Origin: Arenibacter catalasegens
GTDB taxonomy: Bacteria; Bacteroidota; Bacteroidia; Flavobacteriales; Flavobacteriaceae
Assembly (NCBI RefSeq): GCF_002909235.1
Contig: NZ_PHQQ01000005.1
Location: forward strand, 62,001 to 126,000
Direction of reading: 5' to 3'
Length of the DNA stretch: 64,000 bases
A program made the position numbers and the translations under genes. The notes below the pieces were generated by a model. It saw nothing but the letters and a program-made list of their open reading frames with translations. It searched no databases and was not told where the DNA came from. Of this stretch, positions 1 to 64,000 are shown one piece after another (within the stretch, counting starts at the first letter, position 1; each line of letters opens with the position of its first letter).

Positions 1-1043
1 CCCTTGGCGTTGTTGTTGGCGCACCAACCTTTACTGCTTTAAGCGGAAAATGGCCAGCACATAAAGTGCTGTTATATCTTATGATATGGTTTACTGCCTT
101 CAATACGCTCTCCGCTTTTTCCTCAAGTTATACCACATTAATGATTTCAAGGTTCCTATCGGGATTACCACATGGAGCATTTTTTGGAATTGGTGCGGTA
201 GTGGCTGGAAAACTAGCAAAGGAAGGAAAAGCGGCCCAAGCTATTGCCACTATGTTTGCAGGGCTCACCATAGCCAATGTAATAGGAGTACCTATAGGCA
301 CGTATCTGGGACACCACTATAACTGGAACCTATCTTTTCTATTGGTAGGGATTGTTGGTGTTATAGCAATGTTAAGCATCTACTTTTGGATTCCAAAAAT
401 GGAAAAATCCTCTTCCGAAGGGTTTATTCAGGATTTAAAAGTTTTTAAACGAGTTGAAATATGGCTGCTTATATTACTTACCACCGTCGGTACAGGAGGA
501 TTCTTTGCATGGTACAGTTATATTGCACCACTTTTGACCAATGTATCAGGACATACTGAAAGTATGGTAAGTTATGCCATGATATTGGCAGGTATGGGTA
601 TGGTGTTCGGTAACTTTATTGGCGCCAAAATGGCTGAGATATTTAGCCCATTGAGAGCAGTGATCATCAGTCTATCCTTAATGGTTATGGTACTGGTAAT
701 CAATTCAATGGTAGCGGCAAATCCAGTAGCCATTCTAATTTTGACTTTTATAATTGGAATCGTTTCCTTTATGGTAGGAACCCCCATTCAATTGGCTATA
801 ATTAAAGCATCCAAAGGCTCAGAAATGCTGGGATCTTCCATGAATCAAAGTGCCTTTAATATGGGTAATGCATCCGGTGCATTCTTTGCCGGATTGCCTA
901 TTGCCATGGGATATGGTTTTACATCCGCCAGTTTGGTCGGTGCGGTTATGGCAGGAACCGGTATAATTATTGCGGTCTTGATAATAGTTTTTTCCAAGAG
1001 TAGAGCTGTTAACACCAAAAGAAAAATGGCGTTTAACTCCTAA
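1..1043 (+). CDS. MFS transporter, 3' part (5' end outside window)
   Basis: The reading frame is open from the window edge (first complete codon at position 3), so the start lies upstream. The visible ~346 residues contain about ten hydrophobic helices separated by short loops, as in the C-terminal three quarters of a 12-helix major facilitator protein. The segment SRFLSGLPHGAFFGIGAVVAG resembles the helix 4 region of AraJ/sugar-efflux-like MFS members. The substrate cannot be told; drug or sugar efflux is an inference from family resemblance. It ends just before a strong hairpin shared with the convergent leuB. Confidence 0.8.
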   Translation, partial: LGVVVGAPTFTALSGKWPAHKVLLYLMIWFTAFNTLSAFSSSYTTLMISRFLSGLPHGAFFGIGAVVAGKLAKEGKAAQAIATMFAGLTIANVIGVPIGTYLGHHYNWNLSFLLVGIVGVIAMLSIYFWIPKMEKSSSEGFIQDLKVFKRVEIWLLILLTTVGTGGFFAWYSYIAPLLTNVSGHTESMVSYAMILAGMGMVFGNFIGAKMAEIFSPLRAVIISLSLMVMVLVINSMVAANPVAILILTFIIGIVSFMVGTPIQLAIIKASKGSEMLGSSMNQSAFNMGNASGAFFAGLPIAMGYGFTSASLVGAVMAGTGIIIAVLIIVFSKSRAVNTKRKMAFNS

Positions 1044-1080
1044 TTGAAATCTTTAGCTTAAAACCTGATTGGATATAAAA

Positions 1081-1111
1081 ATCCCCTATAATGAAAGTCA
1101 TTATAGGGGAT
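1081..1111. terminator. bidirectional rho-independent terminator
   Basis: A perfect 14-bp stem (ATCCCCTATAATGA and its complement) closes a 3-nt AAG loop and is flanked by an A-run on the left and a T-run on the right. It lies between the convergent MFS gene and leuB and can serve both. Confidence 0.9.
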
Positions 1112-1168
1112 TTTTTTAGTTGATAATTGAATAGCCAATTAGATAAGCAACGGTTTAAAAGTTATCCA

Positions 1169-2224
1169 TTAAATGTGCGCTGCCAACCAATCACCTATTT
1201 CACTAGTTTTATAAGCTTTACCACCTTCTGATAAATCTTCTGAAACCACTCCTTCTGCCAAGGACTTGTTTACTACATCCCTGATAGCTTGGGCTTCTTC
1301 TTTTAAATCGAAATCCTCGAACATCATAGCTGCTGAAAGTACAGTGGCCAGTGGGTTGGCAATATCTTTTCCTGCAGCCTGTGGATAAGATCCGTGAATA
1401 GGCTCATATAATCTAACTTTGTTTCCCACGGAAGCCGATGGCATTAACCCCATAGATCCTGATATTACAGAAGCCTCATCCGTTAAAATATCTCCAAAAA
1501 GATTTTCAGTGATAATAACGTCATAGGAACTTGGCCACTGTACCAATCTCATTGCAACTGCATCAACAAATTCATAGGAAACCGTAACTTCAGGATAATC
1601 CTTTTCCATAGCTTGTACCGTTTCTCTCCATAATCTGGAAGATTCCAAAACGTTGGCTTTATCTACACAACATAGTTTCTTTGATCTGGTCATAGCCAAT
1701 TCAAAACCCTTCTTGGCCAATCGTGTAATTTCAGCCCTAGTATAGGTACAAGTATCGTAGGCCGTATTTCCATTATCTTCCCTACCTCTTTTACCAAAAT
1801 AGATTCCTCCTGTAAGTTCCCTTAAAATAATCAAATCCGTTCCCTCAATGCGCTCTCGTTTTAAAGGGGATTTATCTATTAGTGAAGGAAAAGTAAAGGT
1901 GGGTCTAACATTGGCAAACAGACCCAATTTTTGACGCATTTTTAATAACCCCTGTTCTGGACGCACTTTGGCAGAGGGGTCATTGTCGAATCTTGGATGC
2001 CCAATGGCACCGAATAAAACGGCATCTGCTGCTTCACAAATGGCATGGGTTTCGTCAGGGTAAGGTTCTCCTACAGCATCAATAGCTGCAGCACCGGTAA
2101 GTGCCGGGGTCCAATTAATCTCATGATTATATTTTTTGGCTATCGCATTGGATACTTTTACGGCCTGATCTATTACTTCAGGTCCAATTCCATCTCCTGC
2201 TAAAAGGGCAATTTTTAATTTCAT
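1169..2224 (-). CDS. leuB: 3-isopropylmalate dehydrogenase
   Basis: NAD-dependent oxidative decarboxylation of 3-isopropylmalate to 2-oxoisocaproate, the third leucine-specific step; cytosolic. At 351 residues it has normal length. The N-terminal ALLAGDGIGPEV motif and the C-terminal GSMGLMPSAS and EPIHGSYPQAAGKDIANP segments are typical of isopropylmalate/isocitrate dehydrogenases, the last being the NAD-binding region. It is the last gene of the minus-strand leuC-leuD-leuA-leuB operon, 40 nt after leuA, and is followed by the terminator at 1081-1111. Very secure. Confidence 0.97.
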   Translation of the reverse strand: MKLKIALLAGDGIGPEVIDQAVKVSNAIAKKYNHEINWTPALTGAAAIDAVGEPYPDETHAICEAADAVLFGAIGHPRFDNDPSAKVRPEQGLLKMRQKLGLFANVRPTFTFPSLIDKSPLKRERIEGTDLIILRELTGGIYFGKRGREDNGNTAYDTCTYTRAEITRLAKKGFELAMTRSKKLCCVDKANVLESSRLWRETVQAMEKDYPEVTVSYEFVDAVAMRLVQWPSSYDVIITENLFGDILTDEASVISGSMGLMPSASVGNKVRLYEPIHGSYPQAAGKDIANPLATVLSAAMMFEDFDLKEEAQAIRDVVNKSLAEGVVSEDLSEGGKAYKTSEIGDWLAAHI

Positions 2225-2264
2225 TTATTTTTGCTTTTTGCCAAACGCTTTTCGACTGGCATGG

Positions 2265-3806
2265 TTAAAATTGTTTGTGTTTCTCTTGGATTATTATATT
2301 CAACATTTTCTCGGTTGCCTTAATGGCCGAGACCGTTTGATCGGAGTCCAGCCCCCTAGAAATAAATTCTTTTTCATCGCTTTTCCATGTTATAATGGTT
2401 TCGCAAAGGGCGTCCGAATTACTACCTGGTGGAATTCGCACTGCGTAGTCTATCAAAATGGGCAATTCCATTTTTTTGGATTTATATACTTTTCTCAACG
2501 CATTCATAAAGGCATCATATTGCCCATCACCTTGGGCGTGTTCCTCTATGAGTTCTCCATTAATTTCAAGAGCTAGGGTAGTGGATGGCTTTAATCCCTT
2601 GGAATGGGTAAGCACATAAGATTTTACAAAAACTTTCTGATGGTAGGTATCGCTATCCAATACATCGGAAATAATATAAGGCAAGTCCTCTTTGGTGACC
2701 TTTTCCTTTTTATCTCCCAACTCAATTATACGGGCAGTGACCTTTTTTAATTCATCGTCGTTAAGCGTTAATCCAAGTTCCTGTAAATTCTTTTGAATAT
2801 TGGCTTTGCCCGATGTCTTACCTAAGGCATATTTACGTTTTCTACCAAAACGCTCCGGCATTAAATCGTTAAAGTATAGATTCTTCTTGCTATCCCCATC
2901 CGCATGAATTCCAGCAGTTTGGGTAAAAACATTATCTCCCACAATAGGCTTATTGGCAGGAATTCCAAATCCTGTAAAAGCAGACACCAACTTACTAACT
3001 TTATACAGGGAAGATTCGTTTACCATCACCTCTATTTCGGGCATAAAATCATTAATTACCGCAATAGCGCTGGCCATTGGAGCATTTCCTGCTCTCTCAC
3101 CCATGCCATTTACGGTTAAATGAAGTCCATGGCAACCTGCTTTTAAAGCTTCCATAACATTGGAAACGCTTAGGTCATAATCGTTATGACCATGGAAATC
3201 AAAATGCATCTTTGGATAACGTTGAACTATTTCAGATATATAACCGTAAGTCTCGTTATATGTCAAGATTCCCAGAGTATCCGGTAATAATACTCTTTTT
3301 ATAGGTTGTGTAAACAAAAAATCCAAAAATTGAAAAACGTATTCCTTGGAATTTCGCATACCATTGCTCCAGTCTTCCAAATACACATTGGTAACAATCC
3401 CTTCTTTGGCCGCCGAGGCTATCGTATTTTCGATTTCCTTAAAATGTTGTTCGGGAGTTTTTTTAAGTTGATGCGTTAAATGGTTCATAGAACCTTTCGT
3501 TAAAAGATTCTGGACTTTGGCACCGGATTTTTTCATCCAATCAATAGAAACACCCCCGTCAACGAAAGTCAAAACCTCAACGCGGTCTAAATACCCTTTT
3601 GTAATGGCCCATTCGGTAATCTGTTGCACAGCGGAAAGTTCTCCCTCCGATACCCTGGCAGAAGCAACTTCAATTCTATCTACATTCAACTCGTCCAACA
3701 ATAACTTCGCCAAGGTAAGTTTTTCAGATGCTGAAAAGGACACTCCAGAGGTTTGTTCCCCATCCCTAAGGGTAGTGTCCATAATTTCAATTTTTCTTCT
3801 TTTCAT
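2265..3806 (-). CDS. leuA: 2-isopropylmalate synthase / citramalate synthase family protein with C-terminal regulatory domain
   Basis: Condenses acetyl-CoA with a 2-oxo acid. Residues ~1-275 form the HMGL-like TIM barrel: TTLRDGEQT near the N-terminus and the metal/catalytic motifs HFDFHGHNDYDL and NGMGERAGNAP. Residues ~370-510 look like the LeuA dimer/allosteric domain, which in this family carries leucine or isoleucine feedback inhibition. The GEQTSGVSFS variant is closer to citramalate synthases than the GEQSPGAS of classical LeuA, so the substrate could be pyruvate (isoleucine precursor) as well as 2-oxoisovalerate. Both products are processed by LeuCDB, so the operon context does not decide. 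The leuA symbol rests on context. Confidence 0.85.
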   Translation of the reverse strand: MKRRKIEIMDTTLRDGEQTSGVSFSASEKLTLAKLLLDELNVDRIEVASARVSEGELSAVQQITEWAITKGYLDRVEVLTFVDGGVSIDWMKKSGAKVQNLLTKGSMNHLTHQLKKTPEQHFKEIENTIASAAKEGIVTNVYLEDWSNGMRNSKEYVFQFLDFLFTQPIKRVLLPDTLGILTYNETYGYISEIVQRYPKMHFDFHGHNDYDLSVSNVMEALKAGCHGLHLTVNGMGERAGNAPMASAIAVINDFMPEIEVMVNESSLYKVSKLVSAFTGFGIPANKPIVGDNVFTQTAGIHADGDSKKNLYFNDLMPERFGRKRKYALGKTSGKANIQKNLQELGLTLNDDELKKVTARIIELGDKKEKVTKEDLPYIISDVLDSDTYHQKVFVKSYVLTHSKGLKPSTTLALEINGELIEEHAQGDGQYDAFMNALRKVYKSKKMELPILIDYAVRIPPGSNSDALCETIITWKSDEKEFISRGLDSDQTVSAIKATEKMLNIIIQEKHKQF

Positions 3807-3933
3807 TTATGCAGAACTAGTAACCGTATCACTATTGTCTAATAACTTAAAAAATAAACTCCCACAGAGGCATAGCAAGAAGAAGGGTAAGTTGCATGAA
3901 ACACTTCGCTAGATTTATGGGAACCCAAATAAT

Positions 3934-4530
3934 TTATAATGGAGTATCTTGGGCAAATTCCCTAATATTCTCTTTTATGTTCAATAGGTAGTCAATATCA
4001 TCAAAACCATTAAGCATATTGTCTTTCTTATAATGGTTGATGTCAAAGCTTTCCACCTCACCTGTAGTCGATAAGGTAATAGTCTGTTCTGACAAGTTTA
4101 CCACCAATTCTGTTTTTGGATCTGCTTCAATGGCAGTAAATATTCTTTCCAAAAATGGGGCACTCACCTGAACCGGTAATACTCCAATATTCAAACAGTT
4201 ATTTTTAAAAATATCTGCAAAAAAACTGGATACTACACACCTAAATCCATAGTCATAGACCGCCCAAGCAGCATGCTCCCTAGAAGAGCCCGATCCAAAA
4301 TTCTTAGCTCCCACCAAAATCTTACCACTATAGGTAGGATCATTTAAAACGAAATCTTTTTTTGGACTGTTATCAGGATTATAACGCCAATCTCGGAACA
4401 AGTTGTCACCAAAACCTTTACGCTCTGTTGCTTTAAGAAATCGAGCTGGTATAATTTGATCCGTATCCACATTTTCTATGGGAAGTGGAACGCCAGTTGT
4501 TTTAAGTATATTAAATTTATCGTATGCCAT
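3934..4530 (-). CDS. leuD: 3-isopropylmalate dehydratase small subunit
   Basis: Small (swivelling) subunit of isopropylmalate isomerase, which partners LeuC to convert 2- to 3-isopropylmalate. At 198 residues it has the usual bacterial LeuD length. Typical segments are [14 protein letters not shown] near the N-terminus and [12 protein letters not shown] in the middle, the substrate-recognition loop of the aconitase swivel domain. It sits between leuC (164-nt gap) and leuA (127-nt gap) on the same strand. The wide internal gaps are unusual for a tight operon; one holds a perfect palindrome directly after leuC. Confidence 0.96.
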
Positions 4531-4673
4531 GTTATTTATACTTATGTGCTTAGCGCTCAGCGCAAAACGAAAATTAAACTTTATTTTTTATTACTATGAT
4601 TATTGGGACTTATTCAACCTTATCCAGATTTACTCCAAAGGAGTATCACTTAAAGTCCAACGATTTTTGAAAT

Positions 4674-4695
4674 GTGCATAAAGTACTTTATGCAC
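4674..4695 (-). repeat. 22-bp perfect palindrome at the leuC stop codon
   Basis: Arms GTGCATAAAGT and ACTTTATGCAC abut with no spacer; as RNA this gives a 9-bp stem with a GUAC loop. It begins at the last base of the leuC stop codon and no U-run follows, so it resembles an mRNA-stabilising or processing hairpin more than a terminator. Confidence 0.6.
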
Positions 4696-6101
4696 TAAAC
4701 CAATTCTTGCATCAACTCCCTTGGATCCGTTACCTTTCCAGTAACGGCAGCCGCTGCAGCTACCAGTGGACTGGCCAAGAGTGTTCTAGACCCAGGACCT
4801 TGTCTACCTTCAAAGTTACGGTTCGAGGTACTAACTGCATATTTCCCTGCAGGTACCTTATCATCATTCATAGCCAAACATGCCGAACATCCAGGCTCTC
4901 TTAATTCAAAACCTGCCTCGTGCAAAATGTCCAAAATACCTTCTTCCTTGATAGCTGATTCCACTTTATGCGATCCTGGCACCAACCAAGCCGTAACATT
5001 ATCTGCTTTTTTTCTGCCTTTTACAATGGAAGCGAAGGCTCTAAAGTCTTCAATACGTCCATTGGTACAACTTCCCAAGAACACAAAATCGATTGGCTTG
5101 CCAATCATATTATCACCTTCACTGAACGCCATATATTGAAGGGACTTTTTGTAAGTTGCAACACCTCCTTCTACAGCTTCGGCCATGGGAATACCATTGG
5201 AAATTCCGATACCCATTCCAGGATTGGTTCCGTAGGTAATCATCGGTTCTATATCTGCAGCATCAAAATTTAATTCCTTGTCAAAAGTCGCTCCCTCATC
5301 CGTTTTAAGTGTTTCCCAGTATTCCATGGCGGTATCCAAGGCTGAACCAACCGGAGTAAATTCACGTCCTTGAATATAATCGAAAGTTTTTTCGTCAGGA
5401 GCTATCATCCCTCCACGGGCACCCATCTCAATACTTAAGTTACAAACTGTCATCCTGCCTTCCATGGTCATGTTCGTGAACACATCTCCGGCATATTCTA
5501 CAAAGTATCCTGTAGCACCAGAAGTAGTCAGTTTGGAAATTACATATAAAGCCACATCTTTTGGAGTAACACCTATGCTAAGTTTGCCATTTACATTAAT
5601 ACGCATCGATTTGGCTTTCTGCTGCATTATACATTGGGTAGCCAAAACCATCTCTACCTCAGAAGTTCCGATACCAAAGGCGATAGCACCAAATGCACCA
5701 TGGGTAGAGGTATGTGAATCACCACAAACTATAGTAGCCCCTGGCTGCGTAATTCCATATTCAGGACCTACAACGTGAACAATACCATTTTTTTCATGCC
5801 CAAGTCCCCAATAGGATATTCCATGCGCCGTCGAGTTCTCTTCCAACGCTTTCAACTGATTGGCGGAAAGAGGATCCTTAATCGGTAAATGCTGGTTAAT
5901 TGTCGGGGTATTATGGTCTGCCGTGGCAAAAGTACGCTCTGGGTACATTACTGGAATACCCCTACTTTTTAAGCCTAGAAATGCTACCGGACTGGTTACT
6001 TCATGAACCAGATGCCGGTCAATAAACAATACATCCGGACCATTTTCGATTTTATGAACAACGTGGGAATCCCACACTTTATCAAATAACGTTTTTTTCA
6101 T
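4695..6101 (-). CDS. leuC: 3-isopropylmalate dehydratase large subunit
   Basis: The iron-sulfur subunit of isopropylmalate isomerase, 468 residues, which is standard. The 4Fe-4S ligands are visible as the Cys of FLGSCTNGR and the pair in GCSACLAMN. Other signatures are [25 protein letters not shown] and the C-terminal [10 protein letters not shown]. It is the first gene of the leucine operon. The 264 bases upstream, back to the terminator of the M28 peptidase gene, must carry the operon promoter; a TAATTTTG box on the minus strand at 6177-6184 is one candidate. Confidence 0.97.
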
Positions 6102-6365
6102 TTTATAGGGTTATGATTTATGATCTTAGATTTCTGATTTATAAAAGGGCTTATTGCCCACTTTTTCACTAGCATACAAAATTAAGACTATCTTATAAAT
6201 CATTGAAATTATTATAACAATAATTACGATGTTCAACATAAATGTTGCGGAATGTTTCGAATATAACCTATCATAGGATACAAGTGATCTATGATGGGTT
6301 ATTCCTACATAATCCATTATAATTTACAAACCAACCTAGCACTAAAAAATTTCCGTAATTGGAAC
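6102..6365 (-). other. leu operon upstream region, no gene supported
   Basis: About 260 bases between leuC and the upstream terminator. It holds a TAATTTTG -7-like box on the minus strand (6177-6184) and a loose hairpin (arms ATCATAG/CTATGAT around 6270-6296 on the minus strand). A short isoleucine/valine-rich reading frame also crosses it, but no terminator or alternative pairing follows it, so it is not called as a leader peptide. Confidence 0.4.
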
Positions 6366-6405
6366 AAAAAAAAGGTGGCTGAATTAGCTTCAGCCACCTT
6401 TTTTT
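6366..6405 (-). terminator. rho-independent terminator of the M28 peptidase gene
   Basis: The stem AAGGTGGCTGAA with its complement is closed by a TTAGC loop and flanked by an A-run and a T-run of about eight bases. It lies 33 nt after the peptidase stop codon and insulates leuC from it. Confidence 0.9.
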
Positions 6406-6437
6406 AATCTACGTTCTAAACCTAATGTAAATTTATT

Positions 6438-8000
6438 CTACTTAACTGCCTTATCTACCTTTAGGCGAGCATCCCTATTTGCTATTTCCCAAGCCGTAAA
6501 GAACACCAACCTGGTTCTATTTTGAAGAAGGTCATAATTTATTTTGTCCGGAGTATCTCCCGGTTGGTGATAATCGGCATGAGTTCCGTTAAAATAGAAA
6601 ATTATAGGAATATTATTTTTAGCAAAATTGTAGTGATCACTTCTGTAATAAAAACGGTTGGGGTCATTTTCATCATTAAAGGTATAATCCAATTCAATAT
6701 TCATATATTTTTTGTTCACCTCTTCTGATAATTCATGAAGTTCCGTACTCAATTTATCCGAACCAATTAAATAGATATAATTCCTATCTCCTTTACGCTT
6801 GGGATCTATTCTACCTATCATATCAATATTTAAATCGGCAACAGTTTGGGACAAAGGAAAAATGGGATCATGATCAGCATAGTATTTAGAACCCAGAAGC
6901 CCTTTTTCCTCACCTGTTACATGCAGGAAAACGACAGATCTTTTGGGGCCATGGCCTTCATCTGCTGCTTTTTTAAAGGCTTCTGCAATCTCCAAGAGTC
7001 CAACCGTACCAGAACCATCATCATCCGCCCCGTTAAAAATCTCACCTGCATCATTTACCCCAACATGATCAAGATGCGCTGAAATAATAACATACTCATT
7101 TGGCTTTTCGGAACCTTTAATCACGGCCACTACATTCTCCGAATCCACTTCTTTGCTATCGCTTTCAATATTCAAAACCAATTTAGCGGCAACGTTTTTA
7201 GAGGTATTTTCCGATAAAATATTGGGAAGGATAGCGTTCGCCACCATGGCATCAATAAAAAAGTTAAAAAAATCAGCTTCCACTTCGTCCTTTAAGACCA
7301 TACTGCCGCCATCATTACCTTGCATAAAATTGAACCTATTTTTGAAACGACCATAGTTAGCCGCATCAAAATACAGAACTCCAATAGCGCCTTTGCTAGA
7401 TGCCAATTCCATTCTTTTCCCAATAGATTCGGACATATTGCTCCAAACAGACTTTTCATTGGTGCCAGATAATTTATAAGTGCCATCTGCATTAACAGGT
7501 TCCCCTGCTTTCATCAATACAATTTTCCCCTTTACATCGATCTCGGCATAATCCGAATAGTTTGCTTCTTCCACACCATTATTTACATATGCAATATTAT
7601 CATAACTTCCATTGGCTGCGGAAAAGGTTAACAAACCATCACCATTTTCAATTTTCTTACCATTAATGGTAACACTACCCTTTGGCAGGTGATTAACAAC
7701 CAATGGAACATTCTGAAAGTAATTGCCATCAGATTGGGCGGCTGGAATTCCCAGTTGCACATATTCTGCCATTAAATACTCCACTGCTTTCTTTTGTCCT
7801 GGCTCTCCCGTATCCCTACCTTCAAATTCATCAGAGGCGTAGGTATAAAGATGTTCCTTTAATTCCGCTTCTGTAATGGATTCAGCATAAACCTGAGGAT
7901 TTGCAACGGCTTTTACTGGTTCCGTCTGTTGGGAAATGGTTTTTTGCGATGAGTTGCAGGCCAAAGAAAGCCCTAACGCAACAAACAGTATTTTTTTCAT
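6438..8000 (-). CDS. secreted M28-family zinc aminopeptidase, lipoprotein
   Basis: Predicted metallo-aminopeptidase of 520 residues. The N-terminus MKKILFVALGLSLAC is a lipoprotein signal with lipobox LSLAC, so the mature protein is probably lipid-anchored. A PA-like insert seems to lie at ~130-250. The catalytic domain carries the co-catalytic zinc motifs ISAHLDHVG, NGADDDGSGTVGLLE, HVTGEEKGLLGS, LNIDMIGR and the late HADYHQPGDTPDKI, giving His, Asp, Glu, Asp and His ligands in family order. The gene is monocistronic, with its own promoter (8030-8057) and terminator (6366-6405). It probably helps degrade external peptides; the exact specificity is unknown. Confidence 0.92.
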   Translation of the reverse strand: MKKILFVALGLSLACNSSQKTISQQTEPVKAVANPQVYAESITEAELKEHLYTYASDEFEGRDTGEPGQKKAVEYLMAEYVQLGIPAAQSDGNYFQNVPLVVNHLPKGSVTINGKKIENGDGLLTFSAANGSYDNIAYVNNGVEEANYSDYAEIDVKGKIVLMKAGEPVNADGTYKLSGTNEKSVWSNMSESIGKRMELASSKGAIGVLYFDAANYGRFKNRFNFMQGNDGGSMVLKDEVEADFFNFFIDAMVANAILPNILSENTSKNVAAKLVLNIESDSKEVDSENVVAVIKGSEKPNEYVIISAHLDHVGVNDAGEIFNGADDDGSGTVGLLEIAEAFKKAADEGHGPKRSVVFLHVTGEEKGLLGSKYYADHDPIFPLSQTVADLNIDMIGRIDPKRKGDRNYIYLIGSDKLSTELHELSEEVNKKYMNIELDYTFNDENDPNRFYYRSDHYNFAKNNIPIIFYFNGTHADYHQPGDTPDKINYDLLQNRTRLVFFTAWEIANRDARLKVDKAVK

Positions 8001-8029
8001 TGAGTAACGTTTAATGATTTCAGAATTTT

Positions 8030-8057
8030 CAAAAATAGGGAAATCCTAAAGAAACAA
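8030..8057 (-). promoter_or_regulatory. Bacteroidota-type promoter for the M28 peptidase
   Basis: On the minus strand a TTG (8055-8057) is followed after 17 bases by TATTTTTG (8030-8037), matching the TTG / TAnnTTTG consensus of Bacteroidota. The start codon at 8000 would be about 20 nt after the transcription start. Confidence 0.55.
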
Positions 8058-8265
8058 TCTTACTATTTTTATAAAACTGTGAGCCGTATTGCCAGTACTC
8101 TATTTTATTTTGTTTAAATAGTTCAGCAATACATAATAATAATCAGGAACATAGAATTTGCTTACGTTTTAATTTTAACCCGAATAAAATATTATGTTGG
8201 CATTTATTATGGACGTAGACCTTAAATTAGTCAATATTCTCTCAAGTTTGGCTAATATTGCTTTA

Positions 8266-8294
8266 TTGAAAGAGATGTGATTTTCTTAAATTTG
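8266..8294 (+). promoter_or_regulatory. Bacteroidota-type promoter for the hydroxyproline operon
   Basis: TTG at 8266-8268, 18 bases, then TAAATTTG at 8287-8294, matching the Bacteroidota -33/-7 consensus. The first gene of the operon starts at 8317, leaving a leader of about 15-20 nt. The rest of the 316-bp divergent region shows no coding potential. Confidence 0.6.
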
Positions 8295-8316
8295 TAATTC
8301 ATTAAAAATAATAGCT

Positions 8317-9237
8317 ATGCAAATAAAATGGGAAGGCGTTATGCCAGCAGTGACCACCAAATTCACGGCAGAAGATGAATTGGATTTAAAAATGTTCGAG
8401 GTTAATATTCGGGCACAGATGGAGGCTGGGGTCAACGCAATAATTTTAGGTGGTACCCTAGGTGAAGCTAGCACTTTAACCGACGACGAAAAAAGAATCC
8501 TTATTCAGGAGACGGTAAAGATTGTTGATGGAAACATTCCTGTAATCATAAATATTGCGGAACAAACTACCAAAGGGGCTATCGAAGCAGCCTTTAAAGC
8601 CGAACAATACGGGGCCAGTGGACTAATGATGCTTCCCCCAATGCGTTATAAGGCCAATGATTTTGAAACAATAACCTATTTTAGGTCAGTGGCCAAAAGC
8701 ACTGATTTACCCATTATGGTCTATAATAACCCCATAGATTACGGAATAGAAGTAACCCTGGATATGTTTGAAGAGTTATTGACTATGGATAATATTCAGG
8801 CCGTTAAGGAATCTACTCGTGATATCTCAAATATTACTAGAATTAAAAATCGATTTGGCAATCGCTTAAAGGTTTTTACAGGGGTTGACACCTTAGGATT
8901 AGAAAGTATCCTTATGGGTGCAGACGGCTGGGTAGCTGGTTTGGTCTGTGCCTTTCCTGCAGAAACTGTGGCTATACATAACTTGGCCAAAGCTGGAAAA
9001 ATTAAGGAAGCCCTTGCCATTTACAGATGGTTTTTGCCTTTATTGGAATTGGACATCAACCCCCAATTGGTCCAAAATATAAAATTGGCCGAAGTAGCTA
9101 CAGGAATTGGAACAGAACAAGTTAGGGCTCCCAGACTACCCCTTCAAGGAGAGGAAAGAGAAAGGGTCTTAAAAATTATTGAAGAAGGGATGAAGACAAG
9201 ACCAACCCTTCCTAATTATAAGACAGAATTGGTTTAA
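8317..9237 (+). CDS. dihydrodipicolinate synthase family protein, probable 1-pyrroline-4-hydroxy-2-carboxylate deaminase
   Basis: DapA-superfamily TIM barrel of 306 residues. The Schiff-base lysine is Lys164 (AVKESTRD) and the conserved tyrosine Tyr136 (MVYNNP); the pyruvate-binding loop reads GGTLGE in place of the GTTGE of true DapA. Taken alone it could be any aldolase or deaminase of this family. The operon partners (hydroxyproline epimerase, D-amino-acid dehydrogenase, semialdehyde dehydrogenase) point to the deaminase that converts 1-pyrroline-4-hydroxy-2-carboxylate to 2-oxoglutarate semialdehyde. The assignment is family knowledge plus context. Confidence 0.85.
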   Translation: MQIKWEGVMPAVTTKFTAEDELDLKMFEVNIRAQMEAGVNAIILGGTLGEASTLTDDEKRILIQETVKIVDGNIPVIINIAEQTTKGAIEAAFKAEQYGASGLMMLPPMRYKANDFETITYFRSVAKSTDLPIMVYNNPIDYGIEVTLDMFEELLTMDNIQAVKESTRDISNITRIKNRFGNRLKVFTGVDTLGLESILMGADGWVAGLVCAFPAETVAIHNLAKAGKIKEALAIYRWFLPLLELDINPQLVQNIKLAEVATGIGTEQVRAPRLPLQGEERERVLKIIEEGMKTRPTLPNYKTELV

Positions 9238-9241
9238 CCTA

Positions 9242-9277
9242 AAAGTAACTGGGAAAAACCAGCTAAAGTGTTACTTT
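9242..9277 (+). repeat. inverted repeat in the gap between deaminase and dehydrogenase genes
   Basis: AAAGTAAC at 9242-9249 and GTTACTTT at 9270-9277 can pair as an 8-bp stem with a 20-nt loop in the mRNA. There is no U-run, so it is more likely a processing or stability element than a terminator. Confidence 0.35.
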
Positions 9278-9330
9278 AGTGGAGAAAATACTAGCTCATT
9301 TAGAGCACATAATTATAACATATATTCATA

Positions 9331-10914
9331 ATGATTACAGGGAAAAACTATATTGGAGTAGATACATCGGCTAAGAACAGTAGAACGTATTCAACCTTCA
9401 ATCCAAAGTTAAATAAACCAACGGAATGGACTTTCCATGAAGCCTCACAAGAAGAGGTAAATGCTGCGGTAGAAAAAGCGGCAGCGGCATTTGAAATATA
9501 TCGCACTTTTTCCGACAGCAAAAAAGCAACGTTTTTAAAGGCCATTGCCACCGAAATTGAAGCCTTGGGAGATGAATTGATATCAGTTTTTGTCCAGGAA
9601 TCAGGATTACCAGAGGGTAGGGCCAAAGGGGAGCGTGGGCGGACCATGGGTCAGCTACGTGCTTTTGCCACTTTATTGGAAGAGGGATCTTGGGTAGAGG
9701 CTACTATTGATACTGCTAAGCCGGACAGGGAGCCATTACCCAAGGTAGACCTTAGAAAAATGTTACTTCCTATTGGGCCCATTGCCGTATTTGGTGCCAG
9801 CAATTTCCCATTAGCGTTTTCTACCGCTGGGGGAGACACAGCTAGCGCTCTTGCTGCAGGATGTCCCGTTATTGTAAAAAGTCACCCTATGCATGCCGGA
9901 ACAGGAGAATTGGTAGCCTCTGCTATTGCAGAAGCGGCTAAAAAGACAGGAATGCCCGATGGCGTTTTTTCCAACCTAAACAGTAGTGATTTGGAGGTAG
10001 GACAACTACTAACCATGCATCCCAAGGTAAAAGGCGTTGGTTTCACGGGAAGTACCAATGGGGGAATGGCCCTCTATAGATTGGCTACCCAAAGAAAAGA
10101 GCCAATTCCAGTTTTTGCCGAGATGGGCAGTATTAATCCTGTAATAGTGCTACCATCTGCCTTGGAACAAAAAGGGTCCGAATGGGCGGCCCAATACGCA
10201 GGGTCCATTGTGTTGGGAGCGGGGCAATTTTGCACCAACCCAGGGCTTATTCTAGGCATAAAAGGACCATCCATGGATAATTTTGTAACAGCTTTAGGTT
10301 CTGAAATAGAAAAACTGGAACCTACTTGTATGTTACATCCCAACATACATGAAGGTTACGAAAAAGGGAAAAAAGAATTGTCTTCCCAACCAAAGACTGC
10401 AGAAGTAGCTTCGTATAATGGCAATGTAGCTCCTAATTTTGCACAACAGAAGGTATTAACCGTATCCGCAGAAGATTTTTTAGCCAACCCCGTTTTACAT
10501 AGAGAGGTTTTTGGACCATTTTCAATCGTAGTACAATGCAAGAATAAAAAAGAGTTGGCAACTGTGACCCAAGAATTGGAAGGGCAATTGACAGGAACTA
10601 TTTTAGGAACAGAAACCGAAATAAAAACTTACGGAGAGGTAGTTAGTGCCCTGGTGAATAGGGTAGGGCGTATAATTTTTAATGGAGTACCTACAGGAGT
10701 AGAAGTTTGTCCGTCCATGATGCATGGAGGTCCTTTCCCTTCCACAACCGATAGTAGATTCACCTCTGTGGGAACCTCAGCCATAAGACGATGGGTACGG
10801 CCAGTCTCTTTTCAAAGTTGGCCCCAAGAATTGTTGCCTGAGGCCTTGAAAGATATTAATCCTTTAAAAATAATGCGTCTCCTAAACGGAGAGCATAGCA
10901 AACAGAAGATATAG
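9331..10914 (+). CDS. aldehyde dehydrogenase (NADP+), probable 2,5-dioxopentanoate (2-oxoglutarate semialdehyde) dehydrogenase
   Basis: Aldehyde dehydrogenase superfamily, 527 residues, the length of the long 2-oxoglutarate semialdehyde dehydrogenase branch. The cofactor segment GFTGSTNGG, the general base in FAEMGSINP and the catalytic cysteine in GAGQFCTNPGL are all present. It would oxidise 2-oxoglutarate semialdehyde to 2-oxoglutarate, the last step of hydroxyproline breakdown. It lies 93 nt after the deaminase gene and 4 nt before the epimerase gene, in one operon. Confidence 0.92.
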   Translation: MITGKNYIGVDTSAKNSRTYSTFNPKLNKPTEWTFHEASQEEVNAAVEKAAAAFEIYRTFSDSKKATFLKAIATEIEALGDELISVFVQESGLPEGRAKGERGRTMGQLRAFATLLEEGSWVEATIDTAKPDREPLPKVDLRKMLLPIGPIAVFGASNFPLAFSTAGGDTASALAAGCPVIVKSHPMHAGTGELVASAIAEAAKKTGMPDGVFSNLNSSDLEVGQLLTMHPKVKGVGFTGSTNGGMALYRLATQRKEPIPVFAEMGSINPVIVLPSALEQKGSEWAAQYAGSIVLGAGQFCTNPGLILGIKGPSMDNFVTALGSEIEKLEPTCMLHPNIHEGYEKGKKELSSQPKTAEVASYNGNVAPNFAQQKVLTVSAEDFLANPVLHREVFGPFSIVVQCKNKKELATVTQELEGQLTGTILGTETEIKTYGEVVSALVNRVGRIIFNGVPTGVEVCPSMMHGGPFPSTTDSRFTSVGTSAIRRWVRPVSFQSWPQELLPEALKDINPLKIMRLLNGEHSKQKI

Positions 10915-10918
10915 ATTA

Positions 10919-11926
10919 ATGGCCAGAAAGACCTTTTTTTGCGTGGATGCCCATACTTGCGGTAATCCCGTTAGGGTGGTTGCCGGGGGAGGGCCTAATT
11001 TATTAGGCAATAACATGAGCGAAAAGCGCCAACATTTCCTAAAAGAGTTCGATTGGATTCGGAAAGGATTAATGTTTGAACCGCGCGGACATGATATGAT
11101 GAGCGGCAGTATTTTTTACCCGCCTTCCGACCCTGAAAACGATTTTGGCATCCTTTTTATAGAAACAAGTGGTTGTCTTCCCATGTGCGGACATGGAACG
11201 ATCGGCGCCATAACCATTGGGATTGAGGAGGGTTTACTCTCCCCTAAGGTACCGGGCAAGATCCGTATGGAAACCCCTGCGGGTTTGGTGAAGATCCAAT
11301 ACCAGCAGACTGGAAAAAAAGTGGATTGGGTAAAATTGACTAATGTCAAATCCTATTTGGCTGCCTCAGAACTCACCATAAATTGTACGGATCTAGGGGA
11401 ACTAATTTTCGATGTTTCCTATGGGGGCAACTATTATGCAATCTTTGATCCCCAAAAAAATTTCAAGGGCATTCAGGAATATTCCGCGAGTAAATTGATA
11501 CAATACAGTCAAGAAATTAGAGAAAGGATCAATCTAAAATACCCTGATTACTTTATCCATCCAGAGGATACTACTATCAACGGCGTTAGCCACATCCTTT
11601 GGACAGGCAGTACTATATCCCCAGAGGCCACAGCAAGAAATGCCGTTTTCTATGGGGACAAGGCTATAGATAGATCACCCTGCGGCACAGGTACTTCAGC
11701 GCGAATGGCGCAATGGCACGCCAAGGGCAAATTAGGGGTAGGAGTAGATTTTATTCACGAAAGTTTTATTGGATCTCAATTTATAGGACAGGTGGAAGAA
11801 GAAACTAGGTTGTCCGGCAAGATGGCCATAATCCCAAGTATACAAGGGTGGGCCCAGGTCTACGGGTACAACAATATCATTATAGACGATGATGATCCTT
11901 ATGCACACGGATTTCAGGTAATTTAG
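10919..11926 (+). CDS. 4-hydroxyproline epimerase (proline racemase family)
   Basis: Cofactor-independent epimerase converting trans-4-hydroxy-L-proline to cis-4-hydroxy-D-proline. Both catalytic cysteines are present: Cys90 in LPMCGHGTIG and Cys255 in DRSPCGTGTSARMA. That separates it from 3-hydroxyproline dehydratases of the same fold, where the second position is Thr. At 335 residues it has normal length. It starts 4 nt after the aldehyde dehydrogenase stop and ends 1 nt before the next start codon, so it is tightly coupled. A proline racemase activity cannot be excluded from sequence alone, but the operon argues for hydroxyproline. Confidence 0.93.
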   Translation: MARKTFFCVDAHTCGNPVRVVAGGGPNLLGNNMSEKRQHFLKEFDWIRKGLMFEPRGHDMMSGSIFYPPSDPENDFGILFIETSGCLPMCGHGTIGAITIGIEEGLLSPKVPGKIRMETPAGLVKIQYQQTGKKVDWVKLTNVKSYLAASELTINCTDLGELIFDVSYGGNYYAIFDPQKNFKGIQEYSASKLIQYSQEIRERINLKYPDYFIHPEDTTINGVSHILWTGSTISPEATARNAVFYGDKAIDRSPCGTGTSARMAQWHAKGKLGVGVDFIHESFIGSQFIGQVEEETRLSGKMAIIPSIQGWAQVYGYNNIIIDDDDPYAHGFQVI

Positions 11927-11927
11927 T

Positions 11928-13178
11928 ATGGGAAAAAACGTTTTGATCATTGGCGGAGGAATAGTGGGACTCTGCTCTGCATATTTTTTACATAAAGAAG
12001 GGCATCAGGTAACCGTTTTGGATAAGTCGGATATTACTTCCGGAGCCTCTTTTGTCAACGCTGGATTTATTACCCCAAGCCATATTATTCCACTGGCCTC
12101 TCCGGGAATGATTTTAAAAGGAATTAAATGGATGTTTAGTCCAACCAGTCCGTTTTATATGCAACCCAGATGGGATATCGACTTTTTTAAATGGTCCTGG
12201 TATTTTCATAAATCTTCCACAAAGGAAAAGGTTGCACTGGCCATTCCGTTAATTAAAGAAAGTAACCTAATAAGTAGGGAACTTTTTACAGCCATTAAAA
12301 ATTCTGGGGATTTAGGGGATTTTCAGATGGAACGAAAGGGCTTATTAATGTTATATAAAACTGAGGCAGAAGGGGAACATGAAATGCAAGTGGCGGAAAA
12401 AGCTTCCTTTTTAGGCCTAGAAGTAAGTTACTTGGATAAGAATACTTTGGATAAATTGCAGCCCCAAGTGAGCATGGATGTTAGAGGGGCTATTCATTAT
12501 GAGTGTGATGGACATACCACACCAACAGAATTCATGGAGAAAATGCTGGATTACCTAAGACGAAGCGGTGTAATCATCAAGACCAAAGAAGAGGTTAAGG
12601 ATTTATTGATAAATAACAATCAAATAACCAAGGTAATCACAGACAAGTCTGATTATTCAGCCGATGAAATTGTTTTGGCGGCAGGATCTTGGAGCGAGAA
12701 ATTATCCAAAAAAATGAGGCTAAAACTCCCCATACAGGCAGGCAAGGGATACAGTATAAACGTACCGCGCCCAACAGGGATTACCATTCCTGCCATTTTA
12801 ATGGAAGCTAAGGTAGCCGTGACTCCTATGAAGGAGTATACCCGATTTGCAGGTACAATGGAGTTTTCTGGAATAAACGAAATCATTAAAAAACAGCGAG
12901 TGGAGGCTATAGCCAAAGCAGTCACTGAATTTTATCCGGACATCGAAATTAACGACATGGAAATAGCGGGTGCAAAAAGTGGGCTTCGCCCAGTTTCTCC
13001 TGATGGCTTACCATACATTGGCAAATGCTCCTCCTTAAAAAATTTAACCATTGCCACAGGACATGCCATGATGGGCTGGAGTCTTGGACCGGTTTCAGGA
13101 CAATTGGTCTCGGAAATAATATCGAACAAAAAACCTGTTATGGATATTGCTGGCTTTTCCCCAAATAGAAAATTCTAG
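11928..13178 (+). CDS. FAD-dependent D-amino-acid dehydrogenase (DadA-like), probable D-hydroxyproline dehydrogenase
   Basis: DAO/DadA-family flavoprotein of 416 residues. The N-terminal dinucleotide fold is IIGGGIVGLCSAYFL, and the following TSGASFVNAG is the FAD-contact loop seen in DadA. The C-terminal SGLRPVSPDGLPYIG and ATGHAMMGWSLGP close the FAD site. In this operon it should oxidise cis-4-hydroxy-D-proline to the pyrroline substrate of the deaminase, passing electrons to the respiratory chain. The start codon is 1 nt after the epimerase stop. Confidence 0.9.
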   Translation: MGKNVLIIGGGIVGLCSAYFLHKEGHQVTVLDKSDITSGASFVNAGFITPSHIIPLASPGMILKGIKWMFSPTSPFYMQPRWDIDFFKWSWYFHKSSTKEKVALAIPLIKESNLISRELFTAIKNSGDLGDFQMERKGLLMLYKTEAEGEHEMQVAEKASFLGLEVSYLDKNTLDKLQPQVSMDVRGAIHYECDGHTTPTEFMEKMLDYLRRSGVIIKTKEEVKDLLINNNQITKVITDKSDYSADEIVLAAGSWSEKLSKKMRLKLPIQAGKGYSINVPRPTGITIPAILMEAKVAVTPMKEYTRFAGTMEFSGINEIIKKQRVEAIAKAVTEFYPDIEINDMEIAGAKSGLRPVSPDGLPYIGKCSSLKNLTIATGHAMMGWSLGPVSGQLVSEIISNKKPVMDIAGFSPNRKF

Positions 13179-13207
13179 TATTTAATAGTAGAACCATAGC
13201 GTAGGTC

Positions 13208-13639
13208 TCAACATGATGAATCCGCTACAATTTTCCATTCCCCATAAATTCTCTTGAAAATAACCATAAAGGTACCTTTGGCATTTCCTATGTTTCTTGT
13301 TAAATGATATTCACCCATAACCCAATAGGCATCTTCATTTATCCTTGTAATATTATGGAGTGTAAAATCCAAAGTACCCGTATGTTCCTCTGTGGGATAT
13401 CTCTTTATATAATTGGCCAAAGTACTTTGCCATCCCTGAGTTACAGACCCACCACTGAAGAACGTAAGTGAATCCGAATTGACATAGGTCCCCATAAAAG
13501 TTTCCAAATCATAACTGGACCATGCCTTTTTCTGAACCTCCATTACGCTTTTTATTGCAGCAATGTCTTCTTGCTCTGAAGTAGGGCTACCACAAGCTGT
13601 TAAACAGAACAAAACGGACATAAGTACAATCTCCTTCAT
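13208..13639 (-). CDS. NTF2/DUF4440-like lipoprotein
   Basis: Small protein of 143 residues. The N-terminus MKEIVLMSVLFCLTAC is a lipoprotein signal (lipobox LTAC). The rest has the DUF4440/SnoaL pattern: a helical start (IAAIKSVMEVQKKAWSSYD), then LETFMGTYVNSDSLTFFSGG and a C-terminal strand GTFMVIFKRIYGEWKIVAD. The function of such secreted NTF2-like proteins is generally unknown. It lies 71 nt downstream of the efflux operon on the same strand and may be read through from it, but nothing else links it to metals. Confidence 0.8.
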   Translation of the reverse strand: MKEIVLMSVLFCLTACGSPTSEQEDIAAIKSVMEVQKKAWSSYDLETFMGTYVNSDSLTFFSGGSVTQGWQSTLANYIKRYPTEEHTGTLDFTLHNITRINEDAYWVMGEYHLTRNIGNAKGTFMVIFKRIYGEWKIVADSSC

Positions 13640-13710
13640 GATTTGGAATTAATAGGTTTAGAATGCAAATTAAGATAAAACATCCAACTATTTAAAAGAT
13701 AGCTACTTGG

Positions 13711-14880
13711 TTAGTGATCATGAGCCGAAGACTCACCCAATAGATTAAATGCTCCCTTAACAATTACCTGATCACTATCCTTTAATTCACCCATATCTGT
13801 TATGGCAATATACCCATTATAGGTATCTCCTGTCTTTACAGCCCTAGTCTCATAAGAATACCCTTCTTTCCCTTCAGAAGACAGAATTAAAACATTTTGG
13901 ACGTTATCCAGACCAACTACGCTCTCGCTGGGCAAGGCCAAAATACTTTTATTTTCGGTAATAATATCAGCCTCTACAAACATACCAACAGCAAAATTAT
14001 GGTTTTCATCATCATGCAAATGACCGTGAACCTTTACCGTCCTGCTATTAGCATCAATGGAGGTGCCAACCAAATACACATCGGCTTCGTAATATTCCTC
14101 GGAGGCTTCCGAAATCCTAAATCGTATTTTTTGACTTTTCTTAATTTTCATAATGTCCTTTTCGAAAACGGATAATTCCAAATGAATATGATCGGTATTG
14201 ATAATTTCCATAATTTCATCCGAAGGCGAAACATACATGCCTTTACTAACGTTCACTTTGGTAATACTACCATCTATAGGCGCATAAATGGTTGTCTCCG
14301 ATACCAATATTCCTTTTTCCACATTTTCTGGAGAAATATGTAGCATTTTAAGTTTTTGTTTCAAACCATTATACCTTGCAAGGTTCCGTTTGTATTCGCT
14401 CTCTGCTTTTAAAAAATTCTTTTGTGAAGTTATCTTCTCAGCGAACAGGCTTTTCTGTCTATCAAATTCAGACTTAAGAAAGTTAAGTTGTTCAAAGTTC
14501 TCCAAATATTCTTGTTGAATTTGAATAAATTCCGGATTTTCCAAAGTAAGTAATGGTTGCCCTTTTTTCACCTTGTTTCCTATCAATAAAGGAGTTCTTT
14601 TTATATAGCCACCAGCCATGGCACTAACTACCGCCTTGTTTTGAGGAGGGACATCTATAGTACCCGAAACCTCAATGACTACGGGAAAATTTTGCTGACT
14701 AAGACTTCCCAACTCCATGTTTTCACCTTCAAATTGGGCTTTTGTAATCCTTATGGTATTTTTCAGTTGCGTACTTTCTCCAGCACTTTCAGTTACATTA
14801 TTTTTAGTGTTTGAATCTCCACAGGCAGAAACATTAAACAAGAGGACTGTTAAAAAGAGGATATATAGTATACGTGACAT
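13711..14880 (-). CDS. RND efflux periplasmic adaptor (CzcB/CusB family), lipoprotein
   Basis: Membrane fusion protein of 389 residues that bridges the inner-membrane pump and outer-membrane channel. The lipoprotein signal ends at FNVSACGD. A barrel-sandwich half (VVSAMAGGYIKRTPLLIGNKVKKGQPLLTLENPEF) is followed by an alpha-helical hairpin at ~125-180, the second lipoyl half (IYAPIDGSITKVNVSKGMYV) and the beta-barrel. The C-terminus AHDH and the neighbouring genes suggest metal export. It starts 10 nt after the pump gene. The ion is not determined by this subunit. Confidence 0.93.
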   Translation of the reverse strand: MSRILYILFLTVLLFNVSACGDSNTKNNVTESAGESTQLKNTIRITKAQFEGENMELGSLSQQNFPVVIEVSGTIDVPPQNKAVVSAMAGGYIKRTPLLIGNKVKKGQPLLTLENPEFIQIQQEYLENFEQLNFLKSEFDRQKSLFAEKITSQKNFLKAESEYKRNLARYNGLKQKLKMLHISPENVEKGILVSETTIYAPIDGSITKVNVSKGMYVSPSDEIMEIINTDHIHLELSVFEKDIMKIKKSQKIRFRISEASEEYYEADVYLVGTSIDANSRTVKVHGHLHDDENHNFAVGMFVEADIITENKSILALPSESVVGLDNVQNVLILSSEGKEGYSYETRAVKTGDTYNGYIAITDMGELKDSDQVIVKGAFNLLGESSAHDH

Positions 14881-14890
14881 AATTTTTATT

Positions 14891-17800
14891 TTATAGGTTT
14901 ATGAAATTAATTGCAATGACCGTTTGATTATAAGCATTTAGATTCTCCAAATAGGACAGGGTAATATTAAACCCGTTTTCCATACTTTGGATATATTGAA
15001 AAAAGTCTATTTCCCCGCTCTGATAACTTAGAGTCGCCGTTTTTATAATTTCATCGGAAAGACCTTGACCCTCGGTCTCGTAATAAGAAAGAACTTCTTG
15101 ATATTTTTTTAACTGGCCCATAAGGGATTCGTATTTAGACCTAAGCTGTATTCTATAATCCTGTGCTTCGGCCTGAGAAACATCCTTGGCTATTTTAGCA
15201 GCCTTTATTTTGGTAGCATTCCCGCTAAAAAACAATGGAATTTTAATGCCCAACTGGAAGCCATAAAGATTGTCCCCCAAAGTGGAATTGGTGCCCTGGT
15301 AATAATTGAAGTTCAGATCCGGCAATAAATGCTGTTGTTCGAGAATACTCTTGGCATCGAACATTTTTATTCTGTTTTCAACATAGGTGATACCAACATT
15401 TTCCTCAATATTAATATCAATTAATCGAAGTTTTTCCATTGGCAGGGTTTTAACCAATAATACAGAATCTGGCTGCACCGTCTTAATTAGTTGATGATAG
15501 GCCAGTTTGGCATCTTCAATAGCTTTTTTATAAAGTGTCTGAAGCTCCATTTGCTTGGCCTGTGCCGTTATTTTCTCCAAATAATTACTTTCGCCCAGCT
15601 CAAACCTTCGTTGTGCAGAGTAGGAAAACCGTTCATATAGCGCATTCAATTCACTATAGGTCTTTTCCTTTTGCCTGGCATATTGCAGCTCATGATAATT
15701 GGATGCCAATGCCTGTTGCAGAATTTGCTTTTTTAACTCATAGTTGCTACTTTCTATATGATAATTGGCCTTATTAACACCTTTTCCTGCAAAATATACA
15801 GTTGGAAAAAGGAAATTCTGCTGTACTCCGAATACCTCCAAAGGTTTGTCGTTAAAAGCTAAGTTATTTTGATCGTAATGGTAGTAGAGCTCTGTCTTGT
15901 CAAAATTGAAGGCACTCCCGATCAGTGCCTTGGATTCATCCACTCTCAGGCTTGAAGCTCTTAAACCAGAATTACCCTTAAGGGCCAGAGTACGTAATTC
16001 ATCATAATTAAGTCCTTCCTCCTGTGCCTGAACTGCTGTGGCACAAACAAAAAATAGGATTACCACGCTTAGGATTTTGGAGTTTCCTTTGGGTTTGATC
16101 ACTTCCTGCTTATCATTCAAACGAAATATGGAGTAGAGGATAGGCAGTACCACTAACGTCAATATAGTGGCAGTAATGAGACCCCCGATAACCACGGTGG
16201 CAAGTGGCCTTTGGACCTCTGCTCCAACATTGGTGGAAATAGCCATTGGCAGAAATCCTAATGCGGCAGCGGATGCAGTAAGTAAAACGGCTCTTAAACG
16301 ATCTTTTGAGCCTTGGATAATTAACTCATCAGAATTTTTCATACCCTTAAGTTCTAGTTCTTTAAAATGTTCTATTAATACTATTCCATTAAGTACGGCA
16401 ATACCAAAAAGTGCAATAAAGCCTACTCCTGCAGAAATACTAAACGGCATGTCCCTGACAAATAGCAATAAGATGCCTCCTACGGCAGCTAACGGAATTG
16501 CGGAATAAATAATCAGAGCCTCCCTAATAGAATCGAATGCAAAATAGAGCATAATAAGGATAAGGATCAACGCTACTGGGACCGCAATTTTTAAACGGTC
16601 CTTGGCACTTTGCAGATTTTCGAACTGTCCTCCGTAAGTAATTGTATAGCCGGTAGGCAGCTTCACATTTGCCTTTATGAGGCTTTGAACATCATCCACA
16701 ACGGATTGAAGGTCCCTGTTCCTCACATTAATCCCAACCACAATCCTGCGCTTGGTATCATCCCTTGAAATCTTGGCTGCTCCAGTAGTATAGGAAATTT
16801 GGGCCAACTCGCCTAAAGGAATCTTACCAGAAAAAGGAGTATCCACATACAAGTTTTTTAAATTGGAGATGTCTTGCCTACTACTTTGGTCCAACCTTAA
16901 AGTTAGGTCAAATCGTTTTTCACCCTCAAATACACTCCCCAAGTTAGTACCCGAAAACCCCATTGAGATCAGACCATTCAAGTCGGCAATATTAAGGCCA
17001 TACCTAGCAATCTTTGCCCTGTCAAATTTTACGTTCATTTGAGGAAGGCCGGCAACTTTCTCGACCATAATATCCGCAGCCCCATCTACATTCTTAATCA
17101 GGTTTCTTATTTCATTCCCTTTTTTATTAAGGATTTCCAAGTCTTCACCAAAAATTTTAACGGCAATATCTGCACGAACACCAGTAATAAGCTCATTAAA
17201 GCGCATCTCAATAGGCTGGGTGAATTCTACCTCCATCCCTGGGATTACCGCCAGTGCTTCCTTGAATTTATCGGCTAGTTCATCTTTACTCTCTGCAGAA
17301 ACCCATTCTTTTTTGGACTTCAGGATGATAATAACATCACTTTCTTCCATAGACATGGGGTCCGTAGGAACTTCTGCCGCACCAATTCTAGTAACCACCT
17401 GTTTTACTTCCGGAAAATTATCCAAAAGAATCTGTTCTATCCTCGTTGTAATTTCAACAGTCTGGCTCAAGGATGTACCCGTTTTTAAAACGGGTTGAAT
17501 TACAAAATCCCCCTCATCTAGGGTAGGTACAAATTCGCCTCCCATAGTTGTAAATAAATAAATGGAACTGCCCAAAAGAAAGACAGCTATAGTTAAAACC
17601 AATTTTTTCTTTTTCAATGCCCATCTAATAATGGGTTCATAGGATCTATTAAGAAAACCCATTAGGCGAACAGAAATGTTTTTTGGGGATAGGGTAGAAG
17701 GCTTGATAAACAGTGAGGCCGCCACCGGAACATAGGTGAAACAGAAAATCATTGCACCTATTAATGCAAAACTGAAGGTAAGGGCCATAGGTTTAAACAT

Positions 17801-19228
17801 TTTGCCCTCTACACCACTTAATGATAAAATGGGAATAAATACGATGAGGATAATCAACTGCCCAAAAATGGCCGAGTTCATCATTTTGGAAGCTCCATTA
17901 AATGTAATTTCATTCTTCAAAACCTGTCGGTCCTTAGCCCCAAGCACTTGTAATTGTCCTTTTTTTTCTGTTATTTGAAAGGCTATGAATTCTACTATAA
18001 TAACCGCTCCATCTATAATTATACCAAAATCTATAGCCCCTAAACTCATGAGGTTGGCATCTACCCCAAAAATATACATCATGGAAAGAGCAAATAATAG
18101 ACAAAGAGGAATTACCGAAGCCACAACCAAACCTGAACGAAGATTCCCAAGCAGTAAAACCACCACAAAAATGACAATCAAACAGCCTAAAATTAGGTTT
18201 TCAGCAACAGTAAAGGTTGTTTTAGCTATAAGCTCACTTCGTTCTAAAAATCCATTGATAAAAACACCTTCGGGCAAGGTCTTGGAAATGGCATCTATGC
18301 GTTCATGTACGGCTTCAATGACTTCTTTGGAATTAGCATCCTTCAGCATCATTACCTGTCCTAGAACTTTTTCCCCCTCACCATTCCCGGTAATGGCCCC
18401 AAAACGGGTAGCACTACCAAATCCTACCTTAGCAATATCCTTTATATAAATAGGAAGGTTGTTTATGGTTTTAACAGCAATATTTTCAATATCCTCAAGC
18501 GAAGTAATAAGTCCTTCCCCACGGATAAAGTAGGCCTGATTTACTTTTTCGATGTAACCACCTCCCGAAACGCTGTTGTTTTTTTCCAAGGCCGTAAAAA
18601 TATCGGCAGTGGTAATGTTCATAGCATGCAGTTTTTGGGTATTTATGGCTACCTCATATTGCTTTAAATAACCGCCCCAAGTATTCACCTCCACTACACC
18701 TGGTATTCCAGAAAGCTGCCTCTTAACCACCCAATCCTGAATGGTTCGGAGATCCATAGCAGTGTATTTGTCCTTATAACCTGGCTTTGTATCCAGAATA
18801 TATTGATAAATTTCACCAAGACCTGTCGTAATTGGTCCCATTTGCGGAGTACCAAATCCTTCTGGAATCTTCTCTGAAGCAGATATTAATTTTTCGGCAA
18901 TCAACTGTCTAGGCAAATAGGTGCCCATTTTGTCCTCAAAGACTATGGTAACCACTGAAAGCCCAAATTTAGAAACTGACCGTATTTCAACTACTCCTGG
19001 TAAATTTGCCATTTCCAGCTCAACGGGATAGGTTATGAATTGCTCCATATCCTGGGTCGACAAATTTTGCGAGGTGGTAATTACCTGTACTTGATTATTG
19101 GTAATGTCCGGCACGGCGCCGATTGGTATTTGAGTTAAGGAAAATAGTCCAAAACCTATAATGAATAGAGTGAACAAAAGAACAATTAATTTATTCTTTA
19201 CACTGAATTGTATAATATTGGATAACAT
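14891..19228 (-). CDS. CzcA-type heavy-metal RND pump fused to a TolC-like outer-membrane factor
   Basis: About 1445 residues when started at the ATG at 19228 (a TTG eight codons upstream also fits, but MLSNIIQFSVKNK is the usual N-terminus). Residues ~1-1040 are a full RND pump with twelve predicted helices and two large periplasmic loops. Helix 4 reads DFGIIIDGAVIIVE, the signature of the divalent-cation branch (Zn/Co/Cd/Ni) rather than Cu/Ag pumps. Around 16020-16080 there is a hydrophobic stretch ending AVQAQ that looks like an old signal peptide. After it ~375 residues form a TolC/OEP-like helical domain. Such fusions are known in Bacteroidota. It is co-transcribed with the adaptor gene downstream. 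Confidence 0.93.
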   Translation of the reverse strand: MLSNIIQFSVKNKLIVLLFTLFIIGFGLFSLTQIPIGAVPDITNNQVQVITTSQNLSTQDMEQFITYPVELEMANLPGVVEIRSVSKFGLSVVTIVFEDKMGTYLPRQLIAEKLISASEKIPEGFGTPQMGPITTGLGEIYQYILDTKPGYKDKYTAMDLRTIQDWVVKRQLSGIPGVVEVNTWGGYLKQYEVAINTQKLHAMNITTADIFTALEKNNSVSGGGYIEKVNQAYFIRGEGLITSLEDIENIAVKTINNLPIYIKDIAKVGFGSATRFGAITGNGEGEKVLGQVMMLKDANSKEVIEAVHERIDAISKTLPEGVFINGFLERSELIAKTTFTVAENLILGCLIVIFVVVLLLGNLRSGLVVASVIPLCLLFALSMMYIFGVDANLMSLGAIDFGIIIDGAVIIVEFIAFQITEKKGQLQVLGAKDRQVLKNEITFNGASKMMNSAIFGQLIILIVFIPILSLSGVEGKMFKPMALTFSFALIGAMIFCFTYVPVAASLFIKPSTLSPKNISVRLMGFLNRSYEPIIRWALKKKKLVLTIAVFLLGSSIYLFTTMGGEFVPTLDEGDFVIQPVLKTGTSLSQTVEITTRIEQILLDNFPEVKQVVTRIGAAEVPTDPMSMEESDVIIILKSKKEWVSAESKDELADKFKEALAVIPGMEVEFTQPIEMRFNELITGVRADIAVKIFGEDLEILNKKGNEIRNLIKNVDGAADIMVEKVAGLPQMNVKFDRAKIARYGLNIADLNGLISMGFSGTNLGSVFEGEKRFDLTLRLDQSSRQDISNLKNLYVDTPFSGKIPLGELAQISYTTGAAKISRDDTKRRIVVGINVRNRDLQSVVDDVQSLIKANVKLPTGYTITYGGQFENLQSAKDRLKIAVPVALILILIMLYFAFDSIREALIIYSAIPLAAVGGILLLFVRDMPFSISAGVGFIALFGIAVLNGIVLIEHFKELELKGMKNSDELIIQGSKDRLRAVLLTASAAALGFLPMAISTNVGAEVQRPLATVVIGGLITATILTLVVLPILYSIFRLNDKQEVIKPKGNSKILSVVILFFVCATAVQAQEEGLNYDELRTLALKGNSGLRASSLRVDESKALIGSAFNFDKTELYYHYDQNNLAFNDKPLEVFGVQQNFLFPTVYFAGKGVNKANYHIESSNYELKKQILQQALASNYHELQYARQKEKTYSELNALYERFSYSAQRRFELGESNYLEKITAQAKQMELQTLYKKAIEDAKLAYHQLIKTVQPDSVLLVKTLPMEKLRLIDINIEENVGITYVENRIKMFDAKSILEQQHLLPDLNFNYYQGTNSTLGDNLYGFQLGIKIPLFFSGNATKIKAAKIAKDVSQAEAQDYRIQLRSKYESLMGQLKKYQEVLSYYETEGQGLSDEIIKTATLSYQSGEIDFFQYIQSMENGFNITLSYLENLNAYNQTVIAINFINL

Positions 19229-19299
19229 AATTCTTAGATAAAAAGATTTCAAGCCATTGTAAAACAGCTTGTTAAATAATAATTTGTATCAGTATTGAA

Positions 19300-19698
19300 T
19301 TATGCGGCCTTGGGAGGCTGGAAGATATCAGAATTCTGTATCAGGTAGTAAGACTCTTGGTAAAAAAAGTTTGAAGATGTGTCTGCCACTTGTGCAGTCT
19401 TAGGCACTGTAAAATCAGCTCCGTTCAGAACAAAGGCCGTAGAGAAATGGGAACAGGTTTGATGATCGAAAGGCAAATTTTCATGATCCTTGTGTTCTTC
19501 CCTATGTTCTAGATCATGTTGCTTTTTAAGCTCTCCATAGTGTTTGGAAATAAACACAAATAAATTATCCCCATATTTTTGCTTATGAAATTGGGCGTGC
19601 GTTAAAAAATCATCCAATTGGGCAACGTCTACCATATCCAAGTTAAAACTTTGGATAAGAAGTAGGAGTGATATCGCTATGGAAAATATTTTACTCAT
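19300..19698 (-). CDS. small histidine-rich exported protein at the head of the efflux operon
   Basis: 132 residues with an N-terminal hydrophobic signal (IFSIAISLLLLIQSFNL). A central segment with many His, Asp and Glu (HDLEHREEHKDHENLPFDHQ) is followed by TCSHFS. Not a named family that I recognise. The charged, histidine-rich middle and its place 71 nt upstream of the pump gene suggest a periplasmic metal-binding or sensing accessory; this is inference. It is probably the first gene of the operon. Confidence 0.7.
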   Translation of the reverse strand: MSKIFSIAISLLLLIQSFNLDMVDVAQLDDFLTHAQFHKQKYGDNLFVFISKHYGELKKQHDLEHREEHKDHENLPFDHQTCSHFSTAFVLNGADFTVPKTAQVADTSSNFFYQESYYLIQNSDIFQPPKAA

Positions 19699-19768
19699 CT
19701 ATATTGTAAAGGTAAATATAATTTTTCTTATAAAGTATTTTAACCTCGCCCAAGCTTTGGTTACTATA

Positions 19769-19920
19769 ATAAAAATATTCATTAGCATATTGCCCAAAAG
19801 TCCAGCTAAAAAACATAAAAATAATCAAATCCTTCGGTTTGCCCAACAAGATGCCATTTTCCAATAACTGCAGTTTCATATCCGATTTGTGAAGGCGTAC
19901 GGCCTATATTGGGATGACCA
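19769..19920 (-). pseudogene. remnant of a sulfatase gene, N-terminal catalytic region
   Basis: Read on the minus strand, one frame gives RTPSQIGYETAVIGKWHL followed by GQTEGFDYFYV. The first part matches the sulfatase signature GYxTxxxGKWHL and the second the following 'GFDYYYVLPG' region. A one-base shift near 19812 is needed to continue (LAGLLGNMLMNIF), and stops interrupt the frame. No start or full domain exists, so this is a decayed fragment. Confidence 0.55.
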
Positions 19921-19985
19921 ATGGACAAGGGTTAGAGAAAAAGGGAAGTTCAGCCGAAGTATCTGCCCCAACAAGGGAATTTTAA

Positions 19986-20153
19986 GACCTTTACAAGGGT
20001 CCTAAGGTTTTGCATAACACCTATAATGATCTAAAGTACCTGGAGCAAATTCAGGCAATGAAGATAGAATTACAAAAACTTAGAAAAACATGTAAGGATT
20101 TGGATGAAAATGAACCTACCGTGGTCGAAATTTTGACCAAGGCTTTTCAATAA
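19986..20153 (+). pseudogene. remnant of a sulfatase gene, C-terminal tail
   Basis: On the plus strand, right after an in-frame TAA (19983-19985), an open stretch reads DLYKGPKVLHNTYNDLKY, followed by a charged helix with KIELQKLRKTCKDLDENEP, and stops at 20151-20153. This pattern (ELYDLxxDPxExxNVYNDPxY plus helix) is the usual C-terminus of bacterial arylsulfatases. It lies 65 bp from the N-terminal fragment but on the opposite strand, so an inversion as well as deletion must have happened. Confidence 0.55.
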
Positions 20154-20199
20154 AATATGAGTCAACCTAAAATCTGCTGCCTTATTTATTAAAAAACTG

Positions 20200-20904
20200 T
20201 TATTCTATTACCACCAAGGCTTCAATTAAGGCCTCTTTTTTATGCCTACTTAAAGGAATAACCTGTCCATTTATTTCCACTGTAGATCCATTAAAGTTTT
20301 CAATCTTTTCAAGATTTACCGTGTAGGATTTGTGGATCCTAAGAAATTTATCTTTGGGCAACTGTTTCGCAAACGCTTTCATGGTAGAGAGAATCAATGT
20401 CTTTTTCTCGTTAGTGATGATTCTTACATAATCACCATATGCTTCTATCCATAATATATCATTCATGAATAACTTAGCCTTTTTCAGGTTACTATTAACA
20501 TAAATATACTCTGGCTTAATCTCCTCTGCATTTTGAAGCTCAAATTTATTAATCGCTTTTTTAATTGAAACATCAAACCGACTTTTATCCAAAGGTTTCT
20601 GCAAATAATCCGTAACATCGTAGTCGAATGCCTTCATGGCGTGATTAGGGTTGCCAGAAATAAGGATTACCTGTGGTTTGTGATCCAAAGATTCAAGTAA
20701 ATCAAAACCATCAAAACCGGGCATTTCTATATCTAAAAAAATCAAGTCTACAGTATTGCTATCTATAACACTTTTGGCGGCCAGGCCATTATCAAATTCG
20801 TTAATAAGATCAAGTTTGGAATGTTCCTTTATAATTTTGGAAACCACCCGGCGTTGAACCGAGGAATCATCTATTAAAATGCATTTTAATTTAGTTTTTT
20901 TCAT
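20200..20904 (-). CDS. LytTR-family response regulator
   Basis: 234 residues. A receiver domain at 1-120 has the acidic pair IDDS, the phosphoacceptor aspartate in LIFLDIEMPGFDG and the conserved Lys in YLQKPLDK. A LytTR DNA-binding domain follows at ~135-234 (IYVNSNLKKAKLFMNDILWIEAYGDYVRI, FLRIHKSYTVNLEKI). It would bind promoter DNA on phosphorylation by a LytS/histidine kinase partner; no kinase gene is adjacent, so it is an orphan. A TATATTTG box on the minus strand at 21052-21059 may belong to its promoter, implying a long leader. Confidence 0.93.
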   Translation of the reverse strand: MKKTKLKCILIDDSSVQRRVVSKIIKEHSKLDLINEFDNGLAAKSVIDSNTVDLIFLDIEMPGFDGFDLLESLDHKPQVILISGNPNHAMKAFDYDVTDYLQKPLDKSRFDVSIKKAINKFELQNAEEIKPEYIYVNSNLKKAKLFMNDILWIEAYGDYVRIITNEKKTLILSTMKAFAKQLPKDKFLRIHKSYTVNLEKIENFNGSTVEINGQVIPLSRHKKEALIEALVVIE

Positions 20905-21428
20905 GGTCGAAATTTAAACAAACCATCATATGCCATTAAAGTAGACTCATGCCAAATAGCAAAGTTCAGTCCTGGTTTTCTCGCCCCTAACAGGAACAAG
21001 AACAACAATTACTCTAATGCCTATGGTTAGTGTTTGGCATCTTATAAGGAACAAATATACAGTATGTTATAATAAAAATAAACCTAAACGATTATAAATT
21101 ATATATACTGCAAATGTGGATTAAAAATTCAAAATCCACTATCTTATTAAGTCTTTTTATTAGCTTAAATGAGATATTACACTAGAATTCAAAGGGCTTT
21201 ACCATATTTATCTTAAACTTAAATACAGTGCGGGAGCTTCTTAACTGGTTTTTCATACTACCAGCCTTTTATTCTGACTCATTGAGCAAAAAAAAATAAA
21301 ATGAATAACAAATTCAACCCAGAATATAGAGGTAAGCCGGCCTATTAGTTGTGATAATTTTCGATTATCTTTATAATGGCACATCATAAATTATAAAAAA
21401 TATCACCATAATTAATATTAATATCCAT
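20905..21428. other. gene-poor intergenic region
   Basis: About 520 bases upstream of the LytTR gene without a convincing reading frame on either strand. It contains a small hairpin (GTGGATT at 21116-21122 pairing with AATCCAC at 21133-21139) and a minus-strand TATATTTG box at 21052-21059. A 15-codon frame at 21301 is too short to support. The neighbouring decayed VOC and sulfatase pieces suggest a region losing genes. Confidence 0.5.
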
Positions 21429-21579
21429 AAATGAAAATAAATCAATTTTGGTTAAATCTTACTGTAAGGGATTTAGAGAAAGTGATAATGTTATCAGATG
21501 TAATGGATTTTCACCAAACCCCTTGCATAACGAAACTAAACACCTAGGAAGTTTTTTGTTTGTAATAATAATGTTGTAA
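21429..21579 (+). pseudogene. frameshifted remnant of a VOC-family (glyoxalase-like) gene
   Basis: From the ATG the frame reads MKINQFWLNLTVRDLEK, the typical first beta strand of VOC proteins (normally 'INQIWLNLPVKDLEKS'). It continues as VMDFHQTP, then loses frame near 21525. A shifted frame then resumes as HNETKHLGSFLFVIIML and stops at 21577-21579. The homologous order matches the first ~55 residues of a VOC domain; the rest is gone. An intact but different VOC gene follows at 21679. Confidence 0.5.
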
Positions 21580-21678
21580 TTCTTTTTCCTGTAACTGTAT
21601 TCAACAGGTTTCGCCCAAAATTAAATAAACTTATCGAAGGTATTTTACTAGAACTAACAGATTACAAAAACCAATATC

Positions 21679-22107
21679 ATGAAAGTACATCCTTATTTAA
21701 ATTTTGATGGCAATGCTGAAGAGGCTTTTATTTTCTATAAATCCGTTTTTGGAGGCGAATTTTTGGCCAATATGAAAATGTCAGAGGTTCCAGGAGGTGA
21801 CAACCTCTCTACGGAAGATAAAAACCGTACTATGCACATAGCGCTTCCCATTGGAAATGACACCCTTTTAATGGCTTCCGATATAATGCCTTCCGTGGGG
21901 CCAATACTGCAACCGGGCAGCCAAACTTATGTAATGCTAATAACGGATGGCAAAAATGAGGCCGACCGATTATTCAATGGTCTTTCCAAGGGAGGGAATA
22001 TTGAAATGGAAATGGCCGACATGTTTTGGGACGATTATTTTGGAAGTTTTATTGATAAGTTTAGCATTCGATGGATGATCAGTTATCCTTTGAAACAATC
22101 CAAATGA
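21679..22107 (+). CDS. VOC family protein (PhnB-like)
   Basis: 142 residues with the PhnB/3-demethylubiquinone-methyltransferase-like arrangement of the VOC fold: MKVHPYLNFDGNAEEAFIFYKSVFGGEF at the start, MHIALPIGNDTLLMASD in the middle and FWDDYFGSFIDKFSIRWMIS at the end. Enzymatic activity is not known for most of this group; despite database names they are not phosphonate enzymes. It is followed 111 nt later by a DUF1801 gene. The start is the only ATG before the conserved strand. Confidence 0.9.
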   Translation: MKVHPYLNFDGNAEEAFIFYKSVFGGEFLANMKMSEVPGGDNLSTEDKNRTMHIALPIGNDTLLMASDIMPSVGPILQPGSQTYVMLITDGKNEADRLFNGLSKGGNIEMEMADMFWDDYFGSFIDKFSIRWMISYPLKQSK

Positions 22108-22218
22108 ATCTCTAAAAAATGACAAACATTCTTAAAGTAATCAATTACACAAATTAATCAAATAGTTGAAATTTAGTGTTTTACAGAAAAATATAGTTTT
22201 ACAAAATATTCATAACAC

Positions 22219-22605
22219 ATGTTTAAGAATGGACATAAATCCAAAGGAGCCGAAAATGATGTAACCACCTATATTGCCCATTTCCCTTCTGAGGTACAAG
22301 AGGTTCTGGAAGAACTAAGGAGCGCAATAAAAAAAGCTGCTCCTGGGGCAGAAGAGCTGATCAGTTACAAAATGCCAGCTTATAAATTCCACGGAATATT
22401 GGTGTATTTCGCAGCCTATAAAAATCATATAGGTTTCTATGCCACCCCTACTGGACATAAAAAATTTGAGAAAGATCTAGCTATATACAAGCAAGGGAAG
22501 GGATCGGTGCAATTTCCACTCAACAAACCCATGCCGCTAGCCTTAATTTCTAAAATTGTAAAATTTAGGTTCCGAGAGAATATGGCAAAGGCACAAAATA
22601 AATAA
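22219..22605 (+). CDS. DUF1801 domain protein (YdhG/iron-chaperone-like)
   Basis: 128 residues. The conserved DUF1801 core is visible as VQEVLEELRSAIKKAAPGAEELISYKMPAYKFHGILVYFAAYKNHIGFYA, ending with LISKIVKFRFREN. Relatives are small cytosolic proteins, some reported as frataxin-like iron chaperones; no enzymatic motif is visible. It stands as a short gene between the VOC and PAP2 genes, all on the plus strand, with gaps of over 100 nt on both sides. Confidence 0.88.
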   Translation: MFKNGHKSKGAENDVTTYIAHFPSEVQEVLEELRSAIKKAAPGAEELISYKMPAYKFHGILVYFAAYKNHIGFYATPTGHKKFEKDLAIYKQGKGSVQFPLNKPMPLALISKIVKFRFRENMAKAQNK

Positions 22606-22765
22606 GAACACAACAGACAGACCAACCTAGTACTGATCAAAGAAACAAAACAGTTTTCTATTAGACGCCGACAGCCATCTTTAATTCATTTACTGGATTT
22701 AAGAAATCTTGCCTTAGGAGTAATAGAAACTTATTTATTCAATTTATAAACTATCAGATTGAACC

Positions 22766-23737
22766 TTGTTCTATAAGCTACAAATAATTATTTTACTGGC
22801 TTTCTCCGCAGTTGTAACCGCACAACACCAGAGAGAGGAGGAACAGCACTACCCAATTTCAGAAGACCATACCTATAGTTTTAAAAAGCCTGATTTTTTT
22901 GATATGATAAGGTTTGTTCCAAAAGATATTGTCCAATTTGGCCTGTTTACTTTACAAAGGGAAAACCTAATATGGACTGGTCTCACCATAGCATCTACTG
23001 CGGCTATAACACCACTTGACCAGAAAATAACAGATTTAAGTATAGATTTAGGAGAGCCAATAGGATGGGACGAAGATCATTCTTACAATAAATTATTTAG
23101 CGTTTTTAGGGTTATACCCAATGATATCAACTCGGCCATTTATTACGTAGGCAATGGAGGAACTACACTTTTATTAAGCGGTGGTTTTTATGTTTTTGGG
23201 AAATTATCCAATAATTACAGGGCACTTAATACGGCAAATGAATTGGTTGAAGTGTTATTATCTGTCGGAATTGTTACACAAACCATAAAAAGGTTAACTG
23301 GTAGACAAAGCCCCAATAGAGCCATGGAGGCCGGCCACCCAGGGGGACACTGGACTCCTTTCCCCAGTTTTAAGGCATACCAAAACAATACCCCCAATTA
23401 TGATGCTATGCCTTCTGGACACGTTGCCACCTTTATGGCGACGATAACAGTAATAGCCACAAACTATCCGGAAATACGATGGATCAAACCAGTTGGCTAT
23501 TCCCTAATGGGAATTATGGCTTTTGAAATGATAAGCAGCAAGGTACATTGGATATCTGATTACCCCTTGGCAATTTTAATTGGTTATGTCATTGGAAAAA
23601 ATGCAGCCAATAGACGAATCTTCAAAAAAGATAAAGCCGACGTTATTGGCGCTATGAATAAACCAAAAATTCAAACCGATTTTAACTTCAACATGAACTC
23701 TCGGCTTACTACTATGGGAATTACATTCAATTTTTGA
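22766..23737 (+). CDS. PAP2-family membrane phosphatase
   Basis: 323 residues beginning at a TTG, the first usable start after an in-frame TGA at 22760. The reading from there is a clean signal peptide (LQIIILLAFSAVVTAQ). The PAP2 phosphatase motifs follow in order: KRLTGRQSP, then AMPSGHVATF (PSGH), then SSKVHWISDYPLAIL with the catalytic His and Asp. Several hydrophobic helices place it in the envelope. Likely substrates are lipid phosphates such as undecaprenyl pyrophosphate or phosphatidate; which one is unknown. The C-terminal tail (NMNSRLTTMGITFNF) ends in an aromatic residue, like outer-membrane-associated members. Confidence 0.88.
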   Translation: MFYKLQIIILLAFSAVVTAQHQREEEQHYPISEDHTYSFKKPDFFDMIRFVPKDIVQFGLFTLQRENLIWTGLTIASTAAITPLDQKITDLSIDLGEPIGWDEDHSYNKLFSVFRVIPNDINSAIYYVGNGGTTLLLSGGFYVFGKLSNNYRALNTANELVEVLLSVGIVTQTIKRLTGRQSPNRAMEAGHPGGHWTPFPSFKAYQNNTPNYDAMPSGHVATFMATITVIATNYPEIRWIKPVGYSLMGIMAFEMISSKVHWISDYPLAILIGYVIGKNAANRRIFKKDKADVIGAMNKPKIQTDFNFNMNSRLTTMGITFNF

Positions 23738-23822
23738 AGAAATAACACAAGTAACCGTGCTAGGCTTTCGCAATGTTGGGTTTTAGTTTTTATTATGACT
23801 TTTTATAGACTAATTTTGAGGT

Positions 23823-24770
23823 ATGATGAAAAATTACATGCTCACTATTTTAATTTGTATTTCCAACATTTTGGGATTTACTTTCCCAATAGGGCTTTTC
23901 GCCCAAGAAATTAAAGTTTTCACAGTTCAAGATTTCGACTTAAAAGGCCCCGTTAAATCATGTTTGGTGTCAACCGATTACGGAAAGGAAGAGTACGACT
24001 TCAGCGAAGAGGGATTTTTAATCAAGGCAGTTACGCGTTATAGCGATACTGATTACGACATTACATTATATAAGCTAAATGGAAGCGCACTAGTGGAAAA
24101 ACGCGTTGAAAACTATCGGGATGGGGATTTTGTTAAAAATACTTCCATTGCCAATTTCTATGAACTGGACACCATAGACGGGAAAAAAATCACTGAAAAA
24201 ATAGTTTCTTACAACAAAGAATTTTTAGATCAATACGAATATCACTACGGAGATGACGGCAAACTCTCAACAATAAAACGGACTAATGACAGCGGCATTG
24301 ATGAAACAGCTGTAAAATATGAGGCATATAAAGGCGAGTTTACAGAGACTTATTACTTGAATGATATTGTTTTCAAATCCATCAGGACCTCAAAAGTCAA
24401 AGGAAAAGATAATACTGTTCACAAATTAATTCTGACGAAGGAATTTTTGAACGACCAACCGCAGAAAGCGCTAGAACAAACCTATAACAACAATAACAAA
24501 TTGATATCTGAAAAAAAGTTCACATATGATGTAAATCAAAAAACATTTACTCCAAGCGAGAGCAATATCTACACCTACAACCTTCAAGGAATGCTGATCA
24601 CCTTAAAATCCACAAAAAGCAAGTCAACAACGATTCAGGAATTTATTTACCAATATGACAGTCATGAATCCGGCAACTGGATAAAGCAGATCATTACACC
24701 AGACAACACTTACAAAACCAGAAAAATAAAATATTACCCAACACAAGATTCAAAAGAAGTTAAGTCGTAA
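23823..24770 (+). CDS. exported hypothetical protein with repeated beta-strand segments
   Basis: 315 residues, not a family I can name. A signal peptide ends near FPIGLFAQ. The mature part is polar and rich in alternating strands with YD-like patterns (YEYHYGDDGKLSTIKRTND, YTYNLQGMLITLKST, FIYQYDSHESGNWIKQI), reminiscent of the RHS-like repeats found in Bacteroidota exported proteins. The ending TYKTRKIKYY also fits that group. A TAATTTTG box at 23811-23818 lies only 4 nt before the first of two adjacent ATGs. Monocistronic. Confidence 0.75.
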   Translation: MMKNYMLTILICISNILGFTFPIGLFAQEIKVFTVQDFDLKGPVKSCLVSTDYGKEEYDFSEEGFLIKAVTRYSDTDYDITLYKLNGSALVEKRVENYRDGDFVKNTSIANFYELDTIDGKKITEKIVSYNKEFLDQYEYHYGDDGKLSTIKRTNDSGIDETAVKYEAYKGEFTETYYLNDIVFKSIRTSKVKGKDNTVHKLILTKEFLNDQPQKALEQTYNNNNKLISEKKFTYDVNQKTFTPSESNIYTYNLQGMLITLKSTKSKSTTIQEFIYQYDSHESGNWIKQIITPDNTYKTRKIKYYPTQDSKEVKS

Positions 24771-24966
24771 TTCCCGCCAAGACACCTTTTGGCAACGGCA
24801 AATGTAATTGAAACAAGCTATGTTAATCCTACTTTTAGTTATTAGACTATAGCTTTAATAAATATACTTCAACATATTGTTATTAAACAAGTTATATTAT
24901 GTTTAGTTTGTAAATTTAGTTTAAGATAAACATGTATAAATTTAGAAGAAATACGCGCTATTACTT

Positions 24967-25761
24967 TTAAGCAGAAGGCTTATTTTTTTTCATCCTTATA
25001 TTCAAAAATTCCACCAACAATGAAAAGGCTATGGCGAAATAAAGATAACCTTTAGGGATAGCTCCAACTTCATTGCCAAAGAATTTTGCATGACTTAGGT
25101 GGGCAGCTTCCATGATAAGCATAAATCCGATTAGGATCAAAAAAGAAAGCGCCAGGATCTGCATAGAAGGATGTTTACTTATAAATAACCTAATTGGATT
25201 AGCAAAAACCATCATAATTATTATAGAAATAACTACAGCAATGACCATAAGCAACAATGCATCCCCTGGTTTATTACCTATGCCATTAGTCATACCAACG
25301 GCAGTAAGAATCGAATCTATGGAAAAAATAAAATCGATTAGGATAATCTGAACAATTGCGTTGGAAAAGCTTACAACCCCCTTCGCATTGATCTGGTTCT
25401 CATCATGGTCTGGCATTTCAATTTTTTCATGAATTTCCGAGGTACTCTTGTACAACAGAAAAAGTCCACCAAAAAACAATATTAAGGCTTGCCCACTAAT
25501 ACCCATGTAGACCCAAGAGGTTTCTATATAGAAAAATGGATTTTTAAGGCCAATTAAGAACGAAACGGCGAATAGCAATATAATCCGTTGCACCATAGCC
25601 AAAAGCAACCCTAAATTAGTGGCCTTTGCCTGAAGTTTTTTAGGCAGTTTATTGGCGATAAGGGAAATGAAAATAATATTATCTATCCCCAGGACAATTT
25701 CCAAAAAGGTTAACGTAAGCAAGGCTACCCAGGCATCTGGACTTGATAGAATTTCAAACAT
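24967..25761 (-). CDS. TerC family integral membrane protein
   Basis: 264 residues with about seven hydrophobic helices. Conserved acidic residues within membrane segments, TFLEIVLGIDNIIFISLIANKLP and IDFIFSIDSILTAVGM, are the TerC/Alx/YkoY hallmark, and family members export or buffer Mn2+ or other metals or contribute to tellurite resistance. The C-terminus is a Lys-rich tail (RMKKNKPSA). It starts 2 nt downstream of the lipoprotein gene on the same strand, so the two are probably cotranscribed. Confidence 0.92.
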   Translation of the reverse strand: MFEILSSPDAWVALLTLTFLEIVLGIDNIIFISLIANKLPKKLQAKATNLGLLLAMVQRIILLFAVSFLIGLKNPFFYIETSWVYMGISGQALILFFGGLFLLYKSTSEIHEKIEMPDHDENQINAKGVVSFSNAIVQIILIDFIFSIDSILTAVGMTNGIGNKPGDALLLMVIAVVISIIIMMVFANPIRLFISKHPSMQILALSFLILIGFMLIMEAAHLSHAKFFGNEVGAIPKGYLYFAIAFSLLVEFLNIRMKKNKPSA

Positions 25762-25763
25762 AA

Positions 25764-26144
25764 TTACGGTATTCTAATTGCGGTTCCATTTGATCTTTTG
25801 GCACTACCAACAATGTTATACTCAAATGTATATGAATTCTTGGTCGTGGACAAAATCTTCATATGAATAGATTTTTCCTCTGCCATATTCTTTGGGTGAA
25901 GCTTTTTAACGATATACTCGCAGTCATTTATCCACCTAACCGAGGAGGTATCTACCTTTCCCTGAAAATAATCCAATTCAATAGAATCATTCCTAACAAA
26001 AGTGGTAGTTATATTTTCTCCGGAGATTTCCGCTGTAAAGGAGAATTTTCCATTTTTAAAATCGGCGCAATTTCGTTCTGGCTGGTAACAGGAACAAACT
26101 CCGATCAGGAGAATCACCAAACCAATAGTCATATTTTTAGTCAT
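25764..26144 (-). CDS. hypothetical lipoprotein
   Basis: 126 residues. The signal MTKNMTIGLVILLIGVCSC carries a lipobox (GVCSC). The mature part contains CADFKNGKFSF, WINDCEYIVKKLHP and YTFEYNIVGS, a short beta-rich domain with two further cysteines. I cannot name the family; proteins of this pattern are common and uncharacterised in flavobacteria. It is immediately upstream of terC (2-nt gap). Confidence 0.75.
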   Translation of the reverse strand: MTKNMTIGLVILLIGVCSCYQPERNCADFKNGKFSFTAEISGENITTTFVRNDSIELDYFQGKVDTSSVRWINDCEYIVKKLHPKNMAEEKSIHMKILSTTKNSYTFEYNIVGSAKRSNGTAIRIP

Positions 26145-26194
26145 ACCGCAAAATAAAGAAATTTGCTAGTGAAATCCTCTAAAAAAATGATAAT

Positions 26195-26560
26195 TCAAAC
26201 TCCTTTTTCAGAATAAGACTTAAAGCTTCCATCGGTATAAAATATTATAATCTTATCTATAGAAGAGGAGGCCCTAAAAACTTCATTCTTCACAACTTCG
26301 TCCATCTGAGATTTAATAGGTGTAGTGGTTTCTGGTTCTCTAGGAAAAACTCCTTCCCCATACAACAGCCAATACAGATCAACATTTGGAAATGCAGCAA
26401 CTACCTTAAGCACAAATTCCAAACTAGGCTTATTCCTGCCCGCCAAAAGATGGGAGATGCCCGATCGCTGAACCCCAATTGTATCAGCAAATACCGACGC
26501 CGATATATCATGGAATCCCATAATTTGATCTATCCTCTTTAGAAATTCTGCAGTGTTCAC
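26195..26560 (-). CDS. XRE-type helix-turn-helix regulator
   Basis: 121 residues starting at GTG (26558-26560). The first ~65 residues form an HTH_3 domain: IDQIMGFHDISASVFADTIGVQRSGISHLLAGRNKPSLEFVLKVVAAFP. A C-terminal tail ends in IIFYTDGSFKSYSEKG, probably for dimerisation or ligand sensing. A TACTTTTG box (minus strand, 26580-26587) and an abutting dyad (26562-26580) directly upstream suggest autoregulation. It is divergent from an M14 peptidase gene whose promoter region carries related boxes. Confidence 0.88.
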   Translation of the reverse strand: MNTAEFLKRIDQIMGFHDISASVFADTIGVQRSGISHLLAGRNKPSLEFVLKVVAAFPNVDLYWLLYGEGVFPREPETTTPIKSQMDEVVKNEVFRASSSIDKIIIFYTDGSFKSYSEKGV

Positions 26561-26561
26561 C

Positions 26562-26580
26562 GTTGTAATTAGTTTACAAC
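26562..26580. promoter_or_regulatory. dyad, candidate autoregulatory operator of the XRE gene
   Basis: GTTGTAA and TTACAAC arms are separated by 5 bases, directly between the TACTTTTG box (26580-26587, minus strand) and the GTG start at 26560. A repressor bound here would block transcription initiation of its own gene. Confidence 0.45.
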
Positions 26581-26776
26581 AAAAGTAATCATTCCATATT
26601 TATTAATCTAGTTCAAAATATATACATTCATCATTTTATATTAATTAATCACTTTAAATAATGACTAATATATTGTTGATTTATAATTATATAAAATTAA
26701 ACTATAGTCAAATTTTATTAACAGATTTGGCGAAAGGATTATGACCAGCAAACCACATACCGTATCCTAGCTTATT

Positions 26777-26833
26777 GTTTACATTTTTTGATAAAATAGT
26801 TTACATATGTAAATTATTTTGAACTTACCTTTG
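26777..26833 (+). promoter_or_regulatory. promoter region of the M14 peptidase with two GTTTACA boxes
   Basis: GTTTACA occurs at 26777-26783 and 26799-26805, two helical turns apart. The second is part of the perfect palindrome TTTACATATGTAAA (26800-26813). A TACCTTTG -7 box follows at 26826-26833. The same heptamer lies in the XRE operator at 26572-26578. Confidence 0.45.
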
Positions 26834-26863
26834 TATTCTTTAAACCAAACCAGAGTACCGCAC

Positions 26864-27964
26864 ATGCATTTAGATTATGATAAAATAAAAGAGGTATCTA
26901 TAAAAGGAAGATACATAACACCTAAGGACATTGACCCGTTTTTGATTACGGCTGCCCAAGATTTTTTGACTCAAACCGAGGGAGCATCTTTTGAAGGTCG
27001 GGACATTAAAAGCATAACCCTTGGTTCAGGGAAATCTAAAATATTGATGTGGTCACAAATGCACGGGAATGAATCCACCACTACTAAGGCCGTCCTAGAT
27101 CTGATCAACTTTCTAAAAAAGGATTCCGATCTGGCCAGTTCCATATTAAGGAATTGTACCCTTAAAATTATTCCTATACTAAATCCAGATGGCGCAATAG
27201 CCTATACTAGGGTCAATGCAAATAGTGTTGATTTAAATAGGGATGCCCAAGAACGGACCCAACCGGAAAGCGTTGTTCTAAGAAAGGTATATGAGGATTT
27301 CAAGCCCGATTACTGCTTTAATCTACATGATCAACGTACCATTTTCAATGTAGGAATCACCTCTAAACCAGCTACTGTTTCTTTTTTAGCCCCAGCGCAC
27401 GACCCCGAAAGAAGTATTTCCAAAACCCGGGGGATTAGCATGCAAATAATTGTTGCCATGAACCAAGAATTACAAAAGCACATTCCTGGTCAAGTAGGGA
27501 GGTATGATGATGGATTCAACAGTAATTGCGTTGGAGATACGTTTCAAATGCTAAACGTACCTACCATTTTATTTGAATCAGGGCATTTTCCGGAAGATTA
27601 TGATAGAGAAAATACAAGGAAGTATATTTTTATAGCGATGGTTAAGGCTATTGAAGTTATATCTTCCCAAAAAATAGACAACTACTTACAAGCTGATTAC
27701 GAAGATATTCCGGAGAACAACAAATTGTTTTATGACATCCTAATCAAAAATATCCAAATTCTTAATCTCAAACATAAATCAGGTAGTTGCGCAGGCATCA
27801 TGTTCGTTGAAACACTGGTAGGTGATAGTATTAAATTTAAGGTGAAATTAGAGGAAATAGGAGATTTACTAGGGAAATTTGGACATAAAAGCTATAACTG
27901 CTTAGATGCTAGTGATTTAAATAAATTGAAAGAACAAATTGATCTAATTAAGTTACTAGACTAA
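26864..27964 (+). CDS. M14-family zinc carboxypeptidase-like protein
   Basis: About 366 residues from the ATG at 26864; a TTG 45 nt upstream would put the start ahead of the TACCTTTG promoter box and is rejected. The zinc motif HGNE lies in WSQMHGNESTTTKAV, the substrate-side NPDGAIAYTRVNANSVDLNRD corresponds to the arginine/asparagine region, the third ligand is in FNLHDQRTIFN and the catalytic glutamate in ILFESGHFPEDY. No signal peptide is seen, so it probably acts in the cytosol, unlike secreted digestive carboxypeptidases. The C-terminal ~100 residues are a separate poorly conserved domain. Confidence 0.9.
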   Translation: MHLDYDKIKEVSIKGRYITPKDIDPFLITAAQDFLTQTEGASFEGRDIKSITLGSGKSKILMWSQMHGNESTTTKAVLDLINFLKKDSDLASSILRNCTLKIIPILNPDGAIAYTRVNANSVDLNRDAQERTQPESVVLRKVYEDFKPDYCFNLHDQRTIFNVGITSKPATVSFLAPAHDPERSISKTRGISMQIIVAMNQELQKHIPGQVGRYDDGFNSNCVGDTFQMLNVPTILFESGHFPEDYDRENTRKYIFIAMVKAIEVISSQKIDNYLQADYEDIPENNKLFYDILIKNIQILNLKHKSGSCAGIMFVETLVGDSIKFKVKLEEIGDLLGKFGHKSYNCLDASDLNKLKEQIDLIKLLD

Positions 27965-28076
27965 AATGGTATATTTTTTTAAAAAACCTAAAAATGTTAC
28001 GGTTTTCATAAAAAAATGATAGTTTCATTACATTTAATTTGATATTTTATTATTTTTGCATTAAAAATAAACACTA

Positions 28077-28556
28077 ATGGGTAAAGTAAAATTAGACGAA
28101 ATAGACCATCAAATTCTGGATATGTTAATTGACAATACCAGGACACCATTTACCGATATCGCAAAAAAACTTTTAATTTCTGCAGGAACAGTTCATGTTC
28201 GTGTAAAGAAAATGGAAGAAGCCGGTATCATAAGGGGGTCATCACTTACATTGGATTATGTTAAATTAGGGTATGCCTTTATTGCTTATGTGGGTATATT
28301 TTTAGAAAAAACTCATCAGACCAAGTTTGTTTTGGAAAGATTGAATCAAATTCCAAATGTTACCGTGGCACATATTACCACAGGGAAATTTAATATCTTC
28401 TGTAAAATACGCGCTAGGGATACCAATCACGCCAAAAACATCATTTTTAAAATTGATGATATTGAGGGAATTGACAGAACAGAGACTATGATATCTTTGG
28501 AAGAAAGCATAAATGACAAGAAACGTCTTATGCACACCATCTTCAATGAAATGTAA
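28077..28556 (+). CDS. Lrp/AsnC family transcriptional regulator
   Basis: 159 residues. An N-terminal winged HTH (LDEIDHQILDMLIDNTRTPFTDIAKKLLISAGTVHVRVKKMEEAGII) is followed by an AsnC/RAM ligand-binding domain (FIAYVGIFLEKTHQTKFVLERL ... FNIFCKIRARD). It probably controls amino-acid-related genes in response to an amino acid. The gene is monocistronic, with a TATTTTTG box upstream at 28051-28058 and a terminator just downstream. Targets are not apparent from the window. Confidence 0.95.
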   Translation: MGKVKLDEIDHQILDMLIDNTRTPFTDIAKKLLISAGTVHVRVKKMEEAGIIRGSSLTLDYVKLGYAFIAYVGIFLEKTHQTKFVLERLNQIPNVTVAHITTGKFNIFCKIRARDTNHAKNIIFKIDDIEGIDRTETMISLEESINDKKRLMHTIFNEM

Positions 28557-28584
28557 TTAATCATAAAAGAAAAAAGTATTAAAT

Positions 28585-28609
28585 ATCCCAAGCAGTTTTT
28601 GTTTGGGAT
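28585..28609 (+). terminator. rho-independent terminator after the Lrp gene
   Basis: ATCCCAA pairs with TTGGGAT across an 11-nt loop and is followed by a T-rich tract (TTTTTGTTTTTT). It ends 30-50 nt after the Lrp stop codon. Confidence 0.8.
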
Positions 28610-28681
28610 TTTTGTTTTTTCAACCAAGTCTTATTTAGCAGCTAAAGTTAAGGTCGGTTAACATATCAAAAATTGAGACCT

Positions 28682-29203
28682 ATGAGAAAATCTAGCTTAC
28701 CCAAGGAAGCCTACCATCAGTTTTACGGAACCTATCTCTCTGTGTTGGACGATAGCGAACTACACGACCTATTGGTAATAGGAAAAAAAGAGATGAAGCT
28801 GTTTATCGAAAATATTCCAGTTGATAAATTGATTAGCTCTTATTCCAAAGGCAAATGGACTTTGGCAGAGGTACTACTACATATTATTGATGCTGAGCGG
28901 GTTTTTCAATATAGGGCACTTCGGTTCTTGCGTCATGATAAAACGCCCTTACCAGGTTTTGACCAAGACCTTTACGTTAGAGATTCCAACGCAAATTCTA
29001 GGAGTAAAGAAAGCTTAATAAATGAATTTAATGCGGTGAGGGAAGCGTCCATTACTCTTTTTCAAAACTTGGACAACAAAGACCTAAGCCGCAGTGGTAT
29101 TGCCAGTAATATTGAATGGACAGTGGCTACGTTGGGGTTTGTGATTTGTGGTCATCAAAAGCACCATCTGCAAATTATTGCCAATAGATATTTACAACCT
29201 TAA
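28682..29203 (+). CDS. DinB family protein
   Basis: Starts at the ATG at 28682 (a TTG three codons upstream is less likely). About 173 residues form the DinB/YfiT four-helix bundle with a metal-binding histidine triad: one in LLHIIDAERVFQYRALRFLRHD and two in FVICGHQKHHLQIIANRY. Family members are thiol- or sugar-transferase-like or damage-inducible proteins; no precise substrate can be given. Its TAA stop overlaps the stop codon of the convergent gene by four bases. Confidence 0.88.
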   Translation: MRKSSLPKEAYHQFYGTYLSVLDDSELHDLLVIGKKEMKLFIENIPVDKLISSYSKGKWTLAEVLLHIIDAERVFQYRALRFLRHDKTPLPGFDQDLYVRDSNANSRSKESLINEFNAVREASITLFQNLDNKDLSRSGIASNIEWTVATLGFVICGHQKHHLQIIANRYLQP

Positions 29204-29526
29204 TCCAATTGAGACTCTTCTTCCTCTTGGTTTAGTTCCAATTCCATTTCATCTGAAGGATTGGTAAATTCAACCGCTTCTGGTTGTTCTTCCAATTCCT
29301 TTTCCATATTATCCTCGAAGTTCGAAATGAAATTGGCCAAACTTTTACTTATTTTTACCAGATAAATGCAGTTCTGGGTTTTTACCTCCACAGCCTCTAT
29401 GATTTCACCATGGATATTTTTAAACATGATAATATCCTCATCACCATAGCCGTATGGATACATCTCAATTAAGCTAGTAGCCACTTCATGGCTCAGTTTT
29501 TTGTAATCTACAAGTTTCCGTAACAT
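29200..29526 (-). CDS. conserved hypothetical acidic protein
   Basis: 108 residues without signal or membrane segment. An N-terminal part, LVDYKKLSHEVATSLIEMYPYGYGDEDIIMFKN, is followed by a strand-rich stretch (IIEAVEVKTQNCIYLVKISKSLANF) and a strongly acidic tail (Glu/Asp/Gln-rich, ~30 residues). I recognise it only as a protein of flavobacterial genomes with unknown function. It lies 118 nt downstream of aroB on the same strand. Confidence 0.75.
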   Translation of the reverse strand: MLRKLVDYKKLSHEVATSLIEMYPYGYGDEDIIMFKNIHGEIIEAVEVKTQNCIYLVKISKSLANFISNFEDNMEKELEEQPEAVEFTNPSDEMELELNQEEEESQLD

Positions 29527-29644
29527 AGTTTGGTTTTTGCCCTGATAAAAATCGGGAGGGTTAATTATTTTACCTAAACTATAGAAAATTGAGAATCAAA
29601 TTGTTAAAGAGTTGTAAAAAGGTTGTTTTTAGTATACGTAACGG

Positions 29645-30706
29645 TTATTCCGCGTAGTAAGCGAAGGCTTGTTCCAATAATTCTTGGGTAACTTTTACGT
29701 CTATAACAGGTTCTCCAATGCTTTTTAACAACACAAAATTGACATTACCATGTGAATTTTTCTTATCAAATTTCAATAAGGTCAAAATGGTTTCTATATC
29801 CTTTCTTTCAAAAGATATTTTGTTGTATCTCCCAAGGAAAGTAGCCTTGATATCTTCCAAAGCAATTTTACTCAGCCCAGTTAATTTAAAAGAAAGGAAC
29901 CCCTCCAATATCATCCCGATGGCAATAGCCTCACCATGTAATAGAAGTTCGTGTTCTTCACTTTCCAAAAAATAGGACTCTACGGCATGACCAAGGGTAT
30001 GCCCGTAGTTTAATATTTTTCTAAGATGCTGCTCAGTAGGGTCCTGTTGTACTACTGCATTTTTAATGGACACCGAGGTTAAGACATGCTGATCCAAATT
30101 ATCAAAACTTGTAATTCCTTTCAGTTTTTCCCAATAACTGGCATCCCTGATTAGTCCGTGTTTCAGCATTTCCGCATATCCACTATTCAACTGCCGTTGG
30201 TCCAGAGTATTCAAAAAGTAGGTATCTACCACTACTATCTGTGGTTGATTTATAACCCCTACCTGATTCTTTAAGGGTCCTAAGTCCACACCAGTTTTTC
30301 CACCAACAGAGGCATCAACCATGGACAAGAGGGTAGTGGGGACATTAATGAAATCTATACCTCTTTTAAAACAAGAGGCCACAAACCCCCCAAGATCTGT
30401 AACAACACCACCCCCAAGATTGATCATAGCACTTTTACGGTCCGCATCCAACTCGGACAATACCTCCCAGACTTGAGTGCAGGTTGCAATATTTTTATTA
30501 ACCTCACCTGCTTCTATTTCGATAATCTCAAAATCGTATTCGCCTTCAATTTTTGACATAAAAATAGGCAAACAGCAATTATGGGTGTTTTCATCTACCA
30601 AGACAAAGATTTTGGAATAATTGGATTTGGCCAAATGATTGTTCAGGGCCTCATAAGCCTTCTCATTAAAATGTACAGCGTAAGTGGATGTAGTAATAGA
30701 ATTCAT
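29645..30706 (-). CDS. aroB: 3-dehydroquinate synthase
   Basis: NAD- and metal-dependent cyclisation of DAHP to 3-dehydroquinate, step two of the shikimate pathway; 353 residues, normal. The nucleotide-binding GGGVVTDLGGFVASCFKRGIDFINVPTTLLSMVDASVGGKTGVD and the metal-ligand segments around RKILNYGHTLGHAVE and HGEAIAIGM are present. It is divergent from the proline dehydrogenase gene with a 92-bp gap, too short for complex control. Confidence 0.97.
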   Translation of the reverse strand: MNSITTSTYAVHFNEKAYEALNNHLAKSNYSKIFVLVDENTHNCCLPIFMSKIEGEYDFEIIEIEAGEVNKNIATCTQVWEVLSELDADRKSAMINLGGGVVTDLGGFVASCFKRGIDFINVPTTLLSMVDASVGGKTGVDLGPLKNQVGVINQPQIVVVDTYFLNTLDQRQLNSGYAEMLKHGLIRDASYWEKLKGITSFDNLDQHVLTSVSIKNAVVQQDPTEQHLRKILNYGHTLGHAVESYFLESEEHELLLHGEAIAIGMILEGFLSFKLTGLSKIALEDIKATFLGRYNKISFERKDIETILTLLKFDKKNSHGNVNFVLLKSIGEPVIDVKVTQELLEQAFAYYAE

Positions 30707-30768
30707 TATTGATCAATTTATGGCAAAATAAACACTATTTTAAATGATAAGAATATAAAATCTGTACT

Positions 30769-30776
30769 TATATTTG
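30769..30776 (+). promoter_or_regulatory. -7 promoter box of the proline dehydrogenase gene
   Basis: TATATTTG, an exact match to TAnnTTTG, 22 nt before the start codon; no clear TTG at the expected -33 position. Confidence 0.4.
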
Positions 30777-30798
30777 AATCCTTAATAAATTCATATAA

Positions 30799-31965
30799 AT
30801 GAAGGATATTTTTGAGGATACCGCAACGGCATTTGCACTTAAAACCGACTCAGAATTAGAAAGGGCCTATTTTTTATTTAAATTAATTGCAAATGAACCC
30901 TTAGTTAAAATTGGTACTGCCGTGACCAACTTTGCCCTAAAGGCACATTTACCTGTTGAAAAACTTATAAGAGCAACTGTTTTTGATCATTTCTGCGGTG
31001 GAGTCAATGAGGATGAATGTTTGGTGGTCGCTGACAAAATGTTCGCCAAGGGGGTTAGTACAATTTTGGATTATTCGGTAGAAGGCAAGGAAATTGAAAA
31101 TCAATTGGATTCCTGCTATGAAAAGGCCATGAAAACTCTGGATTTTGTTAAAGAGAATCCAGCAATACCCTTTATCGTTTTTAAACCCACTGGATTTGGA
31201 CGATTTAAACTTTATCAAAAAATTACCGAGGGAGAAAAACTTACTACTGAAGAAAAGGAGGAATGGCAGCGTGTAATAAATAGATACGATAAGGTTTGCA
31301 AAAAGGCGCATGACTTGGAAGTATCTATTTTAATCGACGCCGAAGAAAGCTGGACACAGGGAGCAGCGGATGATTTAGCGGAAGAAATGATGCGGAAATA
31401 CAATGGAAAGAAAGCCATTGTATTTAACACATTGCAAACTTACAGATGGGACCGGCTGGATTATTTAAAAAGACTCCATAAAGATGCGGCAAAAGGCAAT
31501 TATTTGGTAGGAATGAAAGTGGTTCGAGGAGCCTATATGGAAAAAGAAAACGATAGAGCGGAGGAAAAAGGCTATCCATCACCAATTTGTCCATCCAAAA
31601 AAGCTACCGACGACAATTTTGATGCTGTTGTTGCTTATATGGTAGATAATTTAAATACCATTTCGCTTTTTGCTGGAACACATAATGAATTGAGCAGCTA
31701 TCGTTTAATGGAACAAATGGCAGCCAAGAATATTGAACACAATGACCCTCGAATTTGGTTCGGACAATTATACGGCATGAGTGACCATATCTCCTTCAAC
31801 TTGGCTAAAGAGGGCTACAATGTGGCCAAATACTTGCCTTTTGGACCTGTAAAGGACGTTATGCCCTATTTAATACGAAGAGCGGAAGAGAACACTTCGG
31901 TTGCGGGCCAGACCAGTAGGGAGCTTACACTATTAAAAAAAGAAAGAAAGAGGAGGGAAATCTAA
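30799..31965 (+). CDS. proline dehydrogenase
   Basis: FAD-dependent oxidation of L-proline to 1-pyrroline-5-carboxylate; monofunctional, 388 residues. The PRODH barrel is indicated by FIVFKPTGFGRF, VSILIDAEESWTQ, VFNTLQTYRWDRLDYL, VGMKVVRGAYMEKEN and the C-terminal GPVKDVMPYLIRRAEENTSV, which contains the substrate-binding arginine pair. The partner P5C dehydrogenase is not in the window. It is distinct from the hydroxyproline operon 18 kb away, which uses the D-amino-acid dehydrogenase route. Its stop overlaps the convergent gene's stop by 4 bases. Confidence 0.94.
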   Translation: MKDIFEDTATAFALKTDSELERAYFLFKLIANEPLVKIGTAVTNFALKAHLPVEKLIRATVFDHFCGGVNEDECLVVADKMFAKGVSTILDYSVEGKEIENQLDSCYEKAMKTLDFVKENPAIPFIVFKPTGFGRFKLYQKITEGEKLTTEEKEEWQRVINRYDKVCKKAHDLEVSILIDAEESWTQGAADDLAEEMMRKYNGKKAIVFNTLQTYRWDRLDYLKRLHKDAAKGNYLVGMKVVRGAYMEKENDRAEEKGYPSPICPSKKATDDNFDAVVAYMVDNLNTISLFAGTHNELSSYRLMEQMAAKNIEHNDPRIWFGQLYGMSDHISFNLAKEGYNVAKYLPFGPVKDVMPYLIRRAEENTSVAGQTSRELTLLKKERKRREI

Positions 31966-32342
31966 TAGGAAATACTTTCTATAACGGCCTTCTCCAAACA
32001 ATTTTTCACTTTTAATGTGGCTGCCTTATCTTTTACCATCCCTTCAATAAAATAAGTTTTACAGGGACCGGCCTTGGTTTCACTATTGCCAAAGTCAACT
32101 TCTCCATTATGTAAAAAATCATTGATATTGGTACTGTCCAATTCTTTATTCATCAGAAGTGCGTTTATGCCATCGGCATAGGTAATTTGTTTGGATCTAA
32201 TATCCTTGAGTGTCCTACAATTCGGAAAATAGCAGAATTCTGTTCCCGTTTCCTCAGATTTCTTCTTCAAAAAAATAGTCAAAAAAACCAAGCCAATAGA
32301 TAATCCAAAAAGAAAGAAGCCCAAACGCTTTAAAAATGCCAT
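31962..32342 (-). CDS. hypothetical membrane-anchored protein
   Basis: 126 residues with one N-terminal membrane segment (LGFFLFGLSIGLVFLTIFLKKK) and a small soluble part. Two short segments contain cysteines, CYFPNCRTLKDIR and GPCKTYFIEGMV, with another in KVKNCLEKAV. I do not recognise the family. Its start is 3 nt after the alanine dehydrogenase stop, so the two are probably cotranscribed. Confidence 0.75.
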   Translation of the reverse strand: MAFLKRLGFFLFGLSIGLVFLTIFLKKKSEETGTEFCYFPNCRTLKDIRSKQITYADGINALLMNKELDSTNINDFLHNGEVDFGNSETKAGPCKTYFIEGMVKDKAATLKVKNCLEKAVIESISY

Positions 32343-32345
32343 AAA

Positions 32346-33545
32346 TTAAAAAATAAGAAAATTAATGTCACTGTAAGAAAGGTCGAACCACTCTCCAACA
32401 GATTTATTGGTTAAAATACCGTGGTATAGATAAAGTCCGTTCCGTAGACCTTTATCAAATCGCAATGCATTTTCGAATCCCCCGTCTTCTCCAATTTTTA
32501 ATAAATAAGGAGTAAAAATATTGCTTATGGAAATAGAGGCCGTTTTTGGATATCTAGACGGAATATTGGGCACCCCATAGTGAAGTACTCCATTTTTAAT
32601 CTTTATAGGTTTGTCATGGGTTGTGATTTCACTAGATTCAAAACAGCCGCCCATATCAATACTGACATCAATAATTACAGCCCCTTTCTTCATTTGCTCC
32701 ACCATAGTATTCGTTACCACAACAGGGGATCGATCTTTACCTCTTGTAGCTCCAATGGCCACATCACAACGTTTTAACGCTTTCAGTAAGTTTTTGGGCT
32801 GTATGGTAGAAGTATATACAGTTTGTCTTAAATTGGTCTGGATGCTGCGTAATTTAGTAATTGAATTATCAAAAACCTTTACATTGGCTCCTAGGCCAAT
32901 TGCAGATCTTGCCGCAAACTCGCCCACAGTTCCTGCGCCAATAATAACCACCTCAACCGGTGGAACGCCGCTAATATTTCCAAACATTAGGCCATTCCCT
33001 TTATTAGTGGCCGCCATTATTTCAGAGGCGATCAATACAGAAGAAATTCCGGCAATTTCACTTAACGAACGCACGGCAGGATATTTACCGTCATCGTCCC
33101 TAATATACTCGAAGGCAATAGCTGTAATTCTCTTTTTAGCCAATTCCTCAAAATACTTCTTACTTTGGGTTTTGATCTGCAGGGCAGATATGATCGTAGA
33201 TTGTGGATTTATCATCTGAACCTCCTGAATTGTAGGAGGTTCTACCTTTAAAATTATAGGGCAGGCAAAGACTTTCTTGGTATCCCTGGTAATTTCAGCT
33301 CCAGCTTTGGTAAATTCCAAATCTGAATAATTGGCACCATCGCCCGCTCCAGATTCTATAAGTATCCTATGTCCGTTGGCTGTAATTGCATTTACTGCAT
33401 CCGGGGTAAGACAAATGCGTTTTTCTTGATATTGATTTTCTCTTGGAATCCCTATAAAAAGCTCTCCTTTTTGCCTTAAGATTTCTAAAGTCTCTTCTTG
33501 AGGCAGTAATTGCTGCTTACTAAACGGTGAGGAATGTTGGCTCAT
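32346..33545 (-). CDS. ald: alanine dehydrogenase
   Basis: NAD-dependent oxidative deamination of L-alanine to pyruvate (reversible); 399 residues. The N-terminal catalytic half includes IGIPRENQYQEKRICLTPDAV and the VILKVEPP segment with the catalytic lysine; the central Rossmann fold is VVIIGAGTVGEFAARSAIGLGANVKVFD. It is somewhat longer at the N-terminus than the Bacillus enzyme, as usual in Bacteroidota. A TAATTTTG box on the minus strand at 33598-33605 may be its promoter. Confidence 0.92.
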   Translation of the reverse strand: MSQHSSPFSKQQLLPQEETLEILRQKGELFIGIPRENQYQEKRICLTPDAVNAITANGHRILIESGAGDGANYSDLEFTKAGAEITRDTKKVFACPIILKVEPPTIQEVQMINPQSTIISALQIKTQSKKYFEELAKKRITAIAFEYIRDDDGKYPAVRSLSEIAGISSVLIASEIMAATNKGNGLMFGNISGVPPVEVVIIGAGTVGEFAARSAIGLGANVKVFDNSITKLRSIQTNLRQTVYTSTIQPKNLLKALKRCDVAIGATRGKDRSPVVVTNTMVEQMKKGAVIIDVSIDMGGCFESSEITTHDKPIKIKNGVLHYGVPNIPSRYPKTASISISNIFTPYLLKIGEDGGFENALRFDKGLRNGLYLYHGILTNKSVGEWFDLSYSDINFLIF

Positions 33546-33602
33546 ATGTTGTAAATCTGTTAGATATATTCCGATTCGTATTAGAACTACCCAAAATCAA
33601 AA

Positions 33603-34160
33603 TTACGATATTTTTTCTTTTGCCATTTCTTCTTTTTGAAGGCCCTCTTTTTCCTTGGTCTCCTTTTCCTTATAAGCTTTCAATTCTCGGTCCATGGCCT
33701 CCAAATCAATTCCAAGAACATGCTTGTCAAATAACTTTAAACGAATGAAGTAAACAAAGGGTATAATCACCGTCATTATAGGTAGCAGCCAAAAAATTTC
33801 TACCTCATCTATAAACCGATCCTCGTAAATTAAGGAGACAATCTGAAAAGTAAACATGGATATGGGGATTAATAATACATGATACCACCAATGTTTACAG
33901 GTAAAAAACCACAGGACCAAAAGCAGCAGGGGTACAAATTTGGCCATAAACAACCACATAGTGGTAGTAATACTTAATTGGTATTGACTTTCATAAATAA
34001 AAAAATAGAGATCCAATGTACTACCTGAAGGGAAAAATTTATAGGAATAAAATATTAGTGGGGTCAACGCAATAATAACTGCTACTAAACTACCAATTAG
34101 AATACTTCTCGATTTCTTTTTCTTCGCGCTTTGGTCGAGATTTTGAAATAGTTTAAACAT
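33603..34160 (-). CDS. hypothetical integral membrane protein
   Basis: 185 residues with about four membrane helices (ILIGSLVAVIIALTPLIFYSY, MWLFMAKFVPLLLLVLWFF, HVLLIPISMFTFQIVSLIY, IFWLLPIMTVIIPFVYFI). A charged coiled-coil C-terminus follows (AMDRELKAYKEKETKEKEGLQKEE). No family I can name. It lies 57 nt upstream of the alanine dehydrogenase gene on the same strand. Confidence 0.75.
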   Translation of the reverse strand: MFKLFQNLDQSAKKKKSRSILIGSLVAVIIALTPLIFYSYKFFPSGSTLDLYFFIYESQYQLSITTTMWLFMAKFVPLLLLVLWFFTCKHWWYHVLLIPISMFTFQIVSLIYEDRFIDEVEIFWLLPIMTVIIPFVYFIRLKLFDKHVLGIDLEAMDRELKAYKEKETKEKEGLQKEEMAKEKIS

Positions 34161-34207
34161 GTTTGTTATGGGGGGTAATAGTTTTGCTAATATTATAACA
34201 AAAAAAA

Positions 34208-34232
34208 AGGGCTTCTAGTATATAGAAACCCT
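34208..34232 (-). terminator. rho-independent terminator after the small lipoprotein gene
   Basis: On the minus strand AGGGTTTCTA pairs with TAGAAGCCCT (one mismatch) across a 5-nt loop and is followed by at least eight T residues. Confidence 0.8.
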
Positions 34233-34252
34233 TCTAAATTTAAAATTATATT

Positions 34253-34441
34253 TTAACCGTTTTTAGGTACTCTTATCTTCAATTTATCGATACCGTTCGC
34301 AGGTACTTTTATTTTTAATTTGTCAATATTTTGTTCATACAAGGAATCTTCTTCTGCCGTATTATTGGGGGTACAAGAAAAACTTACTAATGAAATACAT
34401 GCTGCCATAGCAAAGCCTAGGGAAATTTTCTTAATGTTCAT
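34253..34441 (-). CDS. small lipoprotein with duplicated C-terminal 12-residue unit
   Basis: 62 residues. The signal ends in VSFSC (lipobox), then a short acidic linker (TPNNTAEEDSLYEQN). Two near-identical units close the protein: IDKLKIKVPANG and IDKLKIRVPKNG. The units differ mainly at synonymous sites (ATT/ATC, GAC/GAT, TTA/TTG, AAA/AAG), which argues for a real, selected protein. It has its own terminator. No family is recognised. Confidence 0.75.
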   Translation of the reverse strand: MNIKKISLGFAMAACISLVSFSCTPNNTAEEDSLYEQNIDKLKIKVPANGIDKLKIRVPKNG

Positions 34442-34668
34442 GGTTTTTTATAGGATTTAAGTTCGATAAAGGGTTTAATGTAAAACAAAAATAGAAAAAA
34501 AAACCACACAGCATGCATTACATCGATGAAATGTGACATTTTAGCAGAATAGATAAACACTTCGTCGATTATTGCGATTTTGGAGTCGCGACCTAAGTGA
34601 ATGGAGGATAAAATACAATTATTCTTAATTTAGGATTAAACGGATTTAAATTCTCTAGGAAGTGGCAA

Positions 34669-35079
34669 CTATAAAATGGTAAGTCGCCTTGTTTTTTCAT
34701 CCAAAATTTCAATTTTGATTTCCGTTCTTGTTTCTGGAAGAATTCCTTTTATTTTTTCGGGCCATTCCATAAAAATCCAAGTATCGGTACTTAAATAGTC
34801 CTCTATTCCAAGGTCCCATGCTTCCGATTCATCTTCCAATCGATAAAAATCAAAATGATACCCTAGGAGCTCTCCATTTATTCTTTGATACTCGTTTACA
34901 ATACCAAAAGTAGGACTGCTAGTAGAGCCAACGCCTTCCAATTCTTTAACCAATGCTTTTATTAGCGTAGTTTTCCCTGCGCCCATTTCTCCATAAAAGC
35001 AGAGTATTTTCGAAGGAACATTGTCAATTAACTGTTTTGCAACATATGATATTTGCGAAATTGTGTAGGGGATAATCAT
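34669..35079 (-). CDS. tsaE: tRNA threonylcarbamoyladenosine biosynthesis ATPase TsaE
   Basis: P-loop ATPase needed with TsaB and TsaD for t6A37 modification of ANN-decoding tRNAs. The Walker A is GEMGAGKTTLIKAL, followed by SSPTFGIVNEY and the Walker B-like FMEWPEKI region. I take the ATG at 35079 as start (~136 residues, usual size); a TTG 12 codons further upstream is less plausible. It lies directly downstream of porX on the same strand. Confidence 0.94.
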   Translation of the reverse strand: MIIPYTISQISYVAKQLIDNVPSKILCFYGEMGAGKTTLIKALVKELEGVGSTSSPTFGIVNEYQRINGELLGYHFDFYRLEDESEAWDLGIEDYLSTDTWIFMEWPEKIKGILPETRTEIKIEILDEKTRRLTIL

Positions 35080-35165
35080 CTTAGAAAAATTAAAATATGC
35101 GCAATTTAAATCCAATTCCCGACTTATTAAAACTCACTTTAAAGGTCCAACCATTTTGAACGGGA

Positions 35166-36710
35166 TCATCGTGGTTCCAGCACAACAAAAGGAAGAATCA
35201 TCTCTTCCATGGAAACCCCTCCGTGTTGATAGGTATTCCGGTAATAATTAACATAATGGTTATAGTTGTTGGGATAGGCAAAAAACAGGTCGTTTTTTGC
35301 AAAAATATAAGAACTACTCACATTTATATTCGGTAGGAATATTTTTTTTGGGTCTTTTGCCTCCAATACATCCTTCCGCTCATAAGTAAGGCTCCGTCCT
35401 GTTTTGTAGCGCAGGTTTAGACTTGTTTCCTTATCACCGATAACCTTGGAAGGTTGCTTAACATTTATGGTGCCATGGTCTGTAGTAATGATCAATTTTA
35501 AACCAAGACCTTGTGCCTGCTGTATTATTTCCAATAAAGGTGAATTCTTAAACCAACTCTGTGCCAAAGAGCGGTATGCCTTATCATTAGCGGCCAATTC
35601 CTTTACTACCTCCATTTCTGTTTTGGAATGGGACAACATATCTACAAAGTTGTACACTATCACCGTAAGGTCATTATCCTTCTGAGACCTAAAGTTTTGG
35701 GATAGGTGTTTGCCCTGTTTTAGGCTGCTTATTTTATGGTATTCCCACTTTAAATCCAGCCCTAATCTTTTTAACTGAGCCTCTAAAAATTCCGCTTCAA
35801 AAAGATTCTTGCCTCCTTCCTCTGTGTCATTTCTCCACCATTGGGGATATTTTTTCTCCATATCCAAAGGAGTAAGCCCGGAGAATATAGAATTCCTTGC
35901 ATATTGGGTAGCAGTAGGTAAAATACTGAAGTATGGGACTTCCTTGCGTTTTCTATAAAAGGAATTTAAAGTATCTTCAAAAGACAACCATTGATCATAT
36001 CGCAAATTATCAATGACCACCACCAATGTTTTGTTATCCTTTAGTTCGGGTTTAATTAATTGTCCAAATAGGGTGTGAGACATAACGGGGCCGTCTTTAT
36101 CGCTAAACCAATTGGCATAATTTTTTTCCACAAACTTCCCAAACTGCTGGTTAGCTTCCGTTTTTTGGGACTCTAAAATCTCGAACATCCCAGAATCCTC
36201 TATTTCCTCCAATCGCAATTCCCAATAAATAAGTTTTTTATATAGTTCTGCCCATTCTTCATAGCTATTGACCATCGCCAATTCCATTGCAATTTTCCTG
36301 AATTCCTGCTGATAGTTTGCCGTCGTTTTTTCGGATACTAGCCTAGAATGGTCCAAATTCTTTTTCAATGATAAAAGAATTTGATTAGGGTTAACCGGCT
36401 TTATTAAATAATCGGCTATTTTAGAACCTATGGCCTCTTCCATAATTAACTCTTCCTCACTTTTGGTAATCATTACTACCGGAAGGGAATTATTGATCAC
36501 CTTTATTTCGTTCAATGTTTCCAAACCTGAGATACCAGGCATATTTTCATCCAAAAAAACAATATCTACATGTGTTACTTTTAATTCATCCAGCGCCTCC
36601 CTACCACTTAGACAGGTTATGACCTTATAATTTTTGCCTTCTAAAAATAAGATATGTGGTTTTAATAAATCTATTTCATCATCTACCCAAAGTATTGTTA
36701 TCTTGTTCAT
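35166..36710 (-). CDS. porX: PorX-type response regulator with PglZ domain
   Basis: 514 residues. A receiver domain lies at 1-120, with VDDE, phosphoacceptor Asp54 (VFLDENMPG) and the conserved Lys in DYLIKPVNP. A helical linker follows, then an alkaline-phosphatase-superfamily PglZ domain at ~205-510 with metal-binding motifs VVVIDNLRYDQW and ITTDHGTINV. In Bacteroidota PorX works with the histidine kinase PorY to control type IX secretion and gliding genes; this is family knowledge. It precedes tsaE on the minus strand and is divergent from the HD phosphohydrolase gene, whose promoter overlaps its 5' end. Confidence 0.95.
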   Translation of the reverse strand: MNKITILWVDDEIDLLKPHILFLEGKNYKVITCLSGREALDELKVTHVDIVFLDENMPGISGLETLNEIKVINNSLPVVMITKSEEELIMEEAIGSKIADYLIKPVNPNQILLSLKKNLDHSRLVSEKTTANYQQEFRKIAMELAMVNSYEEWAELYKKLIYWELRLEEIEDSGMFEILESQKTEANQQFGKFVEKNYANWFSDKDGPVMSHTLFGQLIKPELKDNKTLVVVIDNLRYDQWLSFEDTLNSFYRKRKEVPYFSILPTATQYARNSIFSGLTPLDMEKKYPQWWRNDTEEGGKNLFEAEFLEAQLKRLGLDLKWEYHKISSLKQGKHLSQNFRSQKDNDLTVIVYNFVDMLSHSKTEMEVVKELAANDKAYRSLAQSWFKNSPLLEIIQQAQGLGLKLIITTDHGTINVKQPSKVIGDKETSLNLRYKTGRSLTYERKDVLEAKDPKKIFLPNINVSSSYIFAKNDLFFAYPNNYNHYVNYYRNTYQHGGVSMEEMILPFVVLEPR

Positions 36711-36726
36711 TTAGTCCTTATATTTG
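36695..36726 (+). promoter_or_regulatory. Bacteroidota-type promoter of the HD phosphohydrolase gene
   Basis: TTG at 36695-36697 and TATATTTG at 36719-36726 with a 21-base spacer. It overlaps the first codons of porX. It supports the TTG start codon at 36748, about 15 nt after the expected transcription start. Confidence 0.5.
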
Positions 36727-36747
36727 CCTGCGTAAAGAATTCTGGTT

Positions 36748-37977
36748 TTGATAAAATCAAATAAGCTTAAAATTTTCAATGATCCAATTTACGGATTTAT
36801 CGGAATACCCAATGCACTAATCTTTAATCTAATCGCGGAGCCCTATTTTCAACGGTTGCGGAGAATCTCCCAAATGGGGTTGTCCTACCTCGTTTATCCG
36901 GGCGCCCACCATACGCGTTTCCATCATGCAGTAGGAAGTATGTACCTAATGCAACAGGCCATTAACGTATTACGGTTTAAGTCCATCGAAATTACAAAAG
37001 AGGAAGAGGATGGACTACTATGTGCCATATTATTACATGATATTGGACACGGACCTTTTTCACATGCTATGGAACACAGTATCGTGGAGGGAGTAAATCA
37101 TGAACATATATCTTTATTGTTCATGGAAGCCCTAAACCAAAAATACAAGGGTCAACTAACTATTGCCATCGCCATCTTTAAAGGTCAATATCCTAAAAAA
37201 TTCTTAAACCAATTAGTCTCCAGTCAGTTGGACATGGATAGGATGGACTATTTAAAGAGGGACAGTTTCTATACCGGTGTAGCAGAGGGAAATATCAATT
37301 CGGAAAGACTACTCACCATGTTGAATGTTGTTAACGGGGAACTAGTCATTGAAGAGAAGGGAATATACTCGGTTGAAAAATTTTTAATGGCAAGACGTTT
37401 TATGTATTGGCAGGTTTATTTGCATAAAACAGGCCTGGTGGCCGAACAACTTTTGATTAAGATCTTACAAAGAGCCAAGGAATTGTTGGCCAAGGGTGAA
37501 AAAATAGAATTTAACGGTGCCTTAAAGTTCTTTATGGAAAACAAAATACCTAAAGGAGATTTTTCACAGGATAAGTTGGATTTATTTGCCCAATTAGATG
37601 ATGTTGATATTTTAGCCGCCATTAAGAATTGGCAGAACCATGCTGATTTTGTCTTATCCAGACTGTGTAAGATGATCCTAGAACGTAGGTTATTGCACGT
37701 TAAACTAAAGAATAAACCTATTAATGAGGCTAAGCTGAAGAAACACTTTTTAAATTTCAAAAATCAACATCAGTTATCCGATGAAGAAACGGCATATTTT
37801 GTGTTTTCTGGGGAGATACAAAACCAGGCCTATAACTCAGAAAGTCAGAATATAAACATTCTGCATGGAAACGGTAAAATTGTCGATGTTGCCAAGGCGT
37901 CCGATCAACAATATTTGAAAACGCTTTCCAAGACCGTAACCAAATATTATATGTGCTATCCTAAAGTTTCCGTTTAA
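36748..37977 (+). CDS. HD-domain phosphohydrolase
   Basis: 409 residues from a TTG start; an in-frame TAA at 36733-36735 leaves no ATG upstream of the conserved LKIFNDPIYGFIGIPN. The HD metal ligands are in HHTRFHHAVGSMYL and LLHDIGHGPFSHAMEH, and QLDMDRMDYLKRDSFYTGV follows, as in the dNTPase/SAMHD1-like group. It may hydrolyse nucleotides; the substrate is not defined. It lies 23 nt upstream of lpxD on the same strand, and the two are commonly neighbours in flavobacteria. Confidence 0.9.
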   Translation: MIKSNKLKIFNDPIYGFIGIPNALIFNLIAEPYFQRLRRISQMGLSYLVYPGAHHTRFHHAVGSMYLMQQAINVLRFKSIEITKEEEDGLLCAILLHDIGHGPFSHAMEHSIVEGVNHEHISLLFMEALNQKYKGQLTIAIAIFKGQYPKKFLNQLVSSQLDMDRMDYLKRDSFYTGVAEGNINSERLLTMLNVVNGELVIEEKGIYSVEKFLMARRFMYWQVYLHKTGLVAEQLLIKILQRAKELLAKGEKIEFNGALKFFMENKIPKGDFSQDKLDLFAQLDDVDILAAIKNWQNHADFVLSRLCKMILERRLLHVKLKNKPINEAKLKKHFLNFKNQHQLSDEETAYFVFSGEIQNQAYNSESQNINILHGNGKIVDVAKASDQQYLKTLSKTVTKYYMCYPKVSV

Positions 37978-37987
37978 CTATTTTTCT

Positions 37988-37995
37988 TACTTTTG
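37988..37995 (+). promoter_or_regulatory. possible internal promoter of lpxD
   Basis: TACTTTTG, an exact TAnnTTTG match, ends 5 nt before the lpxD ATG; no TTG is seen at the -33 position. If used, the transcript would be almost leaderless. Confidence 0.3.
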
Positions 37996-38000
37996 TCCAC

Positions 38001-39017
38001 ATGATATTTACAGCAAGCCAAATCGCGGGTATTTTAGAAGGAGACGTGGAGGGGAATCCAGAAATAGCTGTTCACAAATTATCGAAGATAGAGGAAGGCG
38101 AAAAAGGAGCACTCACTTTTCTTGCCAATCCCAAATACACTTCATATATCTATACTACAAAAGCCTCCATAACAATTGTAAACAGAGACTTTGTACCAGA
38201 CCATCATTTAGAAACCACCTTAATCAAAGTGGATGATGCCTACAAATCATTTTCAAAATTATTGGAATATTACAATCAGGTAAAAAATAACAAGGTTGGG
38301 ATTGAGGAACCGGTATTTAAGTCGGAATCTGCAAGCTACGGCAAGGACTTTTATTTAGGTGCCTTCGCCTATTTGGGCAATAATGTAATAATCGGGGATA
38401 ATGTTAAAATCTATCCCAATGTTTATATAGGTGATAATGTTACCATTGGCAATGGAGTAGTCATTTTTGCAGGGGCCAAAATTTATTCGGAAACCCGTAT
38501 TGGCAACAATTGTGTTGTCCATAGCGGAGTTGTTATAGGAGCTGATGGCTTTGGATTTGCACCCACTGAAAATGGTGAATATATTACGATTCCCCAGACG
38601 GGCAACGTAATTATTGAAGACAATGTTGATATTGGGGCAGGCACTACAATTGACAGAGCCACCCTGGGTTCTACCATCTTAAGAAGAGGCGTAAAGTTGG
38701 ATAACCAAATTCAAATTGCGCACAATGTGGAAATTGGGGAACATACCGTGATTGCCGCCCAAACAGGAATAGCGGGATCTACCAAAATTGGAAAATATTG
38801 TAAAATAGGAGGTCAAGTAGGGATTGTTGGACATATAGTAATAGGAGATCGAGTGAAAATTCAGGCACAATCCGGTATTGGTAGAAATGTTAAGGATGAT
38901 GAGATTTTGCAAGGTTCCCCGGCTTTGAATTATGGGGATTACAATAAATCTTACGTACATTTTAAAAATCTACCAAAGATAATTAATAGACTAGAACACA
39001 TTGAAAAAAAGGATTGA
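38001..39017 (+). CDS. lpxD: UDP-3-O-(3-hydroxyacyl)glucosamine N-acyltransferase
   Basis: Third step of lipid A synthesis: transfer of a 3-hydroxyacyl chain from ACP to the amino group. It has 338 residues: an N-terminal uridine-binding domain (~1-100), a left-handed beta helix of hexapeptide repeats (~115-290) and a C-terminal helix. The catalytic His241 (QIAHNVEIG) and second conserved His278 (GIVGHIVIG) are both present, as is GADGFGF. The first gene of the lipid A block; its TGA overlaps the next start (TTGA). Confidence 0.96.
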   Translation: MIFTASQIAGILEGDVEGNPEIAVHKLSKIEEGEKGALTFLANPKYTSYIYTTKASITIVNRDFVPDHHLETTLIKVDDAYKSFSKLLEYYNQVKNNKVGIEEPVFKSESASYGKDFYLGAFAYLGNNVIIGDNVKIYPNVYIGDNVTIGNGVVIFAGAKIYSETRIGNNCVVHSGVVIGADGFGFAPTENGEYITIPQTGNVIIEDNVDIGAGTTIDRATLGSTILRRGVKLDNQIQIAHNVEIGEHTVIAAQTGIAGSTKIGKYCKIGGQVGIVGHIVIGDRVKIQAQSGIGRNVKDDEILQGSPALNYGDYNKSYVHFKNLPKIINRLEHIEKKD

Positions 39018-40426
39018 CTGTGAGTAACACAACTACAAAACAAAGGACAATTGCAAATGAAATTACCCTCAAGGGTGTTGGTTTGCATACAGGGGAAAAT
39101 GTAACATTGAAATTTGTTCCCGCCCCTGAAAATTTTGGTTATGCTTTTAAGCGTGTAGACCTTGAAGGGGAACCCATAATAGAGGCTGACGCTAATTATG
39201 TGGTAAATACCCAACGCGGAACCAACTTGGAAAAACGAGGAGTGAAAATTCAAACTTCAGAACATGTTCTTGCCGCCTTGGTGGGATTGGAAATAGACAA
39301 TGTTCTAATAGAGTTGAATGCTCCGGAACCACCAATAATGGACGGTTCCTCCAAATATTTTGTAGAAGCTCTAGAGCAGGCAGGAATCGTTGAGCAAAAT
39401 GCTTTTCGGGATGAGTTTGTGATAAAGGATGTCATCTCCTATAGAGATGAGGAAACAGGCAGTGAGATTACTATTATCCCAGCGGACAACTACCAGGTAA
39501 CCACCATGGTCGATTTTGGGACAAAAGTACTGGGTACGCAAAATGCCACTTTAGAAAATTTAAGTGAGTTTAAGTCGGAAATAGCGGATGCAAGAACTTT
39601 TAGTTTTTTGCATGAGTTGGAAATGTTGCTCGAAAACGGATTAATTAAAGGTGGTGATCTTAATAACGCTATTGTTTATGTAGATAAGGAAATTTCCGAT
39701 TCTACTATGAAAAAGTTGGAAAAGGCCTTTAATAAGAAGAAATTATCGGTAAAGCCTAATGGTATATTGGATAACTTAACCCTGCATCAGCCCAACGAGG
39801 CAGCCAGACATAAGTTATTGGACGTTATTGGTGACCTTGCACTTACCGGAACTCGTATAAGGGGTAAAGTAATTGCCAATAAACCAGGTCATTTTGTGAA
39901 TACACAGTTCGCCAAAAAATTGTCCAAAATCATTAAAATGGAAAAGAGAAATCACGTTCCACAATATGATTTAAACAAGCCGCCTTTGATGGATATTCAT
40001 CAAATCATGGATATGTTGCCCCACAGACCACCTTTCTTGCTTTTGGATAGAATTTTGGAACTGTCGGACGAACACGTGGTGGGCATGAAGAATGTTACCA
40101 TGAACGAGCCATTTTTTGTAGGGCATTTCCCAGGAGCTCCAGTAATGCCTGGAGTGCTTCAGGTAGAAGCCATGGCCCAAACAGGTGGTATTTTGGTCCT
40201 AAGTACAGTTCCTGATCCCGAGAATTACCTAACGCTTTTCATGAAGATCGATAATGTGAAGTTTAAACAAAAGGTATTGCCCGGTGACACCTTAATTTTT
40301 CATTGTAGTTTAATAACTCCTATAAGAAGGGGTATATGTCATATGCAGGCCTATGCCTATGCCAATAGCAAATTGGTTTGCGAAGCTGAAATGATGGCCC
40401 AAATAGTCAAAAAAAATAAAGGATGA
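39014..40426 (+). CDS. lpxC: bifunctional LpxC deacetylase / FabZ 3-hydroxyacyl-ACP dehydratase
   Basis: Fusion of 470 residues. Residues ~1-310 are LpxC (UDP-3-O-acyl-GlcNAc deacetylase, zinc enzyme, the committed lipid A step), with TSEHVLAALVGLEIDN and the zinc-ligand segment HKLLDVIGDLALTG. Residues ~325-470 are FabZ, with FLLLDRI, catalytic GHFPGAPVMPGVLQVEAMAQ. The fusion is standard in Bacteroidota and couples fatty acid and lipid A synthesis. The start is either TTG at 39014, overlapping the lpxD stop, or GTG at 39020. It overlaps lpxA by ATGA. Confidence 0.96.
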   Translation: MTVSNTTTKQRTIANEITLKGVGLHTGENVTLKFVPAPENFGYAFKRVDLEGEPIIEADANYVVNTQRGTNLEKRGVKIQTSEHVLAALVGLEIDNVLIELNAPEPPIMDGSSKYFVEALEQAGIVEQNAFRDEFVIKDVISYRDEETGSEITIIPADNYQVTTMVDFGTKVLGTQNATLENLSEFKSEIADARTFSFLHELEMLLENGLIKGGDLNNAIVYVDKEISDSTMKKLEKAFNKKKLSVKPNGILDNLTLHQPNEAARHKLLDVIGDLALTGTRIRGKVIANKPGHFVNTQFAKKLSKIIKMEKRNHVPQYDLNKPPLMDIHQIMDMLPHRPPFLLLDRILELSDEHVVGMKNVTMNEPFFVGHFPGAPVMPGVLQVEAMAQTGGILVLSTVPDPENYLTLFMKIDNVKFKQKVLPGDTLIFHCSLITPIRRGICHMQAYAYANSKLVCEAEMMAQIVKKNKG

Positions 40427-41208
40427 ATCAACCACTAGCCTACATTCACCCTGGAGCTAAAATTGCCAAAAATGTTGTAGTAGAACCTTTTACAACAATT
40501 CATAATAATGTAATCATAGGAGATGGTACGTATATCGGTTCCAACGTCACCATTATGGAAGGTGCTCGTATCGGAAAAAACTGTAACATTTTTCCTGGTG
40601 CTGTTATTTCTGCACCTCCCCAAGATTTAAAATATGATGGAGAGGAAACCACAGTTGTCATAGGGAACAATACTACCATTAGAGAATGTGCCACAATACA
40701 TAAGGGCACATCGGATAGAATGAAGACCGTAATCGGTGACAATTGTTTAATAATGGCTTATTGTCATATAGCGCATGATTGCCTTGTAGGTAACAACTGT
40801 ATTTTTTCCAACAACTCCACTTTGGCTGGACATGTAACCATTGGAGACAATGTAATCTTGGCCGGATTGGTAGCTGTACATCAATTTGTATCCATAGGAA
40901 GACACGCCTTTGTAACGGGAGGTTCTCTGGTGAGGAAAGATGTCCCCCCTTTTGTAAAGGCGGCACGGGAACCCTTATCTTATGTTGGGATTAATTCCGT
41001 TGGATTAAGAAGAAGGCATTTTGATTCCGATAAAATCAGGGAAATTCAAAATATTTACAGAATACTATATCAAAAGAATTACAACAATACCCAAGCAGTT
41101 CAGATTATTGAAGCCGAAATGGAGGCTACTCCGGAAAGGGATGAAATTTTACAATTTATAAGAGATTCACAAAGAGGAATCATGAAAGGTTATTTTAGTA
41201 CAAATTAA
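40423..41208 (+). CDS. lpxA: acyl-ACP--UDP-N-acetylglucosamine O-acyltransferase
   Basis: First lipid A step, transferring a 3-hydroxyacyl chain to UDP-GlcNAc; 261 residues. The left-handed beta helix is built of hexapeptide repeats, with the catalytic-histidine segment CHIAHDCLVGNNCIFSNN and VAVHQFVSIGRHAFVTGGS, and a C-terminal helical domain beginning near YVGINSVGLRRR. ATGA overlap with lpxC-fabZ and a 6-nt gap to efp show a compact operon. Confidence 0.96.
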   Translation: MNQPLAYIHPGAKIAKNVVVEPFTTIHNNVIIGDGTYIGSNVTIMEGARIGKNCNIFPGAVISAPPQDLKYDGEETTVVIGNNTTIRECATIHKGTSDRMKTVIGDNCLIMAYCHIAHDCLVGNNCIFSNNSTLAGHVTIGDNVILAGLVAVHQFVSIGRHAFVTGGSLVRKDVPPFVKAAREPLSYVGINSVGLRRRHFDSDKIREIQNIYRILYQKNYNNTQAVQIIEAEMEATPERDEILQFIRDSQRGIMKGYFSTN

Positions 41209-41214
41209 AATTAT

Positions 41215-41781
41215 ATGGCATCAACATCAGATATTAGAAAAGGATTGTGCATTAGGTACAATAACGACATTTATAAAATAATCGAGTTTCTTCATGTGAA
41301 ACCTGGAAAAGGCCCTGCTTTTGTAAGGACAAAACTTAAAAGTGTAAGTAGTGGAAAAGTGTTGGACAATACATTTTCCGGTGGCTCAAAGATTGAGGAT
41401 GTACGGGTAGAAACCCGCTCTTATCAATTTTTATATGCGGAAGGAGAAACCTACCACTTTATGAATACGGATGATTACAACCAAATAACCCTACAGGAGA
41501 GTTCCTTGGATTCCGCCAATTTATTAAAGGAAGGAGAAGTAGTAACTATCCTTTTCAATACAGAGGATAGCATGCCGCTTTCCGTAGATATGCCTGCCAG
41601 TGTTGTTTTGGAAGTCACCTATGCGGAACCTGGAGTTAAGGGCAATACCGCCACCAATGCAACCAAGCCTGCCAAAGTGGAAACAGGAGCCACCGTCAAT
41701 GTCCCACTTTTCATCAACGAGGGCGATAAAATAAAAATTGATACGGAAAAAGGCGCGTATATGGAGCGTGTTAAAGAATAG
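41215..41781 (+). CDS. efp: translation elongation factor P
   Basis: 188 residues, three-domain OB-fold protein that relieves ribosome stalling at polyproline. The tip loop KPGKGPAF holds the lysine (Lys32) at the position that is modified in other bacteria; the C-terminal domain carries VNVPLFINEGDKIKIDTEKGAYMERV. No EpmA or EpmB gene is in the window. The placement after lpxA and before the second lpxD-like gene is characteristic of flavobacteria. Confidence 0.97.
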   Translation: MASTSDIRKGLCIRYNNDIYKIIEFLHVKPGKGPAFVRTKLKSVSSGKVLDNTFSGGSKIEDVRVETRSYQFLYAEGETYHFMNTDDYNQITLQESSLDSANLLKEGEVVTILFNTEDSMPLSVDMPASVVLEVTYAEPGVKGNTATNATKPAKVETGATVNVPLFINEGDKIKIDTEKGAYMERVKE

Positions 41782-41833
41782 TGTAGTTTGTACGAGGCTT
41801 TTCGGACCATTGGCAATATAGAACCTAACAATT

Positions 41834-42781
41834 ATGAAATTTCCATCTCCTTATTCACTTAACCAGATTGCTACCATAATCAACGCTGAATATGTAGGGC
41901 ATGAAGATTTTCCAGTGTTGGGCATGAACGAAATCCATGTAGTGGAAAAAGGTGATATCGTTTTTGTTGATCATCCCAAATACTACGATAAGGCCCTTAA
42001 CTGTGCGGCATCAATAGTTTTGATCAACAAAAAGGTCGATTGCCCTGAGGGAAAGGCTTTATTGATTTCAGACGATCCGTTTAGGGATTTTAATATACTG
42101 ACGCTCTTTTTTAAACCCTTTATACAAGCCGAAAATAGAATCTCCACGCTGGCCAAAATTGGCAAGAACACCGTTATTCAACCCAATTGTTTTATTGGAA
42201 ACAATGTGGTTATTGGCGATAACTGTCTTATACATTCCAACGTATCCATATACGATAACTGTATAATTGGAAACAATGTTACCATTCATGCGGGATCTGT
42301 TTTGGGATCGGACGCCTTTTATTACAAGAAAAGACCAGAAGGATTTGATAAACTAATTTCTGGCGGCAGGGTAGTAATTCAGGATAACGTGGACATAGGT
42401 GCACTTTGTACTGTGGACAGAGGCGTAACAGGGGATACGCTAATTAAAAAGGGCACAAAATTAGACAATCAGGTGCAAGTAGGCCACGATACGGTAATTG
42501 GTGAGATGTGCTTAATAGCATCCCAAACCGGTATTGCTGGTTGTGTAATAATTGAGGATGAGGTTACTATATGGGGACAGGTTGGTGTAACAAGTGCTGC
42601 TACGATTGGAAAAAAAGCAGTTATAAGCGCACAATCGGGAGTTTCAAAATCCTTGGAAGGGGGAAAAAGTTATTTTGGGAGCCCAGCAGAGGAATTTAGG
42701 GAAAAATTAAAACAGTTGGCTTATATAAAGCAAATCCCTATAATTTTAAATAGATTAGAAAATAAATATGCAGAAGAATAG
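41834..42781 (+). CDS. second LpxD-like N-acyltransferase
   Basis: 315 residues with the LpxD layout: N-terminal domain (~1-100) with DIVFVDHPKYY, hexapeptide beta helix and C-terminal helix. His218 (QVGHDTVIG) matches the catalytic histidine of LpxD. The second conserved histidine is absent (GVTSAATIG where the first copy has GIVGHIVIG), and the GADGFGF loop reads GSDAFYY. A changed substrate or a non-catalytic role is likely. It is 52 nt after efp. Confidence 0.85.
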   Translation: MKFPSPYSLNQIATIINAEYVGHEDFPVLGMNEIHVVEKGDIVFVDHPKYYDKALNCAASIVLINKKVDCPEGKALLISDDPFRDFNILTLFFKPFIQAENRISTLAKIGKNTVIQPNCFIGNNVVIGDNCLIHSNVSIYDNCIIGNNVTIHAGSVLGSDAFYYKKRPEGFDKLISGGRVVIQDNVDIGALCTVDRGVTGDTLIKKGTKLDNQVQVGHDTVIGEMCLIASQTGIAGCVIIEDEVTIWGQVGVTSAATIGKKAVISAQSGVSKSLEGGKSYFGSPAEEFREKLKQLAYIKQIPIILNRLENKYAEE

Positions 42782-42838
42782 TTTAGAATTCCTTTTCAAA
42801 ACTTTATTTTTGCAACAATTCAATAAACCAAATATATA

Positions 42839-43711
42839 ATGAGCGTTTTAGTAAATAAAGATTCCAAAATTATTGTTCAAGGGTTTACAGGCAGTGAAGG
42901 CACATTTCATGCTGAACAGATGATCGAATACGGCACCAATGTAGTTGGTGGTGTAACTCCGGGTAAAGGTGGACAAGAGCATTTGGGAAGACCTGTGTTT
43001 AACACAGTTGAAGAAGCTGTACAAAAAGTTGGTGCCGATACCACCATCATTTTTGTTCCACCAGCTTTTGCTGCAGACGCAATAATGGAAGCTGCTAGCG
43101 CTGGAATAAAAGTGATAATAACAATTACGGAAGGGATTCCTGTTGCCGATATGGTAAAGGTCTATGACTACATAAAGCATATGGACTGCAGATTGGTTGG
43201 ACCTAACTGTCCAGGAGTAATCACCCCAGGGGAAGCAAAAGTAGGTATTATGCCAGGTTTTGTCTTTAAAAAGGGGCATGTAGGAATTGTTTCCAAATCA
43301 GGAACTTTAACCTATGAGGCAGCAGACCAAGTAGTACGTCAAGGTCTTGGAATTACAACCGCTATAGGAATTGGGGGTGACCCAATAATTGGCACCACCA
43401 CTAAAGAAGCTGTAGAATTATTGATCAACGACCCAGATACAAATTGTGTGGTTATGATAGGTGAGATTGGTGGCCAGTTGGAAGCCGATGCTGCACAATG
43501 GTATAAAGCCAGTGGAAGCAAAAAACCCATCGTTGGCTTTATCGCTGGTGAAACCGCTCCTGCAGGTAGAACCATGGGGCATGCCGGTGCTATAGTAGGA
43601 GGTAGTGATGATACTGCTCAGGCAAAGAAACGAATTATGAAAGAATGTGGTATCCACGTTGTTGATTCGCCTGCTGAAATTGGCTTAAAAGTAAAACAAG
43701 TCTTGGGATAA
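42839..43711 (+). CDS. sucD: succinate--CoA ligase, ADP-forming, alpha subunit
   Basis: TCA-cycle substrate-level phosphorylation with SucC; 290 residues. CoA-binding [23 protein letters not shown], nucleotide-binding [20 protein letters not shown] and the phosphohistidine segment [13 protein letters not shown] are clear. The beta subunit gene is not adjacent, so sucC and sucD are split as usual in this group. A TATTTTTG box (42805-42812) upstream may give it a separate promoter. Confidence 0.97.
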
Positions 43712-43868
43712 CCCATTTTTTATAAAATTAGTTTCCGTTTATACTGTACTACCGATCACTTCGGAATTATTCAGGATAGACGGGATTTTTTTTGCCTAAA
43801 ATCGTTAAAATATCTAAAAATTTTAATGGCATTGTGGGCAAAAATTTTAAAACAGATAAAACATAACC

Positions 43869-43876
43869 TATATTTG
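43869..43876 (+). promoter_or_regulatory. -7 promoter box of fabG
   Basis: TATATTTG, exact TAnnTTTG, 26 nt before the fabG start codon in a 191-bp intergenic gap; the -33 box is not evident. Confidence 0.4.
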
Positions 43877-43902
43877 ATTATCAACTAAGAAACTAAAGAC
43901 AG

Positions 43903-44652
43903 ATGAAGTTACTAGAAGGAAAAAACGCAATAATCACTGGAGCAAGTAGAGGTATAGGAACAGGAATAGCAAAGGTTTTTGCCGAGCACGGTGCAAATGT
44001 TGCATTTACGTATAGTTCCAGTGAAGCGCCAGCCTTAGCCTTGGAAAAAGAGTTGAGCGCCTATGGCATTAAAGCTAAAGCCTATAAGAGCAACGCCGCC
44101 AGTTTTGCAGATTCTGAAAAATTGGTATCCGACGTTTTGGAAGATTTTGGGGGTGTCATCGATATTTTAATCAACAATGCCGGTATTACCAAGGATAATC
44201 TACTAATGAGAATGGGTGAAGATGATTTTGATGCTGTTATAGAAATCAATTTAAAATCGGTATTCAATATGACTAAGGCCGTTCAGCGTACCATGCTTAA
44301 ACAAAGAAAGGGCTCTATAATAAACATGAGTAGTGTCGTAGGAGTAAAGGGTAACGCAGGACAATCCAATTATGCTGCTTCCAAAGCTGGAATGATCGGA
44401 TTTACCAAATCTATTGCCCTAGAACTAGGCTCCAGAAATATAAGATGTAATGCCATTGCACCCGGATTTATTGAGACCGAAATGACCGATAAGTTGGATG
44501 AAAAAGTAGTACAGGGATGGAGAGACGGTATTCCGTTAAAAAGAGGAGGTCAGCCAGAAGATGTTGCCAATGCATGCTTGTTTTTGGCTTCTGACCTTTC
44601 TGCCTATATAACAGGACAAGTTTTAAATGTTGATGGCGGAATGCTTACCTAA
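43903..44652 (+). CDS. fabG: 3-oxoacyl-[acyl-carrier-protein] reductase
   Basis: NADPH-dependent SDR enzyme of fatty acid elongation, 249 residues. The cofactor motif is ITGASRGIGTGIAKVF, the structural NNAG is in LINNAGITKDNLLMRM, and the catalytic Ser-Tyr-Lys lie in NMSSVVGVKGNAGQSNYAASKAG. The C-terminal LSAYITGQVLNVDGGM is typical of FabG. Monocistronic. Confidence 0.95.
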   Translation: MKLLEGKNAIITGASRGIGTGIAKVFAEHGANVAFTYSSSEAPALALEKELSAYGIKAKAYKSNAASFADSEKLVSDVLEDFGGVIDILINNAGITKDNLLMRMGEDDFDAVIEINLKSVFNMTKAVQRTMLKQRKGSIINMSSVVGVKGNAGQSNYAASKAGMIGFTKSIALELGSRNIRCNAIAPGFIETEMTDKLDEKVVQGWRDGIPLKRGGQPEDVANACLFLASDLSAYITGQVLNVDGGMLT

Positions 44653-44799
44653 GATTAGTTGATCAGATAGGGCGTAACAAGGCTTGGTCTTAAATATTTA
44701 TTTGGTAATGGTGGCAAAGTGCCATAATCTATACCATAGATATGGGATTCCTAATCGCCCTCCAATCTTCTATCAGCTAACAAGTTCCAATGACAAAAT

Positions 44800-46833
44800 A
44801 TGATGCAAATACAAACAGTACTTTATATATTGCTCGCAGCCCTTGTGGCATTGGCACTTGTACTGTTTCAATATTATTATAAAAACAAAAGGAAGGGAAA
44901 ACTTCAAGTAGTCCTTTCCTTTTTTCGATTTTTGTCCATATTTGGTACCTTGTTGCTTATTGTAAATCCAAAATTTGTTAAGAAAGAATATTCTTTGGAA
45001 AAAGCAAATTTGGTACTGTTGACAGATAATTCAACTTCAATTACTACCCAAGACAAATCGCAAGTGAGTGCCAACCTGACCTCGCTAAAAAACAATGATT
45101 TCTTGTCCGAAAGGTTCAATATAGTAAACTATAATTTTGGGGCAGACCTTTCATTAACAAATGTTCTTAGCCTTACCGAAAAAAGCACCGATATTTCAAA
45201 AGCCTTGTCAGGTCTTAATGAAATATATTCAGGTTCCAATTCTGCCATAGTCCTTTTTTCTGATGGGAATCAAACCATAGGAGAAGATTATGAATTTTAT
45301 GGAAAAAGACAACGCTTCCCTATTTACCCTATTGTTTTGGGCGACACTACCAAGTATGATGACCTCCTAATACACCAGGTAAATACGAATAAATATGCCT
45401 TTTTAAAGAATAAATTCCCAATAGAAGTTTTTATTTCCTACGATGGTCAGGAAGATATTAGCTCAGAATTGCAAATCCTTATCGATGGCAAATTGACTTA
45501 TAAAGAAAAGGTTTCCCTTTCCTCTTTGTCCAACACTAAAATTATTAGCACACAATTAGAAGCTAGCACAGTTGGTGTAAAAAATATTAAGGTGGTTATA
45601 GCTCCATTGCCCAATGAAAAAAATAAGGTGAACAATGAAAAATTATTGGCCTTGGAAGTTCTTGATGAAAAAACAAATGTAGTTATTGTTTCCAGTATTC
45701 TCCACCCAGACATTGGAGCACTTAAAAAAGCTATTGAGAGCAATGAACAAAGGTTGGTATCCATCTACAAACCTGATGTTGATTTAAGTAAATTGGAAGA
45801 AGTGGACGTATATATTCTCTACCAACCGGATGCTTCTTTTGATAGAATTTACAAACAAATTCAATTGCGAAAATCCAATTCATTTACGATTTTGGGAACC
45901 TATGCCGACTTTAATTTTATAAACAGCATTCAAAAGAACTATGTAATTGGAACCGGTTATCCTATTCAGGAAGTTTTCCCTGTCCTAAATAATGTCTTTT
46001 CCAAATTTGATGTTTCCGATTTCTCGTTTGAGGGTTTTCCTCCACTAATAACCAATGCAGGATCCGTAGACGTTTTGGGCATAAGCGCACCTATGCTAAA
46101 TATGCGGATAAAAGGGGTGGAAATGAACCAAGCTTTAATGACCATTGCTGAGGAAGGTGTATCCAAACATGCAGTATTGAATGGAGAGAATATATGGAAA
46201 TGGAGACTTCACAGCTACAGAAACGATCAAACTTTTAAGAATTTTGATGCCTTTCTGGGAAAATTGATCCTTTATCTATCAACCTCCAAAGGCAAAAACA
46301 GATTTGTATTGGAATATAACCCAATTTACAACAACAGCCGTGAAACAAAAATAAGGGCTACCTATTTTGATGAAGCCTTTTCCTTTGATACCAATGCCTC
46401 TATAAATGTAAAAGTCACAGATAAACCTACCAACAAGTCTTTAGAGATTCCTATGTTGTTAAAAGAAGGGTATTACGAGGCTGATCTAAGTAATTTATCC
46501 TCGGGAGAATATAATTTCACTGCTACTGTAACTAAGGAAAACCTAAGTAAGTCTGGCAGTTTTTCTATTTTGGACTTTGATGCCGAAAAACAATTCTCTT
46601 CCAGTAATTATCAAAAACTCCAGCGACTGGCAAACAATACCAAGGGAAGGTTATATTTTCCTGAGCAAATGGATTCTTTGATAAAGGATTTGGAAGGCGA
46701 CCTTAACTTCATACCTATTCAAAAAAGCAAACAAATTGTTGTACCTTTGATTGATTTTAAATTTCTTTTGGGTGTAATTATTGCGGCGCTATCGTTGGAG
46801 TGGTTTATCAGAAAGTATAATGGATTAACTTAA
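44800..46833 (+). CDS. membrane protein with von Willebrand A-type domain
   Basis: 677 residues. Two N-terminal membrane segments (~8-27 and ~40-58) are followed by a vWA-like domain with MIDAS motif DNSTS (LVLLTDNSTSI) and the later IVLFSDGNQ. A long extracytoplasmic beta-rich part (~190-640) follows, and one membrane segment lies near the C-terminus (FLLGVIIAALSLEWFI). The layout resembles BatA/BatB-like and 'von Willebrand factor type A' proteins of Bacteroidota with unknown function. It is followed 19 nt later by the SPFH gene. Confidence 0.82.
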   Translation: MMQIQTVLYILLAALVALALVLFQYYYKNKRKGKLQVVLSFFRFLSIFGTLLLIVNPKFVKKEYSLEKANLVLLTDNSTSITTQDKSQVSANLTSLKNNDFLSERFNIVNYNFGADLSLTNVLSLTEKSTDISKALSGLNEIYSGSNSAIVLFSDGNQTIGEDYEFYGKRQRFPIYPIVLGDTTKYDDLLIHQVNTNKYAFLKNKFPIEVFISYDGQEDISSELQILIDGKLTYKEKVSLSSLSNTKIISTQLEASTVGVKNIKVVIAPLPNEKNKVNNEKLLALEVLDEKTNVVIVSSILHPDIGALKKAIESNEQRLVSIYKPDVDLSKLEEVDVYILYQPDASFDRIYKQIQLRKSNSFTILGTYADFNFINSIQKNYVIGTGYPIQEVFPVLNNVFSKFDVSDFSFEGFPPLITNAGSVDVLGISAPMLNMRIKGVEMNQALMTIAEEGVSKHAVLNGENIWKWRLHSYRNDQTFKNFDAFLGKLILYLSTSKGKNRFVLEYNPIYNNSRETKIRATYFDEAFSFDTNASINVKVTDKPTNKSLEIPMLLKEGYYEADLSNLSSGEYNFTATVTKENLSKSGSFSILDFDAEKQFSSSNYQKLQRLANNTKGRLYFPEQMDSLIKDLEGDLNFIPIQKSKQIVVPLIDFKFLLGVIIAALSLEWFIRKYNGLT

Positions 46834-46852
46834 TAAATAATAAATATAATAA

Positions 46853-47668
46853 ATGGACAAATTACCAAAAATTGCATTACCAGTAATATTCGCTGTCATA
46901 GTACTAGCCATATTAATCTCAAAATCGGCCATTACCATTGGCTCAGGTGAAGCCGGCGTGTTATATAAAACTTTTTCCGGTGGTGTGGTTACGGACGAAC
47001 CACCTTTGGGTGAAGGGTTCCACATTGTAGCACCTTGGAACAAGGTTTTTATATATGAGGTAAGGCAACAAGAAGTTTTAGAAAAAATGCAGGTATTGTC
47101 ATCCAACGGTCTTGAAATTAAGTTGGAAGCTTCAGCTTGGTTTGAGCCTAAAAGAGAATTTATAGGAAAACTGCACCAAGAAAAAGGTACGGAATATATA
47201 CAACGTGTATTATTGCCTACCATTAGGTCTGCTGCTAGAAGTGTTGTTGGAAGATATACTCCGGAACAACTGTATTCCAGTAAGAGGGATGCCATACAAC
47301 AGGAAATCTTTGAAGAAACTCAAAAAATTGTTGATGGCCAATACATTCAGCTCAACGAAATTTTGGTTAGGGATGTAACCCTTCCAGCTACCATTAAGGA
47401 GGCCATTGAACGTAAACTTAAGCAGGAACAAGAATCTTTGGAGTATGAATTTAGATTGGTCACTGCACAGAAGGAAGCCCAAAAGGTAATCATAGAGGCC
47501 CAAGGTAAAGCAGATGCCAATACTATTCTTAGTGCTTCCTTGACCGATAAGATATTGCGGGATAAAGGAATTGATGCCACCATTAAACTAGCAGAGTCCC
47601 CTAATTCTAAGGTGATAGTTATTGGTAGTGGGGATACGGGCATGCCTATTATCTTAGGTAATCAATAA
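46853..47668 (+). CDS. prohibitin/SPFH-family membrane protein
   Basis: 271 residues. A single N-terminal membrane anchor (LPVIFAVIVLAILISKSAIT) is followed by a band-7/prohibitin domain with LGEGFHIVAPWNKVFIYEVRQQE and ARSVVGRYTPEQLYS. A coiled coil follows (ERKLKQEQESLEYEFRLVTAQKEAQKVIIEAQGKADA). Such proteins form ring scaffolds in the membrane and modulate FtsH-type proteolysis elsewhere; the local function is unknown. Probably cotranscribed with the vWA gene. Confidence 0.92.
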   Translation: MDKLPKIALPVIFAVIVLAILISKSAITIGSGEAGVLYKTFSGGVVTDEPPLGEGFHIVAPWNKVFIYEVRQQEVLEKMQVLSSNGLEIKLEASAWFEPKREFIGKLHQEKGTEYIQRVLLPTIRSAARSVVGRYTPEQLYSSKRDAIQQEIFEETQKIVDGQYIQLNEILVRDVTLPATIKEAIERKLKQEQESLEYEFRLVTAQKEAQKVIIEAQGKADANTILSASLTDKILRDKGIDATIKLAESPNSKVIVIGSGDTGMPIILGNQ

Positions 47669-47679
47669 TAATTTAACAA

Positions 47680-47737
47680 TTTTGGAATAAATTGTTCTGT
47701 ATAAATTTCCCAAGGTTGAAAAATAGTTTTAATTTTG
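47680..47737 (+). promoter_or_regulatory. candidate promoters of the his operon
   Basis: Two options are visible. TTG (47682-47684), 17 bases, then TAAATTTC (47702-47709, one mismatch to consensus) would give a leader of about 30 nt before the leader peptide. An exact TAATTTTG (47730-47737) lacks a -33 box and would start transcription only a few bases before the leader ATG. Confidence 0.4.
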
Positions 47738-47744
47738 TCATATC

Positions 47745-47801
47745 ATGAAAAACACAAGGACACATCATCATCATTTCTTCACTTGCAGTCAAGCGAGCTA
47801 G
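47745..47801 (+). CDS. hisL: his operon leader peptide
   Basis: An 18-codon frame encoding MKNTRTHHHHFFTCSQAS, ending in TAG at 47799-47801. Four consecutive CAT codons (47763-47774) are the control codons. It lies 109 nt upstream of hisG and just ahead of alternative hairpins and a terminator. The peptide itself is unlikely to have a function; its translation measures charged His-tRNA. The arrangement corresponds to HisL of enterobacteria, though the peptide sequence is unrelated outside the His run. Confidence 0.85.
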   Translation: MKNTRTHHHHFFTCSQAS

Positions 47802-47857
47802 GAATGTATTGTTGTATCTAAACTATATTCTAACCCGTTTGAGCAATCAAACGGGTT
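47778..47857 (+). promoter_or_regulatory. his transcription attenuator (alternative hairpins 1:2, 2:3, 3:4)
   Basis: Region 1 (47778-47785) pairs with region 2 (47790-47797) with one mismatch. Region 2 (from 47789) also pairs with region 3 (47834-47842), TCAAGCGAG against CCCGTTTGA with one wobble and one mismatch. Region 3 pairs with region 4 to form the terminator. A ribosome stalled on the His codons would cover region 1, free region 2 for 2:3 pairing and prevent termination. Confidence 0.8.
47832..47857 (+). terminator. attenuator terminator upstream of hisG
   Basis: A perfect 11-bp stem (AACCCGTTTGA with TCAAACGGGTT) closes a GCAA tetraloop and is followed by TTTGTATTT. It stands 30 nt after the leader stop and 53 nt before hisG. 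Confidence 0.9.
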
Positions 47858-47910
47858 TTGTATTTAACAACCTGTTAGACTTGTTCAGGCCAAAAACAAA
47901 AAATTAAGAA

Positions 47911-48768
47911 ATGAAAAAAATTAGAATTGCTATCCAGAAAAGTGGCCGTTTAAATGAGGACTCACTTCAAATATTAAAAGATTGTGGTATTTCTATTGAT
48001 AACGGCAAAGACCAGCTAAAAGCCTCCTCTAGAAATTTTCCTTTGGAGGTGTTTTATCTTAGAAATGGGGATATTCCGCAATACTTAAGGGATGGGGTTG
48101 TAGATATTGCCATTATTGGTGAAAATGTCCTAATTGAAAAAGGTGATGATATTTCCATTGCTGAGAAACTGGGCTTTTCCAAATGCAAAGTGTCTTTAGC
48201 TATTCCTAAATCGGTCAAGTACAATTCAGTTAAAGATTTTGAAGGTAAAAGAATTGCTACTTCGTATCCAAATACCGTAAAAAATTACTTGGCCAGCAAA
48301 GGAGTAAAAGCAGATCTTCATATTATCAGCGGTTCTGTGGAAATTGCCCCCAATATTGGTTTGGCTGATGCCATTTGTGATATTGTCTCAAGTGGAAGTA
48401 CACTGTTCAAGAATAATTTGAAAGAAGTTGAGGTAATGTTGACCAGTGAGGCCGTACTTGCTGTTTCTCCGAAAATTTCCCAGGAAGGAACCGATTTGCT
48501 GGAAAATTTAAGATTTAGAATTCAATCCGTTTTACGCGCCAGACAGTCCAAATATGTTCTATTGAACGCTCCAAACAATAAATTGGATGAAATTATCGGT
48601 CTGCTGCCGGGTATGAGGAGTCCCACAGTACTGCCCTTGGCAGAAGAAGGATGGAGCTCTGTACATACTGTGATCAACAAGGACAAGTTCTGGGAAGTTA
48701 TCCAGGAGCTTAAAAAAGCCGGAGCTGAAGGTATATTGGTTTGCCCCATTGAAAAAATGGTGCTATAA
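47911..48768 (+). CDS. hisG: ATP phosphoribosyltransferase (long form)
   Basis: First committed step of histidine synthesis (ATP + PRPP to PR-ATP). At 285 residues it is the long, homohexameric form. Catalytic domains are at ~1-210 (IRIAIQKSGRLNEDS, KRIATSYPNTVKNYL, and the PRPP loop ADAICDIVSSGSTL). A C-terminal ACT-like regulatory domain at ~215-285 (LLPGMRSPTVLPL) binds histidine for feedback inhibition in this form. No HisZ is needed. First gene of the operon after the attenuator. Confidence 0.97.
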   Translation: MKKIRIAIQKSGRLNEDSLQILKDCGISIDNGKDQLKASSRNFPLEVFYLRNGDIPQYLRDGVVDIAIIGENVLIEKGDDISIAEKLGFSKCKVSLAIPKSVKYNSVKDFEGKRIATSYPNTVKNYLASKGVKADLHIISGSVEIAPNIGLADAICDIVSSGSTLFKNNLKEVEVMLTSEAVLAVSPKISQEGTDLLENLRFRIQSVLRARQSKYVLLNAPNNKLDEIIGLLPGMRSPTVLPLAEEGWSSVHTVINKDKFWEVIQELKKAGAEGILVCPIEKMVL

Positions 48769-48779
48769 CACTAAACCAT

Positions 48780-49211
48780 ATGGCTACTAAATTTCATATG
48801 GAGCTCATTCTAAGAGAGAATATAAATGATATTTTGCCTTTTGTACAAATGCTCAATAACGATAAGATTCCTGTAGAAATTCTTAATAAAAGATTACAGG
48901 ATATGCTCAAGGACGGATATCAATGTTTGGGTGCCTATGATAAAGAAGTACTTATTGGCATTTGTGGAATATGGGTTCTAAACAAATTATATGTAGGTAA
49001 ACATGTTGAACCGGACAATGTCTATGTAGTGCCAGAATTTCGCAGTTCTGGGGTTGGGAAATTAATGATGGATTGGGTATTTAATTATGCGGTAGAGATC
49101 GGATGCGATGCCTCTGAGGTAAACTGCTATATAAAAAATGAAAAAGGCGTTCAGTTTTGGAACAATCAAGGTTATAAAGCCATAGGTTACCACATGCAAA
49201 AAGTATTATAG
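48780..49211 (+). CDS. GNAT-family N-acetyltransferase inside the his operon
   Basis: 143 residues with the GNAT fold: VLIGICGIWVLNKLYVGKHVEPDNVYVVPEFRSSGVGKLMMDWVFNYAVEIGCDASEVNCYIKN. The acetyl-CoA loop is RSSGVGKLM, and the C-terminal GVQFWNNQGYKAIGYHM is usual. It is 11 nt after hisG and 2 nt before hisD, thus certainly cotranscribed and possibly translationally coupled. No histidine-pathway step needs an acetyltransferase, so its substrate is unknown. Confidence 0.9.
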   Translation: MATKFHMELILRENINDILPFVQMLNNDKIPVEILNKRLQDMLKDGYQCLGAYDKEVLIGICGIWVLNKLYVGKHVEPDNVYVVPEFRSSGVGKLMMDWVFNYAVEIGCDASEVNCYIKNEKGVQFWNNQGYKAIGYHMQKVL

Positions 49212-49213
49212 TA

Positions 49214-50497
49214 ATGAATAAAATATACGAACCACAGCGAGCAGACTGGAAGGAAGTTTTAAAAAGACCTACCCAAACTATTGCCGATATCGAGGATATG
49301 GTGAATGCTGTTTTTATGGAAATAAAGACTGGCGGCGATTCCGTGGTAAGCAACTATACCAAAAAGTTTGATGGAGTGGTTTTACCGGACGCATTTGTAT
49401 CGCGCTTAGAGATAGAGGAGTCTGAGAAAATGATTTCCAGCGATTTAAAGTCGGCCATTAAACAGGCTAAAAACAATATTGAAATATTTCATAAGGCACA
49501 AAAAACGGATAAAGTTTCCGTAGAAACTGCTAGTGGTGTCCAATGCTGGCAAGAAAAACGTCCAATACAAAAAGTAGGATTGTACATACCAGGAGGTACG
49601 GCGCCATTGTTTTCTACTATTTTAATGTTGGCAGTACCGGCGAATATTGCGGGGTGCCAGGAAATTATATTATGTACCCCTCCAAACAAGGAAGGAAAGG
49701 TACATCCGGCTATATTATATACGGCCAACCTATGTGGGGTTACCAAAATATTTAAAGTTGGAGGCATTCAGGCCATTGCCAGCATGACCTTTGGAACGGA
49801 AACAATTCCTCCCGTGTTTAAAATATTTGGGCCAGGAAATCAATTTGTAACCGTTGCCAAACAAATAGCCACTAAATACGGCGTGGCCATTGATATGCCC
49901 GCAGGACCCAGTGAACTTTTGGTGATGGCAGATGATACAGCCAATGCGGCATTTGTAGCATCAGATCTATTGAGTCAGGCAGAACATGGCGTGGATAGTC
50001 AGGTCATTTTGGTATCCACTTCCAAAAATCTGATAGATGCTGTTGAAGCGGAAGTGGCCGAGCAAATTAAAGTTTTACCCAGAAAAGAAATAGCCGAAAA
50101 AGCCATCGCCAATAGTAAATTAATCTACGTGGAAAGTCAACAGACAGCTGTAGATCTAATAAATGAATACGGTCCGGAACATTACATTCTATGTGTTAAA
50201 AATGAAGAATTTTTCCTAAGACAAACCTATAATGCCGGTTCTGTTTTTATTGGGAATTACACTCCGGAAAGTGCAGGGGATTACGCGTCTGGTACAAATC
50301 ATACCCTTCCTACCAACGGCTACGCAAAACAGTATAGCGGTGTTAACCTAGATAGTTTTATGAAAAGTATGACTTTTCAAAAAATATCGGAAAAAGGAAT
50401 TCAGGAAATTGGCAATACCATAGAGTTGATGGCCGAAGCAGAAGGGCTACAGGCCCATAAGAATGCAGTTACCCTGAGATTGAACAGTTTAAAATAA
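49214..50497 (+). CDS. hisD: histidinol dehydrogenase
   Basis: Zinc- and NAD-dependent oxidation of L-histidinol to L-histidine, the last two steps; 427 residues. KRPIQKVGLYIPGGTAPLFSTILM, the VGGIQAIASMTFGTETIPPVFKIFGPGNQFV signature, DMPAGPSELLV, and YGPEHYILC with the catalytic Glu-His are all in order. YASGTNHTLPTNGYAKQYSG provides further active-site residues. It starts 2 nt after the GNAT stop. Confidence 0.97.
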   Translation: MNKIYEPQRADWKEVLKRPTQTIADIEDMVNAVFMEIKTGGDSVVSNYTKKFDGVVLPDAFVSRLEIEESEKMISSDLKSAIKQAKNNIEIFHKAQKTDKVSVETASGVQCWQEKRPIQKVGLYIPGGTAPLFSTILMLAVPANIAGCQEIILCTPPNKEGKVHPAILYTANLCGVTKIFKVGGIQAIASMTFGTETIPPVFKIFGPGNQFVTVAKQIATKYGVAIDMPAGPSELLVMADDTANAAFVASDLLSQAEHGVDSQVILVSTSKNLIDAVEAEVAEQIKVLPRKEIAEKAIANSKLIYVESQQTAVDLINEYGPEHYILCVKNEEFFLRQTYNAGSVFIGNYTPESAGDYASGTNHTLPTNGYAKQYSGVNLDSFMKSMTFQKISEKGIQEIGNTIELMAEAEGLQAHKNAVTLRLNSLK

Positions 50498-50565
50498 TAG
50501 AAACTCAGAATTGATATAGCGGAGACAAACACAATTTGGGTACTATGCCGAAAAGTCTACATAGA

Positions 50566-51624
50566 ATGAAAACAAAAATATTCAACATCAATAATATAGT
50601 ACGGGAGAACGTAAAAGGATTGAGTCCTTATTCCTCTGCAAGGGATGAATATGTTTCGGACGGTTCAAAAATGGTATTTTTGGATGCCAATGAAAACCCT
50701 TTTGAATCCGGTGTGAACAGGTATCCAGATCCACATCAAAGACGTTTAAAGGAAGTCTTGGCAGAAAATAAGGGAGTTTCCAAACAACAACTTCTTTTAG
50801 GGAATGGTAGTGATGAGGTGTTGGATTTAATATTTCGTGCCTTTTGTGAACCCAAAGAGGACAATATTATCTCTTTACCACCAACCTATGGTATGTATAA
50901 GGTACTTGCAGGCATAAACAATGTAGAGAATAGAGAAGTATTGCTGACAAAGGAATTTGAACCCAATGTATCAGAAATACTCAAAGTAGCGGATCAGAAG
51001 AGTAAATTACTTTTTCTATGCTCACCAAATAATCCAACGGGAAATAGTTTCTCGAGCAGTAGTATTAGGGAATTGTTGGAAAATTTCAATGGATTGGTAG
51101 TGATCGATGAGGCTTATATCGACTTCTCAAGTGAAGTTAGCTGGATTTCGGAATTAAAAAACTATCCCAATTTAGTTGTAACCCAAACCTTATCCAAAGC
51201 CTATGGGATGGCAGGTATTAGATTGGGAACCTGCTATGCTTCGGAAGAAATAATAGGTGTATTGAATAAAATTAAACCTCCATACAATGTTAATGAATTA
51301 ACGCAGCAAAGAGCCTTAGAGAGGGTTTTGGATGTAAATGCTGTTAATTTGGAGGTAATAGATATTTTAACGGAAAGAGAGTCCCTTTTTAATGTGTTGC
51401 GACAAGTAGATTTTGTAGAAAATATATTTCCCACAGACGCAAATTTTATTTTGGCCAAGGTGGATGATGCCACAAAGAGATATAATCAACTTTTAAAAAT
51501 GGGCATCGTAGTTCGGAACAGAACCACACAGCCACTTTGTGAAAATACCCTGAGATTTACAGTGGGAACCAAAGAAGAAAATAAGAAATTAATAAGCGCA
51601 TTGCAAAATATAACAACCATATAA
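50566..51624 (+). CDS. hisC: histidinol-phosphate aminotransferase
   Basis: PLP-dependent transamination of imidazole-acetol phosphate. From the ATG at 50566 the protein has ~352 residues and begins just ahead of [18 protein letters not shown], the normal N-terminus. A TTG (50536) and an ATG (50545) upstream are in frame but add an unconserved tail. The Schiff-base lysine is in [16 protein letters not shown], and other motifs are [13 protein letters not shown] and [10 protein letters not shown]. It precedes hisB by 4 nt. Confidence 0.95.
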
Positions 51625-51628
51625 TATT

Positions 51629-52786
51629 ATGAGTCCGGATACGAACAAAAATGGTAAAAAAGTTCTATTTATAGATAGGGATGGCACCATTATTAAAGAA
51701 ACTATAGACGAGCAAATAGACGCTTTTGAAAAAATGGTATTTTACCCCAAGGCATTTACCTTTTTGGGGAAAATAGCAAAGGAGTTGGATTATGAATTGG
51801 TAATGATTACCAATCAGGATGGCTTGGGAACCGATATATTTCCTGAAGACACCTTTTGGCCGGTACATAATTTTATAATGAAATCCTTCGAAAACGAAGG
51901 GGTTGTTTTTGATAAAGTATTTCTAGATCGAACTTTCCCTCATGAAAATGCCAATACCAGAAAGCCCGGAACAGGTTTGTTAACGGCATATTTTTCGGAA
52001 GATTATGATTTGGAAAATTCCTTTGTCATAGGGGATCGATTAACGGATGTTGAATTGGCCAAGAATTTAGGGGCCAAAGGAATTTTCATTAATGACAATA
52101 CCAATTTAGGCACAGGGGAAATATCCGTCAAAAGAGATGAATTGGATAATTACATCGCCTTGGAAAGCAATGATTGGGAAAAGATATACGAGTTTTTAAA
52201 ATTGAAAGATCGGGTTTCTGAAATAACACGCAAAACCAATGAAACCGATATTTTTATAAAATTAAATTTAGACGGTACCGGTAAAGGCAATATAAGCACA
52301 GGGCTGGATTTCTTTGACCATATGCTAGATCAATTGGCTCGTCATGGTCAAATGGACCTAGAAATCAAGGTAAATGGGGATTTGGAAGTAGACGAGCATC
52401 ATACCATTGAAGATACGGCCATAGCTTTAGGCGAGGTGTTTCATAAAGCACTGGGCAATAAATTAGGTATAGAAAGATATGGATTTTGTCTGCCTATGGA
52501 CGACTGTCTGGCACAGGTAGCCATTGATTTTGGCGGACGAAACTGGTTAGTATGGGAAACAGAATTCAACAGGGAAATGATTGGAAAAATGCCAACTGAA
52601 ATGTTTTATCATTTCTTTAAATCATTCACCGATGGGGCCAAGGCCAACCTAAATATTAAAGCAGAAGGCAATAATGAACACCATAAAATAGAAGCTATTT
52701 TTAAGGCATTTGCCAAGGCCATTAAAATGGCCGTGAAGCGCGATGTTGAAAAAATGGTGCTTCCCAGTACCAAAGGGGTTTTATAG
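51629..52786 (+). CDS. hisB: bifunctional histidinol-phosphatase / imidazoleglycerol-phosphate dehydratase
   Basis: 385 residues. The N-terminal HAD phosphatase (~1-180) carries the nucleophile motif FIDRDGTII and later [20 protein letters not shown]. The C-terminal IGP dehydratase (~190-385) has the metal-binding [13 protein letters not shown] and [15 protein letters not shown] repeats and a second HH pair in [18 protein letters not shown]. It carries out steps 7 and 9 of the pathway. The fusion is as in enterobacteria and Bacteroidota. Confidence 0.96.
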
Positions 52787-52819
52787 GAGTTAAAATAGCT
52801 GTCCAAAGGACAAAGAAAA

Positions 52820-53410
52820 ATGAAGATAGTAATTATTGATTACGGGGCCGGGAATATTCAGAGCATTAAATTTGCCTTTCAACGCTTGGGCTTTGAGGCT
52901 ATATTAAGCCATGACCCAAACGAAATTATGACAGCCGATAAGGTGATTTTTCCAGGGGTAGGAGAGGCAAGCAGTGCCATGAAGAAATTGCGTGAAAGTA
53001 AATTGGACCAGATTATTCCTAAGCTAAAACAACCAGTGTTGGGAATTTGCCTGGGAATGCAATTAATGTGTCATTCTTCGGAAGAAGGCGATACCCAAGG
53101 CCTTGGCATTTTTGATGTAGATGTAGTTAAGTTCTCCAAAAAGGTCAAAGTTCCACAGATAGGATGGAATGAAATCACCAATTTAAAATCCGATCTATTC
53201 AAAAATATAAAAGAAAAGGAACACATCTATCTAGTACATAGTTTTTATGCCCCTTTATGCAAGGAAACCATTGCTGAAGCTGAATATGAATTAGGATATA
53301 GTGCCGCTCTAAAAAAGGATAATTTTTATGGAACTCAATTCCATCCAGAAAAGAGTAGCGAAGTGGGGGAGAAGATTCTTAAAAATTTTATTGATAGTCT
53401 CACCAGTTAA
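52820..53410 (+). CDS. hisH: imidazole glycerol phosphate synthase, glutaminase subunit
   Basis: Class I glutamine amidotransferase, 196 residues, supplying ammonia to HisF. The nucleophile cysteine lies in GICLGMQLM; the His and Glu of the triad are in YGTQFHPEKSSEVG. The N-terminal IDYGAGNIQSIKFAFQRLG is standard. It is 33 nt after hisB and 12 nt before hisA. Confidence 0.97.
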   Translation: MKIVIIDYGAGNIQSIKFAFQRLGFEAILSHDPNEIMTADKVIFPGVGEASSAMKKLRESKLDQIIPKLKQPVLGICLGMQLMCHSSEEGDTQGLGIFDVDVVKFSKKVKVPQIGWNEITNLKSDLFKNIKEKEHIYLVHSFYAPLCKETIAEAEYELGYSAALKKDNFYGTQFHPEKSSEVGEKILKNFIDSLTS

Positions 53411-53422
53411 TACAATATAAAC

Positions 53423-54154
53423 ATGAGAATAATACCGGCAATAGATATAATCGAAGGAAAATGTGTACGACTGTCCAAGGGCGATTACAACACCAAAAAA
53501 ATCTATAATGAACATCCTTTGGAGGTTGCCAAGAAGTTTGAAGCCCATGGTATTGAATACCTGCATTTGGTAGATTTGGACGGAGCTAAATCCAAACATA
53601 TCGTAAATCATAAAGTGTTGGAAAAAATTGCTTCCAATACCAACTTAAAAATAGACTTTGGCGGCGGACTTAAAACCGATGAGGATTTAAGGATTGCCTT
53701 TGAAAGCGGAGCCAATCAAATCACGGGCGGGAGTATTGCTGTTAAGGACAGGGAAACCTTTATATCTTGGATTAACAAATACAGTCCGGAGAAGATCATA
53801 CTAGGAGCGGATGCCAAAGATGAAATGGTGGCAGTATCTGGGTGGATGGAAGAATCCAAGGAGGAGCTGATTCCCTTTATCCAAACTTATCAAAAAGAAG
53901 GTGTTAGAGCTGTTATTTGTACCGACATTAGTAAGGATGGCATGCTGGAAGGTCCTTCATTTGATTTGTACCGTAAAATTTTAGAGGCCTGTGGGCCCCA
54001 TATATTATTAATTGCAAGTGGAGGTATTTCAACTTTTGAGGAACTCCCCAAATTGGCAGAATTGGGTTGCGAAGGAACCATAATCGGGAAAGCCATTTAC
54101 GAAAATAGAATTAGTTTAAAACAATTGGAAAAATTTATTCTCGACATCAATTAA
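53423..54154 (+). CDS. hisA: ProFAR isomerase
   Basis: 1-(5-phosphoribosyl)-5-[(5-phosphoribosylamino)methylideneamino]imidazole-4-carboxamide isomerase, 243 residues, (beta/alpha)8 barrel. The acid-base pair is visible as the Asp in [14 protein letters not shown] and that in ICTDISKDG. The phosphate-binding loops are [12 protein letters not shown] and [13 protein letters not shown]. Homologous to hisF, 91 nt downstream. Confidence 0.97.
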
Positions 54155-54245
54155 AAAAAGCTTGTTGTTGAATTAGTGGAGCTCGCTATTTGTACTTTTA
54201 AAACCGTAAAGTGTGGCTATAATTTCCAAAAAATAGAAATAGCAA

Positions 54246-55001
54246 ATGTTAACAAAAAGAATAATCCCTTGTTTGGATATTAAAAATGGCAGAACTGTAA
54301 AAGGGATAAATTTTGTGGATTTGCGGGATGCTGGTGATCCAGTGGAACTGGCTGAAATCTATGCGAAGACAGGAGCGGATGAATTGGTCTTTTTAGATAT
54401 CTCTGCCACAGAAGAACGGAGAAGAACTTTGGCAGATTTAGTACTGCGTGTTGCCGAAAAAGTAAATATTCCCTTTACCGTAGGTGGTGGAATTTCATCC
54501 GTAAAGGACGTTGATATATTACTGCATAATGGAGCGGATAAAGTATCTATAAATTCATCCGCCGTCAAAAATCCCAAATTGATCAACGATCTTGTAGCCA
54601 AATTTGGTTCCCAATGTATTGTTGTAGCCATAGATGCCAAACAAATTAATGGAGAATGGATCGTGCATTTAGTAGGAGGGAAGGTTCCTACTGAATTAAA
54701 TCTTTTCACTTGGGCGAAGGAAGTGGAGGAACGTGGGGCAGGGGAAATTTTGTTTACCTCCATGGACCATGATGGTACAAAGGACGGGTTTGCGAATGAA
54801 GCTTTGGCCAGATTATCCACCGAATTGAACATTCCTATAATTGCATCTGGCGGCGCTGGTAATATGCAACATTTTACGGATACATTTGTTGAAGGAAAAG
54901 CAGATGCAGCTTTAGCTGCGAGCGTTTTTCATTTTAAGGAAATAGAAATTAAAGACTTAAAGGAAGAGTTAAAAAGAAATAATATTCTCGTTAGACTATA
55001 A
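54246..55001 (+). CDS. hisF: imidazole glycerol phosphate synthase, cyclase subunit
   Basis: Cyclase partner of HisH; 251 residues, (beta/alpha)8 barrel. The catalytic aspartates lie in [18 protein letters not shown] and [13 protein letters not shown]. Phosphate loops are [14 protein letters not shown] and [13 protein letters not shown]. It produces IGP and AICAR, linking to purine synthesis. Confidence 0.97.
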
Positions 55002-55067
55002 TCAATTTAGACAATAGATCAGCTGAATTAGTGCTAACGCTTCTTATTACAAACCTAAAAATCCAAT

Positions 55068-55703
55068 ATGGAATCCAAAATCATGAACATAGACTTCAAC
55101 AAAAATAGCGACGGCTTAGTCCCTGCAATAGTACAGGATGCGCTTACCAAAAATGTACTTATGCTTGGATATATGAACCAAGAGGCTTATAAAAAAACAA
55201 ACGAAAGTGGTAAAGTAACCTTCTACAGTCGCACTAAAAACAGATTGTGGACAAAAGGAGAGGAAAGCGGTAATTTTTTAAATCTAGTGGATATTAAACT
55301 GGACTGCGATAATGATACCCTGCTAGTGATGGTCCAACCCGTTGGCCCAACCTGTCATAAAGGAACCGATACTTGTTGGGGCGAAGAAAACAAATCCTCC
55401 TTCGGGTTTATTTCAGAATTGGAAAATATTATTCAAAATAGAAAAGATCAGGCCGATGGAAAAATTCCAATTCCGGAAGGAGTAAAGCCCAGCTATGTTT
55501 CCTCTCTGTTCAAAAGCGGGATTAACAAAGTAGCCCAAAAAGTAGGAGAAGAAGCGGTAGAGGTTGTCATCGAAGCCAAGGATGATAATGATCAACTGTT
55601 CAAAGATGAAAGCGCCGATCTACTGTTCCATTATCTAATATTACTTCAGGCAAAGGGGTTTAAACTTCAGGACATCGTTAGTGTTTTGCAGTCGCGCCAT
55701 TAA
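55068..55703 (+). CDS. hisI: bifunctional phosphoribosyl-AMP cyclohydrolase / phosphoribosyl-ATP pyrophosphatase
   Basis: HisIE fusion of 211 residues, steps 2 and 3. Residues ~1-115 are the cyclohydrolase with zinc-binding cysteines in CDNDTLLVMVQPVGPTCHKGTDTCWG. Residues ~118-211 are the MazG-like pyrophosphohydrolase with QKVGEEAVEVVIEAKDD and ESADLLFHYLILLQ. It is the last gene of the operon; no strong terminator is evident after it. Confidence 0.97.
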   Translation: MESKIMNIDFNKNSDGLVPAIVQDALTKNVLMLGYMNQEAYKKTNESGKVTFYSRTKNRLWTKGEESGNFLNLVDIKLDCDNDTLLVMVQPVGPTCHKGTDTCWGEENKSSFGFISELENIIQNRKDQADGKIPIPEGVKPSYVSSLFKSGINKVAQKVGEEAVEVVIEAKDDNDQLFKDESADLLFHYLILLQAKGFKLQDIVSVLQSRH

Positions 55704-55827
55704 TTTTTGAATATTTTCAATTAGCCTAAAAATTGTTTAATTTACAACTTGGTATTTTTTTTAAATAAAATTGAATTATCTTCAAAATTCCAACGGTAAA
55801 TTATTAATACTACTAAGTATATAGGTT

Positions 55828-57240
55828 ATGAAATCAAATAGGAGAGATTTTCTAAGAAAAACATCCATTGCAGGAATGGGTTTGGCTATGGCGCCTGCAT
55901 GGTCCAATTCCATAACGGACCACAATTTAAATAATATTTCGGCAGCTAAGCCCGGTGCTACCTATATGGGTGGCTTTTCCGCCCCGAAACTGGATACGGT
56001 GAGATGTGCGTTTATAGGCGTGGGGTCCCGCGGATCTGGACATGCACAGCAGATTGCCGCCATTGAAGGTACCGAAGTGGTTGCGATCAGTGATCTATAC
56101 GAAGACTTGGCCGAAAAATCCGCTAAAATATGCACGGAGCATGGTGCGGGAACCCGCCACAAAAAGATAAAGTTGTACACCAATGGTGAAAACGATTGGA
56201 AAAAAATGCTGAAAAAGGAAAAGCCCGATGCCGTTTTTGTATGTACCCCATGGGAATTACATGCCCCTATGGCCATTGAGGCCATGAAAAGCGGAGCCCA
56301 TGTATTTGTAGAGGTGCCACTTGCCCTTACCATGGAGGAAATGTGGGAATTAGTAGATACTTCCGAGAAGACCCAGAAGCATTGTATGATGATGGAGAAT
56401 GTCAACTACGGAAGGGAAGAACTTCTCTACCTTAACATGTGTAGACAGGGTGTTATTGGGGAATTGCTCCATGGGGAAGCTTCCTACATCCACGAATTAA
56501 GAGGTCAGATGAACGAGGTGGAACGTGGCACAGGTTCATGGCGTACCCCGCATTATGCCCATCGCAATGGTAATCTGTATCCAACACACGGGTTGGGACC
56601 TGTTGCCCAATATATGAATTTGGCTAGGGGAGAAGATAATTTTAAATTTATTAACTCCTTTTCGTCCCCGGGCAAAGGTCGTAATCTATATGCCGCCAAA
56701 AATTTTCCGCCAGACCACAAATGGAACAAGCTGGATTTTAAGGGAGGGGATATCAATACATCTATCGTTAAGACCAACTTGGGCAGAACTATAATGGTAC
56801 AATGGGACGAAACCAGTCCTAGGCCCTACACCAGACATAATCTGATACAGGGAACAAAAGGCACCTTGACCGGATTCCCGACCAGGATTGCTTTGGAAGG
56901 TGGGGTAGAAGGAGGTCCTGATAGCCATCATGAATACGCAGAAGGGGATCAATTACAGAAAATATTTGAGAAATACGAACACCCATTGTACCTACGTTTG
57001 GGCGAACTGGCCACCAAAATGGGCGGTCATGGCGGAATGGACTTTATAATGAGGTACCGGATTATTGAGTGTTTAAGAAAAGGGGAACCCTTAGATCAAA
57101 ATGTATATGAAGGCTGTTATTGGAGTGCAGTAGGGACCTTGAGTGAAGCTTCTGTGGCCCAAAATGGTGCTCCACAGGCATTTCCAGATTTTACTAGGGG
57201 CAATTGGAAAACAACAAAACCTTTGGGGATTATCAGCTAA
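55828..57240 (+). CDS. Gfo/Idh/MocA family protein of the GH109 type, Tat-exported
   Basis: 470 residues. The N-terminus SNRRDFLRKTSIAGMGLAMAPAW is a twin-arginine signal, so the protein is exported folded with its NAD cofactor. The Rossmann motif is CAFIGVGSRGSGH, and the family marks MMMENVNYGREELLYLN, GELLHGEASYIHELRG and GNLYPTHGLGPVAQYMN match GH109 alpha-N-acetylgalactosaminidases, which hydrolyse by an NAD-dependent elimination mechanism. The exact sugar substrate is unknown. Monocistronic, closed by a very long hairpin. Confidence 0.9.
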   Translation: MKSNRRDFLRKTSIAGMGLAMAPAWSNSITDHNLNNISAAKPGATYMGGFSAPKLDTVRCAFIGVGSRGSGHAQQIAAIEGTEVVAISDLYEDLAEKSAKICTEHGAGTRHKKIKLYTNGENDWKKMLKKEKPDAVFVCTPWELHAPMAIEAMKSGAHVFVEVPLALTMEEMWELVDTSEKTQKHCMMMENVNYGREELLYLNMCRQGVIGELLHGEASYIHELRGQMNEVERGTGSWRTPHYAHRNGNLYPTHGLGPVAQYMNLARGEDNFKFINSFSSPGKGRNLYAAKNFPPDHKWNKLDFKGGDINTSIVKTNLGRTIMVQWDETSPRPYTRHNLIQGTKGTLTGFPTRIALEGGVEGGPDSHHEYAEGDQLQKIFEKYEHPLYLRLGELATKMGGHGGMDFIMRYRIIECLRKGEPLDQNVYEGCYWSAVGTLSEASVAQNGAPQAFPDFTRGNWKTTKPLGIIS

Positions 57241-57261
57241 GACTAATAATTAATAATACAT

Positions 57262-57320
57262 AAAAAGTCATTGCTATAAGTACAACTTAATGATAAGTTT
57301 ACTTATAGCAATGACTTTTT
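57262..57320. terminator. long bidirectional hairpin terminator
   Basis: A perfect 21-bp stem (57262-57282 with 57300-57320), extended inward after one bulged base by AACTTA/TAAGTT around an ATGA loop. It is flanked by A-run and T-run. It separates the convergent GH109-type gene and the minus-strand gene at 57358. Confidence 0.9.
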
Positions 57321-57357
57321 TAATTATATATAAGAAGGATAGGATTACAAAAAAAAT

Positions 57358-57747
57358 CTAAGGAGTAATTTCAACACCTGCAACCTCTGACTGACTATCT
57401 AATTGGGTTATTAAGTCTTGAGTGCTATTGAACACCTTTTTACTATAGTAACGCCCTCTATCCCAATCCGCAGGATCAGCAGCTTTTATAGCATCCGCAA
57501 TAATGTCCTGCACCTTTTCCGACAATCCTTCACATTGGCTGCTTTCCAATAACTTAAAGAGTTTTTCATAAGACTCCAAGGCCTTACCTGAATAATATTT
57601 TTGATGATCATAATTATTGGCCTTTAATGCACTTTTTGCATGATTTAAGGCATAAGAAGCTGTCGAATAGATTATTTCACAGTCATCCTTGGCCGAAGCA
57701 AAGGAAACAATGGATAATGAGAAGAATAAAAGTAGAATTTTTTTCAT
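57358..57747 (-). CDS. exported hypothetical protein
   Basis: 129 residues. A signal peptide MKKILLLFFSLSIVSFASA is followed by a helical protein with two cysteines: CEIIYSTASYALNHAKSALKANNYDHQKYYSGKALESYEKLFKLL and the related later segment YYSKKVFNSTQDL. The pattern of two repeated helices with YYS motifs suggests a small TPR-like or helical repeat unit. No named family. Confidence 0.75.
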   Translation of the reverse strand: MKKILLLFFSLSIVSFASAKDDCEIIYSTASYALNHAKSALKANNYDHQKYYSGKALESYEKLFKLLESSQCEGLSEKVQDIIADAIKAADPADWDRGRYYSKKVFNSTQDLITQLDSQSEVAGVEITP

Positions 57748-57873
57748 AAGATTGGGGGTTCAATATTTATCTAAAGAAAACGAAACAATTCTTACAATAT
57801 TGCTGCCATTCTTAATACTATGACTTTTCCACAGTAAACTAACAGCCCTCTTATCGGTCTAAATATTATGGAC

Positions 57874-58689
57874 CTACCACCACACTATAAACAATTTTTC
57901 AATTTTTGAATCTTCAGTTTTAACCCATAGTAAAGGGGAATTCTTATTTTCAGATTTAATTGAAATAGGGCCCAGAACTTCATTGTGTGTCAGCCATGCT
58001 ACTTCATTATGGGGTACTAAAAGCCATTCCGGCTTGGATGGTAGATAATAGTTAAAGTGTGAAAAATTGGTAGTCATGAATTTTCGGAAAGTTATCCACC
58101 TACCGGCGATACAATCAGCATTAAATGGGCCCAGATTCAATTCATTTACCATATAAGGAATAAACAATTGAGATTTAAAGCATACTTGATGCTGCAGTTT
58201 AGATATGTCAATATTTAATGCTCGTAAAACGGAAATAGCTTCTGGAGTATTCAACAGTGGAATTTGGTGATTCATAATCCTTTCCTTCTTAGCACAAAAG
58301 GAATCACGTTGATTGGGACCTACTATTTGCTTCTCAATAATTGTTGAATCTTCGCGTATAACGTAAAACTTGTACGTTAGCTCGATATGTGTAAACGATT
58401 CATTACTAGTGTTTTGAAGTAAAGCATCCAATTCTCCCAAACTAATTTTATTCCTCCTTATTGGAATATTGTGGGCGATAACTTTATATTCATGCGAATG
58501 TTGGATCAGTTGCAAAAAGATGTGTTCTATTTTATGACCGAGCCTCAAATTGGAAGGAATAACCTCGGTTTTTAGATTTTCAAAATCAATTTTTGGAAAT
58601 ACAAACTGCTTCAATCCATCCAATTCCCCTTTCCAGAGTGGCGGGGTATAAAAAAAAGCCTTGTAATATGAGAGGTTTGTATGGTTCAA
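57874..58689 (-). CDS. DUF1853 family protein
   Basis: 271 residues from a TTG start; an in-frame TAG two codons upstream leaves no other start. Family features are LGHKIEHIFLQLIQHS, SLGELDALLQN and the HIELTYKFYV strand, resembling the core of a PD-(D/E)xK nuclease-like fold (E-x-D, ExxYKF); the nuclease relationship is inference. A TATATTTG box (58696-58703, minus strand) lies 6 nt before the start, implying an almost leaderless mRNA. Divergent from the vWA gene. Confidence 0.82.
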   Translation of the reverse strand: MNHTNLSYYKAFFYTPPLWKGELDGLKQFVFPKIDFENLKTEVIPSNLRLGHKIEHIFLQLIQHSHEYKVIAHNIPIRRNKISLGELDALLQNTSNESFTHIELTYKFYVIREDSTIIEKQIVGPNQRDSFCAKKERIMNHQIPLLNTPEAISVLRALNIDISKLQHQVCFKSQLFIPYMVNELNLGPFNADCIAGRWITFRKFMTTNFSHFNYYLPSKPEWLLVPHNEVAWLTHNEVLGPISIKSENKNSPLLWVKTEDSKIEKLFIVWW

Positions 58690-58766
58690 TCGCTACAAAT
58701 ATATGTAAACCGTTAAGTTTTCTTTAAAAAGGAAATGGTCTAGACCAAATTAATTAATTTTATAGT

Positions 58767-59909
58767 ATGGCAATTAATAAAAGAAAAGGGTTTCGATTTT
58801 CCAACTATGAAGCTCCTGAACAAACTCCGTTCGAAAAACTTTTTGATATTTTCAAGGAACTAATTACACATACTTCTGGAGATGTGGATGAGGCTTTGGA
58901 TTGGTTAAGGGAACTGGACAAGGAGTACGGGCTTACAGATGAACATTACACCATTGATGATTTTATAGAAGACCTCAAGGCAAAAGGATTTCTTAAGGAC
59001 GAACCTAAGGATGGGGATGGTACGGGATCAGGGGACCAAAAAACAGATCTGTCCATAACCGCCAAAATGGAACGGATTATTAGGCAGGCCGCCCTGAATC
59101 AAATTTTCGGGAAAATCAAACGAAGTGGTTCTGGCAATCATAAAACTGGATTATCGGGTAGAGGGGATGAACATACTGGAGAATTTAGGGAATATCGATT
59201 TGGCGACAGTTTAGAGCGGATTTCCATGACAGAAAGTTTAAAAAATGCACAGGTAAACCATGGAATTGGGAATTTTCATTTAAGCGAAGAGGATTTAGTG
59301 GTAGAGGATACCCAATTCAAAGCTCAAATGAGTACTGTACTTATGATCGATATAAGCCATAGTATGATACTTTATGGCGAAGACCGTATTACGCCCGCAA
59401 AAAAGGTAGCTATGGCTTTGGCAGAGCTCATTACAACCCGTTATCCAAAAGATACCTTGGAAATCTTGGTCTTTGGAAACGATGCCTGGCCCATACCCAT
59501 TAAAGACTTACCTTACTTAAAAGTGGGACCATACCATACCAATACGGTAGCCGGACTACAGTTGGCCATGGACATGCTTCGCAGAAAACGAAATACCAAC
59601 AAGCAGATTTTTATGATAACGGATGGTAAACCCAGTTGCCTACGGTTGCCGGATGGTACCTATTACAAAAATAGCGTTGGCTTGGATGATTATATTGTTG
59701 AGAAATGTTATAATATGGCCAGACAGGCCCGGAAGTTACACATTCCCATAACTACCTTCATGATTGCCAAGGACCCCTATTTAACTCAATTTGTAAGACA
59801 TTTTACAGAGGCTAATAAAGGAAAGGCTTTCTTTACAGGCCTAAAGGGACTTGGTGAAATGATTTTTGAGGACTATGAACAAAATAGGAGAAAACGATTA
59901 AAAGGATAA
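58767..59909 (+). CDS. vWA-domain protein paired with an AAA ATPase
   Basis: 380 residues. A helical N-terminal part (~1-110) contains a Gly/Asp-rich hinge. A long charged region and a vWA domain (~180-370) follow, with MIDAS motif MIDISHSM (DxSxS) and IFMITDGKP. Proteins of this layout pair with MoxR/ChlI-type ATPases, the ATPase remodelling a target that the vWA protein recruits. The cognate ATPase gene follows 80 nt downstream. Confidence 0.88.
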   Translation: MAINKRKGFRFSNYEAPEQTPFEKLFDIFKELITHTSGDVDEALDWLRELDKEYGLTDEHYTIDDFIEDLKAKGFLKDEPKDGDGTGSGDQKTDLSITAKMERIIRQAALNQIFGKIKRSGSGNHKTGLSGRGDEHTGEFREYRFGDSLERISMTESLKNAQVNHGIGNFHLSEEDLVVEDTQFKAQMSTVLMIDISHSMILYGEDRITPAKKVAMALAELITTRYPKDTLEILVFGNDAWPIPIKDLPYLKVGPYHTNTVAGLQLAMDMLRRKRNTNKQIFMITDGKPSCLRLPDGTYYKNSVGLDDYIVEKCYNMARQARKLHIPITTFMIAKDPYLTQFVRHFTEANKGKAFFTGLKGLGEMIFEDYEQNRRKRLKG

Positions 59910-59989
59910 AAAACAAAATTAGTAAAAGGTGTTTGGACACTTTGCCCTACGACCTACATTGGAGGGTTAACAAAAAATAAATATCACAG

Positions 59990-61459
59990 ATGAACTTGAA
60001 TTACAAGGAAATTACAAACCTAGGGGAGCTTAAAAAAGCAGGATACAAGACTAAAAAGATAAAAGATGAATTAAGGGAAAATCTTATTGATAAAATAAAA
60101 GCGAATGAAATTACTTTCCCAGGAGTTTGGGGCTATGAAAACTCTGTGGTCCCAGAATTGGAAAGAGCCATTTTATCTAGGCATAACATTAACTTGCTGG
60201 GTCTTAGGGGCCAAGCTAAAACTAGGCTGGCCAGGCTTATGGTTCATTTACTGGATGAATATATCCCCGTCATTTCAGGTTCAGAAATCAATGACGACCC
60301 TTTAAGTCCCATTTCCAGGTTTGCCATAGACACCATAAAAGAACAGGGAGATTTAACTCCCATTTCTTGGTTGCACAGAAGTGAAAGGTTCTATGAAAAA
60401 TTAGCTACCCCAGACGTTACTGTGGCCGATTTAATAGGTGACGTGGATCCCATAAAGGCCGCCAACCTAAAATTATCCTATGCCGATGATAGGGTTATTC
60501 ATTTTGGAATGATCCCACGGGCCAACCGTTGTATTTTTGTTATCAACGAATTACCGGATTTACAGGCCAGAATTCAGGTTTCCCTTTTTAATATCCTACA
60601 GGAAGGTGACATACAAATACGAGGTTTTAAACTTAGATTACCTTTAGACCTACAGTTTGTTTTTACTGCAAACCCTGAGGACTATACCAACAGGGGCAGT
60701 ATAGTTACCCCTTTAAAGGACAGGATCGGGTCTCAAATTTTAACCCACTATCCGGAGGATATTGAAACAGCACGTAAAATTACGGAACAGGAATCAAAAT
60801 TAGATCAGCGCCAAAGTGAGGTCGTTTACGTCCCGGATTTGGCAAAGGACCTATTGGAACAAATTAGCAGGGAGGCAAGGGAAAGTGAATATGTAGATGC
60901 TAAAAGTGGTATTAGTGCCAGGATGAGCATTACTTCCTACGAGAACCTGATGAGTACCGCCGAACGAAGGGTGTTGAAGAACGGTCAAAAATCGACCATG
61001 GTAAGGCTGAGCGACTTTATGGGGGTTATTCCTTCCATTATAGGAAAAATAGAACTGGTTTATGAAGGGGAACAGGAAGGATCCGGAAGTGTCGCTGAAA
61101 TATTGATCGAAGATGCCGTAAAGTCCTTATTTAACACGTTTTTTCCAACCATCGACAAATTGGAACGTAAGGATTCAGAAGGACCATATGATGAATTGGT
61201 AAGTTGGTTCTTTGACGGGGAAGGTTTTGATCTATTGGATGACACCTCAGACAAAGTATATAAGGAAAAGCTGGATAGTATAGCCCCATTACAACAACTA
61301 ATCAAAAAATACCAACCAGAGTTTAAGAAGGAAGATTCCTATTTTTTAAAAGAATTACTGTTGTGGGGAATGGTGGCCCATAAAAAATTGAGCAAACAAC
61401 GCTATACTGAAGGATATCAAATAAAGGATGTTTACGGTAGTTTTATAAGAGGTCTATAA
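59990..61459 (+). CDS. AAA ATPase of the magnesium-chelatase/MoxR type
   Basis: 489 residues. The Walker A is GLRGQAKTRLARLM, with Ala in place of the usual last Gly; Walker B is in CIFVINELPDLQ; sensor and arginine segments follow in VFTANPEDYTNRGSIVTPLKDRIGSQI. The C-terminal half is a helical domain. It resembles the ChlI/BchI subunit, but with a vWA partner and no tetrapyrrole genes nearby it is more likely a MoxR-type chaperone ATPase. Confidence 0.9.
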   Translation: MNLNYKEITNLGELKKAGYKTKKIKDELRENLIDKIKANEITFPGVWGYENSVVPELERAILSRHNINLLGLRGQAKTRLARLMVHLLDEYIPVISGSEINDDPLSPISRFAIDTIKEQGDLTPISWLHRSERFYEKLATPDVTVADLIGDVDPIKAANLKLSYADDRVIHFGMIPRANRCIFVINELPDLQARIQVSLFNILQEGDIQIRGFKLRLPLDLQFVFTANPEDYTNRGSIVTPLKDRIGSQILTHYPEDIETARKITEQESKLDQRQSEVVYVPDLAKDLLEQISREARESEYVDAKSGISARMSITSYENLMSTAERRVLKNGQKSTMVRLSDFMGVIPSIIGKIELVYEGEQEGSGSVAEILIEDAVKSLFNTFFPTIDKLERKDSEGPYDELVSWFFDGEGFDLLDDTSDKVYKEKLDSIAPLQQLIKKYQPEFKKEDSYFLKELLLWGMVAHKKLSKQRYTEGYQIKDVYGSFIRGL

Positions 61460-61469
61460 GAATTCTTAA

Positions 61470-61503
61470 AATGGGTATAAATACATATGCATTTATACCC
61501 ATT
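61470..61503. terminator. hairpin between convergent AAA ATPase and histidine kinase genes
   Basis: AATGGGTATAAAT pairs with ATTTATACCCATT (13 bp, 8-nt loop). U-tracts on either side are short, so termination strength is uncertain. Confidence 0.65.
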
Positions 61504-61517
61504 CCTAAGATTTATTT

Positions 61518-63011
61518 TTATCCACTGTAGGCAGGAAGGTTAAATATAAAGGAACTTCCTACCTTTGGTTTACTCAATACAGTAATGGTTGTTTCATGCA
61601 AATCCATTATTTTTTTCACAATCGCCAAACCTAATCCATAACCTTGTTTTCCTGTTCCTTTCTCCACTTGTTTAAACCTATCAAAAATATAGGCTTGCTC
61701 ATTAAAAGGAATACCCTTGCCCGTATCGGTTATATTAATTTCAATGTTATCTAACTTACGTTCTATAGATAGCGTAATTTTTCCATTAGGTTCGGTATAT
61801 TTTAATGCGTTTTCTATTAAATTTTGCAACGCCCGTTCAACCAAGCTAACATCTGCAAAGACCATGCTGTTCTCATTGGGGTTTTCTAAATGAAGTATTA
61901 TATTTTTTTCATTCGCAATAATTTTAAATTTTGCTATTAGGTCATGGGACAATTCAGTGATGGAGAAAGGTTCTTTTACAGGAGTTATTTGTTCTGTTTC
62001 AAGTTTGGAATACTCAAACAATTGATTGATCAAGTTTGAAAGTTTATCAATATTATCATGGGTAATCTGAAGATACTCTTGCTTATCGGATTCGGAAAGG
62101 GAATCCCTTTTAATTTGAAGTGTTTCAACATATCCCTTTAAAATGGCCAAGGGTGTCCTTAAATCATGGGATACATTGGCAACAAGATCCCGCCTTTGTG
62201 AATCTACATATTTAATCTTGTCTATATTAGCTACAATGGTGTCGGCCATTGAATTAAAGGAGTGTGCAAAAAACTCTATGTCCGAGTTTGCGGGATTTTC
62301 TATTCTAGCACTTAGCTCACCTTCCTGAAACCGTCTTACCGTATCTATCATTAATCGCAAGTTCTTTGTTAAGAACCAAATGCTGAGCAAAGCAATAATT
62401 GAAGCAAACAACATGGTTAAAATGGCAGCGCCAATACCCAGTTTGGAAAAATATTGCCCTAATAAGGTTTCACTTATTTTGTGGAATTCCTTTCCCGCGA
62501 GAATAATATAAATATAACCTTCATGTCCATCTACATTAAATTTGGCTGCGGAAAATATCTCTTGCTCACCAGGGTTTCTTGGGTCATCACCAAGAGTGTA
62601 ATTTTCTCCATTGGAAGCAATAAAGGAATTTATGGGCTCTAGAGCCACCTTGTTTATTACAGAACTATCTTTATGATTTAATACAACGGAATAAAGGATT
62701 ATTCCGGTTTTATCAAGCAAATAAACCTCAATACTTTGGTTTATGGCCATCATGTCGTGCATTAAATCTGAAAACAGAGATTCATTAACACTTCCGTCTT
62801 CTAGGAAGGGTGAGTCATTTTGAAACATTTCTTGGATAAGGTGGTCCGCAATATGCGCATCTATACGCTGTGCGGTAGCCATACTATATTTATTGGCAAA
62901 ATACCCGGTTATAAATACATAGGAGACTCCCATTAGCAGGATAATCAAAGCAAAAGCAATCCAAAGTCTTTTAATTAATTTAGGGGTAAGTGTTTGTTCC
63001 TTATTCTTCAT
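61518..63011 (-). CDS. sensor histidine kinase
   Basis: 497 residues. Membrane segments lie at ~16-38 and ~190-215 and enclose a ~150-residue periplasmic sensor. A HAMP linker (RLMIDTVRRFQEGELSARIENPANSD) and a HisKA domain with VSHDLRTPLAILKGYVETL follow. The HATPase_c domain is shown by LIENALKYT, DTGKGIPF and GYGLGLAIVKKIM. It phosphorylates the OmpR-type regulator encoded just upstream; the four-base overlap (63008-63011) indicates coupled translation. The signal is unknown. Confidence 0.95.
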   Translation of the reverse strand: MKNKEQTLTPKLIKRLWIAFALIILLMGVSYVFITGYFANKYSMATAQRIDAHIADHLIQEMFQNDSPFLEDGSVNESLFSDLMHDMMAINQSIEVYLLDKTGIILYSVVLNHKDSSVINKVALEPINSFIASNGENYTLGDDPRNPGEQEIFSAAKFNVDGHEGYIYIILAGKEFHKISETLLGQYFSKLGIGAAILTMLFASIIALLSIWFLTKNLRLMIDTVRRFQEGELSARIENPANSDIEFFAHSFNSMADTIVANIDKIKYVDSQRRDLVANVSHDLRTPLAILKGYVETLQIKRDSLSESDKQEYLQITHDNIDKLSNLINQLFEYSKLETEQITPVKEPFSITELSHDLIAKFKIIANEKNIILHLENPNENSMVFADVSLVERALQNLIENALKYTEPNGKITLSIERKLDNIEINITDTGKGIPFNEQAYIFDRFKQVEKGTGKQGYGLGLAIVKKIMDLHETTITVLSKPKVGSSFIFNLPAYSG

Positions 63012-63706
63012 ACCAATATATCTTCATTAAATTTATATCCCACACCCCAAGTAGTAAGTACATAAATAGGGTTTGCCATATCTGATTCAATTTTGGCCCT
63101 TAATCTATTTATATGTGAATTAACGGTATGTTCATACCCTTCAAAATTATAGCCCCATATCATATTTAGGAGTTCTGTTCTCGTATAATTTCTTCCTGGA
63201 TTGGATGCCATTAACACTAATAGTTCAAATTCCTTGGGCGATAAATCTATTTTTTGATCCTTGACCACCACCTTTCTCTTTTCAATATCTATCTGTAATC
63301 CCTCGAACTTAATGAAGAATGTATCCCTTTTTTTAGGTGGCTTGATTTCACTCCTTCTCATTACGGCCTTTACGCGGGCCAATAGCTCCCTAATACTAAA
63401 GGGTTTGGTGATATAGTCATCCGCGCCAATTTCCAGACCCAATACCCTATCTATTTCCTCAGATTTTGCAGTTAGCATAATCAGAGGAGTGTTTTTCTCG
63501 GCCCGCAAATTTTTACAAACCTCGACCCCGTCCATTGTTGGTAAGCTTAAATCCAATAAAATAAGGTCATAATCGTTCTTTAAGGCCATATCTAATCCCT
63601 CCTTACCATCCATAACTTTCGTGGTACTATAAATTGAATTGGTCAGGTGTATGTCCAGAAGCTTTATAAGTTCCGGATCGTCTTCTATTATAAGTATCTG
63701 TTTCAT
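63008..63706 (-). CDS. OmpR/PhoB-family response regulator
   Basis: 232 residues. A receiver domain (1-118) has acidic pair EDDP, phosphoacceptor Asp52 (LILLDLSLPTMDG) and Lys in ADDYITKPF. A winged-helix DNA-binding domain at ~130-230 has LSPKEFELLVLMASNPGRNYTR, and YEHTVNSHINRLRAKIE as the recognition region. It is cotranscribed with the kinase and divergent from a secreted-protein gene. The dyad at 63836-63860 between them is a candidate target. Confidence 0.96.
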   Translation of the reverse strand: MKQILIIEDDPELIKLLDIHLTNSIYSTTKVMDGKEGLDMALKNDYDLILLDLSLPTMDGVEVCKNLRAEKNTPLIMLTAKSEEIDRVLGLEIGADDYITKPFSIRELLARVKAVMRRSEIKPPKKRDTFFIKFEGLQIDIEKRKVVVKDQKIDLSPKEFELLVLMASNPGRNYTRTELLNMIWGYNFEGYEHTVNSHINRLRAKIESDMANPIYVLTTWGVGYKFNEDILV

Positions 63707-63835
63707 AATTTCTTAATGCCAATGAAATTAAAAAGTATCACATAACAATCACATTATGGTTATAATTTGAAGGCATGCTGAAACACTATATCACTAACAT
63801 AGGGCCATTTTTCCAATTAATACAAGACGTGAAAG

Positions 63836-63880
63836 TGTAAGGTTTCACAAAAACCTTACATAATATACAAAAAGGTTTAC
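63836..63880. promoter_or_regulatory. dyad plus third half-site, candidate operator of the two-component system
   Basis: TGTAAGGTTT (63836-63845), 5 bases, AAACCTTACA (63851-63860) is a perfect 10-bp inverted repeat. A third copy of AAGGTTT follows at 63872-63878, 33 bases from the first. It sits between the divergent regulator and the gene at 63947. Confidence 0.5.
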
Positions 63881-63946
63881 TCTTTTGTGATCTCTTTGTT
63901 ATCTAATGAGCCTTTGTTTGTATAGTAATCCTAAAAACATTTTACA

Positions 63947-64000
63947 ATGAAAAAATTCAGCAAGTTATTTATTTTATGTACTATTTTGGTTTCATTCACC
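63947..64000 (+). CDS. exported protein, 5' part only
   Basis: Starts with ATG and runs off the window. The 18 visible residues, MKKFSKLFILCTILVSFT, look like the beginning of a signal peptide. Nothing more can be said, except that it is divergent from the two-component system and may be one of its targets. Confidence 0.6.
   Translation, partial: MKKFSKLFILCTILVSFT

Follow-up and report, generated by a model that had tools for sequence, protein, structure and literature searches.

The his operon of Arenibacter catalasegens, a member of the Flavobacteriaceae, is preceded by a short reading frame with a run of histidine codons and by a set of overlapping hairpins, and this locus raises the question of whether the arrangement constitutes a ribosome-operated switch in front of hisG, through which base pairings it would act and how widely it occurs in the Bacteroidota. 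The question was addressed computationally in the window, by which we mean the whole stretch of 64,000 nucleotides analysed, and in the corresponding regions of other genomes, through the anatomy of the element, its conservation, the replacement of its helices between lineages and its fold preferences. On this basis the element very probably attenuates transcription of the his operon in the classical, ribosome-mediated way, a known kind of control that seems to be little described in the Bacteroidota.

Organization of the his leader region

The operon (47911-55703) comprises hisG, an ORF without assignment, hisD, hisC, hisB, hisH, hisA, hisF and hisIE, all on the + strand, as are the leader features described below. 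The first structural gene, hisG (47911..48768), matches TIGR00070 with 186.9 bits against a cut-off of 75.75, and its closest named relative is the hisG of A. arenosicollis (98%). The ORF of 143 amino acids between hisG and hisD (48780..49211) appears GNAT-like by eye and yielded no match to NCBIfam at 1e-10, while hisD, hisC, the bifunctional hisB, hisH, hisA, hisF and hisIE (49214..55703) each show at least one NCBIfam match above cut-off. At a distance of 109 nt upstream of hisG lies a leader ORF (47745..47801) of 18 codons plus a TAG stop codon (47799-47801), which encodes the peptide MKNTRTHHHHFFTCSQAS and contains four consecutive CAT codons (47763..47774), the presumptive sensing codons.

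The 136-nt region containing the element folds with z = -4.5, none of 200 shuffles folding equally well. A candidate protector hairpin, 1:2 (47782..47797), is formed in fold calculations by 47782-47786 with 47793-47797 (5 bp, -5.4 kcal/mol). Region 2 (47789..47797), the 5' arm of the antiterminator according to folds and duplexes, lies within the last leader codons and pairs with region 3 through 47789-47795 with 47836-47842, plus G47797-C47835, leaving A47796 unpaired. Between both arms, folds reveal a spacer hairpin (47801..47831) that makes the antiterminator compact; across 78 distinct sequences, spacers give a mean z of -1.56 against their own mononucleotide shuffles, with z above 0 in 4, a result that rests on per-sequence folds, the MAFFT columns in the spacer being unreliable. 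Region 3 (47832..47842) is the arm common to the antiterminator, with region 2, and the terminator, with region 4 (47847..47857), with which it forms an 11-bp stem closed by a GCAA loop (47843-47846; -15.7 kcal/mol) and followed by TTTTGTATTT. The ensuing U-rich tract (TTTTGTATTTA, 47856..47866) is broken by G and A. Sequence and fold thus indicate a terminator of intrinsic type between the leader and the first structural gene, and the motif is present in all 98 loci of the closest set analysed (see below).

A preliminary description of this DNA had proposed an 18-codon leader with four consecutive CAT codons before hisG and an 11-bp, GCAA-loop terminator at 47832-47857, and both are borne out; its coordinates are correct overall to within a few bases, save for hairpin 1:2, which exists but is confined to the 5 bp given above rather than spanning 47778-47797. 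The antiterminator helix that it placed at 47789-47797 with 47834-47842 likewise exists with a slightly different extent, given the lack of a partner for A47796 and an outermost pair at G47797-C47835, and the spacer hairpin was absent from it.

Upstream of the leader, TAATTTTG (47730..47737) is a candidate promoter element, matching at -15 from the leader ATG the pattern TANNTTT, which we take to be the flavobacterial -7 consensus. TANNTTT occurs at this position in 31 of 56 loci, in 9 of the 56 with a final G, and no matching -33 element was seen at the usual spacing from the 47730..47737 box. If functional, the box would place the transcript start a few nucleotides before the leader ATG and, since only 7 nt separate the two, the leader RNA may be nearly leaderless. 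In four other loci (L130, L135, L143, and L151), a similar box is visible by eye roughly 10-25 nt farther upstream.

Conservation within the Flavobacteriaceae

Conservation was assessed in 98 loci comprising the window's own (L012), those of its genus, for which 17 further Arenibacter genomes were searched besides its own, and those of 80 named relatives. At least three consecutive His codons (CAT or CAC) precede hisG in 95 of these loci, and in the other three (L066, L082, and L097) one codon of the run is replaced. A small ORF in which at least three of five codons specify His, at most 450 nt from hisG, was found in 97/98 loci and, in four further sets, in 29/30, 24/24, 22/22, and 8/12, against 21/1960, 25/600, 4/480, 4/440, and 0/240 in shuffles of the same five sets and 5/98 on the reverse strands of the first. 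The 98 loci are not mutually independent, since they include several strains of one genus, and further instances of non-independence among loci are L142 with L045 and L148 with L098. Outside the His run, leader sequences vary widely.

In an alignment of 47 of 48 non-redundant loci (L066 was left out, and the window stands for L012), region 3 (ACCCGTTTGAG) is invariant, and regions 2 and 4 vary against it by G-U wobbles. A frozen region 3 with wobbling partners is the pattern that would be expected of an arm with two partners. Outside this alignment, region 3 starts with GCCCG in L066, L136, and L137 and with ATCCG in L151. Helix 2:3 shows 96.3% of cells paired, and shifting it by one to three columns lowers the value to 19-55%, although these figures draw on loci selected by motif: the second alignment was picked by a pattern requiring the region 2 motif, which 109 of 122 loci (78 distinct) matched and 13 did not, so that its count of 78 of 78 is partly circular. 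When submitted to the duplex test, the 13 loci without the motif gave -6.9 to -17.3 kcal/mol, with p from 0 to 0.2. Antiterminator and terminator have one arm in common and exclude each other, the alignment-based part of this finding being partly circular.

Double-sided changes in helix 2:3 were not found within the family because region 3 is frozen, and the covariation argument hence rests on replacement between lineages. The consensus fold of the 47 aligned sequences returned only the terminator, alifold on the region 2 to 3 segment returned only helix 2:3, and a column-shuffle control of the latter alignment produced identical energies and was hence uninformative. In three loci (L024, L027, and L031), a stop codon stands in place of the Gln codon of region 2 and shortens the leader, and the full helix 2:3 is retained with a change from C-G to U-G, which indicates that region 2 is conserved as RNA and not as peptide. 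Loss of the His run and of the 2:3 pairing in close relatives, the outcome that the preliminary description had named as damaging to its case, was looked for, and both features proved to be retained. By eye, region 2 of L151 ends in A where its relatives have G, its region 3 carries U for C at the partner position and its region 4 is altered to match, making it a candidate three-way compensatory change that lies outside the duplex scoring.

Replacement of helix arms between lineages

The full arrangement was tested in 186 loci (98 near the window and 88 from a draw across the phylum), of which 160 have a leader, a terminator and a testable segment; 16 are without a terminator, 4 have too short a segment and 6 are without a leader. 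The pairing between regions 2 and 3 surpasses shuffles at the 5% level in 99 of the 160 (68/97, 10/16, 9/24, 9/17, and 3/6 by set), with p = 0.07 for the window itself, and the excess over shuffles at single loci is often modest. The 154 loci whose terminator is strong and whose segment measures 25 nt or more form 11 clusters by region 3 sequence, including CCCGUUUGA, GGCUUACC, CCCCGGC, and UCCUACCUG, some of them alike.

When arms were swapped among one representative per cluster, regions 2 and 3 from the same locus paired at -10.6 kcal/mol compared with -8.0 (sd 0.67) for permuted combinations, and none of 20,000 permutations reached the former value. A region's own partner ranks first in 2 of the 11 clusters and among the top three in 8, and for L001, which represents the window's cluster, it ranks 4th of 11. 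The strongest pairing of all clusters is that of L118, which begins right at its His codons; on removal of L118, 7 of 20,000 permutations are as good, and the count rises to 37 of 20,000 once two similar clusters are left out too. Furthermore, in 200 random draws of members from six clusters, the own pairing always fell among the best 36 of 720 permutations and was the very best in 131 draws. Other lineages hence keep the logic of the switch with different, mutually complementary arms.

Fold preferences and proposed mechanism

The RNA of the window was folded in states imposed by a ribosome with assumed footprints. When the ribosome occupies the last His codon and region 4 is not yet made, helix 2:3 encloses the spacer hairpin (-13.5 kcal/mol, with 7.7 pairs expected in 2:3), and moving the ribosome to the first His codon gives the same fold (7.6 expected pairs). 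With no ribosome, a larger hairpin containing region 2 wins and only 1.1 expected 2:3 pairs remain, and a ribosome placed at the stop codon allows the terminator alone to form. Completion of region 4 tips the balance towards the terminator in all states folded, to the extent that even a stalled ribosome leaves no 2:3 pairs (-22.2 kcal/mol). The switch would therefore have to be kinetic and decided during transcription, as in other attenuators.

Across three sets of 47, 24, and 33 loci, pairing of region 3 with upstream RNA in the stalled state amounts to 9.5, 9.4, and 8.1 expected pairs, compared with 5.1, 4.7, and 4.7 after shuffling of the segment, and it surpasses shuffles at the 5% level in 70 of 104 loci. 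This pairing is greater in the stalled than in the stop-codon state in all loci (47/47, 24/24, and 33/33), a comparison that is partly built in, given that footprints were assumed and that the covered segment was removed before folding. The constant feature of the computed states is that region 2 remains accessible when the ribosome stalls and is covered when the ribosome has reached the stop codon. Protection by hairpin 1:2, on the other hand, is variably effective in relatives. The hairpin is present in the fold of the window and absent from the consensus fold of the 47 sequences, and the state without a ribosome loses more than one region 3 pair with upstream RNA in 23/47, 18/24, and 23/33 loci. 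The preliminary description had the stalled ribosome mask region 1, and such masking is not the conserved core of the mechanism: in the window, helix 2:3 outcompetes 1:2 even when the ribosome sits on the first His codon and region 1 is free, and the effect of removing the ribosome varies among loci.

Stalling, termination, and a response to histidine are what we infer from these calculations, in the following form. RNA polymerase would make the leader RNA with a ribosome following closely behind. With ample charged His-tRNA, the ribosome would reach the TAG at 47799 and cover region 2 (47789-47797), region 3 would pair with region 4 and transcription would stop before hisG. With His-tRNA in short supply, the ribosome would stall on the CAT run and leave region 2, which starts 14 nt behind the last His codon, exposed. 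Region 2 would then capture region 3 immediately after its synthesis, with the spacer hairpin between them, thereby blocking the terminator and allowing transcription of the his genes. In the absence of translation, hairpin 1:2, with the His codons paired to the spacer, could hold region 2 and favour termination in this species, a third state that is weak in many relatives.

Other readings of the same elements have to be weighed against this mechanism. Direct sensing of histidine or uncharged His-tRNA by a T-box or metabolite riboswitch, with the small ORF as an incidental feature, has a parallel in the Firmicutes, where the accessible text of a comparative study describes histidine T-boxes as common before his genes (PMC9413887). 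No Rfam family, T-box included, reaches its gathering threshold anywhere in the window, however, and among the 15 hits that 47650-47960 gives up to E 10 there is neither a T-box nor a histidine element; the same holds for the Rfam His_leader covariance model, with no gathering match in the window and no place among the 15. The persistence of the His run in lineages whose RNA sequence is otherwise replaced further argues against such a sensor, which we regard as extremely unlikely. It is hardly more credible that the hairpin is a constitutive weak terminator or processing element and that the His-rich ORF encodes an unrelated small protein. The often just modest pairing excess of single loci would suit such a reading, yet region 2 is conserved as RNA, to the point of accommodating a stop codon in L024, L027, and L031, it changes together with region 3 between lineages, and leader sequences beyond the His run differ widely.

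Control of hisG translation, by coupling or by masking of its start site, in place of termination is somewhat less implausible, although still very improbable. Attenuators acting on translation have been described, as the available part of the same study relates (PMC9413887), and among the 186 loci some from other lineages yielded no terminator (16, plus the 4 with short segments). Against it, the window and its 97 sister loci all carry a terminator of intrinsic type between leader and hisG, and the 5' arm of this terminator is the partner of region 2.

Distribution in the Bacteroidota

In family f1, a covariance model derived from the 47 aligned sequences finds a match (E 0.01 or better) in 349 of 397 genomes, as counted per genome irrespective of position before hisG, and in 306 of the 330 of good quality. 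In the genome of the window, the his site scores 120.7 bits and the next match 32.1 bits, and among the additional matches present in six genomes none exceeds 42.1 bits, whereas the top-scoring match of each genome reaches at least 84.5. Weak matches in the window's own genome (L230, L236, L242, and L248) were considered as further his leaders and rejected, as by eye they look like coding sequence or a plain terminator.

The draw across the phylum comprised 247 genomes, 213 of them with hisG, from which 123 upstream regions, chosen non-randomly, were analysed. A His leader is present in 99 of the 123 (29/30, 24/24, 22/22, 8/14, 3/20, and 13/13 by set). In other families it was found in 3 of 22 loci, made up of 20 new ones plus L186 and L189, which had given no hisG anchor in the earlier analysis of the draw, and no His leader was found in families f17 (0/8) and f28 (0/4). 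In three loci of family f8 (L158, L162, and L173), the leader ends in HHFHHSS and is followed by a similar, more complex structured sequence, in which a terminator scan found none.

A possible Rho-dependent variant in family f23

Family f23 (L101-L105, L111, L113, L115, L120, L126, L128, L129, L177, L181, L213, and L249-L261) departs from this organization. Its hisG regions carry a His-rich leader in 28 of 28 cases when GTG and TTG starts are allowed, with at most three codons after the last His in 24 of them. In the first 70 nt after the stop codon, C is more than twice G in 27/28 loci, as opposed to 0/104 in the terminator-bearing class, with means of 6.5% G and 24.7% C. The same 70 nt fold at only 0 to -3.1 kcal/mol in 25/28 loci, the exceptions (L126, L129, and L258) having a hairpin of -7.9 to -10.7 kcal/mol. 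As controls, the C bias appears in 129 of 1875 windows of 60 nt upstream of these leaders and in 8 of 28 stretches of 60 nt directly before the leader. The idea arose from 15 of the 28 loci, and 12 of the 13 fetched afterwards show both features.

These features suggest a variant in which a ribosome stalled near the stop codon would cover a Rho loading site in the C-rich, G-poor 60-70 nt that follow. Coverage of a Rho loading site by the ribosome is likewise the principle of TnaC, and the f23 version would answer histidine shortage. In the available text on mycobacterial cys leaders, Rho has been proposed by authors who call their prediction rather weak, and those leaders resemble f23 in having cognate codons near the stop, no conserved hairpin and pyrimidine motifs, but they concern cysteine in another phylum and are unlike the window's own element (PMC1262725). 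Interference of leader ORF translation with Rho is also described, in the portion consulted, for Salmonella speF (PMC6386406). It is conceivable, at somewhat less than even chances, that leaders with His codons are old in the phylum and have had their output stage swapped, with an intrinsic terminator in most of the sampled lineages that bear a leader and Rho in f23. The f23 variant is a more surprising lead than the element of the window.

Relation to known attenuation systems

In the enterobacterial his attenuator, which combines the HisL leader with a set of hairpins designated A to F, a run of His codons in a short leader before hisG, an intrinsic terminator, and a ribosome-controlled choice of hairpins are found as they are here, but the peptide is unrelated outside the His run and the A-to-F set differs from the 1:2, 2:3, and 3:4 pairings plus spacer hairpin of the window. 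In its layout, with region 2 at the end of the leader, where a ribosome at the stop codon covers it, and a 2:3 antiterminator opposed to a 3:4 terminator, the element resembles the trp attenuator of the trpL type, from which it differs in sensing, as proposed here, histidine, in its variably effective protector, and in the spacer hairpin inside 2:3. The earlier view that the element works exactly as the enterobacterial his leader is hence too strong, the layout being closer to that of the trp attenuator.

Among the matches listed in a literature search that left most subscription journals outside its reach, no paper on a his attenuator in the Bacteroidota was present, although a comparative survey by Lopatovskaya et al. 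in 2010 reportedly covers several phyla and may include this attenuator. Reference to that survey is made in PMC4833913 and PMC10272879. The suggestion that such elements are poorly described in this phylum is accordingly in line with the matches listed and is tempered by that survey and by work on Flavobacterium psychrophilum, of the same family, where strong clues to leader-peptide attenuation of amino-acid operons were reported in 2021; in the accessible main text of that work, the word histidine occurs 0 times and no mechanism is worked out (PMC9723704). Leader-like ORFs are mentioned in Bacteroides in the part of another report that was available (PMC7366714), and the strings "Bacteroid" and "Flavobacteri" are without occurrence in the accessible part of a further one (PMC2965389). 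The Firmicutes possess His attenuators whose leader peptides contain three to five consecutive His codons and which share with the present element the His run and a terminator and antiterminator before the his operon, but they belong to another phylum and, according to the available text, to a study of 17 genomes (PMC9413887).

These results suggest that much of the Bacteroidota commonly controls histidine synthesis by ribosome-coupled attenuation, a mechanism known above all from enterobacteria. As no family of Rfam 15 matches the attenuator, one could be added. Translation in this phylum starts largely without Shine-Dalgarno pairing, and these leaders could serve as natural reporters for testing ribosome-polymerase coupling there. 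A region 3 that its two partners keep almost invariant within the family, and different arms in distant lineages, provide a record of how the sequence of a switch can change without loss of function.

Two further leaders were observed in the window's own genome. Before trpE, on the minus strand of contig C16 (L190), a trp leader (MKNMVSNTWWWSNLRKTS) is followed by a GGCUUGUC...GACAAGCC terminator, and its spacer includes a stretch (ATTGTAGTATAACTATAT) that closely resembles the one in the his leaders. Before ilvD, on contig C45 (L193, 1079-1250), an ilv leader (MKLNENLISVVIIVP) precedes a GATACAGGC terminator, the 5' arm of which is able to base-pair with a stretch (TGATACGG) directly after the leader.
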